In this document: positions 1 to 64,000 of the stretch, piece by piece
Numbering within the stretch: the stretch's first letter is position 1
Layout of the letters: each line of letters begins with the position of its first letter
Made by a program: the position numbers and the translations under genes
Assembly (NCBI RefSeq): GCF_041296385.1
Contig: NC_091013.1
Location: forward strand, 12,680,001 to 12,744,000
Direction of reading: 5' to 3'
DNA from: Aphelocoma coerulescens
Lineage: Eukaryota > Chordata > Aves > Passeriformes > Corvidae
DNA: 64,000 nt
The notes under the pieces: model-generated
The model's input: the letters and a program-made list of their open reading frames with translations, nothing else
Told to the model about the DNA's origin: nothing
Database searches by the model: none

Positions 1-1459
1 AAGCAACTTTGTGTCTTCTAGTAAATTTAACTGTGTGCAAGGTTTTGTCACATGGTCTTCTTATAATTCTTTGATGAGATCCTACTCAATGTGTATGGAT
101 GAGAAAGAGGAAAAAGAAAAGAGAGAGCTGAACATGTACAAAACCTATTATTCAGCAAACTACATGCTAAAGTTTCAGCTTGATGATGAAGTTAAAAACA
201 GAAATTATTAAGAAACGCTGCATTGTGAGTTCAAGCTGTAAAGAAGTTGCCATATATTATTTAGGATTTTAAATTACTGGTTTTAATGATTATTATTAAT
301 TATGGAAGTATTTATTAAAGTAAATTCTATATGTAATATTTTCATGCTCAATTTTACATTAATTTGTTTGCCTGTACTCAGCTGCCACAACAAAGTAGAA
401 GGGATAACATTATTAGTGGCTAGGATAAGTCAGAATGTAGTTAGGTAATGCAAACAAAAATGAGACCAGTTAAAATCATTCTCTGCTCAAACCAAAACTA
501 GAGACACAAATCAAAAAAGCTTGAACTGTGTTCTGGAAAATGAGAGACAATGTCACTCTCTTCTGTGAATAGAGAGATAATTTTTAGGGGTAAATAGACC
601 CACAGACCCTGTTTCATCTCCAGCTTCAAATGCTTCCACCTGGAAGCTATTTCAAAATACACAGTCTTGCCCTCTGCCCTAATAATGAGTAGGAGAAGAG
701 AATTTCTTAGATTACCAGAAGGTAAAAAAAAAAAAATCTACTTATATGAGTTGAGATCACCACACTGATTTTTTTTAAGCTGAAAGAAAATACAAAACTG
801 GTCAAATACATTGAAATAAAATTATAGTAACTCAGTCATCGAGAAAAAAATACAGGGGAATAAAATATCCATATTAGTTTTAATACTCCAGTATTAGATA
901 CAACTAATACATCTGCCTTAAAAAATGTTACAAGTTACAGATTCTTACAAATTTTTACAAACTACATAGCACAAAGGAAGCTAAACAGAAAGATATCTAG
1001 AATCCCAAAGAAGAGGGAAAGAGTAAGAATGATTAATAAAAACTCATTTATATTATTGTTGGATATTCATATATGCACATATACATATATCTATACCCCT
1101 AACTATAAACATATATTTGCTATACTCATGCTCAATACCATAAATATTCATGCTACTGTCATAGTCTAATTTTTCCAGTGAATGCAAGCCTTTACAGAGA
1201 ATTACAAAGATGTGTTCTTTGCTCTCCAGTTTCAAACAAGATTGACAAAAGAGGTGGAATCCTGCAAACACCTGTATTGATGGAAAAGCTGCAGCCTATG
1301 CTTAAAATTTTCTGTCGGACAGGAAATCCACATTACAATCCATTGTAGCCATCCTTATTTTCACTGTTGATAAAACATTCCATTTCCACTAGGAAAGCTA
1401 TGTACATGCCTAATGTACAGAGCAGGATTTTCCAAACCTCCTGCTAGTGGCCTGATTTC
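1..1459. other. AT-rich non-coding host DNA
   Basis: There is no open frame of believable length and no recognisable exon. A short alternating TA/CA stretch lies near 1065-1115. I see no repeat family with confidence. Confidence 0.6.
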
Positions 1460-1902
1460 TGTACAGAGGAGAACTGCTGATACACGGTGTGAACCAAATA
1501 TCAGCAGGTAATCAAGACGGCCAAAATCCACAGCTGAAGTGTAAAGAGTAGATTTATTCCAACACCATGCTGGGTAGGACAGAGACACACACATTGTGTG
1601 CTTATTCCACTGTAGCAAGGGGCAAAAAGCACCCAAGCTACTCCCAGCCTCACGTATCAAAAAGGCCTGGCACGTGTGCAACCTTTCTAATGGTTGCAAT
1701 TTTCCTCTCTGCTTTTATGATCTCTGCTTTGATCTCTCTCCCACGACAGGGAGCTCAAGCACATCTGGGAGAGGGCCTCCAAGTCTCTGTGAACACCTCT
1801 GTTATCTCCACACAGGAATTCTACTTCTCAAAACAGACCCAGGACAAACAGCAGTAGGCAAAATAGATGGTTTCCCACACTGTTATTCTCCAAGCCTTGA
1901 CA
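1460..1902 (-). mobile_element. Probable solo LTR
   Basis: Read on the minus strand, this segment starts TG, ends CA and has the order of signals expected of an LTR. A CATAAAAGC TATA-like box (plus-strand 1711-1719) is followed by AATAAA (plus-strand 1553-1558) and about 90 nt of U5-like sequence ending in ACA. The two open frames across it (1567-1857 and 1361-1699) look like by-products of this element. I cannot see a target duplication, and the ends are chosen by the TG/CA rule, so the boundaries are tentative. An unrelated promoter-like sequence is the alternative. Confidence 0.42.
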
Positions 1903-4605
1903 TTCCCAGCTGCAAGGTCACTTGAGCAAACCTATCATTCTCCTCACCAAGTCCTTCAATTTTAACCCCTTCCTCCCAAAACATTTTGTATCTTTCTGCT
2001 GTTTTGTTCCAGTTTGGGCCTTTATTGGTTGGGTGGGTTTCTTGTTTTTATTTGTCTCTTCTTGCTTTCTACCAGTTACTTTTATTCAACAGTGATTTTT
2101 TTACAGTTTTCATTGTCCAAGGGTGGATATTCAGTTAGCTACCAAGAGGACACACTGCACTCTAGAAGTTTGGTCTACGCTGGGTACCAGGGCAACTTTC
2201 TGCAAGACAGTAACAGAAAAATGCATTCTCTCCTGATGCTGGCTATAGGCTTCTGGCAGCTCCTCAGCCTGTTGCTGGTTGCCCTTGCCTCCTTCAACCA
2301 GCTGCCTCCACTGCTTCTATAAACGAGTATAGAACATATTCGTATGAATATAGTTTTATGATATATTTCAGTTCAAAGAAGCCAGATTAGCTTTAGACTT
2401 TTCAATGAGTAGTCTTTGATAAACTGGCTCCTTTCATCTGAAATAAGGCTTAGGAGTTTTCATATCACTACAAATAAACCTGAGAGCAAAGTTATTTCCT
2501 TATAGGACATAAATGGAAAGGTAAAAGATATATGCCTGCAACCTTGTATTAGAGGAGAGGTGCCTTCTCCACACGCTCCTTCTGTTCTGACACATCTGTT
2601 GTAATTTCTCCCAGGCTCCTCTTAGAGTTCTGTTAGGTATTGACTCCCCCTGCTTCCAGATTTACTTCTTTAAATTAAACTGTTTCCACTTTTCTTTTAC
2701 AGTAGTATTTCTTTTTTCCTGCTATGTCTGCTGTGCTCCTAATCTGTAAGTAACTTCCACCATCTCACAGGTGTCCCATTTATGACATATCTTGTTAACT
2801 GTTATACTCTTTATCACTAATCATGGTGACACTCAAGGGCTTTGACACTTCCAGCATAGCCTGCTCTACAACAGGCTGTGCTTTAATGCTAAATTCTGTT
2901 TTCATTGTGTCCCCATGTTTTTGCCTGTGAATGGAAACAGCTGTATTGAAACTACAACATCCCTTACAGAAGATTCATTTCTCACACAGATATTGTACAG
3001 GTAAGATGTGAATTAAAGATTGATTTCTAAAGTTCATCTGCTTATGTATGTTTTCCCAGTAAATTAAAATTAATGTAATCTGCTCTTCGGGATAAATTAA
3101 GTTTTCAGATTAGATAAAAATGCTTTTAGCCTAATTCAGAAGTGTGTATCACATGTGATGAGCTGAAATCCATTAATGCTAATTTGGATTCCATTAGATC
3201 TGCTTGTGACAATTCAACCACTATCTAATGTAACCCCAGCAATTATAACTTACATGTGAAGAATTTGGAACACGGGATAATTTCCCAGAGAAAAGTGGAA
3301 GGAACTATTTTCTGGGATATGCTTGCCTCACAGAAACCATGTAAAAAAATGTGAATGTAAAACTTTGTGTCTCAGTCTTCCAAAGGCATTCACTTGCAAG
3401 TCTGCAAAAATGCAGTGTAGAAAACAGTGTTAATTTCCATATATGAGTGAGAGAGTAAAGGCTTACATATACCCATAAACATACTATAAAAACAACTGAA
3501 CATCTTTAAATCCTTATGTAAAATGTACCATATAATGAAACAATATAATGTGGATACAGAGGCAAATAAGAAAGAGGAAGATGTAAAAGCATGTTAGCAA
3601 ACACATGACTACACGTGGATCTTTAATATGAGGATGAAGAAACCATCACGATGATCATCAAATTCCTACTAGCAAAAGGCTCCAGGTGCCAACAACTCCC
3701 TGTAATGCCCTGCCACCACCACAAGTGTGAACCACCAACATTAGGGCCCAGAGGATCAGGGGAAGGGTAAGCATTACACCGAGAAAGGGATAGGAACTAA
3801 GTGTGTGTATAACAATTTTAACTGTATTATTGAGACCTTTCCATATAGAAGGTTCTTTTTCTTAACATAATAACTATGTCTGGACTATTAATGATTCTTG
3901 GATTAGATTCTTAAAGTCAATTTTATCAACAATAAATTATTTCCTTTATATATAAAATATCATCCCACTTTGCCAAGAAACAAGATCTTGAGCACAACAC
4001 AGAAATATATGCAAAGAGACATATATTCAGTAAATATTCAAGGCTCTTCATTAATCTCTCAACAATCTCAAGGTATAACTGTGCTTAACTCACCCCTACC
4101 ACTGCAAGATCTGCTGGTCTTTTCTGTTCCTTGCTGCAGTCTCATTTGACACACTTTCCTTCAATCCTCCCCCTGCAATACTGGAAAGCTGTCCATGAAG
4201 AGAAACATTTAAATTTGCAATGCACATGCCTTGGAACTCGTGAACTCCAAACATGAAACTGTCACTTTCACAGAGGTCACATGCATTGCTTTATTGTCAT
4301 TAAGTACACGAATGATGGCAGTAGGTAGTCAAATAAGTTTGTCATTTCAATTTGAAATTCCTCTCTGAGGCTGAGATGTATGAGTAGGCTCTCTGTCCCT
4401 GTAGCATGGCCATTTACAATTTCACTGTCAGCAGCCTGAACTTAGAGTCACAATGGCAAAAATTATTGGAATTATAAAGTATTGCAGAGGGTCCAATGCT
4501 GATCAGCACCAGTATGCCACAACCTTCCTAGAGAGAGCGTCCTGCAAAGAGCAACTCTTCCAGGGCAGTGGCAGGCCTCCCTGGGCAGCAGGTGATTTCA
4601 GCAAG
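1903..4605. other. Non-coding host DNA
   Basis: This is mostly AT-rich unique sequence. The 102-codon frame at 2014-2322 is rich in hydrophobic residues (Leu, Phe, Ser) but has no recognisable domain, and I treat it as chance. I see no RNA gene or repeat family. Confidence 0.55.
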
Positions 4606-5016
4606 TGTAGCAATTTCTCAGCTACAAGTGATATCAGCTCTTGTGATTCAGCTCTTTGTGAAATCACCCAAGGTGAACTCATGGACAGAGAGACAGGAGC
4701 CTCGTTTGGCAGTTCCACAGAGGCAGCTTTAATTGTCCAGCAGCCCCTGTGAAGGAAAGACCAGGGACAAAAACTCCTTGTTCAGGGGCAGAAACAGGGC
4801 CTTTTATGGGAAATGCACGGGGTGGGGTAGAAACCAATGGGCCAACTGGGTACAGGCTATTACCATACAGAAACAACACATGCTGGGGGTGGTTCACTTT
4901 GTCAGCATGACCCGAGGAAGGTTGCTTATCTCTGGAGAAACTGTTTTTGCTCTCATGCCTCTCTCCTCCAAGGGAGTACAGAGGGCTCTTGTGCCAAGGG
5001 CTCACAGCCCTCCACA
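4606..5016 (-). mobile_element. Probable solo LTR
   Basis: On the minus strand the segment begins TGTGGAGGGC and ends GCTACA. It carries a CATAAAAGG TATA-like box (plus-strand about 4800-4808), then ATTAAA (plus-strand 4728-4733) about 70 nt further on, then a U5-like tail. The spacing and order are those of a retroviral LTR. Overlapping frames on both strands (4679-5128 minus, 4733-5020 plus) are shadows of it. Flanking bases do not give a clean target duplication, so either the ends are slightly misplaced or the element is old. Confidence 0.55.
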
Positions 5017-7363
5017 ATAAAGTATACGAATAGGATGATATAAGCAGATACACACTTTCAAATCTTGCACTGTGTCCTATACCTACTGTGATCATTGGTA
5101 TGTGCACTGGGCCTAAAAGCACTTGCACAGGGTCTGAAAAAGGCAGGAAGTGAGGAACAGTATCAGTAACAGCCTGAAGAGCTTAGGCTTGAATAGGTGA
5201 TTCTGCCATCTACCATTATCCCTGCTAATTGAGGACTGCTCCTGGCAGGCATATTTTTCAATAGTAATTTCCTGATTTTTCTATTTTGCAGTAAGTTGCA
5301 GGTATTTCTGTTTGGTGGTGATAAGCATGCTTTTGAGAAATGCTCACCTCTTTTCTCTATTCCATTATACCAGGCTTTCAAAAGCTGTATTGTGTTGTTT
5401 GATCACGTATTTTCAGGTCATCCAGAGTAGCCAAATTACATCTTCAATGTATTTTTTTAAATATATTTTTATCCTTTGTAGATCTTACATATGCCTTCTG
5501 CATCATAAGCCTGTATAAAGCATTGGAACCTCTAGCTGGTGAGAAATGTGCCTGTGCAACAGGTGGTGATGGTACTTATAGAGAAATATCATATGAGATC
5601 TCTGAAGATTGTTTTAGCAATGTGGTGGTCACTTGTGGCAAAACAGTGACAGAACAATAATGCCAGATGGAACGTGATTCCTTTGCATCTCATTTACTGT
5701 AAATGATGGCAGTTTTGTGACTCATCTGACTGTACAGAACTACTCTGCATGCCAGGCAGTAGGCAATCAGCTACCTACCTGTAAGGGGAGTTTCATCTGT
5801 AGTATGAATAAGAAAAGAAAGGACTGTGTAGCAGAAACTGCAGTGTGTGCCTCTGCAGCAGAGCTCATGACAGTCACCAGCTTAGTACTCCAGGAAAATC
5901 CACAGCAGATTTAAAATACGTTTTAATGATTAAGCAGAATGCCTTGCCATGGCTTCCATCCTTCATGTAAAGTGATTACAATGGAAGGCACATTTTCAGT
6001 CAGTGCCTCTTCAAGGGCCTTTGACTGGGTCAGGCAAGAGCATGGGCAGTGCAGCTCCTGCCTTTCAGCCCTGGGGCTCTTCTGGGGGACAGTCATGCAA
6101 GAGGGATTGGGTATTCATCTAGTTTAATAACTCCTAATCCCCCTGGGGAACAAAGTATAGGAGGACAGGGATCAGCTAATTATAGTTAATTGTATAGCTG
6201 GGAGAGTCTGATTAACATAATTAAGATAGCCTTGTGACTAGTAGCTATATGGCAGGAAAGTGTACTTAGTTATAGCAAGTGAAAAACTAATTAAAGAAGT
6301 ATGAGCTAGACAGCCTAGCTAAAGTCCTAAAAGGATGATTTTTTGACACTAAAAATGCATACATCTTGTGTATGCTAGAGAAAGCACACAAGATTGTGGC
6401 AAGCACGCAGGGACTGTGAGGCAGGTTTTACAGAGAGATGAAAGATTGCAGGTTAATGCACTGGAAAGTTTGCAGTGTATGAATAATGGGAAAGAGGTAA
6501 GCATGCATGAGTTGCTTGGAAACAGCCTGTGGGCCAGAAAACAGGTACTGGTGTAGGGTGAATATAATGATTGTGTTTGGTATTCCTGTTGTTAGGAAGT
6601 GGATCTTAGCCTTCCCCCCCCCCCACCGCCCCTCCTCCCCCAGGCATGAATGTAAGTGTATGTTATGAAAGCCAAATATGTTTTATGGTATAATTTATCT
6701 CTTTTGCAAGATGTGCTGCTTCTTGTTCTCCATGGGTTTCCTGATGTCTTCCATGATAGTAATACAGTGCAATTTTAGAGACCTGATAAGGTGCATGCAT
6801 AGAGGTGAATAATCATAGCTTTTCAGTATTATCAAGTATTATTTCAGTATTATTAATTCAGCTCCTAATTTCATGGCACCCGAGAACTTAAGAGCTGTGT
6901 AAAGGGATTTGTAAAATTTGTAAAATTTTAGTCAATAATTTTTTCCATTTCTGCATTTTCCCCAAAGCAATGAAGGCCCTCCACATCTAGAAATAATAAG
7001 ATGCCAAATTATGTGAGAAAGGTGTGTTTCAACTTCTCCCACAACTACTAAGTTTTCTGGGTTGAGCTTCCAAGGCTATGACTAAGTTTTTCTTTCCTAA
7101 ATGTCTTAGTCTGATATATTTTTAAATGAAATTCTGTCATAACTGTAATACAAACAATCCAGATCATTCCTACAAGAAAATTATTATTTTATTTTTAAAA
7201 AGAGGTAGCTCACATTGCATAGTATAAGAATTCATTGTGATCTTTATTTTCGCTGGATTTCTGCAAATTAAGAGCTTTGTCAGATAAAAATTACTTTCAT
7301 TTCATCTCACCTAATTCTTTTGTTGTATTTTGTTGTATGTCTGGAGATGTCTGTTTAAACTTA

Positions 7364-7411
7364 TTCACATGGATGGTCAATATGTAAAAACCCAATTCAA
7401 AACAACAACAA
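7364..7411 (+). repeat. 48-bp direct repeat, copy 1
   Basis: This begins TTCACATGGATGGTCAATAT and ends in a CAA-rich tail. The same 48 nt recur at 8295-8342 in the same orientation with about three differences, 931 bp apart. The origin is unknown. Confidence 0.8.
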
Positions 7412-8294
7412 TTTACTTTCTGGACTGGGCTGTTAGGGTTTTCTGAGTTCCAACAAAATAGTTCAGCTATCCTTTGCTGCTCTATGGCCATGCAGTACCA
7501 CTGAAATAAACCAGAAAGTACAGTTTTACAAAGTGGAAAACATCCTTATTATGGCAAAAAAAGGCTATGGATAATGATAACTAAAAGTCCTCAAGCAGTC
7601 TAACCCATGAATTTAAGCCTGTTCCTGAACCATTGAACATGAAACATGAAAGGGTACAAGCACTGGAGTAGAATGATATGTCTTAGACAGAGGATATTAC
7701 ATGCCTGCTGGAAATAGATAATGATTATGGCCAAAATAAAAATAATGAGTGTGGACTCAAAGCTTTGACCTGTTGGTAGATTAAATCTATACCTGTATTT
7801 TCATTGCCAAACCCAGGAGTTTCTTGCTGGTCTAAATCCAGCATAGTTATATCTATTTAAAATAAGCCAAATGGAAAATCTTGTGAGCTCTTTTCTACCT
7901 CTGTGTAAATGCAGTCCCACAGAGAACATACCCTGTGCTCTGTGGGGCCACCACCTCATCCAAAGAAATGCTTTGCACAGTCTCAGAGCACAAATCTGCA
8001 ACATTCCTGGTGGAGAATAATTTCGAGTGGAATGTGTGGCAGTCATATATGCTGATCCAGCAGCATAGCAATATATGAGGTTTCTATATGAATTTTTAAG
8101 TTTGATGAAGCTAAAATGAATATGGCTTTCAATCCATTTTCATCAAGGTTCTATGAACAATTCACATAAATATATACACACAGATGTATGTATTCTGTTT
8201 GGGATTTTGCTCTTTCTGTGAGATTCTTGAAATTAAAAAATTAAAGATACTCTTAAAATGGGGTATTTTAATGAATGCTTACTTGCAGGTCAAG

Positions 8295-8342
8295 TTCACA
8301 TGGATGGTCAATATGCAAAAAACCAATTCAAAACAGCAACAA
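8295..8342 (+). repeat. 48-bp direct repeat, copy 2
   Basis: This is the second copy of the 7364-7411 sequence, followed by a longer CAA/CAAA-rich low-complexity tail to about 8385. Similarity does not obviously extend upstream of either copy, so this is not a simple long tandem duplication. Confidence 0.8.
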
Positions 8343-10431
8343 CAACAAAGCAAACAAACAAAAAACCCCAACAAAACTAAAGCCCCAACCTCTTAGTATT
8401 TGTTGTGATCTCAAAAATTGGTACAAAAATTAAAGCTAGAATTCTAATGAGAAAGATTCCAGTAGTCAATTGATAATATATTATTTTTAAGTTGAATAAT
8501 CTAAGAAGTATATAATAATCATGTGTATATTAAGAATACATAGTTTTTAGAAATTTAGAAATTTTCAGTGCTTTCAGAGAAAAGGAATTTACTCTAAAAT
8601 TGTAACAAGACACTTAAAAGTTTTAAAAAACTTTGGTTGGTTTTTCGAGGTATTTTTGTTTTTTGAAAAAGCCCCTCTGCTAGTTTACTGCAAAGTAAGG
8701 TTCAGGAGAATCAGCAGGTTTTGATGTAAGTGCTTTAACATCCACCAGGCTGTTTACGTGTATATGTTAAGCATTTTTGATTAGTCTTATAAAACAAGCA
8801 ACAGTCAACATTTATAATTCTTTTCCAAGTTAGAGTACATGCCAAACAAAAAGTTGAAGTGGAAATACGTAACTTAATGATTTAGCTGCCATTTCAATTT
8901 ATTAAACATATTAATAAAAATGTGTGTATTCATCGTTCCAGACATATGTGCATCCAATAAAGCAATAATAATTAGATTTGGCAGCCAACGAGCTGGCTTT
9001 TTCTGAAGCCTGAACTCTTCTTGACATAGCTAGCAGCTGTACCAAACTTCTTTCAAGAGTTTGTGTTTTCTGTCAGGAAAAGCCTATGAGAAGAAGCAGA
9101 CCTAGAGGGGTGACCTAAAGTCAATAACTGGTCTTCTGTAAACTGAACAGTGCTACAAAATTTTGCTTTTGTTCCTCACAATCAGCATATTTTTTCCTCT
9201 CATCCTGTCAGAAATTAAGAGAAGGAGAAAGTAAAAAAAAGACAGCAGGTTTGCATTCTTGCAGATTGACTGACAGCACTTATTCTAAGCCAAGTGATGA
9301 TTTTTCTCTTCAACCGCTATTTTGGACTTTGAGTTGAACAACTTCCCAATCAGTTTGAACTGTGTGAGTGACTTTGCAAAGGCGTACATGCCAAAAGGCA
9401 TAAATGGGTGTTTGGTAAGCAGTAAGGCTTGCTGTTTACCCCCTAGATACTTTTAACTGGAGTTGTAACACCCAAAAAATCTTTCTCTCTTGTGCAAATG
9501 AATAATGACATGTGGAGTCTTAGCAGTAAAGTACATTTTTTAAAGGAACTAGGCTGGTAGTAGAAAGGTAGAGCAGCTACTTCGCATGAAGAAATCACTT
9601 CTTCATATGGATTGACCATACTGAAATTAACTAGCATGGAAAGCAGAATAAACAGTTAATTGTTTTCTAGTTGCAGTGACTCCCTTTGTTGAATTGATTG
9701 GTTTGGACTTTTAAAGAGTAGCTCCATGTCTGAGTTTCATTGGTGGTTTATGGATATTCAGACCAGAACAGAAGTGGCCCTGGGTGACATCTGGTACCTT
9801 CTGAGTTCTGTCTTCCTGCAAGAATTTTAGGCCTTCTTTTTTAATTTAGAAATTTATCATTAAATAACTTCTGACTGCTAAGAAAGTACCTGAGAGAACA
9901 TTTTGCACTAGTAATGCCCTCCGTAAGCACAAAAAATTGTATCAGTTCCCTTTTAAAAACTATGTTTTGCTTTTTTAATTAAGAAAAAAAGGTAAAATTG
10001 TCATGCACATTATGTGGAACAATGAAGTTTATGGCTTCCTTATAATAAATATGCTGATAGAAGAAACAAATTAGAGAAATGTAAACATTAATTCTGTTTA
10101 CAGTCCTTTAGAAGTACTAAGTGCATGTTCTTAACTGAAAAAAAGGAAAAGTGTTTTGTGGGTTTTTTGGTGGAATCAGAAGAAATTTCCCCTTGATTTA
10201 ATAGGAAAGCCAGTCATGTAAATTGAAATGGGAAAAGGCTTACAATGTCAATTCTTCCAATCCACAGATAAGGTAGGTTGGTACCTTAATGCAGCTGAAG
10301 GAAGGAATGACCAACAGATATTGAATGAGAAAATGTAGATGAGGAAGACATTTTTTGTCAGATACAATACAGCAAAGCACAGATTGTAGTTGACAATAAT
10401 GAACAAAAACCCGATATAATTCACTAAAAGT

Positions 10432-10542
10432 CATAGAATCATAAAATAGATAAGGTTAAAAAGGACCTTAAAGATCATTAGTTCTAACCTCTCTGCCATG
10501 GGCAGGGTCTGCATTCAATAGATCAGGTTGCTAAACCCATGT
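10432..10542 (-). mobile_element. CR1 LINE 3'-end fragment
   Basis: The plus strand starts with TCATAGAATCATA, the complement of the CR1 3'-terminal repeat. It continues with the diverged CR1 3'-end phrase that includes GACCTTAAAGATCAT and CTGCCATGGGCAGGG. The coding part is gone. This is a short, old, 5'-truncated copy, as is usual for CR1. Confidence 0.75.
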
Positions 10543-11984
10543 TTATGAAGAATAGAAAGACTATGCTTTTTGGGAAAAGGCAAATTATTGATAGAGTCTC
10601 ATGGACTTGAAGAAGAAGAAGAATGGAATAACTGCATGGATTTTGACAGAAAAAAAATTGTCAGAAAAACTATTAATGACAAGGAAAATCAAAAGGTAAG
10701 TAAAATTACCCAAGAACATTATCTTCAAACCACAGTGAGTCTTGTGACTTTATCTGTTTATAAGCAAAGGAAGGACAGGCTGTAAGACACTTATGTGAAA
10801 GTAAGTAGCTGGTGTTTTATGTTATAGAAAATAGTGTAAGGAAAAGGGCAGAAAAGTTACAGAGTTGGAAAGATGCTAACTGCAAGAGAATTTTGAAGAC
10901 TTTCAAAGCAAGATTGTAATTTTTGAGGCTGGTGAGAGAGGTTCTGCAAGGACAAATGAGAGTCCAGCCCTTTCTCTTTCCCCTAAAAATAAATTTTAAA
11001 AAACCTAAAAAACCAACCAACCAACCAACAAAAAAACCCAAAAACAAACAAACAAAAACCACACAAACCACAAAATCAGCCCTCCTAATGGGAGTTTCAA
11101 ATTCCGTTCAAGATTCAAGTAACAAATCCCTTTAGATACTTTGCCACCATCAATACATATCTATATTTTGGGGAAAGCCTTTTTTATTTCTGTAATACTA
11201 AATATAAATAGCTATTAAATCTTCTAGATGCAAACTTTTGCATCTGCCACTGACATAAATGAACTAATTTGAAACTGCTTAGTCCTATCACTCTTTGCAT
11301 GATTCTGTCATTAATCTGACTGTTAACTGAGACAGCAAATCATCTCTCTTGCAGTTTAATTTGATAATGCATTCATTTTCAGATTTTACGAATAATATAA
11401 AATTAATTTATTCATCATGATGCATTTTTCAATCCTTAGATGCAAAAATCTCAAAATCTCTGCTTTGATCCCATGTCTGTGCTTTACCATGTCTTTAAAA
11501 TTGACTTGGACACCAGAGCATTTCTGGAAAGACAGCATTTCTTGTACATGTATATACACGTATGTCCACGTATGTGTGTGTTTATACATGGAAAAAGTAT
11601 CCTGTTTGAAAAATTATTCCGTCTCTAGATTAAAGACAAGTTACTTTTTTAAAGGTTTAAATATTTTACCTGTAAAATGACCAAGAGTGTTGATTTTAGA
11701 AGTTGTTAACTGTGAACAGTTGTGTTTTGATGTGTCTTGTGTTGCCAAGAGAATTGTGAAGGTTCAGGTGCAGGTTTGCTCTTTGATATGAACTCCCAGA
11801 TTTGTGTAATTGTGCCTGACTGATGTGTGTGGGAGGACAAGGAGGGCTGGCTGGAGAGACACAGAGCACGAGACAGCATAAAACTACACATATAGCTACA
11901 GAGAGTAAAAATGTTTGTCCCACACACTGTAACAAAAATCATTGTCAGGTTGTTAGAATAGATCTACTGCCATGATTTTTAGTG
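10543..11984. other. Non-coding host DNA 5' of the ERV
   Basis: AT-rich. An A/C low-complexity run with repeated CCAA and CAAA units lies at about 11006-11075. I see no gene. The sequence meets the ERV target duplication at 11985. Confidence 0.55.
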
Positions 11985-11990
11985 GCCAGT
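11985..11990. repeat. Target-site duplication, left
   Basis: GCCAGT lies directly before the TG of the 5' LTR and matches 19260-19265. Six base pairs is the length usually made by alpha- and betaretroviral integrases. Confidence 0.95.
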
Positions 11991-12299
11991 TGTTGGAGAA
12001 TGGATTTATTGGGATCAATAAAGGAGCTGTGCAAGCTATTAAGCTGAAGGATTTTTGGGCCTGAGTGCGTGAGACACTTTCTGTGGGAAAGTCTCTGTGA
12101 AAAGCAAAACAGTTCCAGCCTGAGAAATTTCAGGGAGTAACGTACTTGCAGGTGTGATATCTAGGAGTATAAGGGAGGCAAGGACAAGATTCCTTTGAAC
12201 ATAACAAGATTGTGGAAGACTGCCAATGTAGCCTGATTGTGTAGAAATAGAAAAATATCCTGATAAGTAAGCCCCTTAGAAGCTAACAAGCTGGTATAC

Positions 12300-12306
12300 T
12301 ATTTAA
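12300..12306 (+). promoter_or_regulatory. TATA box of the ERV promoter
   Basis: TATTTAA followed by GTGCC, about 25-30 nt before the likely cap site near 12330. The same position in the solo LTR at 47936-48382 reads TATATAAGTGCC, which supports function. The copy in the 3' LTR is at 19126-19132. Confidence 0.8.
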
Positions 12307-12322
12307 GTGCCTCGAGACTGCT

Positions 12323-12328
12323 AATAAA
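12323..12328 (+). promoter_or_regulatory. Poly(A) signal AATAAA in the LTR
   Basis: AATAAA lies 17 nt beyond the TATA box. In the 3' LTR the matching signal (19149-19154) would set the end of the genomic RNA. The close TATA/AATAAA spacing implies a very short R region, as in avian leukosis-type LTRs. Confidence 0.75.
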
Positions 12329-12435
12329 TCGGAGTTTAGTTTTCAACCATATTGGCTGCTGTCTGTTCTTCTCCCCCCGCCGGGGATCCGAGCTCCCCGT
12401 ACCGCCGCGGCTTCCGACCTCTGGCTTCTTACATC

Positions 12436-12453
12436 TGGCGCCCGAACTCGGAC
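12436..12453 (+). promoter_or_regulatory. Primer binding site, tRNA-Lys type
   Basis: TGGCGCCCGAACTCGGAC begins 2 nt after the LTR. It agrees with the well-known tRNA-Lys3 primer site at 16 of 18 positions, differing at positions 13 and 14. The first 12 bases, which pair with the acceptor end, are perfect. It is unlike the tRNA-Trp site of avian leukosis viruses. A different Lys-like avian tRNA could be the true primer. Confidence 0.85.
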
Positions 12454-12497
12454 ACCGAACACCGAACACGGCACACCGAACTTGGAACACCGAACTT
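12443..12497 (+). repeat. CCGAAC-unit repeat overlapping the primer binding site
   Basis: The unit CCGAAC, mostly as ACACCGAAC, occurs five times in about 55 nt. The first copy lies inside the primer binding site. It looks like slippage or serial duplication of PBS-proximal sequence. Confidence 0.8.
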
Positions 12498-12743
12498 CGC
12501 GGAGTACGGGACTTTGGACTGGGACTGGTATTTTATTCCCGTTGCCCTGGCGGGAGCCTAATGCGGTGCCGGGGCAGCGCCGGCGGGTGTGGAGGGTCGG
12601 CCGACCTCTAGCCTGGGCCACCTTAACATCGGTGGTTCGCCGCTTGGCTGCTAAAGGCTTGCCTGGACGCTGCAGTACCCTGATACTTGGGGCGCGCGGA
12701 GGCGCGGGTGGTATCAGAGTAGTCCGCGGGTTTCTCGGTTTTT

Positions 12744-12946
12744 AGTTCGCGGTTTGCGGTTCGCGGTTCGTCCGCGGTTTTGTTTTCCGCGCTGAGGCGC
12801 GGGTTCGCGCTGATCGCGGGTACGGTCCGCGCTGGACGCGGGTTCGCGGGTTATCCGCGGGTAATAGTTTCGCGCAGAGACGCGGGGTTTTCGCTTTGGA
12901 TGCGGGTTGTGTTGTCGCGCTAAGTCGCGGGTTTGTGGACGCGGTC
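12744..12946 (+). promoter_or_regulatory. GC hairpin array in the 5' leader, candidate packaging element
   Basis: The 200 nt before gag contain repeats of TTCGCGG and then at least five short inverted repeats of the form CGCGC-loop-CGCGGG. They start near 12787, 12806, 12827, 12871 and 12915. The first has a perfect 6-bp stem (CCGCGC 12787-12792, GCGCGG 12797-12802) with a TGAG loop. The third has a 5-bp stem (12827-12831 with 12837-12841). Self-complementary CGCG/GCGC blocks could also pair between RNAs. The position between primer site and gag fits a dimerisation or packaging signal, which is inference. Confidence 0.7.
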
Positions 12947-14686
12947 ATGGAAACTCAGGCAGCCTTTAACGTGTTTTTACGCTTTTTAGAAAAGCAGGGA
13001 ATTAAGAATATAAACCTTAATAAGGAATTGGTGCAATTAGTGGAGTTTGGAATGGCAAGAGGGTATTTTAGGGAACCGGGATCGCTGTTCCAGGAGCAGC
13101 AGTGGAAGGAGTATGGTGATTGCTTGTGGTTTTTGGTTATTGACGATAACAAGGAAGCCAGGAAGTTAATGAAGCCGTGGAGAGCGGTCCTTACTTGTCT
13201 GACACAACATCGGGTTGAGCAACAGGTAGCGGCAGTTGCTACGGCTCAATTAGGCGGCAGTGATCCCCCGCCTGGTGTAATGACGCTCGAGAGCGATTAT
13301 GTTCCTACGCCGCCGGTGGGGTGCTCCGTGCCTGTGAAACCCCCTACAGATCTGACATCGGGTGCCGTACCTACCGCACCTCCTGCACCTCCGGTGCAAA
13401 CGCAGGCTGAGCTATCGACAACCGGCGATAAACAGTTAAGCCCGGAGGTCAGTAGATGTCACCCACAGCCTGCTGAAGCTAATGATCGCGGTGCTTGTAA
13501 CACCCCTGCGTTAGCGTGTACTCGGGTTGATTGGAAAAAGATCATAGAAACGGCCCTTGAAAATGGAGACTATCGTATCCCCGAAGCGATTGGGGATGTG
13601 GCTGCTTTTCCAGTAATGTACCAAGCAGCTGGGGGTAATGTAGTAGGGGAATACAGTCCGGTTAATTGGAAGCTGCTAACTCAGCTGCGGGGCACAGTTA
13701 ATGAGTCCGGCCTGCATAGTGAGCCTGCCAAGCAGATGCTGAATTATGTGTGGGGTTGTGGCATTCTTTGCCCGGAGGATATTAAAACTATAGTGAGAAT
13801 GATTATGACCCCTTCGCAGGTTATGCTGTGGCAGGCGCACTGGCAACGCCTTTGTGATACCTCTGCTAACACCCACCGTGATGCTCAGGACCCTTTACAT
13901 GGGGTTACGGTAGAACAGCTTATGGGCATTGGGCAGTTTGCCAGGGTGGAAATGCAGGTGCAGGTGGGACCTGAAAAACTATTGGAGGCTATGAGACTTG
14001 CCCGGCAGGCAATGTCTTTTGTAAAAACAGCACCCCTCCAGCCTTCCTATCTGTCGATTAAACAGGGCAGGGATGAATCCTTTTCCAGCTTTGTTGATAG
14101 GGTCACTAATGCCATACACAATTCGGATGTACAGGAATTTATGAAGGGACCATTGCTGAGGCAGTGTGTTATGGAGAATTGCAATTCGTACACCCGATCC
14201 ATCCTAGTTACCCTGCCTGCTGATGCACCGGTAGAGCTGATGTTAGATAGGATGAGCCGTGTGCCAGTGGGGCCACAGGCAATGTTAGTGGAAGCTGTTA
14301 AGGCAGTAGGGAAAGATCTCCTGCAAGCTCACACGCAAGCCTTTGCAGCTCTAGCCCCCCTGAAAGGAGCAGAAGCACCGAGAGATGGGTGCTATGTTAT
14401 CTCTAATGAAGTTAAGTGCTACCGATGTGGCCGGAGAGGGCACGTAAAACGCCAGTGTCGTGCCCAGCGACTATGGTGCCGTGTCTGCAGCCTCAACACT
14501 CACTCCACAGAAGCCTGCCCGAAGAAGTCGGGAAACGGGAGATCGAGCGCGAAGGGTCGCGGCGTGCGGACACCAACAGCGGCCCCTGCAGTAGCGATGC
14601 CAGTCTCCACAGCTCCCTGCAACCTGCCGACTGCCTTCGGCCAGCAACCCGAGGAAGCCTCGGCCTGGACCTGGCAACAGCAGTAG
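12947..14686 (+). CDS. gag: Gag polyprotein
   Basis: Intact 579-residue structural precursor that would assemble the core. I start at 12947 because GTCATGG is a good initiation context, whereas the upstream in-frame ATG at 12896 has a poor one and lies in the hairpin leader. The N-terminus METQ lacks the glycine needed for myristoylation. The matrix-like domain spans residues 1-95, followed by a Pro-rich linker with a PTAP late motif (142-145). Capsid runs from about 195 to 470, with the major homology region starting at Gln373 (QGRDESFSSFVDR). Nucleocapsid has two CCHC knuckles at 491-504 and 511-524, both CX2CX4HX4C. The C-terminal tail of about 50 residues is basic, then Ala/Pro/Gln-rich. 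The last 150 nt overlap pro in the -1 frame. Confidence 0.95.
   Translation: METQAAFNVFLRFLEKQGIKNINLNKELVQLVEFGMARGYFREPGSLFQEQQWKEYGDCLWFLVIDDNKEARKLMKPWRAVLTCLTQHRVEQQVAAVATAQLGGSDPPPGVMTLESDYVPTPPVGCSVPVKPPTDLTSGAVPTAPPAPPVQTQAELSTTGDKQLSPEVSRCHPQPAEANDRGACNTPALACTRVDWKKIIETALENGDYRIPEAIGDVAAFPVMYQAAGGNVVGEYSPVNWKLLTQLRGTVNESGLHSEPAKQMLNYVWGCGILCPEDIKTIVRMIMTPSQVMLWQAHWQRLCDTSANTHRDAQDPLHGVTVEQLMGIGQFARVEMQVQVGPEKLLEAMRLARQAMSFVKTAPLQPSYLSIKQGRDESFSSFVDRVTNAIHNSDVQEFMKGPLLRQCVMENCNSYTRSILVTLPADAPVELMLDRMSRVPVGPQAMLVEAVKAVGKDLLQAHTQAFAALAPLKGAEAPRDGCYVISNEVKCYRCGRRGHVKRQCRAQRLWCRVCSLNTHSTEACPKKSGNGRSSAKGRGVRTPTAAPAVAMPVSTAPCNLPTAFGQQPEEASAWTWQQQ
14530..14561 (+). promoter_or_regulatory. 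gag-pro -1 frameshift signal
   Basis: The heptamer GGGAAAC (14530-14536) is in the correct phase for Gag (G GGA AAC) and is a classic slippery site of betaretroviral gag-pro junctions. An 11-nt spacer leads to a 5-bp stem CGCGA/TCGCG (14548-14552 with 14557-14561) with an AGGG loop. The pro frame is open from here to 15363. A pseudoknot with downstream sequence is possible but I did not fold it. Confidence 0.9.
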
Positions 14687-15363
14687 ATGTGACCTTAATC
14701 GACGGCCGGCCCCAGAGAATTCCGACTGGGATTAAAGGACCTCTGGTTATTAATGGACAGTGTTATGGAGCTTTGCTGTTAGGTCGCTCTTCTAGTAGCC
14801 TGAGAGGACTTTTTGTATTGCCCGGCCTAATTGATAAAGACTATGAAGGGGAAATTTGCATCATGGCTCAAACTCATTTTCCACCTGTGCACATCCCAGC
14901 ACATACCAAGATCGCTCAGTTAATCCCTCTGCCTCACCTGGCTGCAGATATAGCCGAGGGAACGCCGGAGCGTGGTACCGGAAACTTCGGTTCAACGGGG
15001 AGCCTCGCTCTTCTCACTCTCCCACTAGCTCAGAGACCGGTTGCTACCGTGGTGTTCACTCGTGATGGTGATTCTATCACGCTATCTGCACTATTGGACT
15101 CTGGTGCTGACCTAACAATTGTGGCCAACTCGTCCTGGCCTCCGCATTGGCCCCTTCAACAAGCTATAGGGGGGGTCGCAGGTGTCGGAGGCACTGCTTC
15201 GGTACAGCGCAGCCGGGAGCGACTTCAAGTCATACTAGATGGACGCACTGCATCTGTTATTGTTACAGTAATGCCTCTGCCCGAGAAGGTCAATGCTTTA
15301 ATAGGGAGAGACGTGCTTGACCAGCTGGGATTTGTGCTGACTGCTGAGAGGCCTTTTCAGTAG
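14536..15363 (+). CDS. pro: dUTPase-protease (Pro), reached by -1 frameshift
   Basis: This open frame is -1 relative to gag and has about 275 codons after the slip site. The first half is a dUTPase, which hydrolyses dUTP and limits uracil incorporation. Motif 1 is GLDLAT (14662-14679, inside the gag overlap). Motif 2 is GRSSSSLRG. Motif 3 is GLIDKDYEGEI from 14824, with the expected Asp and Tyr. Motif 4 is AQLIPLP, and motif 5 is ERGTGNFGSTG (14968-15000). The second half is a retroviral aspartic protease with LLDSGAD (DSG at 15097-15105) and IGRDVLDQLG from 15301. It ends soon after this motif, so the C-terminal G-patch of many betaretroviral proteases is absent. All key residues look intact. 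It would be made only as a Gag-Pro fusion. Confidence 0.94.
   Translation, partial: REIEREGSRRADTNSGPCSSDASLHSSLQPADCLRPATRGSLGLDLATAVDVTLIDGRPQRIPTGIKGPLVINGQCYGALLLGRSSSSLRGLFVLPGLIDKDYEGEICIMAQTHFPPVHIPAHTKIAQLIPLPHLAADIAEGTPERGTGNFGSTGSLALLTLPLAQRPVATVVFTRDGDSITLSALLDSGADLTIVANSSWPPHWPLQQAIGGVAGVGGTASVQRSRERLQVILDGRTASVIVTVMPLPEKVNALIGRDVLDQLGFVLTAERPFQ
15348..15363 (+). promoter_or_regulatory. pro-pol junction with minimal overlap
   Basis: The pol frame, -1 relative to pro, is blocked by TGA at 15345-15347. The shift must therefore happen in the 16 nt before the pro stop TAG (15361-15363). The best candidate is G CCT TTT (15351-15357), where only the A-site codon could re-pair perfectly. 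A palindromic GCGGCCGC follows the stop at once. No standard X XXY YYZ heptamer is in phase. Confidence 0.6.
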
Positions 15364-17972
15364 CGGCCGCTGCACTGACTTTCCCGATAGCCTTGCACTG
15401 GATTACAAATGCTTCCGTGTGGATCGAGCAGTGGCCGCTCAAAGAGGAAAGTCTGAAGCAAGCTCATGCACTAGTACAGGAACAGTTGAGTCAGGGACAT
15501 TTGCGACCGTCCACGAGTCCGTGGAATACACCCATTTTTGTGGTCATGAAAAAATCTGGGAAGTATCGGCTGTTGCATGACTTGCGTGCTATTAATGCTC
15601 AGATGCAAGCTATGGGGGCCCTGCAGCCTGGCCTTCCCAATCCTGCAGTTGTGCCTGAGAATTGGCATTTGTTAATAGTGGACTTAAAGGACTGTTTCTT
15701 TACCATCCCATTGCATCCCGATGACATGCATCGTTTTGCTTCTACTCTCCCTGCAATAAACAGAGAGGGACCTGCTTCTCGCTATGAATGGACAGTACTT
15801 CCACAGGGGATGAAAAACAGTCCCACCTTGTGCCAGATGTATGTTGATGCCGCATTGAAGCCGGTTCGAGAGCAATGGCCAAAGGCCATCATTTATCACT
15901 ATATGGACGATATACTGATCGCTCAACCAGACCCTATTACCCCCCAACAGGAGCTCATGCTCACCCGACAGCTGAACCGGTATGGCCTGACCGTTGCGCC
16001 CGAAAAGGTTCAGCGTACACCTGTTTGGAAATATCTGGGGTGGAGTATTACTGAGTCACAAATCAAGCCACAGAAGGTGACAATTCAAACTAATCTCACA
16101 ACTTTGAAAGATGCACAAAAACTTTTGGGTGACCTGCAGTGGCTTAGACCTGTTGTTGGCATCAGTAACGAGGATCTGGAGGTGCTGCGGCCCCTCCTAA
16201 AAGGGACTGATCCTTCCCTGCCTGTTCAGCCCACACCAGAACAGGTAGAGACTATTCAGCGTATTAGTACTGTTATTGCAGACAGGGCAGTTGATCGCAT
16301 GGATGCTGATATTCCAGTCGACTTCACCGTCCTCCATGGAGAGACACAACTTATTGGTGCACTGACTCAGTGCAAAAACAAACAAGGGGAGCAGATTAAA
16401 GTCTTGGAATGGATGTTTACCAGCTTACAGCCTAAAACAACATTGCAACAGAAAATTGATAATGTGGCAGAACTGATACAGAAAGGCCGCATCCGTATAA
16501 TACAAGTCACTGGGCAAGAGCCAGGAACGATCTACTTGCCAATGAAAAGAGCTGAGCTCGAGTGGTATCTACTGAACTCTCAAACTTTGCAGATTAGCCT
16601 GCTAAGTGATGCCCAGCAGATTGAAGTACAATCTCTCAAGGCTCCGATACTGAAATGGATGACACAGCATACATGGATTCAGATTCCCAAAAGGAGCAAG
16701 CTTCCGCTGCAGGAAGCAGTAACTGTGTTCACTGATGCTGGAAAGAAGTCCCGGCGAGCAGCTGCGACGTGGCAGGTTCAAGGACAATGGTGTCATCAGA
16801 TACTAGAGGCTGAACCTGGAGACTCCTTGCAGACCCTTGAATTAGCTGCAGTGGTCTGGGCTTTTAAACGATGGTTGTCTGTTAAGCTTAATGTGGTGAC
16901 GGACTCGCTGTATGTTGCTGGCATTGTGGAACGGATAGAGGATGCTAGGATCAAAGACATAAACAACAAGCGTCTGTTTGAACTATTGCGCCAGCTTCAT
17001 TCAGCTATTGGGCAGAGATCTTGTGCCTATGCTGTAATACATGTCAGGAGTCATCTGTGGACAGAGGGCCTGGGCAAAGGAAATGCCTATGCAGATCAGC
17101 TAGTTTCTGTAACAGTGCCATTAAGTGAATTTGCAAAAGCACGGGAAGCCCATAGCACATTCCACCAGAATGCCAGAGGCCTTCACAGACAATTTGACAT
17201 TACCATGGAAGAAGCTAAAGGAATAGTGCGGGCATGTCCTACATGCAGCCATCATGGCCCGGGTCTCGGTATTGGGGTCAACCCCCGGGGTTTGGGCCCA
17301 AATGAACTGTGGCAAATGGATGTGACCCATGTTCCTGAGTTTGGCAGACTGAAATATGTGCATGTCACTATAGACACTTGCAGCAAGTTCATATGGGCAT
17401 CAGCACAGACAGGTGAAAAAGCCCTTCATGTGATACGACATCTGACCAGCTGTTTTGCTGTGATGGGGGTGCCGGAACAGATCAAGACAGACAACGGTCC
17501 TGCCTACGTTAGCGAGCGGCTTCGAAAGTTTTGCCAGCAGTGGAGTGTGCGACATGTCACTGGAATCCCTCATTTACCTACAGGACAAGCTATTGTGGAG
17601 CGTGCTAATCAGACTCTAAAGTTATATTTAGCCAAGTTCAGAGACATTTCAGACGTGCAGGAAAAATTAGCAAAAGCATTGTATGTGTTGAATTATTTGT
17701 GCTTGTTTGGGGATAATGATGCCGCACCTGCCTATCTCCACAGTGGTATTGTGGAAACAAAAAGGAAAGTAATCAGGCCTTTTTATGTGATGTATAGGCA
17801 TCCAGCTACAGGGATTTGGCAGGGGCCCGCTGAGGTTCGATATTCGGGCAAGGGGTACATGTGTGTGCTTACCCCAGCAGGACCTCTGTGGGTGCCCAGC
17901 CGCTGGACTCGTGCTACGGCAGAGCCTGCAGTGAACAGAGCCAACCCCGGATCCAGAGCTGCATCCACCTAA
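15348..17972 (+). CDS. pol: Pol: reverse transcriptase, RNase H, integrase
   Basis: Intact open frame of about 874 codons. Its true first residue depends on the frameshift, and no upstream ATG is used. Reverse transcriptase begins near 15440 and has LPQGMKNSP and the catalytic YMDD (15900-15911). RNase H has its four acidic residues in FTDAG (Asp at 16734), LELAAV (Glu at 16839), TDSLYV (Asp at 16902) and AYADQL (Asp at 17094). Integrase has the zinc-binding HX3H (17151, 17163) and CPTC (17235-17246). The catalytic triad is Asp 17319, Asp 17490 and Glu 17598, with exactly 35 residues between the last two. The C-terminal DNA-binding domain ends with a WVPSRW segment. Length matches alpharetroviral RT-IN. 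No key residue is missing, so the enzyme set looks functional. Confidence 0.96.
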   Translation, partial: EAFSVAAAALTFPIALHWITNASVWIEQWPLKEESLKQAHALVQEQLSQGHLRPSTSPWNTPIFVVMKKSGKYRLLHDLRAINAQMQAMGALQPGLPNPAVVPENWHLLIVDLKDCFFTIPLHPDDMHRFASTLPAINREGPASRYEWTVLPQGMKNSPTLCQMYVDAALKPVREQWPKAIIYHYMDDILIAQPDPITPQQELMLTRQLNRYGLTVAPEKVQRTPVWKYLGWSITESQIKPQKVTIQTNLTTLKDAQKLLGDLQWLRPVVGISNEDLEVLRPLLKGTDPSLPVQPTPEQVETIQRISTVIADRAVDRMDADIPVDFTVLHGETQLIGALTQCKNKQGEQIKVLEWMFTSLQPKTTLQQKIDNVAELIQKGRIRIIQVTGQEPGTIYLPMKRAELEWYLLNSQTLQISLLSDAQQIEVQSLKAPILKWMTQHTWIQIPKRSKLPLQEAVTVFTDAGKKSRRAAATWQVQGQWCHQILEAEPGDSLQTLELAAVVWAFKRWLSVKLNVVTDSLYVAGIVERIEDARIKDINNKRLFELLRQLHSAIGQRSCAYAVIHVRSHLWTEGLGKGNAYADQLVSVTVPLSEFAKAREAHSTFHQNARGLHRQFDITMEEAKGIVRACPTCSHHGPGLGIGVNPRGLGPNELWQMDVTHVPEFGRLKYVHVTIDTCSKFIWASAQTGEKALHVIRHLTSCFAVMGVPEQIKTDNGPAYVSERLRKFCQQWSVRHVTGIPHLPTGQAIVERANQTLKLYLAKFRDISDVQEKLAKALYVLNYLCLFGDNDAAPAYLHSGIVETKRKVIRPFYVMYRHPATGIWQGPAEVRYSGKGYMCVLTPAGPLWVPSRWTRATAEPAVNRANPGSRAAST

Positions 17973-18013
17973 GGAGGACAGCCTGAAAGGGCCTTTGTGA
18001 GGGTTTTTACCCT

Positions 18014-18094
18014 ATGTCAAGGCCTGCCCCAACTATGGCTCAGTGGTCCGTAAAGGCCAAGTTCAGATACCCTGTAATTGTTGCCATAAGTTAG
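18014..18094 (+). CDS. Short ORF after pol, possible env-leader remnant
   Basis: A 26-codon frame beginning MSRPAPTMAQ with a weakly hydrophobic end (YPVIVAIS), 42 nt after the pol stop. This is about where an env signal peptide would start. It is far too short to identify and may be chance. Confidence 0.2.
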   Translation: MSRPAPTMAQWSVKAKFRYPVIVAIS

Positions 18095-18187
18095 CTTGGG
18101 TTTAACACCAACTCAGCGGTGAAGTAAAAAGTTGTTTCTTTTTGAATAATCTCGAAATAAGAGTAGTTCTGATTTCTGTTTATTTCT

Positions 18188-18481
18188 GTTAAGGTCAAAT
18201 TCTTTTAAGTTTAATTTCTGTCAAGCTTGAGTTCTGCAGAATTTAAGTGATAAAGTTAAGTTATATAATGTTAAGGTAGTGTTAAGGTTAATTCGTGTTA
18301 AGTTTAAGTGTTGTTAAGTCTAAGCAAAGTTAAGTTCAAGTAAAGTTAATGTTAAGTTCTGCTAAGTTAAGTTGTGTAGAGTGTAAGTAATATTAAAGCT
18401 AAGTTAATATAACCTTGCAAATGCTTAATAAGTTAAGTATGTATTATTAATGTTAGTCGTGTAGTAATATCAAGTTAAGTA
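18188..18481 (+). repeat. Degenerate TTAAG-motif array
   Basis: About fourteen TTAAG words, mostly as GTTAAGT or TTTAAGT, plus several CTAAG variants occur in under 300 nt with irregular spacing of roughly 8-30 nt. Many are on the same strand within TAAGTTAAGT-like phrases. It could be an expanded low-complexity repeat or an RNA element used by the virus. Confidence 0.75.
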
Positions 18482-18505
18482 ACCTTTAATTTGCTGCTAC
18501 TAGCC

Positions 18506-18521
18506 CACAGCCATGGCTGTG
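18506..18521. repeat. 16-bp perfect palindrome
   Basis: CACAGCCATGGCTGTG is fully self-complementary and stands just after the TTAAG array. It may be a protein-binding or RNA hairpin site, or chance. Confidence 0.6.
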
Positions 18522-18798
18522 AAAGGCTTAAAAACTTATGCTGCTAAATTCTTCCTAACTACCTTTTCCCATTCCACTAATAGATAAGTAAGTTACATCA
18601 ATTAACTATATGATTATAGAAAAAGACGGTCTCAACTTAGAGGGATAGTTAAAGTTGTTAAGTTTAAAATTATAACTAGTTTTATTTGTATAGTATTTGA
18701 TTACTGTAGAACTGGCAGTATATTCACCTTGCCTCCTGATACTTGCAATAGACAATATATGAAGTCTACATTTGTGATCCCTCCAGCTTTGCTTGCAC

Positions 18799-18814
18799 AA
18801 AAGAAAACGGGGAA
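18799..18814 (+). promoter_or_regulatory. Polypurine tract
   Basis: AAAAGAAAACGGGGAA, interrupted by a single C, ends 2 nt before the 3' LTR. This is the expected primer site for plus-strand DNA synthesis. Confidence 0.88.
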
Positions 18815-18816
18815 TT

Positions 18817-19259
18817 TGTTGGAGAATGGATTTATTGGGATCAATAAAGGAGCTGTGCAAGCTATTAAGCTGAAGGATTTTTGGGCCTGAGTGCGTGAGA
18901 CACTTTCTGTGGGAAAGTCTCTGTGAAAAGCAAAACAGTTCCAGCCTGAGAAATTTCAGGGAGTAACGTACTTGCAGGTGTGATATCTAGGAGTATAAGG
19001 GAGGCAAGGACAAGATTCCTTTGAACATAACAAGATTGTGGAAGACTGCCAATGTAGCCTGATTGTGTAGAAATAGAAAAATATCCTGATAAGTAAGCCC
19101 CTTAGAAGCTAACAAGCTGGTATACTATTTAAGTGCCTCGAGACTGCTAATAAATCGGAGTTTAGTTTTCAACCATATTGGCTGCTGTCTGTTCTTCTCC
19201 CCCCGCCGGGGATCCGAGCTCCCCGTACCGCCGCGGCTTCCGACCTCTGGCTTCTTACA
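18817..19259 (+). mobile_element. 3' LTR of the ERV (443 bp)
   Basis: Same length as the 5' LTR, and base-for-base the same as far as I can read. Poly(A) signal at 19149-19154. A second AATAAA lies 26 nt into U3 (18843-18848). The identity means almost no time has passed since integration, or that gene conversion has occurred. Confidence 0.97.
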
Positions 19260-19265
19260 GCCAGT
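19260..19265. repeat. Target-site duplication, right
   Basis: GCCAGT follows the terminal CA of the 3' LTR and matches 11985-11990 exactly. Confidence 0.95.
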
Positions 19266-20779
19266 GAAGCTTTTTGTGTGCTGTTCGTCACCAAAATACA
19301 GCAATTTAGTCATTCAGGGTGCATCTCCTTCCAGTTGTAAGGATAACCCTACTCATCTTTGCACAGGATGTGATTAGCATGTTCTCCATCAGTGAGCTCT
19401 GGATTTCCACATAACGCTGAATTTGGGTCATCTGGGCGTCTCTGCAGAGCCGTCTTTCACAGCAGATGCTGAACAGCCAAAGGGCTGCACCCATAGCAGG
19501 GATGAGGCAAGCAGTCCCCATCTCCTATGAAGTCCCATGATTGCTCAGAAGCAGATGATTGTCAGCTAGACCAGATGAATTTTTGCTTTGACAAATCAAG
19601 ATGTTTCAGTACAAAATACTCAACTTTAAACTGAGACATAACCGGAGATATCCTTGTGCACTTTTATAGCAAAGGAAAACACATAAACACAAAGAACGGC
19701 CTCCAACATTTGCCTTATTTTTTGTGGAGCTTCGTCTTTTTATCTGAAAGGAAAGAGGATGAAAAATTCTTAATTGCTATGTCCTGACTTTCCTGGAACT
19801 CTACTTTAGAGAAGTCTTTTCTTCTTTGCTGCTGAAGGACTGCTCTTTCCTCCTCTGCATTAGTTGCATTACATTTATTTACAAAAGAAGGGAGGAAAAT
19901 TTGAGCTTTGGATTGGTTCTTATCCCCATAGCCTTCCTGTGACAGCACACAGTTCTTCCCTTTGTCAGAAAGGAATATATGCATTTTCTCATGGTGGATG
20001 AAAGCTGTACAAAGTAAGCTACAATGACAACCAGTTAGGAGAAAACAAGGCACAATCATATCCTATGAGGATATGTAGTCCAATCCAAGTTCTTCTGAAT
20101 GGAGAAGTAACAGCAGTCTCAATAACAGATAAGCACACTGTAATTATCATTGTTTGGTCACACACCCAAGCTGGGTGCAGAACTTGTTTCCATTTCCATC
20201 TTTTTCTACCTTACCTGCCGTCAGTTAGGAAAGCTTGTCTGGTGTGCAAATGAGGGAGGGTTGTTAAACTTTACACCAAATATCTTAAACAAAAAATTGA
20301 GAAAGAAAGGGAAGAAGCAGACAGAAAAGCTGCTAAATGATGTTTTATCTGAAGCACACCCTGGTCCTCATGGTGGCACATCCTTGTAATGAAGCACTGC
20401 CCTGGGGTTCTCCCTGCTGTCCTGGTCCCCTCACCTCTCTGTGATAAGAGGCATCTTGGGGCTGCTGCAGGAATGGGGTTTGGGAATGTCAGGAAAGAGA
20501 GCTCTGTATTGTCCTTCAGCTACAGAAACCACACTCAGGGAGCAGGATGCTTTGTAAGGAAAACCCTGCCCCCATAGCATGAGTACAATCTCCAGATACG
20601 GTTGGAGCTGGTCAGGGAGTCAGCCAGAAAGCTGATGGTCGCTGTGCAAGAAAGGGGCTATTGCTGACTGCTGTAGCTGCAGAGATGGGGAAACTGCAAA
20701 CTAGAGATGTAGGGAAGAGGAAAAACCACAGACATGTCAAAATCATTGACCACTCGATATCAGTTTCTGTAGAGAGAAT
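19266..20779. other. Non-coding host DNA 3' of the ERV
   Basis: Unique-looking sequence. The 114-codon minus frame at 19715-20059 shows no domain that I recognise. The CR1 copy downstream may begin somewhat before 20780, because similarity fades gradually from about 20600. Confidence 0.5.
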
Positions 20780-21128
20780 GACAGCAAAAAGAGGCCTAAG
20801 GAGAGTCTCCCTCCTTGTCTGGATGCAGAAGGTAGCATACTGTCAGGGGATAAGGAAAAGCATGAAGTACTTCATGCCTTCTTTGCTTCAGTCCTTAATA
20901 ACAAAACAAGTTGTACTCAGTATAGCCATCTCTCAGAGCTGGAAGTCAGTGATGGGCAGCTGAGTGAATAATCCAGGAGGAATGGTTAGTGACCTGCTAT
21001 GCCAATTAGACACCCACAATCTATGGGCTGGCAAAAGAGCTTGCCAAGCTGCTTTCAGTCAGTTATTTACCAGCACTTCTAGTTAACTGAGGAAGTCACA
21101 GTTGACTGGAAATTAGCAAATGTAACAC
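20780..21128 (+). mobile_element. CR1 LINE fragment, part 1
   Basis: The segment fits the CR1 ORF2 stretch between endonuclease and reverse transcriptase. Examples are a frame reading YFMPSLLQSL-like in one phase, and the recurrent CR1 phrases GGTTAGTGACCTGCTA and CAGTTGACTGGAAATTAGCAAATGT. It has several stops and frameshifts. Similarity resumes at 22086 after a 957-bp insertion. Confidence 0.75.
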
Positions 21129-22085
21129 TGTCAGAGACTGAAATATTATAGTTTATGACTTAAACATTTTCTTGAAGGACTTTTAAAACTGTTACAAAAC
21201 CTGCAGAGAAGACTACCACACCCTGAATAGGGCCCTGACTGAGGCCTTACACCACTCGCTGATGAAGATAAGATAAAGTAACAACTCAGGGCTGGGGACA
21301 TTCACAAAGCACAGCCTTAACACCTCCAAGGTGGAGACCACGGCCCCAGGGCTATCAGCTGCCAGGCTCACACAGACCCTGAACCAAAGGGTGGAGGGAG
21401 GAGAGGCTTTGGGTGTCTGGGAAAAGCCTCTGGTCAGAGATGCAGTGACTGCCCATCCTCCACTGTGCAGAGGAGCCCAGCTGAGGGGTCCTCACCGGGG
21501 GGGGGAAGCTCATCCACAGCAGAAGGGGTGACATGGCCCATCACAGGGGCCCCCTCAAAGGGGTCCCCAGAGCCTGCACCAGACACCAGAGATGGTGCAA
21601 CAGACCCTCAGTGTTGCAAGGGACAGTGTCAAGCCGGCCCCTGCAAGGGAGACACGAGGGCGTTCCCGCCTGGCCCACAGCGGATATTAATCCACGGGAT
21701 CTGCACTCTTTGGCGTGTGGCGGCGTGGCCACGGCAGCCATGGGGGACCCTCACCACCAGCAGACCAGATGGAGGGGAGCAACGAGATGTCATTGGGACC
21801 CTTGGATGGGTGATATGCTTCCACCTAACCCCTGTCACCTCTCCCTGTCCCCTTATCCCCCCCACACACTTCTTTTTTCCATTTCTTTTTTTCTTTCTTT
21901 TCTCTTCCCTTCTCTTTGTCTCTCCACTGTTAAATAAAATACATCAATTTTTTTGGCATCAACATCTAACCTCGTTTGGTTTTAATTTTATTTCAGGGAA
22001 TATTTTGAAACTTCTAAGCTCATTCCGGTTTATGCACAGAGACTTAGCTTGCTTTGCTTTTCTGGGTTTAAACCGGATCGTTACA
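21129..22085 (+). mobile_element. Solo LTR inserted in CR1 (957 bp)
   Basis: Starts TGTCAGAGAC and ends CGTTACA. AATAAA is at 21933-21938, about 150 nt before the end, after a pyrimidine-rich tract. It interrupts the CR1 exactly where AATGTAACAC should continue into a TCATCTACAAGAAGG-like stretch. Flanking AACAC (21124-21128) and AGCAC (22086-22090) form a 5-bp target duplication with one change, which suits ERVL- or ERVK-like elements less than 6 bp would suit alpha/beta types. The 217- and 134-codon frames inside it are non-coding by-products of its GC-rich U3. Confidence 0.82.
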
Positions 22086-22184
22086 AGCACTCAGCTACAA
22101 GAAGGATTGGAAGGATGATCCAAGAAATTACAGGCGTGTCAGTCTGACCTTGGTACCAAGAAAGATCACAGAGCAGATTAAAAG
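22086..22184 (+). mobile_element. CR1 LINE fragment, part 2
   Basis: Continues the CR1 from 21128. The translated phrase is KDWKDDPRNYRRVSL-like, followed by the VPRKITEQI stretch, a known conserved part ahead of the CR1 reverse transcriptase. It stops abruptly near 22184, at TGTACTATGG, where another sequence begins. Confidence 0.75.
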
Positions 22185-22640
22185 TGTACTATGGAAGGAG
22201 GGCTTCGGTGGGTCGATGTTGTGTTTGTTCCTACTGAGTCCCTCATGGGCACGCTGAGGCGGCGCTCTGCCAGCACCCACGCGTGCACACAATCTCACCC
22301 TCGCAGGTGGTTGTGAACAGCCGCTCACACTCACAGTCTAAGCACAGACCAGAGATGAAGAGGTGAGAGGGGTTCTCTGCATGCAATTCGAGGCATTTAA
22401 TGGCAACACCCCAAAGGCAACAGAGGCAAGAAGGACCCCAAACTGAAAGCCTGCACCGGTGTTATCCCGAGAGCTCCCAAAGGCAGGCAGAGCATCCAAA
22501 ACCAATAGTCTGAGGGCTAGGGGGCAGAGGCAAGGTTGAGTGACATAGCAGGGGCCAATGGGAAAAGGGATGGGAGGAGGAGAGGGCCAGTGACAGCAGA
22601 ATCTAGAAAAAAGGAGAACTTCTAGCACCGTGTTCACAGT
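22185..22640 (-). mobile_element. LTR-like insertion next to CR1
   Basis: Starting with TGTACTATGG, the composition changes sharply from the CR1. On the minus strand there is a CCAAT-like word (plus-strand ATTGG in reverse order near 22556), then ATTAAA (plus-strand TTTAAT 22395-22400), then a tail ending CCATAGTACA. This suggests the 3' LTR of a minus-strand retroelement that landed in the CR1. The inner edge is not clear, and no polypurine tract was found. Confidence 0.4.
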
Positions 22641-23043
22641 GTTGTAGGGAGGGACCACTTTTAGGGCAACTTGGTGGGTATAAAGTGGACTTAGCCACTG
22701 CAACAGTGTACTGCTCAACCTGACTACCAGGCTTAACCACAGAAAATGTATACTGCTCACTGCCCATTTGAATTATAGAGTTAAATTTATTGATGTGCAC
22801 TATCCAGGAATTTCTATTACCAACTCGTACTGAGATGTGAAATCTTTGACTATGTTTGGTCACCAAGCACTTTTGCATTGGCCTCATAAAAGCTCTTGTA
22901 TTTCTTCCCTGCGGATTGCATGAACACGTTACAGGCTTACTGCTCCTGTCACACTGAAGCAATTCATCAGCATCACAAGGAATCCTACTGGCTTTGGAAA
23001 TGTATCTAATAATAAAATACCTGTAAAATCTTCCAAATCTCAC
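22603..23043 (-). CDS. Unidentified Cys-containing ORF of 146 codons
   Basis: A minus-strand frame lying directly upstream, in that orientation, of the LTR-like segment. The translation is well mixed in composition, with six cysteines in the first 65 residues (CDADELLQCDRSSKPVTCSC region at about 23-42) and further basic and aromatic residues. There is no membrane segment and no zinc knuckle. The last part (from about residue 130) runs into the LTR-like sequence. It may be the 3'-terminal coding part of a truncated retroelement, captured host sequence, or chance. I do not recognise it and assign no function. Confidence 0.3.
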   Translation of the reverse strand: MRFGRFYRYFIIRYISKASRIPCDADELLQCDRSSKPVTCSCNPQGRNTRAFMRPMQKCLVTKHSQRFHISVRVGNRNSWIVHINKFNSIIQMGSEQYTFSVVKPGSQVEQYTVAVAKSTLYPPSCPKSGPSLQHCEHGARSSPFF

Positions 23044-26000
23044 TGAAGACTCTGGTCAACCTGCTATAAATCTCCTCTGGCATTTTATTTCTTGATCTGA
23101 AATTGCAACAGTCTCCTTGCAGAAAGTTAAACCAAAAAAGAAAGTGGAAGCAAACTATGAAATTCCCACATTGCCATTGAGAAAGCTCATTATAAAATAC
23201 AGCTGATACAGATATAAGTATATACTCTGCTCTGGTTCAAAATATTCTGTATAGCTATTATTCTAATGCAGTAAGGATTTAATTGATGCCACTATAATTA
23301 CTGTAATAGATTCCTTACCATATGCTTCCTTCAGGATTCTTAGAACAAGGTTCCTCAGTTGGTTATTAATAGTCCTGAAAAAGCTTTTACTTTTGTGTTT
23401 GGTCATGTGAATAAATTGCAGTCCTCCTACTTGAGATGCATTTAACTGTGCATTTGTCCAAACTGATGCCTTCCCTTACTTCCAATTTAAGATATCTGAA
23501 CTAATTAAAATATACCTTATCTAACTACATTATTATAGCTGGGAAGTAATTTTATATCATCAGTAAATGAGTTGCATCTAATTAAAAATTAACTTTCGTA
23601 TTGTAATTAGTTTCTAGAATGAAAATGAAAGTGCTGATAGTCTTCAGTGCTCCTGAAATATGGTATTCTCTCACATAGGCTTTAGCCATACATTTTCTCA
23701 AAAGAAACTGTAATAGGTAAATACATTCTGATAAGGAAAAATAAAGTTTGGGGATTTTCAAACACGTACATTTTTTCCTAGATACATGCAAAATCCAGTG
23801 TCTTATTTAACCTAGACCCCTGCCCTCAAACCATTTTTTCCTCCTAGATAAATGAAAAAAAATTTAGAAAATATTTATTCTAGATGTGTGAAGAGTGCTA
23901 CTATCAAAAGCACAAGGAGCACAACTTGCTAAGGTAGGAAGTTTACCACTATGCAATAATTCATTTCATGTCAGATGTTCTACAGCAGTAAGGATATTTT
24001 GCTCCATCAAAAATGATAAGAAAGTAGTTAAAGAAAATAAGCTGTAATATTAAAAAAGAAACAAACAAAAAAACACCCTAATTTAAAGTTTCACTTCTTT
24101 GCAAAGAAATAGCAGTCAAGGAAGGATAACAACAATATTTCTCCCTGATTATGTAAAATGACAAAGTTGATCTTTTTAAAAATTGTTATTTAAAACCACC
24201 AAGAATTGTTAAACTAACATCCTTTCTCAAAACTGTAACAAAGTTTCAGCAATATTATTGCAAAGAAAAGGCATAGGGAAGAAATATATAGAAGAATTTT
24301 CAAGGTATTAAAAAAAGACTCAGATACTTCAGAGGACTTCCAAAATGTTAAGGAATGTTACTTCTAATAAATTTTTCTCTTCCACTGAGGTAGAGAGTAC
24401 TTTTCTTCTCATGAATGGTAAGACAAAGTCAAAGGATAAGAACATGGATAAAAATAAGAGCTCCAACAATATTACAGAATCAAACAAAAGAAAATCTATG
24501 GTGGAGATGTGTAATATTCATGATATATCAATGCTCATGAAGTACTTAAGTAGTTTAAATAGTTTTCTATCTCGTAAATCAATTTGTTACCAAATACTAG
24601 AAAAGTTCATCTGTCTGTTACATTTTGTGCTTTTTCAGTACATAAATAAAGTTTTCCTTTGGGTATGACACTTCCTCTTGGAGCAGGTTTTATTGTGGTC
24701 TGAGTCAGAGGAGGATGCTGGGATGTTTCTGAATGAAAGAATGCTAAACATTGAAACTCTTACCTGTAATTAAGCAATTTATGTCAGCTTTGGATGGTGG
24801 AAGGGAAACAGGAGGAGCAACAATCATTTTTCCAATGGGGCAGACAAAATATTTTGAATGTGTCCTTTTGAAATTTACAGCAAAATGTTTCAAAAATATT
24901 GAGCTTTTAGGGGGTTTATGCTAAAATCTGTTTTGTTTTCTGACAGCAAATATTTTTGCTCTAAGACAGTATTTTTACTGAAAAAACAAGACAATGTAAG
25001 AATGGCAAATTCATAGAGTATAAATTAATTTGCTTGGTCAAAAGCTTAACAACTCTCATCCTTATTCAATTCTAGATGATTTATTTAAACAAAGAATACA
25101 GATCACACTTCTCCACACTATTGTTGAAGCTAATTTTTGAAATACTAAATATTTTAAAATCTTATACATTTCATGTCAAAATAGGACAATAACAGTTAAT
25201 AAAAAATGGGGCTCTTCTTGTTTTATATTCTGGTTTCTTCAGAAAACAGCAGTCACATTTTCTAGCCACATTTTTTGGGTCCACTACCTGCCTGGACCAA
25301 TAAGAGGGCAGTTGCTGTTCCTCTGTAGTCCAACAGATAAAGGGGTTTTTTGCAACCATTAAGTTAGATTATGTTAAATTTGTAGTAAACTTATTCATCT
25401 CTCACTGTCTACATTATTTTTGTTCCTTTAATCCAGAAACCTAAAATTCTTGTGAGAAGAGTTGTTTGAGCAAGAGAGATAATAGGATACTACCACAATT
25501 CATATGTAAATGATGTTTACATGCCATAAAATTATTCTGATAAGCATACAGTGATGTGATTTGAAAAACAATTTCATCTGCAATGATACTCTTATTTGTT
25601 AATGGCATTAAATGACAGTCTTGTGAAAATATGGTTTTCATATTACCACGTTACCAGGAAAAATATGTTTAAATAAAAATATTAGGAGAATTGAAATAAT
25701 TTTTTCTCTTCTAATATTTATATGTTTATTAAAGTCTAAATGTTTTCCATAGCAATTGTACAGCCATACCATCTGCTCCCAGATTCATTACTGTTTAGCA
25801 CCCTTTCCTCACTTTGATGCACTTGGAAGCTTTCCAACATTAACTTTCTCCCTTTAGCAAGACTGGAAAGCAATCGCAACATAACATTTGGAGTAAAGAT
25901 TAAGGCTTGATGAAAGGAACTTGTGACGAGCTACTTGTTCTAAAAAGGTGTGCAGAATCATAGCTAAGATGAATGCATGAGTAGGAAAGTCACATCTGAA

Positions 26001-26319
26001 GTTAAAGAATTTGTAACATTTTCTAATTATTAAGTAGATAGACAAAAATGTGAAGAAACTTGAGAGGTTTTCAGGGAAACTTGTAGAAACATGAATGAAG
26101 GATGAAAGGCTTTGGGTACTGTTCAGCGAATGGCAAATGGACAATGGAAATACACTGACAGTGTGGGACATCGACATGCACCAGGAAGCATGAAATACAG
26201 AGAGAAGCTGTGTAAGAATGATGGAGGTCATGGGAATAGCAGTGAGAAGTCTTTCAGGAATAAAAGTAAAGCATCTAAAAAGGCTTTTCTTCTGTACCTC
26301 CATTCTCAGCTTATGAATC
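23044..26319. other. AT-rich non-coding host DNA
   Basis: No credible exon or repeat family is visible. The 107-codon frame at 24345-24668 and the 149-codon minus frame at 25854-26303 are low in complexity, have no recognised domain and lie in AT-rich sequence. Confidence 0.55.
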
Positions 26320-26972
26320 TGTCTTGGGGTAACCTTATGATGTGTATCCCATATCGCTGCCTATGCCCAGAAATTAATTCCTGTGTCGTTCTATGCCTCT
26401 AAACTGAGCCTGAGAGGGGGAAGGAAAAAAACTGAGCAAAACTTTTTCAAAGCAATTTGCAGCTTGTTCAAGGTCACACACAGATAGCAATTGGTTTTCC
26501 CCACTGCAGCAGGGGAGGGAGGAAGTACCCAGCTTGCTGTGCCCAGGACAGCTGGGGTTTTTTTTGGCCAGTGGTTCAGCTGCTTTGTTCTCCGGAGAGA
26601 GACTGAGAGTTGAATTTTTCCTTCCCTGGAATTTCGGATTTTCTCCCTTTTCTACTGGACTGCTTGATTGCTGTAACATCAGAGCACATTGGGAGGACTT
26701 TCTACCAGGCACAGAGGGCCTGGCCCTGGGCCAAGCCCCAGCTCTGAGGAGACCAAAGGGAGCACTCTAACACTTTCCCGATTTTTTTCTCCACAGCGAG
26801 AGATTTTTATTATTTAGCATTATTTTCCTTTCCCATGTGTTTGTTAAATAAATAGTTTTTATCTCCTTCACTTTCCTTTGAGGAAATTTTTTTTTTTCCC
26901 GAACCTGGTGAGGGAGGGGTGGTTGTGCCTTCTCTCAGAGGATATATTTCTAAATTTGGCCAAACCGGAACA
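26320..26972 (+). mobile_element. Solo LTR (about 653 bp)
   Basis: Begins TGTCTTGGGGTAACC and ends AAACCGGAACA. AATAAA is at 26847-26852, followed by a T-rich stretch and a U5-like tail with CCCGAACCTGGTGAGGGAGG. I recognise it as one of the common avian LTR families, probably ERVL-type. Flanks GAATC and AATTC do not form a clean duplication. The frames at 26374-26712 and 26534-26770 are by-products. Confidence 0.72.
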
Positions 26973-27669
26973 AATTCATAGACAAATACTGTACAAAACC
27001 TGACAACTTAATTGGCCTTAATTATGTACATGTCTGGAAGGTGGTGGACTATGACTTCCTCTAGAAAGTGCCTTGAGGTCAAGGGAAAAAGACATGAGGA
27101 CTGTGAAAGAAATTAAAAGCAGAGATGAGAAGTATAGAAAAAATACAACTAAAATGGAGAATACATTATATTTAAGGAGCTGTGCATCTTGAAAGGTGAT
27201 GGTTGGAGTAAAGTAAATTAAAAGTGGAGCCTGATGTTGAAAGAAACAGTAATGTTTAGAAGGGTTAAGATAGGTGAGAGTGAAGGGAGAAGGCAGAAAA
27301 GGCTCTTACCTTTGTTGGCACTGTGCCTATAGAAGTATTTCTTTCTTTACATCCCTTGTCTTTCTTCCTTTACATCTTACAACCCAAGTGGACTTTGGCT
27401 TCCATAATACTATCCCTGCATACTTGGACAGTACCTCTACATTCTTCCTGGGTTGTCCCATGCTGCCTCCATCTTTTATCTGCTTACTTTTAACATTTGA
27501 GTCTAATCAGAAGATCCTGGTTCATCCATGAAGGGCTCTTGCTGTTTTCTTGATTTCCTGTGTGTTGGGATGAAGCATTGCAGGTGACCCTTGAAAGTCA
27601 ATCAGCTTTCCTGGAGTCTTTTTTGTTTTTGTCTTCCTAGATTGTATTACATCAGATTCTTTAGAGCAG
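26973..27669. other. Non-coding host DNA
   Basis: Short unique-looking spacer between the solo LTR and the CR1 endonuclease fragment. I see nothing in it. Confidence 0.5.
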
Positions 27670-28109
27670 GCCCCTGAAATGGCTAAACTCTACTCTCATG
27701 AAGACCAGGGATGTGATTGTACCTTATTTTCTCCTCTGAGCATCCTGAACTTCACTATCTCATGTTCCCTGCAGTCAAGGCTGTTCACATCCCTGTTCAG
27801 TTCAGACTCATCAGAGTGCCCTCTCCTCGTTGACTCCTTGATCATCTGTGTTAGGAGGTTGTAGTTACTGCTGTCCTCAAACCTGTGTTGCGCCTCCACC
27901 AGATATTAGGGTGGTTTAGGTTACCCATGAGGACCAGAGCTGGCAAAAAGTAAGGATGCTCCCAGTTGCCTGGAGAAGGCTTTGTCTACTATTACATCTT
28001 GATCAGGTGGTGTTGATGCCTTAGGTTTTAACTTTCTTATTTTTCAAATCCTGTACTGCCTAGTGTGTAACTCTGAAGTTTCTTGTAGCCTGTTAATTTC
28101 TGCTCTCTC
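27670..28109 (-). mobile_element. CR1 LINE fragment, endonuclease region
   Basis: The minus strand reads MGNLNHPNIWWRRNT at about 27928 downward, matching the conserved MGDFNHPDICW-type motif of the CR1 endonuclease. It continues in a neighbouring frame (27696-27899) through KESTRRG and CREHEIVKFRML, the equivalents of the conserved EPTRRG and SDHEMVEF stretches. Frameshifts and stops show it is dead. It is broken by the LTR-like sequence that follows. Confidence 0.75.
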
Positions 28110-28445
28110 ATGTTAGGTAGACATAACAAACCCTCTCCAGGCCTGCTCTCCAGGGACACCCAGACCATCCTAGGGCCAAAAAGTATAAACCAAAGAGCCT
28201 CTAAGAGGGAAGCAGAGGGGAAATTACATCATTAAACTGAAGCTTTAATTGGAGAATTAACCCTGATATGCATATGAACCAAACCTATAAAAGTGTGAAG
28301 AACTGTCGTCCATCTTGGGGTCCATCTTGGCAGTAGCCTCTGGCTCCCCAGGGGGTACCTTTGAAGGCCTTTCAAATAAATACCTACCTTTATTCCCTTA
28401 CTCCTGTCTAGTCTCTGTTTCTAGGAGGCCTCTGTAATTTTGTTA
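28110..28445 (+). mobile_element. Probable LTR nested in CR1
   Basis: TATAAAAG (28286-28293) and AATAAA (28375-28380) are spaced as in an LTR. After these comes a tail through CCTGTCTAGTCTCTGTTTCTAGG. The flanking sequence on the left is CR1, and the sequence on the right (28446-28900) may be more CR1 on the minus strand. Both ends are approximate. Confidence 0.5.
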
Positions 28446-31400
28446 ATTGCCCTCAAATCCTGGACTAACCGATATCCACCACAAAATCACCAATATTTTT
28501 CAGCCTTCTCTTGGCCCAGTTCATGACGGGCTCATTGTCCAGAGACATTGTCTGGGCAGAGCGTTATGCATTCCTGTAGCTCACATAAAAGGCAACTCAC
28601 TCTCCCTACTTTCCCAGCCATGCTTCCTAAAGTCTCCCTCCCTCCATCACAGTGTGATAGATGCAGCTATGTGAGCTGTCCCACCCTGCCCATGTGATCT
28701 GAGTGAGCTAGAAGTCCTGTAATTTCACACAGACCTCCAGTTCATCCTGTTGTTCAGGTGCTTCAGAGAAGTGCCCAGTCACACTAATTTCCCAGAAAAG
28801 TTATGAGAGCTTTGCCCATGACCATGTCCTGTAGGCTCTTATTTATATGCCTACACTTGAGGTGGGGCCCCCGTATTGCTGATCACAAGGAATCCCCCAT
28901 TCACACATCAAACTTTTTTTCCCATCCTAGTCTACTTTTCCTTCTCTTTCCCAAATGGTGGAAGCACAACAGGGGCAATAGTCACAACTCTGCTGTTCAG
29001 AGCTTGCTCTGGTGAGATGAAAGGCCTCTGAACCTGAAAGGCCATAGGATGTATTAGAGATAAAATAGCCACTGCTGACTATAAGAGAAACATCAAGGGA
29101 GCAAACTGCAAGTAAAAGTTCATGGATCAGTCTGAGCAAACTGATAGAATATGGTTTTCCACCTCAGGGAACCTCAAAATGGAGCTGCTGGGAAAAGAGT
29201 GGGGCTGGCAGCAGACTGGAGAAACTCCTGCTTACAGCCTTCCAGCAGCCAGAGTGCCATCAGGGACAGAGTTAAGAGAGGTGATTCATCTTCTCCTTGT
29301 AATTGGAGCTGACAGAAGTTGCATGTTTTTCTGACAGCATTGGCAGAGCACTTGCTCGTTCTCCACCACACTCCCTGGGCATCTGTGGGAACCCGCAGTG
29401 CAGAGCCTGGCGGGCTCCGTGCCAGGCTGAGCCGGTACCACACACAGGCAGGGATCTGCACTCCTGCCTGGAGCACTCCCTCACAGACACACAAAGGTAT
29501 CTATACCAACAATAGCAGGGCTGTGGGGTAATGAGGTTATGTGCATGCTATAAATTCCCCCTCAAACTTGTTTGCTAAGAAGAGAAGCAGTTTTTTTCAA
29601 TGGTTCCAGTGCCCCTTTAAAGGAGGTCTGGCAACTAGCAATGTATTTTTATCACTTCCATGTTTAAAATAATTTTACAGCATTTTATCAGTAATTTTGC
29701 CACCGCTTTTGTTTATAAGGTGGAAATGCAGTTGAAAAAGAGTGTCTATTTCATTGTTTAAGAAAGGGGTTTAAGTTAATTATCTTGTCCTGCTAGTTAG
29801 ACTAAATAACAGTGCCATCTGCTGAAAGGTAGTACTGACTTGCAGGACAAGTTTACAGTCATTGTACTTTACTAAGTAGAAGTATAAAGAGAAAGAACAA
29901 GAAAAATGGTGATAAAAGGAAAGAGAAAATAAAAGCAACCTGAGGAGGCAAAGATGTAGATGTACAGGAAGGATCTTCATTAAAAGGAGGATTAAAACAA
30001 AGACAAAAAATATCTAAAAGCAAAAGGAAAAAGAAGTATGCTGAGAGAGAAAAAGGTGTCTCTTTATAACAGTATTGATTTGAAGTTTAAAAAGCCATGA
30101 TACATTATTCTTCGTAGTGACCTCTCTTTTCAAATTCCTACATACATCCTAACCCCAGTGGCACTCGTCTGCTCATGTCAATAATCTTCAGCACCAATCT
30201 TGCAAAAAAATTGCATGCTAAACTCTTTTAATCAAATTTAACAGCACCAAATAATTAAGATATGGTTGTGGCCTGTATAAAAAAAAAATATTGTTGTATA
30301 TTTCAAGCAGTTTCTTGGCTTCTGACACAAGATATTTTTATTGCTATTAGCTTCTGGAAAGGATAGCTAATGAAACAAATATTCTGGCATGGGAGAGACA
30401 GTATTGGGTGAAAGAAGTAGCAAAAAGACAGTGCATATGTTGCTAAAAACTCTGCCTGTTTCATTAGCCTTGTTTTCTGAAATACTTATAGGAAACTGAT
30501 AAATTATACCCTTTCCATTTTTCAGTGAGAGATGGGAATGTGAAAGGAACCCAATCATACATTTCCTTAGCTTTTGATCATATCATCCAGGTGTGCATTA
30601 GAGGTTTCCCCCAGAATTTTGTCTCACCACATGATTGTTTTAAGGAGTTCAGCTACCCTTTGAATCCCAAGAAGTAACTTGTAATATTTTAATTCTTTAA
30701 AAGAAAGAGGAACTTTGATTAAGATATCAAAGTGGAAAGTTATGGCTTTATCATTAGCTTGGTGATAATATTTCCTGGAGATCTAAAAATATACATGCAA
30801 TTTTAATAAGATTGCATAAATTTATCATGTGGAAGTTGAAGTGTTTTTTTTATATTTGCTATTGTGCTTTCAGTGTACCATAAACATGTCAACTAACAGA
30901 TTTTCATTATCCTGAGTAGTGTCTTGTGTTGGTTTAGTTTTTGCCTGAGAGAATGGTACTCCTTTGTTTTACTATTTTTAAAAAAACTGAATAATTGGCA
31001 TTAATGCATCAACCATTGCACCTAACAGTAATGAAAATATGGTATAGAGCCTGTTTATAATAGTGCAAACTCTTTTAGTTTATCTCACTATTTTCAATAT
31101 TGGACATTTTTTTAAAGCTTCAACTCCTTAACTCCTGGGATTCTGAAAGTCCCAATATGCTACTTTTTGATTTTGGAATTAGTGACCTATTCACTCTGCA
31201 TGAAAAACTACAAAATTTGAGAATTTTTAAGGATGAAGAAGGTGAAGTCATGTAAGAGTCCCAACACATTTATTGGTTTCATCTTTGTTTTCATTTTTTT
31301 AGAATAGCCTGCATCATTTTATTTGAATCAGTTAAAAAGAACCTGTTTATAAATATGCAAGATGGAAGATTAAAAGAGTTGCATGGAGGAGACTGATTAT

Positions 31401-34400
31401 GCTTATCAATAAAATCCATTAGATAGGCAAAACTTAGCTTAGGAAGGAACACAAACTAGCCCAAAAAATGATAGAGACAAATCAGTATGATTTAGAAGAT
31501 GAAGTCTACAAGGTGCTAAGAACTAGCCTTTTGAAATGACATTTTCTTTTGATGGGGCAGAAAAGTAGAAAAAAGCTGATGTTGAAATGAGACAGTGATG
31601 AAGAACCACCATTTAATATGTTGAATAACTCTATAATGTTTCAGAATTTTAAAAGAATTTTTTTCCTGTGGTGCTAAAACACTTAGAGGAGTTGTTTAGC
31701 CTGGTGTTTTGCTGTTGAAATTTAAGATTTTCTTTTCCATATCTAAACCCAAAGTACACAATTTAATTAAATCCATGAAATGGAAAAATATAGATATGTT
31801 GTTAAGGATGTAGATGTTTGTTTTCTTGGGATTTTGGGGTCTGGTTATTTAATTTTTCAATTTCTCTCTGCTTCCAACAAATCCTACTGAAGCTTTTTAC
31901 TGCTTTTTCAGCATTTCAAATAATTCTCCTCACCTTTGCCCTGAAGGAGAGAAATTAACTGGAGAAGAAGAAATATTTTGTAGACCAGCTTAGTCATGCT
32001 GAAAGGCCATCATTAGCTTTCCTTTCATATTGTGATCCATTTCAAAAAGAACATCATAAGATGACAGGCTAAGAGTAATGCTTACATTACCAATTAATTA
32101 TAAATTAATTGCACCACAAAATCACTGCAGCATTTCCAGGGGACAGGTTTTTTTGGTTTTTGTTGTTGTTTTGTTTGCATTTCATGATTAAAATACTATG
32201 GTGTTTTAAGATGGCAAAGTTATGAGATAATGTGAAACCCTCTCAAAGACCACCAATGCTGGATAAAAGCTTTCAAATATTCACAGAATAAAGGAACCAC
32301 AGTTTACTCTTGTTCTACATACTGAAAGTAAAATTTAGGAACAAAAGGAATGTAAAGGAAGTTTGAATATTAGACATATTTTAACAAATAATTCTGTGTA
32401 TAATTTTCAGATCTTTCAGAAGACCTTCAATTAGGGAATCAGGGTTTACTGAGCAAGCATAATGACTGTTCAAAGAGTTAAATGTGTCTGGAGCAATAAG
32501 TTAGATCTGTGAGAAGGTAAAAAACTGAAAAAATACCCCACATTTGGTATTATTCTCATAGCAATAACATTATTCGTATCCACAACAACCTAAAGATAAA
32601 TGCAAGGTAGTGTTTGAAAGAAAGCAATACTATTTTTTGTTATCCCTGTTGTATTAGAGCCACTGGCATATACTTCAGACTGTGTTCCCAGAAGCTTGTC
32701 TGATAAAGCTTGAAGAAGGTGAACCCCAGTCAATAAAATACATCATCTCTTCCTGACAAACTTGGCCTCTTCTCATCATGAAAACTCAAGCCATCATATG
32801 AGCTAGCAGCAGTCTTTTCAAAGAAGAGAGCTGCTTGAAACACGATGCTGAAGGAAATGTTTAGTCTCCCTCCCTTTCTTTCCCCTGAAATGTGTTTTTC
32901 CTGTAGTGTGCTTGTACTCGCACATAACCAGTTTTAGTTACTCAGTTAACTCTGAGAATTTGCTTGAAGCTTCAGCTAGCCATGTACTTCCCTGCCTCCT
33001 GCAGTTCAGAAATCCATCTTTAGCTATTGAAGATGACCTGCAGTCTCTGCAGGAGAAATCATATATCTGCAGAAAAGTGACAAACTCTTCCACAAAAAAA
33101 AAATTGCTTGCAAAATTTTGAGCATCCCTACATTTTAAGCTTCACAGTTACTTCAGCTCTTTTGTTCTCAACACTCTTAACAGTAGACTTCGTAATTGCA
33201 AGTACTTTAGAAGTGAATATTTCTCTTGGTTGCATATTGATAGGGAAGGTAATATTTTCTGAGAGCTGGTTCCAAGTTGAATGCAGGGATGTTGTAGAGG
33301 TTAATGGCTAATATTAAACTCCTGTTGTTATCAGCGGTTTGACTCCACAGTTCATTACTACTGTCTTAGTCTGTTACTGCTGCTTTACTTCTTCCCTGTG
33401 TATTTACAAGTTAGTGACAGAGCACTGCAAAGCACTGTAAGGATTTCAGGTATACTGTGTAAAAGGATTTAGACAGTACTACTTGTGGGGAAGTAAATAG
33501 AAGTCTCTTTATCTAAACAGCAATTTTTCTGCTGTGTGTTGATTTTCATCTTTGTTCGTGTTCGGAATAAATAAATACATATTTTGTTTCCTTGGCCTGT
33601 AAGGGGAAAAATCCCTTTTAGGAGAATTAGACTGGGACACACAGATCAATGATGCCCCTACTCCCCCTCCCCCATGCCCACTTCATTGGCTGACGAAGCC
33701 CAGTTAGAAAAAATTGATTGAATAAACCTGAAATGTTTGGGCTTTTTTCTTCCCAAAACAGAACTTAGATGCAATTGCTTTTCTCTGAGCCAAAATACAA
33801 TATTGCATTTCAGAGAAAATGTGAAAAGTGAACAAAATGAAGGGCTGATTTCACAAAACTGACACAGGCAGCAGAGTTTATGGTTGAGTAACAGAGAGGC
33901 TGGGCATCCTATCACGATGGGAGGGGGACCATTCAAATTTTTTGCTCTCTCTCAGTTAATTTGAACCTACCGTCTCCTGCTTTCTAGGGACTCACCAAGC
34001 TATAATCACTTAATGATAAGCTAATTCTGTGTATTCTCTTGATGCTTTTTCACTTCTACAAAAAGCTAAATGTATTCCAGAACAGATGTTATACTCAGAT
34101 GCCGCATTTCCCAGAAAGCCACCATCAACACTTAAATATTTTTATAGAAAGTAGAATAAACAGGAAGAATATACAAAAATGTTTCAAATTAATAACTGCT
34201 AAATTAATACTCCCTGTTTTTCATCCCTCACCCTCAAACAAAAGAAGAACCCAAGTATCCAAAACATAAAAATTCTACTCTTTACTAACTGTAAAACTCA
34301 GGAATTGACAGAGATTCAGTCCTTCTGCTACTGAATATTTATTCAGAAGAGAAAATAACATTAATATAGACTGAGAGAAGCCTATGTGCACTACTGCTAT

Positions 34401-34469
34401 TACAGTGGTTTGAGCCCTATTTAGAAACTTCAAATACAGATTGAAAATCCACCAAGCAGAGAAAGAGAA
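28446..34469. other. Non-coding host DNA
   Basis: The first 450 nt may be diverged CR1. The remainder is AT-rich, with frames no longer than about 106 codons (29174-29494 minus) and none recognisable. No RNA gene was seen. Confidence 0.5.
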
Positions 34470-34590
34470 TTCACAAAACCATGGAGTGTTAAGGGTTTGG
34501 AATAGACCTTAAAGATCGTCTAGTTCCAACCCACCCTGCCATGGGCAGGAACAAATTGAAATCGGGTCTTCCAAGCCACGAGTGTTTTCA
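34470..34590 (-). mobile_element. CR1 LINE 3'-end fragment
   Basis: Contains the plus-strand phrase GACCTTAAAGATCGTCTAGT followed by CCAACCCACCCTGCCATGGGCAGG, typical of the complement of CR1 3' ends. Short and old. Confidence 0.75.
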
Positions 34591-34798
34591 CTTAGGAAAA
34601 CGGAGGAACTTCTACAGGGATTACTTCTTGCATGTTATTATGTGACTACCTCATGTCAATGTGTATATAATTTTCTGGTTTAAATCCTGTGGTTATTTCA
34701 GGAAGTAGATAATTTCCAAATAATAAAAAACTGTGGGTTTTGTAAACTTCAATAAGTAAAATATTTTGAAAGTTATAAGGTGTTATTTTATGATCGAA

Positions 34799-35062
34799 AT
34801 CATAGAATCAGAGAATGTTTAGGTTGTAAAAGATCTCTAAGATCATCAAGTCCAACTGTTAACCCAGCGCTCCTAAGTTCACCGCTAAATGATGTCCCTA
34901 AATGCCAAATATAGACATCTTTTAAATACCTCCAGGGATGGTGACTCCACCACTCCCTGGGGAGCCCTGTCCAGTGCCTGGCAACTTTTCTGGTGAAGAA
35001 TTTTTTCTCCAAGATCCAATCTAATCCTCCCTTGGTACACCTTGATGTTGTTTCTTCTTGTC
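34799..35062 (-). mobile_element. CR1 LINE 3'-end fragment with coding tail
   Basis: Begins with ATCATAGAATCAGAGAATG, the complement of the CR1 3' terminal repeat. The minus strand translates through the KKFFTRKVARHWTGLPRE region, the equivalent of the conserved C-terminus of CR1 ORF2, with a frame opening at 35012. It is truncated on its 5' side near 35062. Confidence 0.82.
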
Positions 35063-36790
35063 CCTCTTAAACAACCCACATTCTCACCACTTTGTCTTAG
35101 AAATCATGATTTCATTACTCTAGACTTGCTTTCATCTGGAGACTTCTAGACTGCTTTTAAGGTAGTTCAGAAGCTAAAGCTCTCAACACATATGTGAGGT
35201 GGCAAGAGTTCACATCATGGGAATTGCATTGTTTGCCATGTGTGCAGAGTCTGGCAGCATCTACACACAGTCTGCACCAGAAATGCACAGCAGTTTAGTG
35301 TTGCCAAGAAAAAGGCAGCTGTAAAACAGCAGAAAGGCTGTGTGGGGAGGCAGAGTCAAATTTAATACACTTTAATATCATTGCTGGAAGAAAAGAGAGG
35401 GATTAAACCCCTTCACTCTAAGGATGTACTATGGGGACTTTAACTACATGCTCATAAACAACAGTGATTCTTAACAGTATCTCTCACAAGCAGCCTCTGT
35501 CATTATTTCTTCTCTAGAGCTCATACTGTGATGTGGCTTCACCACTGGTTCCAAGGGAAAAGTTTCATGTATGGACTTACAAACTGCATTTCTTCACTGC
35601 CTTGATCCACCCTGCTGTTCCTTCACCTGGATATGAGCCAGGCTTCTCTTCTCTTATTTCTGAGTCATGCCAGCTCTCCTAACCTACACTTGGATTACTT
35701 CCCTCCACCTTCACAGGCCAGGAGCAATTCAGCATTTGTCCACCTGGCAATGCACCAAAATAGCTTTTCCTGGCAGGAGGACAAGTCACGCTGGCTCAGC
35801 ACTTCCATTTACTCATTTGCCACTGCTTTTTCATCAGGAGAACAAGATTGCTCTTCTGTCCTGTCTGCAAGCCATGACCTCTGCGTGCTTTACTCCAAAG
35901 CAGGACATTTCTCCAAAGAACCAGTTTCCATAGAACTATCAGCTGTCTACTAATAAGCATGGAGATTTATTAGTGATATAGAACAAGTCCTTCCACCCCT
36001 CTATGCTATTGAATAAATATTCACTGTCTTAAATCTGTTTCTCACATAACACCATCCTGATGAAGACTAAGCCTAACCTATCGAATATGACAACATTCTG
36101 GAACACTACAGAGAAGCTGAAGAGATATTTCCATTCATAAAACAGAAGGATTGAAAGAAATACACGGCAAATTCCAATTATTTTTGTAAAATATTATATA
36201 GGCTGTAAGTACTTGCACTTTAAATGTATTAGCAATCAGGAAACTGGAACAGGTAGGCTTTGTTTCCTTTAAAAAGAGAGATTGATGCAGGCATATTCAA
36301 ACAGATCAAGTTCCAGAGCTTTCTTTATAAGTCATAAAACATCTTTTCTCAGAAGACAAGTGGCCATCACAAGTTAATCAATATCAGCCTGTACCTAAGG
36401 GCTTGATTACTTAAAACATGTGAGCAGCTCACATGGCAGTCTGCACTCCGAGCTCTGTTGCTAGGTAGGGTTTTGATTTCTTTGGCTGCGAATAAGAGGA
36501 GGAGACTTTTGACCGTTGACTCTGTTTTGATGGAGTGGTTAACAATACATTAGGGAACACAGTCAAGTTCCATCTGCTGCCTTCTACAACATGAATTACA
36601 AAGATGTATTAACATCCACTGCCATTAATTTGTGTGTTTAATCGATTTGCCTTGTTTGACAGGAGTCACACACACAAATATGCCCATACATATGCACAAA
36701 CATGCAGATATGGATGTGATAATAATTCCATTTCAAAATCTATTTTTTAAAGTGTAGAAAACTGCCATTTCTATTGCAAAAGCATACACT

Positions 36791-36853
36791 TGTTAATTAA
36801 TTAATTAATTAATCTTTAATTAATCTTTAATTAAGTTAATTAATCTTTAATTT
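36791..36853. repeat. TTAA/TTAATC low-complexity repeat
   Basis: Five TTAA units run on into three TTAATC-type variants. A simple satellite-like tract. Confidence 0.8.
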
Positions 36854-37062
36854 TTCATAACTTTTTTCTAAAATCTTCTGAAAAGGGATAGGAAAAAGAA
36901 CGATTCCAAACTATACTTAAACAATGAGTAATATAATTCAATTGACTAAGCACTGTGTAGGTTCATACTGAAGAAAACCCAAGGCAACAAACAAACAGAA
37001 AAAAAAGCTAAGAGTATTTCTTTTCCAATTAAAGAGCAGAAAGGAAGGAAAATCCCTTTGCA

Positions 37063-37115
37063 GATTCGAGGAAAATAAGCTTCGAGGAAAAAATTCGAGG
37101 AAAATTCGAGGAACC
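37063..37115. repeat. TTCGAGGAAAA short tandem repeat
   Basis: Four copies of ATTCGAGGAAAA-like units with variable A-run length. The CpG in every unit is unusual for this AT-rich surrounding. Confidence 0.8.
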
Positions 37116-38636
37116 ATAATTAAATAACTCAAGGAGAAGTGCAAATCTCACATGTTTGGAAGTGCACCTAAAACAAAGAGTAGACTCTGCTGTATAGAAT
37201 AAGGCAACAAAAAAGGTTGGTGTCTACAAAATGAGAAGTGCATGAGTACATAATGCTACACAGTTTCTAAGCACTGACTTCTAGGGTGCAGATTTGCAAA
37301 CAAAGCTGAAATACTGCCTACAGGCATTATATATTGTATTAACCAGGTCATTCTAGGCACTGCCAAATTGGTTGACTGAAATCTGAATAGTCTGTCAAGG
37401 GAAAAATTTAAGAAAGAATTTAATTTTGTGCTTGTTTAGGTAAAATAATTTACATCTTTTAAAATATACCCTTACAAAGGTACTGGCAACTCTAAATGCC
37501 AATAAAAGGCAAAAGGAAATAAAGTTGAGGTCTCACAGACTAATTAATTATCCTTGGTAACCAATTTTTACTTACCTTCACACAAAGGACTGTGAAGATT
37601 GCTGATCATAGCTGCATTACAGTTTTGTAGCTGAGACTATGGCACTATAAGCCACTACTTTTTACTTAAACAATAGCAAAAAATCTTATAATTCATTCCA
37701 AAAATAAAGCTTTTCCACCTGAGAGGACATCTGTACTCTTTATCTAAAGAAGCATGTATTAAATGGCAAAAGGAAGTCACTGTTTTTGAAGTATACTGGA
37801 ATTTTAATGCTAAAAATCCCAAAGATAAATGTGATTCCCTCCTCAGTGTTCTTTGTGTCTCTAAATTATATGTCTGTGGTAGAAATATGTACTTTAAGAC
37901 AGGAGCCCTCAGTAGTTTGGGGTTTGGGTTGTTCTGTGAGCCAGCAGTCTTTAGTTACCAGATCTAAGGTAACTACTTTGAGGACGAGCACACTGGAACA
38001 AATGCCAGTCTCATCTGTTTTATGAAAGTGCATAGCTGATGCACTTCTCCCATCTGCAGCACAAAGTACCCGTTGATTTCTTAGCCTGGTGTCCATTTGA
38101 TGCATGTACTTTTCCTTACCCTACTCACTCCTCTTTCATTACTTCCCTCTGTTTCCTTGTTCCTCTCACTCCCACACAATTTATCTAGCTATGCCATTAA
38201 AAACATCTGTTTGTGGAAATGGAATTGGGGCTTCCACTTCATAGCCAAGTTAAGTTCTTATTCATTTTACTGCTTCAACTTAATTTATCAAAATATACCC
38301 CCAATTAATTCTCTTGATGACACTAATAGCTGGGTTTTATCAGATGTCAGCTGGGAAGAAAATCTACTATTTGTCTGTTTAAATCAGTTGGAAAAAATGC
38401 TGCATTGAGGAATCTGGTGGTGTTTGCCATTGGAATGACAGGTAAAATACACAATGTAAGAAGAAATTCAGAATATTCTTTCTCTTGTCCCCAGGGGAAC
38501 CTTGAATTCTGCTTTCAGAAAACAGGCAGAAATTCACACCTACTAGATAGTCTATGAGTCCCCAAGGATGACAGTAAATCCAGAAGTGTTACTCTATTTT
38601 ATAACAATGGAGAAAACGTACCTTTTCATACTAGCA

Positions 38637-38771
38637 TCCTTCCCTTCCCTTCCCTTCCCTTCCCTTCCCTTCCCTTCCCTTCCCTTCCCTTCCCTTCCCT
38701 TCCCTTCCCTTCCCTTCCCTTCCCTTCCCTTCCCTTCCCTTCCCTTCCCTTCCCTTCCCTTCCCTTCCCTC
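38637..38771 (+). repeat. (TTCCC)n microsatellite, about 27 copies
   Basis: An uninterrupted pentanucleotide array. It gives a spurious 191-codon frame (38568-39143) with Phe-Pro-Ser-Leu periodicity, which I do not count as a gene. Confidence 0.97.
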
Positions 38772-38852
38772 CACATGTATCAACAAGGGGAAATACAGAA
38801 ATTTAAATACACTTGGAAAGAACTTTCTGGGGTCAAGAATTCTTCAAACATA

Positions 38853-39075
38853 TTTCTTTTTTCTTTTCTTTTCTTTTCTTTTCTTTTCTTTTCTTTTCTT
38901 TTCTTTTCTTTTCTTTTCTTTTCTTTTCTTTTCTTTTCTTTTCTTTTCTTTTCTTTTCTTTTCTTTTCTTTTCTTTTCTTTTCTTTTCTTTTCTTTTCTT
39001 TTTTCTTTTCTTCTTTTCTTTTCTTTTCTTTTGCTTTGCTTTTCTTGCTTTTCTTTTATTTTCTTTTCTTTTTCT
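38853..39075 (+). repeat. (TTTTC)n microsatellite, about 40 copies
   Basis: A nearly pure pentanucleotide array up to about 39000, then interrupted units with G and A substitutions to about 39075. It is 80 bp from the TTCCC array and on the same strand. Confidence 0.97.
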
Positions 39076-42000
39076 ATAAAGAAAGCATTCTAAGACTTGC
39101 AAAGCTGCCATCAAAAATATCTGGTAAAAAACAATTATGGTGAATAAACAAGAAGTTCAATTATTCTGAATATATTTTCCAGACTTGAACAAGCATTGAT
39201 CTAGAATGGCTTAGACAATAACCATTTAGATGACATAGTAGAGAGGGGGACTTGCAATTCACAAATATTAGATTTTCCTTAATAAATATATTTGATATTA
39301 TTATGATAAAATGGTACCATTCTTCAACTCTATAATTGCCTCAAAGTTATTTGCCACAGACATCCTACCAAACATGGAAGATATTTCATTCCATCCCTGG
39401 AGTTGCTTTACATCCAGGTGCTTCCGACAATCATATACACATGGAAACAGGGCAACTTATTCAATAAGACCTATGGTCACACACTGTTTACCACGTCTTG
39501 GAAGCTTCACACGAGCAAAGGCACAGATGGAATGTCACAATCAGCTCACCTGAGTGTGACTTTGGTAGGCAAAGTTAAAGTATTATCCAGTTCCAAGCTA
39601 AATATATGAACAACGTACATGTTTATCTGGCATTTAAATTTGTTCCTAAATATTTTACAAAGAACAAGAGTAAACATAAGAGAGCAGAATACTTGATTTC
39701 TTATTAGTTTGTTCAGATTTGTTCAGCTCAGCTTTTTGTTAATCTCTGCTTTTTTATGTGGTGTGATTTCCTCATGCAGCAATGATTACATTGGTTGCTT
39801 TGCTCTTGGTAGAAGAGCCTGCCCAGGCTGTTTCACATAACTCTCACATATTTGAGCTGGCTCCAAGACCTGTGAGGGAATGCAGTGATGTGATGATTTC
39901 ATACAAATACCCTGGGCAAATTAAGAAAAACTCTGAAATGGGTTTGAGTAAGCGTCTGCCAAAAAAATGCAGTCAATTGGCAATCAACTCTTAAGGCTCA
40001 TCTTTCCAACATATGCCCAGTTCCACAAATAAATAATTTATACAGGTTAGGAATTTTGGGCATTTTAAATTTTTGAATTTAAATTTTTGAATTTTTGAAT
40101 TTTGGATTTTTTCCCTTTCCTTTCTACATGGAAAAACTATAGTAATCATCTCTGACCTTTTGAGACTATGAAAACCCAAGAGCAACATGTTCCCTGTTCT
40201 AAAACAATTTCAAACAAGTTGGGTTTTCAAAATACTTTGTTTCCTGTTTCATTAAGCATTCCCTTTATAAATTCAGAATGGATCAAGGATGACACAAATA
40301 AATAAATTGGTGTTAAAATATGTTTAAAGACACTGTCTCCTGCGTATCAAAAATTACTTTTGATACTTTAGATAAAAGAATTACTATAAGTCTACACACA
40401 AGTAGGTATAAGAGTCCTCAAGGTGGATTTCAGAGACAAACTAAATATGAAAGTTATTCCAATAAGTATCAGTATAACATTTTTCATAACTAATTTATTA
40501 AGCCAGTTCAGACTAGAAGAGTTATTTGGGGTTCTTTTTGTGGAAGCAAGCACTGATTCAATGTTCTTGATGGACAATCACAGGCACATACACAGTGGAC
40601 AGGATGTTTCAAGGCTGAAAATATTTAAGAGTAACTTCTGCTATTTATGCTAGTATTTTGAACAATGCAATGAAGAAAAACCAATTTGATTTAGATTAGA
40701 CCTTAACTTTCATCTAGCATGTCAAAATACAACATCCAAGATAATGAAATGAAAACTCAGTGAAATAATAATAATTTTAAAAGTCCAAACCCAAAGCAAA
40801 ACAGCAAATCCAGGGAATGATTAGGAATTAATGAGGTGCAAAATACTTTCTATCTTAATTATTTCAGCTTGGCAAAGAAAACAAAAACACTAATACAGAC
40901 TTGGTATGGATTTGAAATTTCTTCCTCTGTTCACGGGAGGTATGACAAAAACTCACATTAATATTTACACTCCTGGATGCCTAGTTTGTAATGCTCTGAG
41001 AATCATGGTAGCACTCCCTAAACAGATCTGAGTTAAAAAACTGCATTTTTTCACAAAAACCTAAACACTCTTTTCACATTCCTTTCAAGTTCCTTCATGA
41101 TGAAATAATCTGCTTTTCCTTTTCCACCTGCTATCTACATGTACAAAATTATTAATACCTATGAGTAAATTGCTTTGTCTGTGACCTAAGAGTGGCAGCT
41201 TTACTAAGGCAGTTGAACTGCTGCTTCCTTAAACCGTGGTGCTCCCAGCATTTTCCTAGGGACTCCCCTGTGGTAAGGGGGTGACTCCAGCACTTTGAAC
41301 AGCAAATACTGCATTCTAGGTGAGTTTAGAAGTGAGAAAATGTGGGAAAAAATTAGTGCTGTTGCTCTTGGCAAAAAATTTTGTGGCTCAGTTTGTTTAA
41401 ATGAGTGAATCTCTTTTAAGGATAAAATTGATAGTAACTCACAAGATCAGAACACATTTTTAAAATACTTCTTGAGCAATTCCTGTTAAATATGTGGTTG
41501 GATAAATATCACATCATTTTTAGAAAACCAGTAATTCTCTCATCCTCTTTGAATTTATTGGTATTTGTGTTGACTCAAATTTATATGAGCTTTGATTAAC
41601 ATTTGCTTAAATAAATAAACTTTCTGGTCTTACTATTGTCAAAAGCACTAGAGAAATGTACTGCACATCAAATACTCTTTCTGTTCAGGTTTCACCTGAG
41701 CTAAACTATCACTCCATTCTGGGGATTTTAATTGTACAGCTCTGAATGTAGCAGAGGGGGAAAAAAATAGTTGACTGAATGTTTACAGTCAGCCTGCAGG
41801 GAGTAATTTTTTTAGTAAGTGAAATTTAGAACTAGGCTATAATTAACTGCTTTTCACTGTCTCTTCACATGCCACTTGATATGGAAACAATATGGAAAAC
41901 AGTAACATATCTCTTAGAATATGTCATAAGGAGTAGATTGAAAATGAAGCTTATGGATACCATATAGCATATGTAGATTTAATAAGGTTTCTGTCTAAGC

Positions 42001-44507
42001 ACAGAAGACTTTCAGAGCTGCTAGTATCCATTCCATAGTTTTTAGAGGAAATCAATGCTTATAAATAGGTTGCCAAAGTACTACTATAATACCATAAATG
42101 AAAAAAGGATAGAAAGGACCTTTTTGATTCTTGAGTACTGAGGGGTTTTTTATTATGAATATCATGTCTTTACAGTTAAAAAGATAGCTTAGGCTGCAGA
42201 GATTTGCAAGAGGCTTAAGAGTTAACTAATCATAAATCAGAGTTGAGTCCACATTGATTTTCCCATCTTTGGTGGCAGAAGCTTTCCACTACAGATGAGA
42301 GTACAAACTCGCAGCAAGACAGCAGCATTTAGACTGAGGAATTCACGTAAATTTATTTCTATAAACTGAGACTCTAGTCTGCTTTTGTTCTGTTCTTATT
42401 TTACCTATCTATCCATCAATTTATAAACTTATGGTACTCTTGAAGGTATGTATTTCTGAACAAATGTACTCCCAGGATCAGTGTCCCTTTTTCCAATTTT
42501 TTAGTATATCCATCCATTTTAATTTTCAAATAAAAGCTCTATGATTACCTATGTTCAGCAGAAGTGATTGGTCACTGTGTTGTTAGCATAGTAGTAATTG
42601 CCAGTATTTTCAAAGAAAAGGTTTTTTTCCCCCATCACAATTAAAAAGGACTTGCTGGTTCTTTATTCATCTGCAGAGTATCCTGTCACTGTAGAAGCAG
42701 GAAATAATAACGTCTGAATTTTGGTGGAAAAGGAATGGTTTGCAATACTATGTGAGCAAGAGCATCTACGTATGTTTCAAAAGAAGTGCTAGTGTAACTT
42801 TGTCTTTTCCTGAAAGATTCTTCTTTCTGTATCCTGAGGGATTTGCTAAATACTTTACTGTTGTAATTTTGCCTGCTTATCTTGTATTGCTTCTCCCATT
42901 CCACTCAAAAAATCCAGCTGAGGTCCATGGAAGTATTTTAAACCAAGGAGAAGATTATGCAATCTCTAATGTAGATTCATCCAGCCACTGTCACATAAAT
43001 TATAAATATTGGTAATGCTTGTGTTTAAAGAAGCACTCAATTTATTCTCATGGGTTTTGGTGTATCTTAAATTGAATGCCTTGTGGGCTAATTTCTGCAT
43101 GTGCCTTCTGCATCTGGACAGCATTTTGCCAAGGAAAAACCTGAGGATAGCAGAGGGAGAAGTTAGACATAGTATTATTAAAGAGGAGGTGTTTAGTGTT
43201 TCACAAATGAGATTTTCTTTCTATGAACTATATGTTATTTCACATTCAGATCTGGTTATGGCTTTAAAATTGCTTCCAAAGCATCCTTAACGTGACATTT
43301 GGTGTCTTCTCAAATACGTATAAAGAAAAAACAGCAGAAGAAAAAAATATCATGAATTTTCCATTCTGTCATTAATCCTTGCATTGCCATTTATCCTAAA
43401 ACACACATCTAGGATTTCATCTAATATGGTCCTCAAAATAAACCAATACATTTTGTTGTCCATCAGTTTATAATGAGGCTGTATAATGCCCAATTAACAT
43501 TTTCTCTTTCTGTAAGATTTTACTTCAGCCAACAATATTTAAGCTATTGTAGCAACACAACAATTAAGAGGTATTTTCTATTGCCTAAAAAACAAAACAC
43601 AGAAAAGCAAAATTTGTCCATCTCTTAGCACTTTGGTATTCTTATTTATGTCATTGCCTCTGTCTATGTTCATCTTAGCAAAACATGGTGAACAAAGACC
43701 TTAAAAGGCGTGCTAGGGAGAATAGCCACAAAGAATCATTCCTCTGGTAGGCTCCTCATAATTCAGGCTATTTATTTATCCATTTATGTATAGTCTGTAA
43801 TACTTTTTGCCCTTTTTCTTCTTTCCATTAGTAAGCAAGAGAATCACTTTCAAATACCAAAGAAACATTCTTGGTGTCAAAAAATCTCAGCCTCAAAAAT
43901 CTCAAAAATTGAGGTATTCAGTTCCTTCCTTATTCCCCCAAAGCATCCTAATATATCAAATTAGCGTATCACATACCTAAGTGCTGTCTTACAATTGAAG
44001 AAAAAACACTTTTTTTTTCTTTCCAAGGCAAAATTCCAATATCCTGTTTAGATAAATTTATTTTTTTAACATAAATCCTTTCCAAATATGTTCGATTTGA
44101 GCCCTTTGTTTTCTAATTGATCACCTGTACTTCTGTGATTGAAACTTTTGCTCTTTTTTTAGTCTTCTGCCTTTCATAAGGGCTCCCTACTCAGAGATAT
44201 TATGTCTGATTTTTTCCTTCTCTGAACTCAGATACATATTTGACCTCAGTGACATCCACTTACCCCTTGACCACTAACACCTCTTTGCCACAATGATTCT
44301 ACTTCCCAGGAGTGAAGAGAAGTGCTGCTAACCCATTTTCCCCCACAGCATCCATGGTCAAGGGCTATTCCTCTCAAAGAAATTTTAAGAATCACCAGTA
44401 GAGCTGCACCTTGATTTTCAAGGATTGGTCATGAAAAACTAGCCAGAAGTATATTCTCTATTTAAAAAATCAAACAAACAGCCCAGTTTGCTAATCCATC
44501 CACTATC
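39076..44507. other. AT-rich non-coding host DNA
   Basis: Includes a small AATTTTTG-type tandem repeat at about 40062-40112. No coding sequence, RNA gene or clear mobile element was found. Confidence 0.5.
40062..40112. repeat. AATTTTTG-unit short tandem repeat
   Basis: TTTAAATTTTTGAATTTAAA-type units repeat about four times with small changes. Confidence 0.75.
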
Positions 44508-44680
44508 ACAGATAGAAGAGAATATGCAGAGTTGGAAAGGATCTAATCAGGATCATCAAGTCCAGTGTCAGGTCCTGCACAGGACACCCCAAGATGGTCA
44601 AAAGGTACCAAACACCAACCTGCCTTTTAAGTGTCTTTACTCTCTAGCCATTTTTAGGAAATCAATGCACTCTTTTCACA
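44508..44680 (-). mobile_element. Diverged CR1 fragment
   Basis: TCACAGATAGAAGAGAATAT at the edge, GTTGGAAAGGATCTAATCAG, then TCATCAAGTCCAG and CCTGCACAGGACACCCCAAG resemble the complement of a CR1 3' end. Similarity is weak. Confidence 0.5.
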
Positions 44681-47667
44681 AGAAATCATAGTTTCCTATT
44701 TATAAAATGCAGAGGAGAATAGGAGCTATGGACTTTATACTAGATCACTCCCTGAAGTGTGATGGTTTAAAAGACTAATTGAACATATTTACCACAAACA
44801 CAGTTCTTTAAAAAAACCCAAAGATGCTGTTCTGTGCGTATAAATGTGAGGTTTCTCCAAATTCATGCTGATTCTTAAAAGTAGAGTTCAGGCAAAATCA
44901 TTTTTTTTTTCCCAAAATCCTAGAGCATTGAAAAACTGAAATTAGGATTCAGCTTGTTTCCACTTTAATGGAAGATGCAAGTACATTTAATCAACATTTA
45001 AAAACTAAATTAAAAATGCAGACTGTCACCCATTTTTCCCAAGAGGCAATTTCATTTGTTTTAAGCACAAAACTTTCTGCTCCTGTATCTGTAGTCCACT
45101 AGCACAGTAGCAACTCCTTGGTGCAATAAATGTATTTTATAAATCTTTAGGAAAGGCTCAACTGATAAAAACCAGTGACATTTGTCAGGTTACATTTTGA
45201 AGTTTTTCATTTGACTTTCTCTCGGATAAGATCCCCCACACCAATTACCTCTCTCAGTCACTAATGTGACTTCCTCTGCTGTACCCTGAAAGTTTGTCTC
45301 CCCATCTTCTACACATCCTGTTACACCTAAAATGTCTGTATTTTTCTGGTATCATTGTTCCTCAAGATCTCTTAGTAGTGCACCTGGTAGATAAACTCTG
45401 TTTTGTGAAAACCATTTAACTCACAGAGAACCTGACTCAATATGATTATTATCACATTTCCCTATTACTTGTTTGATGGCATCAGCCTTTTTATTGCTAG
45501 TATCCCCATTGCTTTCATTTGAAGAATGTTCATATACAAACCCTGAAGCTTCTCCACTGTCTGCATCTCCAGTTGTGCTCTCTGTTGTCACCCTCACTGC
45601 TAATATTCAACTTAATTTCCTACTTTTCTTAATACATTCTCACTCTCAATCCTTCCAGCTCAGCTCCTCTTGAAAATCAGCTCTCTATGGCTCCTCTCTC
45701 AGTGTATCTCCTCAAATCTCCCAAACCCATGCTTCTTCTTTCTTTCAAAGCTTTCTTTCGAAGCCACACCTCTACTTTCATCTCCTCCTACACTCCTTAG
45801 CTCTGGCAAATCCATTCTCTTCACCCCCTTTCATGTATATTCCTTACTTTGTGCCACTTAATTTTTTTTGGAACAAGCTCAATTATTTATCAAGTTCTCT
45901 CCCTCTCCTTCATCTATGGTATAAAAAAATCACCATTACTAGACATACAAGCCATTTGGGTGTGTATGAGGGCATAAAATCATGGGCATCTCTCATCTTA
46001 CTCATACTATGCAGTTGATGTTTGGGAAAGTATCTGGCTGATGTGATCTTCAAGAGGGTAAATCACAAAGTCCTGCTTCAATAAATCTTGATCCTTAGAA
46101 TAAAACCATATCTAAGAAGTAATCAGTACTACCTGTAAGCCTAAGGGAAATGTATGGAGTCCCTCATATTCCCTGCAACATTTAAAACCATATACATTTA
46201 AAATTTACTTTTATATACAATCCTTTAACAGAACTGAGAATTGTACCCACTCATATCTGTAAAAATGAACTAATCTAATGAATCTAATTCTCCCCAGAAA
46301 CTTACTTTTAGATAAAAGAGTTAAAAAATGCTTTTGGTTTACCAAACTCATTGAACACATGATACTTGCTAGATTTCTTTAGCTTTCTGCAAGCATCATT
46401 TATGTGCTGTGTGATAATAACAAAAGTTGTCCTAAGGGCTTAGTTCAGATCTCAGGGTGTTGATTGCCATTCAAACTAAAAGAAATCTATAAGTATTTAC
46501 ATAATATTCCCCATATTTGAAGTAATTTCTGAGTAATAATCAAGTGGCTTTTCATCAATATTTTAAAAACCCTTCTGTTCCCAAATTTGGTAATACTAAA
46601 TACTTAACTAAGGTCAGTGGAATACTAAATTAAGAATAATGTCCAAACACCTAATAAGTTTCGTCAGGGGAGGTAGGAATTATGTGAGAAAAAGAGTTCA
46701 CTTAAAGTAGAATTACTCTGATTTAAGTCAGTCTTATAAAGAATCTGGGGAAAACTTCAGTAGCCTTCTTCAAGTAAAGATTTAATTGAGCTTTCCAGAT
46801 CTATTAGATATAACAAGACATTACTGGTGTAGTACGAATATTTAACTCAAGTCACCCACTGGGATGTGTGGGCATGCGTTTTAATTTGATCATTAATCCT
46901 AATTGCACAAGCCACTAGCTATAAAGGTAAAATAAGTAGGAGAGGAGAAAAGGACACATTTTGGGGTGGGTTAGGGATAGAGAGTTGCATTATAAAAGTA
47001 AAATTGGAGCATTAATAAATGTCTCAAGAGAGAAAATGAAAAATGTTTTCTAAGTCTTGAGTGATGTCCCAAGCACTGTGAATGAAAGCAAATAAAGGTC
47101 ATTCCAAACGACTGATCTTTTTTTTCAGCTTCTTAAGAATTTATTTCAGCTCTAGTTGTGTATTATCAATGGTCCAGTGAAAGACGCTGTAACATTTCCT
47201 CTTAGTATTTGGAGGCAATGAGTCTAGTTCTAATTCCTTACCAGTTCTGCAGCAGAACAATTTCTCTCTTTGTCTCTGACCTAAATAACAATGGTGCAAC
47301 TACTGAATGGCACTTTACAGTATTTGAAAGTAAGTAATGATCAAAAAAAGTGAGCTTAGAGTAAAAATAGGAGGAGGAGTTGAAAAATAGCCACATCTGT
47401 AACAAATTGGTTCTATTTGGACAATGCATAGTAATACTTCCAGGATTGTCTTTTTCATTTGTGTAGTATATTGTCAGTGTAGAAGACTTAGAATATTTAT
47501 GCCCTCAAGCACCAGAAAAAAACTGTTACATTTTCTGTAAAATTGCTTAGTTGAGGTCACTAAGAATAAATATACCCTGCATATTTTCCACTGAAAATTA
47601 TAATTAATTTACTGCAGTTATTAACACATACTTATGAAAAAATACTGCAGTTTATTATACTCATTTT
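44681..47667. other. AT-rich non-coding host DNA
   Basis: Nothing identifiable. Frames at 45473-46018 are short and pyrimidine-driven. Confidence 0.5.
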
Positions 47668-47935
47668 GGCGGTGACAGAGTTAACTTTCTTCACAGCAGC
47701 TTGTATGTTGATAGGTTTGGGACCTGTGATGAAAAGAGCGTTGGTTATAGAGGGGAATGTTAACTGTTGCTGAGAAATACTTACACAGAACCAAGGCCTT
47801 TTCTATTTCTTATGCTGCCCAGACAGAGAATTTGGGAAGGGGAACAGCTGGGACAGCTGGCTCCAATTGACCAAAAGGATGTCCCAGACCATATGGCCTC
47901 ATGATCAGCATATAGAGTTGGGGAAGGAGAAGAGA
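47668..47935 (+). mobile_element. ERVL-type LTR, left part
   Basis: GGCGGTGACAGAGTTAACTT and TTCACAGCAGC mark the start of an LTR family that I recall as common in birds. It runs through ACTTACACAGAACCAAGGCC, GGGACAGCTGGCTCCAA and a TATA-like GCATATAGAG (47908-47917). It is cut at 47935 by the solo LTR that follows. The family assignment is from memory, and the start is approximate. Confidence 0.6.
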
Positions 47936-48382
47936 TGTTGGAAAAGTCCGAGGACTCTGGCAGGGGGAGAAATTGCAGAACAGCCAATATGGTTGATGAA
48001 AGCAAGCTCCGTTTATTAGCAATCCAGAGGCACTTATATAGTATACCAGCTTGTTAACTCTTAAGTGGCTTAAACCTATCAGAGTGCATTTCTGCTTCTA
48101 CATAATTAGACTACATTGGCAAGCTTCTACTAGTTATGTTATGATTAAAGAATTCAGAGTTCACCCTCCCTTCTCCTGGTCAGTACATCTTATCTGCACA
48201 GCTGCACCTCTTCAAAACTCTCTTTTTGTTCTCAGGCCTGTTTCTCACACAAGGTGCTTTCTCATGCAGGCAATTTCTCACACTAGCTTTTGCTTGCAGG
48301 CCTTTTGCTTGTACAGTTCCTTTATTGATCCCATAATTCTATCAATGATCCATGCCCCTGATCCTCTAATCATTTTGCAACA
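47936..48382 (-). mobile_element. Solo LTR related to the ERV at 11985-19265
   Basis: The minus strand starts TGTTGCAAAATG and ends TTTTCCAACA, 447 bp long against 443. Shared with the young ERV LTR are GGGATCAATAAAGG near the start, GCCAATGTAG, AACAAGCTGGTATACTAT, the TATA-plus-AAGTGCCT stretch, GCTAATAAA, and CAACCATATTGGCTG followed by a CTCCCCCTGCC U5. The middle of U3 has diverged. It lies inside the ERVL-type LTR, so it is the younger of the two, but older than the full provirus. Flanks AAGAGA and GAGACA give at best a decayed duplication. Confidence 0.9.
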
Positions 48383-48657
48383 GAGACACACATTTGGAGT
48401 GATGAAATGTGCCTTCCCAAGTCACCATTATGCGCGATGGAGTCCTACTTTCCTGGGATGGCAGAGCATTTGCCTGCCCATGGGGAGAAGTGAATTAATT
48501 CCTTTTTTTTTTCTTACACTGGCAGTTTTTGCTTTACCTATACTATCTCAACCCTTGGGGCTTCTCACTTTTGCCCTTCCAATTCTGTCTCCCAGCTCAC
48601 CAGGGGGAAGTGAGCAAATGCCTGTGAGAGACTGAGCTACCTACTGAGGTTAAACCT
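48383..48657 (+). mobile_element. ERVL-type LTR, right part
   Basis: Resumes the interrupted LTR: TTTGGAGTGATG, CTTCCCAAGTCACC, GCGATGGAGTCCTACTTTCC, GCCTGCCCATGGGGAGAAG, then TTTTGCTTTACC, CTCAACCC, and an end near GGTTAAACC. The order is that of the family's R/U5 part. The 194-codon frame at 48051-48635 crosses the junction and is not a gene. Confidence 0.6.
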
Positions 48658-51600
48658 TAATAAATTGGAATTGTGACAATGAAACTTGGCTCTGCAAGAA
48701 TTTTTATTTTAAAATGAGATTTTCTTTGGTCTTCCAAATGTGAAATTTTGAATCAGACATTATCAAAATATTTGTTTTTAAAAAAAAATTTAAAATGTTA
48801 ATCCCAACTTTTAGCACATTGACAAATAATAGGCTAACATAGAAATCAAACACAGAAGCTCAAAGAAATTATGTGGCAGCCTCAGAGCCTGGTTGGATGG
48901 TGGGTGGTCAGTGCTCTAAGAAAACTGTGAACTGGATGCTTACTGACCCTTTCAAGGCTTTTTACATGTGGTTATTTTGATGTTCAGTCCAAGATTTTTC
49001 TCTTCTCCAGTGTATGAAAACTCAGTGGTTTGAAGACAGTCCATATAGAATCATCTGCACTGTGCCTCAATCTCACAAAAGCTGAATCTTCCTAAGTCAC
49101 TTTTAACTGCTTTCAACAGGAAAAGGGGCACAAGTACATGGCAGATGCTGATTTCAGTGGAGCCTGCCTGGGAGCTTCACCTTGTTTGTGCCATCACAGA
49201 CCTTAACTCCTGGGTAAGAATCCATATGCATGAAGCATGCTTGAAACTCAAGACACAAGTCTATGGGTGAAGGTCACCATTTTATAAAATTATTTGGTGG
49301 GGGGGGAGCAAATGAGGTTTTTTTTTTTTTTATTTGGGTCATAAGTGTAACACCTGGTTATTTGAAATTAACTACCCCATCTTTTGTGTGAATTGTTGAA
49401 GAGTCATTCTGGGATTGATCTGGAATTAAGAATGACCTCTATTATGAAAGAGGAAAATGAGAAAACTTTACAGTAATGGTGAAAGAAGAATCTCATATCA
49501 CCTTAGGTATGCCAGTGTTCACACTGGATAAAGAAATAGGCAGTTTGCTCATGATTTCAGTGCAATTCACATTCAGCTTATCACCCACTCATCTTAAAAA
49601 CATTAAGAATTGAAAGTCTCTGGCAACAGGATGGAAAATTGCACTAACCTCAGAGACCGAGTTTTGCAACTCTGAGGAAGATAAGGAAATTCAGATAGCT
49701 CCAACTCTACTTCTGTAGGGATCCATATTCATACGAGTATATTCACCATGATTTAGGTATCAGCCCTTGTCTCTCAATCTGTGACTGCTCAGCATCATCT
49801 ACTTTAAGGCAAAGATGGTAAATTAAGACCTTTCCATTGCCAATCATGATCCTCTTTACTTCCTGTATGTCCAGCATTTTGTAGTTAAACTTGTATGGAA
49901 ATTCACATTCCTTGGCACCCATTAACTGTTCAGCTGTTAAAATAATAATAACAATTTTAAAAAATTATCACCTCTTTCCTCAAGAGACTTTTGGTTTACA
50001 AAATTTAGTTTTTTCATTAGCATTTATAAAAGCATAACCTTACACAAGTGCTACAAGAGTAAGATAATTTCAGGGTACAAAAAGTAGGTCAATTAAAATA
50101 CACTAATTTATGCCTGCATTGCTATTGTTTCAGTCACTGAAAGCTATTTTACCCAACAGATGGGCAAATGTCTGCAGGTCATAAACCTAATGGCATTCTA
50201 GTAAAATTCAACATAAGGTTCTTATTTCTTGAAGCATAAAGCAACTTGACACAAACAAAAATACACAGCAAAAATCCCTGTTATTTCACAGTTTCATATT
50301 CCACACCAAAAAGTACAACTCAAGACCTTAGGATTTGCTTTCTTACAGGATCAAATCAATATCTTATTAAATACTTCTGTCTCAGTGTTTGTCTCCACTC
50401 TTCCTTTCTTTCCTTCATTTGATTTTTACACACTTATTAAATAAAATGGAGGCTAATTCAGAGTTTGAAGGAAAGGCTGGCTTTCCAGCTGAAAAAAATT
50501 GGTTGACACTTAGTAAATTCAGGTTGGATCTATTACAGATACAGGAAATCTTACAGGGCTTTAGAAATGAAGTCTCAGGAGCAAACATACATGTAACTAA
50601 AAGTTTTCTGGACACTTGTGTTCACTTTTTGTTTGATTTTGTCATGATTCGAATCTCAGGCAGTGAATTTTCCAAGTCCACACTGAGCATCTTCCTTCTC
50701 AAGTGGTCAATCAACCTTTCAGGAAACAATCTGTTTTGTCATGGCAAACCTTCAGATAATGTATTTCTGCCAGCATTTTGCAAATTAAATAAGTTTGATA
50801 TGAGAGTCTGGAAAATGCTGAAAAATTATATAGCTCTGTACACATTAGATTTATTTTCTTATACTCCTTTTTTCCCCCGAAGGTAGTGGGGAGGATTGTT
50901 TTTTGCCTGTATGATTTGAAAAAGAATATTAAAAAATGTTGTATGTGGAGGATAGTACCATTATATTTGGAGGATATTATATAAAAGAATATTTGGGAAA
51001 TATTTAGGTAAAAAAAAATTAAAATACTCTTTATGGTCTTGCATTAAAGAAGCTAAAGGAAACATTTCTTTTAATTAGTCACCTTAATGTCTCTTTTAGA
51101 GCATAAAATATATTTTGTGCCTCTGTATTTCTCTACTTAGGCTGAATTCTTTCTTTTTCCCCTCAGAAACCTGTGAATTCGTCAAGTGCAGCTTTCCTGG
51201 AGTTGTAGCAAAGATTATAAGATTTGGAAATGAAAGAAAGATTCCTTCATCTCCACTTGAAAAAAACAAATAGTCTCTCAGGGACAGTAACAGGACAAAC
51301 TGGAAAAAATAACATGTGCTAGCCTGAACATGGCTGGGGAACAGAGAAAATGGGATCTTTTTTATGAGAAAAAACTGTCTAAGAGGAGCTGAGTTACAGA
51401 AGCCAGAAAAATGCTTCAAATGAGAGCCAGAGACCTCATTCTGGTGTGTCACATGCTGACAGCCTTTGTGAGATGTTTGCTAGTATGGAGTCACATACTG
51501 ACAGACTGTGAACACGGTTGTGGATCCTGGATGCTGTCCTGTGTATTGTATAGTTCCATATGTGGGTACTTGAGATCTGAAAGCTTCCCAGTCTATCTCT

Positions 51601-51969
51601 GCATTAGCCTTCTGCAAGACAATAAAATTCTTCTTTGGTGGCATCAGAAACTATTATATTGGTTAGTATTATGTGGCTAGTATTGGGGTGCTTTGTCTCT
51701 TGGGAAGTGAGATATATGAGTTAATGTATTTCTGATTCATGCAAGGATCTCCTGCTTTCCTGCAGATACAGATATATTCCAGTCCTTGTACTTTTACCAG
51801 AGAGATCAAAGGGAATGCTGACCAGTTACAGTCTTCCTATATCAACTGTGCTTATCAAAGCTATGTTTTAAAGTGGGATGTAATAAGGCTGATTTTATCA
51901 AACCCATGGCAAAGTAATATGTCATCATTGAGGGCAAAATCTGGCCTCAGAAGTGCACTTTATATTCAC
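48658..51969. other. Non-coding host DNA
   Basis: AT-rich. The longest frame (50389-50886, 165 codons, plus) starts with a hydrophobic stretch but has no domain I recognise and no supporting context. I rate it as probable chance. A T-run lies at about 49319-49331. Confidence 0.5.
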
Positions 51970-53165
51970 ACATTCACAGATCACAGAATGATGAAAGTAG
52001 GAGGGGACTGCTAGCAAGGTCATCTGGTCCAACCTCCCCGCTCAAGAAGGGCTATCACAGAGCACATGGCACAGGATTGTGTCCACATGTTTCTTAAATA
52101 TCTCCAGTGAGGGAGACTCTGCAACCTCTCTGGGCAACCTGTTCCTGTGCTCCATCACCTGCACAGCAAAGAAATTCTTCCTCATGTTCAGGCATAACTT
52201 CCCCTTTTCTAGTTTCTGCCTGTTGTCCTGTTCCTCAGCACCACCAAGAACTGCCTGGATCCATCCTCTTGCCACCCTCCCTTCAAATACTGAGAGATAC
52301 TCATTAGGTCCCCTCTCAGTTCTCTCTTCTTGAGACTGAACAGGCCCAACTCCCTCAGCCTTTCCTTGTATGAGAGGTGCTCCAGTCCCTTCATCATCCC
52401 TGTTGCCCTCCACTGGACCTGCTCCAGGAACTCTCTGTCTGTCTTGTCCTGAAGAGCCCAGAACTGAACATAGCACTCCAGATGCACTCATCTCACCAGG
52501 GCTGAGTGGAGGGGCAGGATCCCCTCCCTGACCTGCTGGCAATGCTGTTCCTAATGCACCCCAGGATTCATTGGTGTTCCTGGCCCCCAGGGCACTGCTG
52601 GCTCGTGGACAGCTCGTTGTCCACCAGGAGCCCCAGGTCCCTCTCCTCAGAGCTGCTTTCCAGCAGGTCGGCCCCCAGCCTGTGCTGGTGCCTGGGGTTG
52701 TTCTTGCCCAGGTGCAGGACCCTGCATTTGCCCTGGCTGAGTTTCAGAGCGTTCCTCTGCCCATCTCTCCAGCCTGTCAAGGCCCTTCTGAAGGGCTGCA
52801 CAGCTCTCGGGGGTATCAGCCACTCCTCCCAGCTTTGTGCCATCAGTGAACTCACTGAGGAGGCCTCTGCCCCTTCCTCCAAGTCATTGATGAATAAGTT
52901 AAACAATACTGGGCCCAGTATTGAACCTTGAGGGACACCTCTAGTGACAGGCCTCCAACTAGACCCTGTGCTACTGATTATGATCCTCTGGGATCTGCCA
53001 GTCAGCCAGTTCTCAATCCACCTCTCTGTCCACTCATCCAGTCTGCAGTTCCTGAACTTGTACACTGGAGGATATCACAGGAGAAAGTGTCAGAAGCTTT
53101 GCTGAAGTCCTGGTAGACAGCATCCATGGCTCTCCCCTCATCTATCCAGCCAGTTAACTTCACTG
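51970..53165 (-). mobile_element. CR1 LINE, 1.2-kb 5'-truncated copy
   Basis: The longest LINE piece in the window. On the minus strand the order is reverse transcriptase (53065-52568) with TRGVPQGSILGPVLFNLFIND, then the region where FADDTK is expected, reading FTDGTK at 52850-52833 in another frame. Next come GKCRVLHLGKNNP and LGADLLESSSEERDLG, followed by the C-terminal part (52487-52209) with RATGMMKGLEHLSYKERLRELGLFSL. The 3' UTR ends near 51970 with TCTGTGA-type terminal repeats. The changed catalytic motif and frame breaks show it is inactive. Confidence 0.93.
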
Positions 53166-55066
53166 GACACCACCTCACTGGATACTCCTTTGACCCCAGC
53201 TTCCTTACATAGCCTTAGAGCATTTTTGGAAATCGGGTCTCACCCATAAATTAATATCTGCAGAAGTCCCAGTTACTGGAAACTCCAGAGTCATCATGCA
53301 GCCTCACACACATTCTCCTGAGAGGGGCTGTAAACACATGCTGGGTCTGAATACTGTGTCTTTTGGGTACCTTATACTAACATTTTTATGCAGTCTTACA
53401 ATTTCAATTATAATTTCCAAAAAATAACATAAATATGTGAATTCTGCATGTTTAGTGTTATTTTTTTCCCTCAAAACAACATCTGGTCTCAATGCATTAA
53501 GTATTTTATTAAAATTAAAATTAGAAGTTAAAATTACACCTTCAGGAAACTTGTTATCCAAGAAAATTATGCCAGTGTAATAATGAGAATGTAATTATGA
53601 TTTCATTTATAAGAAGTGGTGTTCAATTATTGCTTCTATTAAGACCAAATTGTTAACAGCAGTCAGTGCTGAGATTGTGAGCATAGATTACATTTTTCAG
53701 TTGTTGAAGTAAGATGTGGTCTCTGCACTGAACATACTCATCTGATTCAGACAGATATATTCCACAGATCCAGTTATTTCCTTTTTGCTTCCCCAACTGC
53801 TGTTAGTTAACAACAGTGCTTAATTAATCAAATTTTGCTTACTTGACTCATTCCAGATTTTCACACACACAGAGCCTGTAGGATTGCAGGGAGAGGAAGA
53901 GAGACTAGGAGCAGAGAAACTGAAAAATAAACAGATGAGTAACATGGGAAAAAAACTAAATACTGGTGAAATGGCATTGAAAAACACCCTCTGATAAGGA
54001 CGAAGAATGCATCAAAACTGAATGCAAAAGTTTTTACTTTCTTAAAGGCAAAAGTGAAGAAATGCCATAGAGGGTAACCTAAAAGGTTACCAAAAGGAAA
54101 TCACAACACAGCAGGACATGTCAATTAATATGACATGAGCAAACTGGGGAACATTAGTTATACTTCTCTAAGGCCTTAATGTTTTCTTGTTCAAACTCCT
54201 TTGGTTTCACTTGAAAACCAGCTGGACTTGATGTTTTTTACTTAAGAAGTCAGAGGCTATTTTTTAATATGTTGGTTGTTCAGATTCCTCAAGGCCAGCT
54301 GAAGAGAGCCAAGGTAGAAAAGCAAGTCAGGAAGGAAGAGCTATACATGGCTCTGAGCTTCAAATATTATAGCTGGGGCTTTTTTCTTTTATTTTATCCT
54401 TTATCTTTTTTTTTTACAGTGAAACATTTCTGAAGTTGAAAGCACTGAGTCTGCACAATCCACACACAACTAGAAGTCTTGTGAAATATTTAACACAAAT
54501 GTAAGACTGACATGTGATCAGAGAATTGGGAAAATCATAGAAACTGGCTGCATTAGGGTACCTTTTTTCCCAAGATAGGTGAGAAAAGTTATGAAAGACA
54601 TGTCTTGCACATTCACGTATCAGCAAGTCATCACGTGTAAGAAAGAAAAGGCTACCTTGAAGAAAAACAAATAAATCCCATATATAAATGCCTCCTTTGG
54701 AAAAGTAAATTGAAAAAGGTCATCAGTTAAACTAAAGTATCAGATAACAGGAGATTCTCATAGGCAGTGTGGAAGCTTTTCCTGACAAGAGGGTACTGAA
54801 CATTAATACATCTCTAAAAAAATTTCATAAGATGTATAAAGTAAACTGAAGAATAAGAATGACACTGAATCAAAATGACTCTCAAGGTCTGGTGAGATAA
54901 AATTAAAGTGGAGTGGAACACATATTACTCCAGCATGGAACAATATTAATCAAAGAGAGACTCTCTAAGCTGAAGACCATTAAAGATTCTGGACTGCCTC
55001 TACTGCAGAATACTCACCACTTTAGGCAGAGCACACTGTTTGTTATGGAAAAAACATGATGTGATT
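53166..55066. other. Non-coding host DNA
   Basis: AT-rich sequence with no identifiable gene or repeat. Confidence 0.5.
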
Positions 55067-55153
55067 TTGGGGGTTGTTCCATGCAGTGTCAGGACTTGGA
55101 CTTGATTATCCTTGTGGGTTCCTTCCAACTCAGGATATTCTATGATTCTATAG
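55067..55153 (+). mobile_element. CR1 LINE 3'-end fragment
   Basis: AGGACTTGGACTTGATTATC, then CTTGTGGGTTCCTTCCAACT and CAGGATATTCTATGATTCTA in plus orientation form the canonical CR1 3' UTR and terminal repeat. It is the only short CR1 scrap in this list that lies on the plus strand. Confidence 0.85.
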
Positions 55154-58100
55154 CTAAAATGTTTACAAGAGTGTACAACCAGCCATTAAAAGGTAAAATC
55201 AAAGTCAATCAAGTAGAATATCAATTCCGGGTGATATAAATCACTGTGCAGTTCCTAAGATTTAAAGTAATGGGCTTGTGAAAAGACATAAATAGAATTA
55301 TACTGACAGAGCTATTATAAATAATGATATAACAAATGCTCTCAAACAAAAAAAATGGTCCTAGAGATAAAAACTTCTTGAGTGAGGCCTTCTATACCAT
55401 CTTTAATGCACTAGTCTAGTCCTTGCTGCAAATATACATCAAGCAAAATATATGAAAAAGTCACAACCATTTCCATATAAAGGAATTTTTACCCTTTTCC
55501 AAAGGTTTAGAGTCTCAACAGGCTTTTGCCATGGCAGAACATCAAAGACTTTTTATTCTTCAGAACTGATCCTCTACTGAAACTAATGGTAAGGCTGATG
55601 TTCCAGTTCCTTTGAAGATGATGTGACTTTTACAGTTGATTTCAAAGGCCAAATTTTAGCTAGGTAGTAATTGAGTGAATGGCGTTTTCCCCCTTATAAA
55701 CACCTTAAAGCCAGCTGATTTCTAGCTATACCACTACCTATTTGGCTAGATAGTTGAGACTAGTGCAAGAAGGAAAAGCTCATATCTGACCTTTTCTGAT
55801 CTTTCTTGAAGAAAACATGATAAATCAGTGCTGACTTGTTGATAATTCCAGACAATTTCTACTACTATGCAATATATTACCAAAATATATTTTTCTATTA
55901 AAAAGGTATTCTTCTTTTAAATGTATTAGCAAACTTGAATTTCCTTCAGCCAAAAGGACATAATAAAGCAATAAGAGAAAGTCAAACGCCCTCCCTCTCC
56001 CTCCTATATACTGGCTTCTCAGAGAGGTTTCAGTAAAATAAAACCCATTTATTAACATGCTTCATTGATTCTTACTCATTTCTACTTTTAGTTACTTTTG
56101 ACTTCATTGTTGAGGGTAATGGGACCCTTCATGGACATGTGACCTAATCTGTACTGCTCAGCCTGGCTTGATCAGACATCCACAGTAACATTTGGTATCA
56201 TAAAATGCTCAGACTGATGAGGTAAACAAGGTTCAGTCTGACTTTTGAGCAAAATTTGATCAGTTTCTTTTATAGCAGGTGTCCTTTCTACTAATTTTTC
56301 CACCAAGTTTGACTCCTGCTGCCCTTGCTATCCATTCATGGCTGAGTGCATTAACTCCTGGTAAACATATGAAGAATAATTTTTCAAGGTGCTGCTCTAT
56401 CTCTCTACTCCTCTTTGCTTCCCCTTGCCTGTCTAATTCCTTTGCAGCCATCAGCATATAACCTCATCCAGCACAGAATTACCTGTCCTTACCTGCAGGC
56501 CTTGCCTGTCCAAGGTAGAGGGGGACAAGCTTGTTCAAGGGACAAGGGCTTGTTGAGTCCCTTTCATTCTAAGCAGAGAGTCTGCAGGTTTCCCAAGGCA
56601 GAGGGAAAGATACCACTGCAGAAATTACCCACCAAGTGTCAGCTGTTTGAGGGATTCCCCTAACTATGCACATGCAAGGATGTGCACTGATCAATAGGCA
56701 GAGTTGATCATCAGTATCTTTCACTGTTTTCTGAGGACTGAATCTAGAGGAAATACAGATATGCATTTAAGTTTTACCTGTTTCATGGCCCAAAATAAGG
56801 ACATCAGTCATCCCCAAGTCCTTATTTCCAGTTTCTCTACATCCATAGATCCTAAGAAATTTTAGAAGAAATGTCTTACCACTTGTTAGACAATAAAGCT
56901 CTCCTAAGATAATTTAAACAAAGAGGAACTGGGCAGAAGAAAATATTGACAGCAAATGTTAAGACAAATTGTTGTCATTAAGCAAATCAGTCTTGTCATC
57001 TCTCTACTGGCTAGTGCATATGTAGCAAATTATACTGTTCAAGTCTGTTTGCAGCTAATAATTTGAAGCACACTTGGAGAGTGCTCAGACAATGTGCAGG
57101 AGTAGACAGGTGGAAAAACATATCAGTGTTTTCAAAAAAAACAGATTTTTAGTCATGTAGAAACAGTGTGCATTCCTAACATGCAACTGGATTAATTTCC
57201 AGCACTGAATTCTCATCTTCATTGATTCTCTGGTTTAGATGTTATCTCAGTTTAAAACATTGCTCACATCTGTACATGTGAGTACTTTCAAGCCTTATTT
57301 AACTAGATGTTTATATATAGGGAGACATATAGTTTATTGATATTTATATTATTGTGTGTAAGGTTTAATTTTTTGTGGGCCTTCAAAGCAGTTACTCCAG
57401 CAATGGAGTTTTCTGAAGTCCCTGAAGTTAAATCTTGCACCAATTTATTTAAGCTGATTTTACTTAATAAAACTGTCAGAAATTAGCTAAGAGATCTGTG
57501 CCAATACATAAAGTAAGGGTCAGATTTCTATGAGCTGCTGAGTACCCACTGCCAAAAGCTTCATGCCCTTGAGTTGGAGAAAATCCAGAGTAATTCCACT
57601 GATTTAACTGTGTTACTCCAGATTCACAGCTTGGCAGCCCCTGTGTCTGGGGACACGGCACAGAGAGGCAACACCAGACATTCTGGGGTAAAGATCTCTC
57701 CCTTTTCTCATGACAGACAGTTTCCTATACAGCCTTGATCAGTGCACAGAAACTTGCTTGTGTAAATCAGTTTTTCTAAGGGAGACATTGTGGCTAAATG
57801 CAGTGAAGCTACGTTGTTAAAAACATTTGGCTCTGTGGCCTAAGGGCAATATTTGATTTGGTTGATAGCACTGGTATAATGAACTGATTTTAGTACCAGT
57901 AACTTACTGACAAAGATATTTTGAAATATTTTATGTAAATGCAATGCTACTTCAAATAAAAGAATATTTTTGCTACTTTGCCTTAATCAATAGGGCCTCA
58001 TGTTACTAAAGATATTGAGTTTGTTAAGAGGAGTAGGAAGTATCTTAAAATGATGAGAAAATATTCCCCTATGAGTAGCAAATAAGTGCAGTTGTACTGT

Positions 58101-61100
58101 CACACCTTGATGATCTGTACTTTCTGATTCTAGTTAAAAATCTCCCCACAACACTGGGAGTGTTGTTGAGTAATGAGAAGACTGATATTCAAAAAGCTGG
58201 ATGATCTGTCAAAAAAAAATAGCATAGTACTTGTTTTGTTATTAAGTCAATAGACTTTTCCACGATCCCCTCTTCTTTTTATGTCTCTGGACTATTATGT
58301 TTCTCAAAAGAAGCATTATAACTCCACTATTTTTCTTATATTTCATCAGTGATTTCTCAAATTTACAGGTAAAATCTCTTGGCTTTTAGATGACATCATA
58401 AAATTTTAGGTAAATGTTATGCTTCCAAGTTCTTCAAAAAATGCTTTAAAGTCAAGGAAGACATTAACAAGAGTAAGGAAAACATGTCTGTAAGTCAGTA
58501 GTATAATATCATTTTCCCTTACCTTTTCTATCATTGTTAGTCAAAACACAAAAATGTTTTATCCATATTAAAAACACTAATAGCTAGAGTACTAATGTGT
58601 ACATAAATGAGTTACCTCATCAAGTCCATCTGATTACAAGGATGCCAAGTCTGCACAGGGTCTTTATGCTGTTTTTCCCCCAATATCTGAGTTGATCTCC
58701 AGAATTAAAGGCTAGGTTTACAAATTAATTTAGTCTCAGCAGTGCCAGAGTGGATTCAAGTTTTATTTCACAATTACAGTGAGTTACAAACATAATCTGA
58801 CCACTGCCCTACAAAATTTTCCAAAAATACTTATCTATATCTCTTTATGATTATACAACTTAGAGAGATTTTCATCCAAGGTGTTTGTCTTTGGGTTGTT
58901 TGTCAATATATGAAAACTTTCCAAAAGGTTGAGGTTGAAAACCATGACCTGAAGGATGAACCCGTAGGCACAATGAAACTCCAAATAATGACATTAAAAC
59001 GGTCCTGCAAGATGCAGAACATGATTTCTTAAGGTCCATCATAAGACGAGGCCTAGAATTATCCTAGAAAACAAGGTCTTTTCAGTTATTTAACTTAGGG
59101 GTGGTTTTTTAATAAGTATTTATATAAATATATTTGTTAAAACAGAGGATAATACATACTATATTATGCAATTCTCAAATATCTCAAAAAAATATTATAA
59201 CTCTTAGTTAAAACTAATAAATATTCTGATACCCTGGAAATTATATTGTAGAAAATTATTAGGGAAAGGAATTATTTAAACCCTCTACAAAAACTATTTC
59301 TTTGTCCTATAGGTAAAGAATGAAATTAAATTCCAGCCAAGAGGAATATGAACCCAGATCTTGACAACTTAATTTGGAAATTAATCATTCCAGGATTTAC
59401 AGAGACAAACATTTCTAGTGTGTGAAGATTAAAAGAAGTATACTTGACATCCAGATGCCAGATTTCAGTTATCAGTATAAAAGAACTATTTTAGATCGTC
59501 TGCCTGAAGTATCACATGGGCTGGACCAAATTCTCTGCAGACACATGAACACTTCAACGTCTCTGGTTCTTTTGTAGCTGTAGCCAGAAGCCTTCCATAC
59601 TTAGAAACACACACGTACTGCCCTGACATTGACAATAACCCCTCCTTACTCCTGCTGACATATTTCTCCCCTGCACAGGCTGTGCTCACCTAGGGCCGTG
59701 TGAATGGCCCTAATACCAGAGAAGTGCAGCTGAAGACAAGAAAGTGAAGGGAGAGGAAGAAGAAACACAGTAAGGAGGAACAGAACACAGCAGAAAAAAA
59801 ATAAAAACCTTCCATCATTATATGATGCTTAAGCTGTGCTGAAACCAAAACCCAATTGTCATTTTGAGTAAAACTTGGAAGTTTGGGAGGAGTTCAAATC
59901 CTTAATTCTTTAAGGGGTTAGTAAAGCTCGAGGAATTTATTTTTCTTTATTTAGAATGCTTCTCCAATTATTTGGAAAACAAACAGACAAACACAAAACA
60001 AATCATTTTCAATGTTTTCTAGCATTTTATAGCTTGCTTTTTCATCTGGTCACAGTAAAAATTCTTATCACTCTAGTTAATTTTTCTAAATTCAATTGCA
60101 CAAATGAAGAAGAAATGTCTTAGTAAGCTGAATTGAGATTAATGACTTCTACATTTAAGCAATTGTGAAAGTTTTTAAAAGTTGCAAGTAGATCCAGATT
60201 AGTATGCATGCATTTTAAAAGCCTCCTTAAGTGGAGAAAATTTTGTCCATCAAATCATCATCTTTACATCTTCATTTCTACTGTTTTGGTATTTTTTCTA
60301 TTATATTTCTGTATACACCAAAGGATTAGTTTAACAAGTGCTAAACTGATTTCCTTAAGCACAAAGTCAACGCCCTGTCCCCCAGCAGAACTGCTGATCA
60401 TTCCATGTGACATGTCACCACTGAAATGGGTTGTGGTTAGCCTGGAAGCTTTCTCAGACTTTATTCTGCTCACCAGTGGCCAGTCAGCTAAGGCTGTCAC
60501 ATATGGCATGGTGACCCTGATTTGAGCTCTCAGATCCTATAGTTAGGCTGTTGCCTGTACGTGAGGCAGCTGGCTGACAGCTAAGATGCATTCAGCACCT
60601 TGCAATCAATAAATGCTGCTTATCCTGCAGCCCTAAGTGTGGCTGATCACTCTGCCACCCTTTTGGGCTGCATCAGGCTTGATGCTGTAAGGTTCTCAGT
60701 TCAGTTAGTTTAATTTTACCAGCATTTTCACAGCAATCTCCTAAAGAAAAAGTAAACTATGATTTATTGAAAAGGTGAAAAGACTTTTATGAAAAGGATT
60801 AGTTTTTGAACTGGCTGGAAAAACTTCAAAATTTGTTAAAAAGCTTGATTTCAAGTCTTCTTAAAACAAAATAAACCTCCTGTACAGATTTCCTTCTTTG
60901 GAAAAGACGACCAGGCTGAGGAGGAAAAGGGTAAAACTACCCAGAAATCATCAATTCCTACTCTACAGTAAAGATCAACATTGTTTCCGATGGAGCTGAG
61001 GTAAGAGAAGTAAATTAGAGAAAATCAAGACTGAGTGAAGAGGAAGGTGTTGGGGTTCCTCCCCCCAGGCAGCAACAGGAAGGAAAGCCTGCCATTGACC

Positions 61101-64000
61101 AGTAGGAGTGGGAATAGGAGGAAAATTAATTCAAAAAGATTATCCAGCCTAATCCTAGCCCCAGGTCATTTAACAACTCCAAGTGTCATCCCTGATAAAT
61201 CACTGCTTTGCAGATCAAGCATTTGTGAGCTTTTTCTTTAGTTAGTAAATTTTGTGAAAACAGGCTTATTAAACATATGGCTCACTCCTTTCCAATGCAG
61301 GTTGTTAGTATTTTGTCAGCTTTTCAGAGGTCAAAGATTTGGAACCAGTCCTAACAACATGATGATGCCAAACTGCACTTCCTGCTGCTGTGATAGATAG
61401 ATACCCAGAGGTGGGCTGGCTCCCTGAAAAATAACTTATGTACATTCACACTATGTTGCAGTCACCCCAGATCAGAAATCAGTCACTCAAAGTAGTCAGT
61501 GTTGTACCACCTTTGTGGTCTGAAGATCCAGTTTGAAACCTGTAAAGCTATTTCCTAAAAGCTAGGCACTCGTGATACAGCCAAGCTTGAACACACAGAA
61601 CAGGTTCGGTATCCAGGCTTTGAAACTACCCTAACCTAAATCTCTAAATTTTACCCATCCATGACAGCACCAAGGTGACTCCACCTAGCACATGCTATCC
61701 GTAAGAATGAGCTCTGCCCAACCTAACATTCTGCAGAGATAAAGGAATTGTTTCTAAGGTACCTAAGTTTTTAATCATGTGCAATTCTGAACAAAGAACA
61801 GATGTTGATAGAATTTTGTACATAACTGAAATATGCACATGCAGAACAAAAATTAAAAGCAGATGATGGTGTTCCATTATTGCTACAAAAGATGAGTTCC
61901 ACACAGCCTGCCCAGTGAATGACAGAGGTGCCTCAGAGAAAATGTAGTAGACTTATGTCTATGGTTGTGGAACTGAAGGCTGAATAGTCAAGCTTCGTGA
62001 CTTTGAAATGACTTTGGCTTCTGAATATTGACAAACTAAAATATTAAAACAGTTGGATAGGGTAGATGAGCTGGCTTTTCAACCTATTTAAAAAACATGA
62101 AAGAGAAATGAAGGCAAAGAGGAGATATCAGGTCTTAAGACTCAGAACAGTGGCAAGAAAAAAGAAAAGAAAAGAAAAGCACCATGACCAAGACGTGTGC
62201 TACAAGGTCTCAAAGACTAGAAACAAACTTTTGAAAGGTTATAGAATAAATCTTGTGCAGCTACTGTAAAGGCATGAGATATAATGAAAGACATAGGTTA
62301 CCTTTGAGTAGCAGAAGTTTGATTGAATTACCAAGGTGAAATAGTTTTTCTAGGTGAGACTGAAGAAAAGTACAATAATTAACTTATTGGAAACTTGCTA
62401 TTACACTTTTTCAGGAAAGAGTATTACAGGTAGATGACATGCCAATCTTTCATTTACAAAAAGAGCTGCAAGACATCCTGGGAACTTTCTGACAATGCTC
62501 AAATGTGGAAACAGAGAATTTACTGAAAAAGTAGTTCAAGAATATTTTATATTTCACAAAAGATGTCTAAGAAAACACCAATATTAAGAACTTTAAATGC
62601 TTCAAGTTTGCAGAACACTTCTTTTAAAAATCTCCATGGAATCACTAGTATAACCTTGCATTTTAGCTAGATTAAGCTTAAACCACTAAACTACTCCTAT
62701 TTTAAATAAGTTTAATTCTCAGTCTTAATGAGAATGACATAAAAACATTTCATAGCTGCTTCAAAACTTAAGCATTAAATCAAAAAGACACAGCATTGCA
62801 CCTGGCACATGGAGTGTTACATAGTCTGCATTTTAATGTTTGTAGTGCTTCTATTAATTATGCTGTCAAGACATTTCTATTCCTGCACTTGGCCAAGAAA
62901 GACCTGAAGAGCTATCTAGATTTAAATCCATTTCCAGCTGGATCTATAATTGCGACAAGATTACCTTATGGTGGATGTGAGATGATTAAGACTGTAGCAG
63001 TAATTCAGTGCTGGATCTTGTAATTATTTTTCTCTAATACACTAGAGGAAGTTAATTATTTTGTGTAGCTTCAATATACTCAAATGGTGAACCCACACTG
63101 CATTATTTGATAGATTGTTGCCATGGGATGGGATGTCTATAGATTTTTAGGAAACAAGTGTATTTGATGTTACACCATCCTTTAAGTCTTCATGGTTAAA
63201 ATGCAAAGTAAAAATCCATCTTGGGAAGGGAAGACAACAAAAGGAAACAGTAAAAGAAGAAAAAAGCTACCCAAAGGGTATCTATAACTCGAGAATTTTT
63301 TCGGAACAGGGAAAGCAATTTTAGAGAAATATGAAGGATGAGATGCGTTGTGGAGCACACAGTCCAGCCTCTATTAAAAATAATTAAAGTAACAAATGTC
63401 TAATAATTGTCTAACTCAATCTTAATTTTTGGAATACAATACATTTTGTGATGCAGATGAACTATGATACCGATGTCATCAGCAAATGGATCTTTTCTGC
63501 ATCAATGTCACTTCTCCAATTCTATTATCTCAAATTTGCCTGTATAATAAAATTGCAATGGATACTTAATTTATTAAATTACTTTTAACAATGTCTTTAT
63601 AACATGCCCAAATTACTATCAAGCTCAAAAAAATATTAATGTCACTATTTTTTTCCTGGATTTGTTTTGGGCTTATTATTTTTCCTAACATGGCAAAAAA
63701 AAAAAAAAAAATTTACCAGTAAGAGTAATGTAAAGAGGTATGGTGCTTCTGAAATTTGGAAGGCACAACAGTTGCATAAGACCTTGGGTGGTTTGCTATT
63801 TCAATGTCAAACGTATAAGGGCAAATGAGGATGACCGTAAAAAAAAAAAAAATAGAGAGAATTGACAGAATAAGTGTGATTGGCCAGACTATATTTAGTA
63901 AACTAGGTATTACCAGATCCTTCAGAATTTTTTCAGATTAATTTTTGCATGTGCGTAACATGTACATATACATTGAAGAGGAGGTTCAAGCAAAACTCAG
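55154..64000. other. AT-rich non-coding host DNA
   Basis: No credible gene. Poly(A) runs lie near 63693-63710 and 63839-63852. The stretch 57480-57680 could be a very old repeat, and 60340-60680 has an AATAAA and an LTR-like texture, but neither can be supported. All frames are under about 105 codons. Confidence 0.5.

What the first reader, a model, noticed from the sequence alone, without database searches (positions are those of the whole stretch)
11985..19265. Very young, coding-complete but env-less provirus
Both 443-bp LTRs look identical, the 6-bp target duplication is perfect, and gag, pro and pol are all open with every catalytic residue visible. Together these point to very recent insertion and a lineage that still retrotransposes or did so recently. 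Such loci are often polymorphic between individuals.
Basis: partly seen in the sequence, partly recalled or inferred. Interest (0 to 1): 0.85.

Follow-up and report, generated by a model that had tools for sequence, protein, structure and literature searches.

The report
Young jay retrovirus with freeloading partner
This is a very recently inserted, gene-complete but envelope-less retrovirus-like jumping element in a jay genome, and it belongs to a group whose end repeats are shared with, and seemingly swapped onto, a shorter, non-coding hitchhiker element.

Summary
Confirmed. The LTRs (11991-12433, 18817-19259; 443 bp) have 0 differences and are flanked by GCCAGT. Gag, dUTPase-protease and RT-RNaseH-integrase are open with catalytic residues present; no env fits. 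The host is inferred to be the Florida Scrub-Jay: a homologous protein lies on a contig of exactly C34's length, and C34-C38 sum to the published W. The element is a betaretrovirus-like (ERVK) retrotransposon. Zero LTR differences bound its age at about 0.2-1.8 My, depending on the rate. Eight of ten other long copies examined have perfect, different 6-bp duplications and 0-2 LTR mismatches: recent mobility. Pol is under strong purifying selection; older copies sit mostly on the W (24 of 27 places). The core has one left junction in 20 of 20 copies examined, yet on the LTR tree short and long copies are interleaved (one clade rejected, p_AU 0.002), and three shorts carry an LTR identical to one of a long copy. 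Best reading: an autonomous/non-autonomous pair like MusD/ETn whose passenger is repeatedly refitted with current LTRs. Polymorphism could not be tested. Ordinary in kind, moderately interesting.

The parts
11985..11990 (.). 5' copy of target-site duplication GCCAGT
   Evidence: sequence
11991..12433 (+). 5' LTR (443 bp, TG...CA), TATA-like TATACTATTTAAG at 12295, AATAAA at 12323
   Evidence: identical to 3' LTR
12436..12453 (+). primer binding site, first 12 bases as in a tRNA-Lys PBS (recalled)
   Evidence: sequence; a tRNA gene with the exact 18-nt end was not found by pattern, so the primer is uncertain
12434..13027 (+). leader plus first 27 gag codons, the 5' stretch kept by the short non-autonomous class
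12947..14686 (+). gag, 579 aa, starts MET (no glycine at position 2), capsid domains, CCHC boxes
14416..15363 (+). pro frame: dUTPase and aspartic protease (DSG)
14530..14536 (+). gag/pro slip site GGGAAAC in the gag frame
   Evidence: function inferred
15351..15357 (+). probable pro/pol slip site GCCTTTT (non-canonical), kept in 20 of 21 copies aligned
   Evidence: function inferred
15348..17972 (+). pol frame: RT (YMDD), RNase H, integrase (HHCC, D,D-35-E)
17973..18816 (+). 3' non-coding region with imperfect ~16-bp tandem repeats (18178-18388); 18178-18816 is kept by the short class, its left limit blurred by the repeats; no env
18799..18816 (+). polypurine tract and spacer AAAAGAAAACGGGGAATT
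   Evidence: sequence
18817..19259 (+). 3' LTR, identical to 5' LTR
19260..19265 (.). 3' copy of target-site duplication GCCAGT
   Evidence: sequence

Best explanation
The window holds a recently inserted, coding-complete, env-less betaretrovirus-like (ERVK) retrotransposon of the Florida Scrub-Jay, one of several near-identical dispersed copies of an active or very recently active family. Its LTR drives a full-length RNA; Gag, Gag-Pro and Gag-Pro-Pol come from two -1 frameshifts; the RNA is packaged in intracellular particles, reverse transcribed and integrated with a 6-bp duplication. The same machinery very probably also moves, in trans, a 3.1-3.5 kb non-coding passenger that keeps only LTRs, leader and 3' region. 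Co-packaging of the two RNAs lets reverse transcriptase switch templates, so the passenger core, which arose once, is repeatedly refitted with the LTRs of whichever long copies are active. Shown: anatomy, identical LTRs, dispersed insertions, selection on pol, a shared core junction, LTR trees that mix short and long copies. Inferred: host name, RNA and particle steps, trans-mobilisation, and template switching as the cause.
For: LTRs 0/443 differences and perfect TSD. Domains and motifs. Ten other long copies: 5'-3' LTR mismatches 0,0,1,0,0,2,1,1,1,2; 8 of 10 with perfect, distinct 6-bp TSDs. Of 20 copies whose pol stretch was fetched, the four nearest differ at 10-15 of about 2627 nt; pol dN/dS 0.04-0.13 in 20 comparisons. 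Six short elements, 6 of 6 with perfect TSDs, LTR mismatches 6,4,4,0,1,0, sharing window 12434-13027 and 18178-18816 but not gag-pro-pol. The core matches at 40 of 40 scored candidates (413 first-look) at 86-100%. Same left junction in 20 of 20 shorts. LTR tree, 23 long and 20 short: 14 label changes (shuffled mean 14.2), shorts as one clade rejected, p_AU 0.0023; leader and 3' trees 6 changes each, p_AU 0.005 and 1.3e-6. The 3' LTR of long copy C639 is identical to both LTRs of short sC2, the 3' LTR of C39 and the 5' LTR of C658a, while the adjoining 3' region of sC2 is 88.4% identical to C639's. A short's own two LTRs are each other's nearest in 12 of 20, tied in 2.
Against: No expression, particle or mobilisation data. 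LTR identity alone allows up to about 1.8 My at a slow rate. In 6 of 20 shorts another LTR is nearer than the element's own partner and sC22 has a clustered 5'-only patch, so conversion between chromosomal copies also acts or may explain more. Leader and 3' trees, though rejecting one clade, do cluster by class (6 changes against a shuffled mean near 14, 0 of 500 as low), so exchange is clear mainly in the LTR. The trees are quick ones on 443-656 columns with many open branches. Only best candidates were scored in each genome search, so counts are lower bounds biased to near copies. No exact tRNA match to the PBS was found. Whether the short class is closer to another helper family was not tested.
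Confidence: 0.82

Rival explanations
1. LTR sharing between long and short copies comes from gene conversion or ectopic recombination between chromosomal copies, not from template switching during reverse transcription.
For: sC22 differs between its own LTRs at a cluster (12064, 12068, 12069) matching another haplotype; in 6 of 20 shorts another LTR is nearer than the element's own partner.
Against: Own partner LTR is nearest in 12 of 20 and tied in 2, as expected if the swap preceded insertion; sC2 and C39 are fresh insertions on different contigs with perfect 6-bp TSDs and the C639-type LTR at both ends (0 and 1 mismatches).
Confidence: 0.2
2. The identical LTRs of the window copy reflect recent LTR-LTR homogenisation or an assembly collapse of an older insertion.
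For: LTR dating is blind to conversion, and conversion-like patches exist in the family.
Against: The 5' flank is unique; gag, pro and pol are open; pol is within 10-15 nt of four dispersed copies; two other loci carry the exact same LTR at both ends (C8a, C7); the published assembly used Hifiasm and reads of mean length 14.55 kb, longer than the element (PMC11631490, passages).
Confidence: 0.05
3. The short elements are mobilised mainly by another ERVK family of this genome (pol about 57% identical), and only resemble the window family.
For: That family has 10 open pol copies among the scored rows, 7 with equal score, so it has been recently active.
Against: Shorts share LTR, leader and 3' region with the window family: 98-99% LTR in the youngest, 85-97% in the other two stretches for the first six. 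Their ends were not compared with the second family's.
Confidence: 0.1

Closest known systems
MusD / ETn pair of mouse (betaretrovirus-like ERVs)
   Same: Env-less coding-competent element and a non-coding element sharing LTR and internal sequences; there MusD was shown to supply the machinery for ETn (review PMC6466679, passages).
   Different: Bird host; core looks like a degenerate gag-like stretch; repeated refitting of LTRs is tested here with trees; no mobilisation assay.
mysTR and related non-autonomous ERVK subfamilies of deer mouse
   Same: Autonomous and non-autonomous ERVKs sharing mainly the region between pol and 3' LTR, proposed to arise by recombination (PMC10089650, passages).
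   Different: Here leader and LTR are shared too, and LTR exchange is tested.
LTR swapping in soybean (Du et al. 2010, seen only as a reference entry) and concerted evolution of regulatory sequences in grass pararetroviruses (PMC5491270, passages)
   Same: A non-autonomous element keeps its partnership by exchanging regulatory sequences with a partner.
   Different: Plants, other element classes.
corCorLTRK1b ERVK insertion (2.25 kb) near NDP in crows
   Same: Short, recent ERVK insertion in a corvid (PMC7341801, passages).
   Different: LTR 296 bp rather than 443; sequences not compared.
Avian ERVK-like Pol proteins, e.g. Amazona collaria A0A8B9GBW3 (61% over 97%) and Gallus gallus XP_025000333.1 (58% over 78%)
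   Same: Same Pol domains; the Gallus record also has gag, dUTPase and protease domains.
   Different: Among the 120 of 572 hits listed, no named one exceeds 61% identity; the best unnamed one has 70% over 94%.

Membership tests
ERVK / betaretrovirus-like class II ERV | 6-bp target duplication | tested here: met
   8 of 10 other long copies
ERVK / betaretrovirus-like class II ERV | dUTPase in the pro frame; gag, pro, pol each shifted by -1 | tested here: met
   GGGAAAC at 14530 in frame, GCCTTTT at the second shift
ERVK / betaretrovirus-like class II ERV | Pol nearest to betaretroviral proteins | tested here: met
   best PDB chain by sequence 7sr6 (listed as Polymerase; HERV-K is my recollection), then integrases 7usf and 3jca (MMTV recalled)
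ERVK / betaretrovirus-like class II ERV | tRNA-Lys primer | tested here: inconclusive
   12-base core fits (recalled); no tRNA gene with the exact 18-nt end by pattern
ERVK / betaretrovirus-like class II ERV | Gag capsid nearest to betaretroviruses | tested here: inconclusive
   best match 5a9e (listed as deltaMBD Gag; RSV recalled) 61 bits; best HERV-K CA 40.6 bits
Alpharetrovirus | no dUTPase, alpha-type Pol | tested here: not met
   dUTPase present; I recognised no alpharetroviral chain among the best 60 of 327 Pol matches (names partly recalled)
Complete retrovirus | env gene | tested here: not met
   844 bp without an env-sized frame; two frames there without Pfam match
ETn/MusD-type autonomous/non-autonomous pair | short non-coding element sharing LTR and terminal sequences with a coding-complete one | tested here: met
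   a 303-aa core frame is open in six of six copies but shows no sign of selection
ETn/MusD-type autonomous/non-autonomous pair | trans-mobilisation by the long element's proteins | not testable with these tools
   needs an assay

The most novel reading that the evidence does not exclude
A long-lived, dependent passenger core in a songbird survives turnover of its helper by repeatedly swapping on the LTRs (and at times parts of the 3' region) of the currently active long subfamily, so that its ends track the helper while the core keeps its own, older history; the W chromosome stores copies of past helpers and makes this history readable.
Probability: 0.58. Interest if true: 0.62.

Novelty: new member of a known kind. 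Interest (0 to 1): 0.5.

Why it matters
A young, coding-complete ERVK with fresh insertions outside the W in a closely monitored, threatened songbird is a directly testable source of new mutations. The paired non-coding class, with an older series of copies on the W, shows how a dependent retroelement may keep a helper over time in a vertebrate, a question that I found documented mainly in plants and rodents. The stretches that both classes keep (12434-13027 and about 18178-18816) outline likely cis-acting sequences of the element.

Tried and rejected
A selected protein in the short class: the 303-aa frame is open in six of six copies, but pooled dN/dS 0.65 is no different from the other two frames (0.53, 0.68), and 34% of random draws with as many point changes stay open. 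Rejected as evidence for function; the matching database protein P0124 reads as this element annotated as a gene.

A captured host gene in the core: not supported. The matches found are gag-like but weak: BLASTP against seven gags, collinear, E 0.02-0.04 in that tiny set, and a partial Gag_p24 match in another frame (E 0.024, 15 bits against a cut-off of 24). The four database hits have no domain. Best read as a degenerate gag fragment; no donor was found.

An empty allele in the same assembly: the 600-bp 5' flank has one place only; the 3' flank was not searched.

Exact tRNA primer: none by pattern. Loss of Gag myristoylation as a sign of intracellular life: not used, because related gags here also begin, by the start I assume, without glycine, and RSV Gag, by my recollection, is not myristoylated.

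A gametologue test for the W (family PF18375) was asked but did not complete; the W assignment rests on lengths: C34-C38 sum to 41.456 Mb, the paper gives 41.5 Mb with a 4.7 Mb piece, and C36 has 4.68 Mb.

Full report
Observation. The two LTRs (11991-12433, 18817-19259) are identical over 443 bp and flanked by GCCAGT. Gag starts at ATG 12947; the pro frame (14416-15363) carries dUTPase and protease; the pol frame (15348-17972) carries RT, RNase H and integrase. Motifs are in place: DSG, YMDD, RNase H acids, HHCC, D,D-35-E. GGGAAAC at 14530 lies in the gag frame; the 16-nt pro/pol overlap holds only GCCTTTT as a candidate slip site. It is kept in 20 of 21 aligned copies that differ from the window by up to 14.8% in pol, which suggests that it works. 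A polypurine tract abuts the 3' LTR. No env fits in the 844 bp after pol.

Host. The window lies on C1 of a 1.33 Gb, 660-contig genome. A database protein matching the short class (90% identity) is named Aphelocoma coerulescens and lies on a contig of 20,979,278 bp, the exact length of C34. The Florida Scrub-Jay assembly paper (PMC11631490, abstract and passages) reports 1.33 Gb, a W of about 21 Mb plus 20.5 Mb unlocalised (41.5 Mb), one W piece of 4.7 Mb, and about 90% interspersed repeats on the W. C34-C38 sum to 41.456 Mb. I take C34-C38 as the W; this is an inference.

Age. Zero differences in 443 bp give a 95% upper bound of about 1.8 My at 1.9e-9 per site and year (recalled avian rate). 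With the rate 0.0158 per site and My used for crows in PMC7341801 (passage) the same formula, worked by hand, gives about 0.2 My. Of 20 copies whose pol stretch was fetched, the four nearest differ from the window at 10, 13, 14 and 15 sites of about 2627; these include replication errors, so I do not turn them into years.

Family. The LTR search scored 40 of 1178 candidates and returned 42 rows. Ten other long copies were examined: LTR mismatches 0-2, eight with perfect and distinct TSDs; the other two (C635) are one tandem segmental duplication with a damaged 5' LTR. The pol search scored 53 of 11,578 candidates and gave 56 rows; after dropping 14 rows of other families (57-65% identity) and 3 second pieces, 39 places remain. 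Of 12 at 98% or more, 4 are on the W; of 27 below 98%, 24 are on the W (Fisher p 0.0009; the W is 3.1% of the assembly). Three C35 rows look like one duplicated segment, so places are not all independent. This fits the W-refugium picture of PMC8310711 (passages). Pol dN/dS against the window copy is 0.04-0.13 in 20 comparisons: the lineage propagates through working copies. Two long-class copies with fresh LTRs (0 and 1 mismatches) lack internal parts: C35:2478508 misses a stretch across the RNase H/integrase boundary, and C8:25826792 is about 1.47 kb shorter with gag whole and no pol row among those scored. That is expected if defective RNAs are moved in trans, though deletion after insertion is not excluded.

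The short class. Six LTR pairs spaced about 2.85 kb proved to be 3.27-3.35 kb elements with perfect TSDs (6 of 6) and LTRs 98.4-99.3% identical to the window's. They keep window 12434-13027 (leader and 27 gag codons) and 18178-18816, with about 1.24 kb of other sequence between; the right limit is blurred by repeats. That core matches at 40 of 40 scored candidates (413 first-look) at 86-100%. Fourteen further shorts were added, old ones included: total 3.1-3.5 kb as measured (one with a cut 5' LTR), core 86-99.6% against sC2, LTR 74-98.6% to the window's; over the 20 shorts, mismatches between an element's own LTRs run from 0 to 16. Two fetched places were dropped because the stretch missed an LTR (L111, L119). 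The left junction is the same in 20 of 20 (one with a base change beside it): one origin.

LTR exchange. On the LTR tree of 23 long and 20 short copies the labels change 14 times, the shuffled mean being 14.2; well supported branches force at least 7; holding shorts together costs 293 log units, p_AU 0.0023. Leader and 3' trees need 6 changes each and also reject one clade (p_AU 0.005 and 1.3e-6), but there the classes do cluster (shuffled mean near 14, 0 of 500 shuffles as low). So mixing is greatest in the LTR, less in the neighbouring shared stretches, and the core has one origin. The 3' LTR of long copy C639 is identical to both LTRs of short sC2, to the 3' LTR of C39 and to the 5' LTR of C658a, while the adjoining 3' region of sC2 is 88.4% identical to C639's. 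sC34b and sC34c are mosaics in the 3' region, with switches between 18392 and 18394 and between 18439 and 18443. The old short C4 has an LTR about 7% from that of long copy C34_6.38 but about 25% from the window's. C639 itself joins a window-like interior to an older U3 haplotype.

How the exchange happens. An element's own two LTRs are each other's nearest in 12 of 20 shorts, tied in 2, and another LTR is nearer in 6; sC22 shows a 5'-only patch. Exchange before insertion (template switching between co-packaged RNAs) is the best reading for most, but conversion between chromosomal copies also leaves marks. The trees are quick ones with 443-656 columns and many open branches.

Relation to known kinds. 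By domains, TSD and Pol matches the element is a class II, ERVK/betaretrovirus-like ERV; Gag scores best against 5a9e (RSV by recollection). The pair works like MusD/ETn (PMC6466679, passages), resembles the deer mouse case (PMC10089650, passages), and the exchange of ends resembles soybean LTR swapping (reference entry only) and grass pararetroviruses (PMC5491270, passages). I saw no report of this particular pair in the listings of the nine paper searches; most subscription papers and bioRxiv preprints are not held, so this does not show that it is unpublished.

Not shown. Expression, particles, mobilisation, polymorphism and presence in relatives. The insertion's 5' flank is single-copy here, so no empty allele could be seen.

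Noticed in passing
G000 C3, C4, C5, C8, C9, C21, C35, C37, C100, C474; gag at C5:25684011-25685729 and others: A second ERVK family, pol about 57% and gag about 43% identical to this one, with 10 open pol copies among the scored rows, 7 of them with the same score: possibly an even more recent burst.
   Followed up: no
window 15351-15357: The 16-nt pro/pol overlap has only the non-canonical slip heptamer GCCTTTT, kept in 20 of 21 copies aligned.
   Followed up: partly
window 15458-15745: Rfam RSV_RNA (retroviral stability element) match, 51 bits, below its gathering score of 105; may be mere RT coding similarity.
   Followed up: no
window 18178-18388: Imperfect ~16-bp tandem repeats in the 3' non-coding region, kept in part by the short class; a candidate RNA export or packaging element.
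   Followed up: no
G000 C635:1133587-1166216: Provirus inside a tandem duplication with a unit of about 16.1 kb (LTR spacings 6804 and 9304-9307); the two pol pieces are identical.
   Followed up: partly
G000 C22:3816290-3819543: Short element whose 5' LTR alone carries a three-site U3 patch of another haplotype, as after gene conversion.
   Followed up: partly
window 52568-53074 minus: Fragment that looks like a non-LTR reverse transcriptase, CR1-like by recollection.
   Followed up: no
window 38638-39072: Long (CCTTC)n and (TTTTC)n arrays.
   Followed up: no
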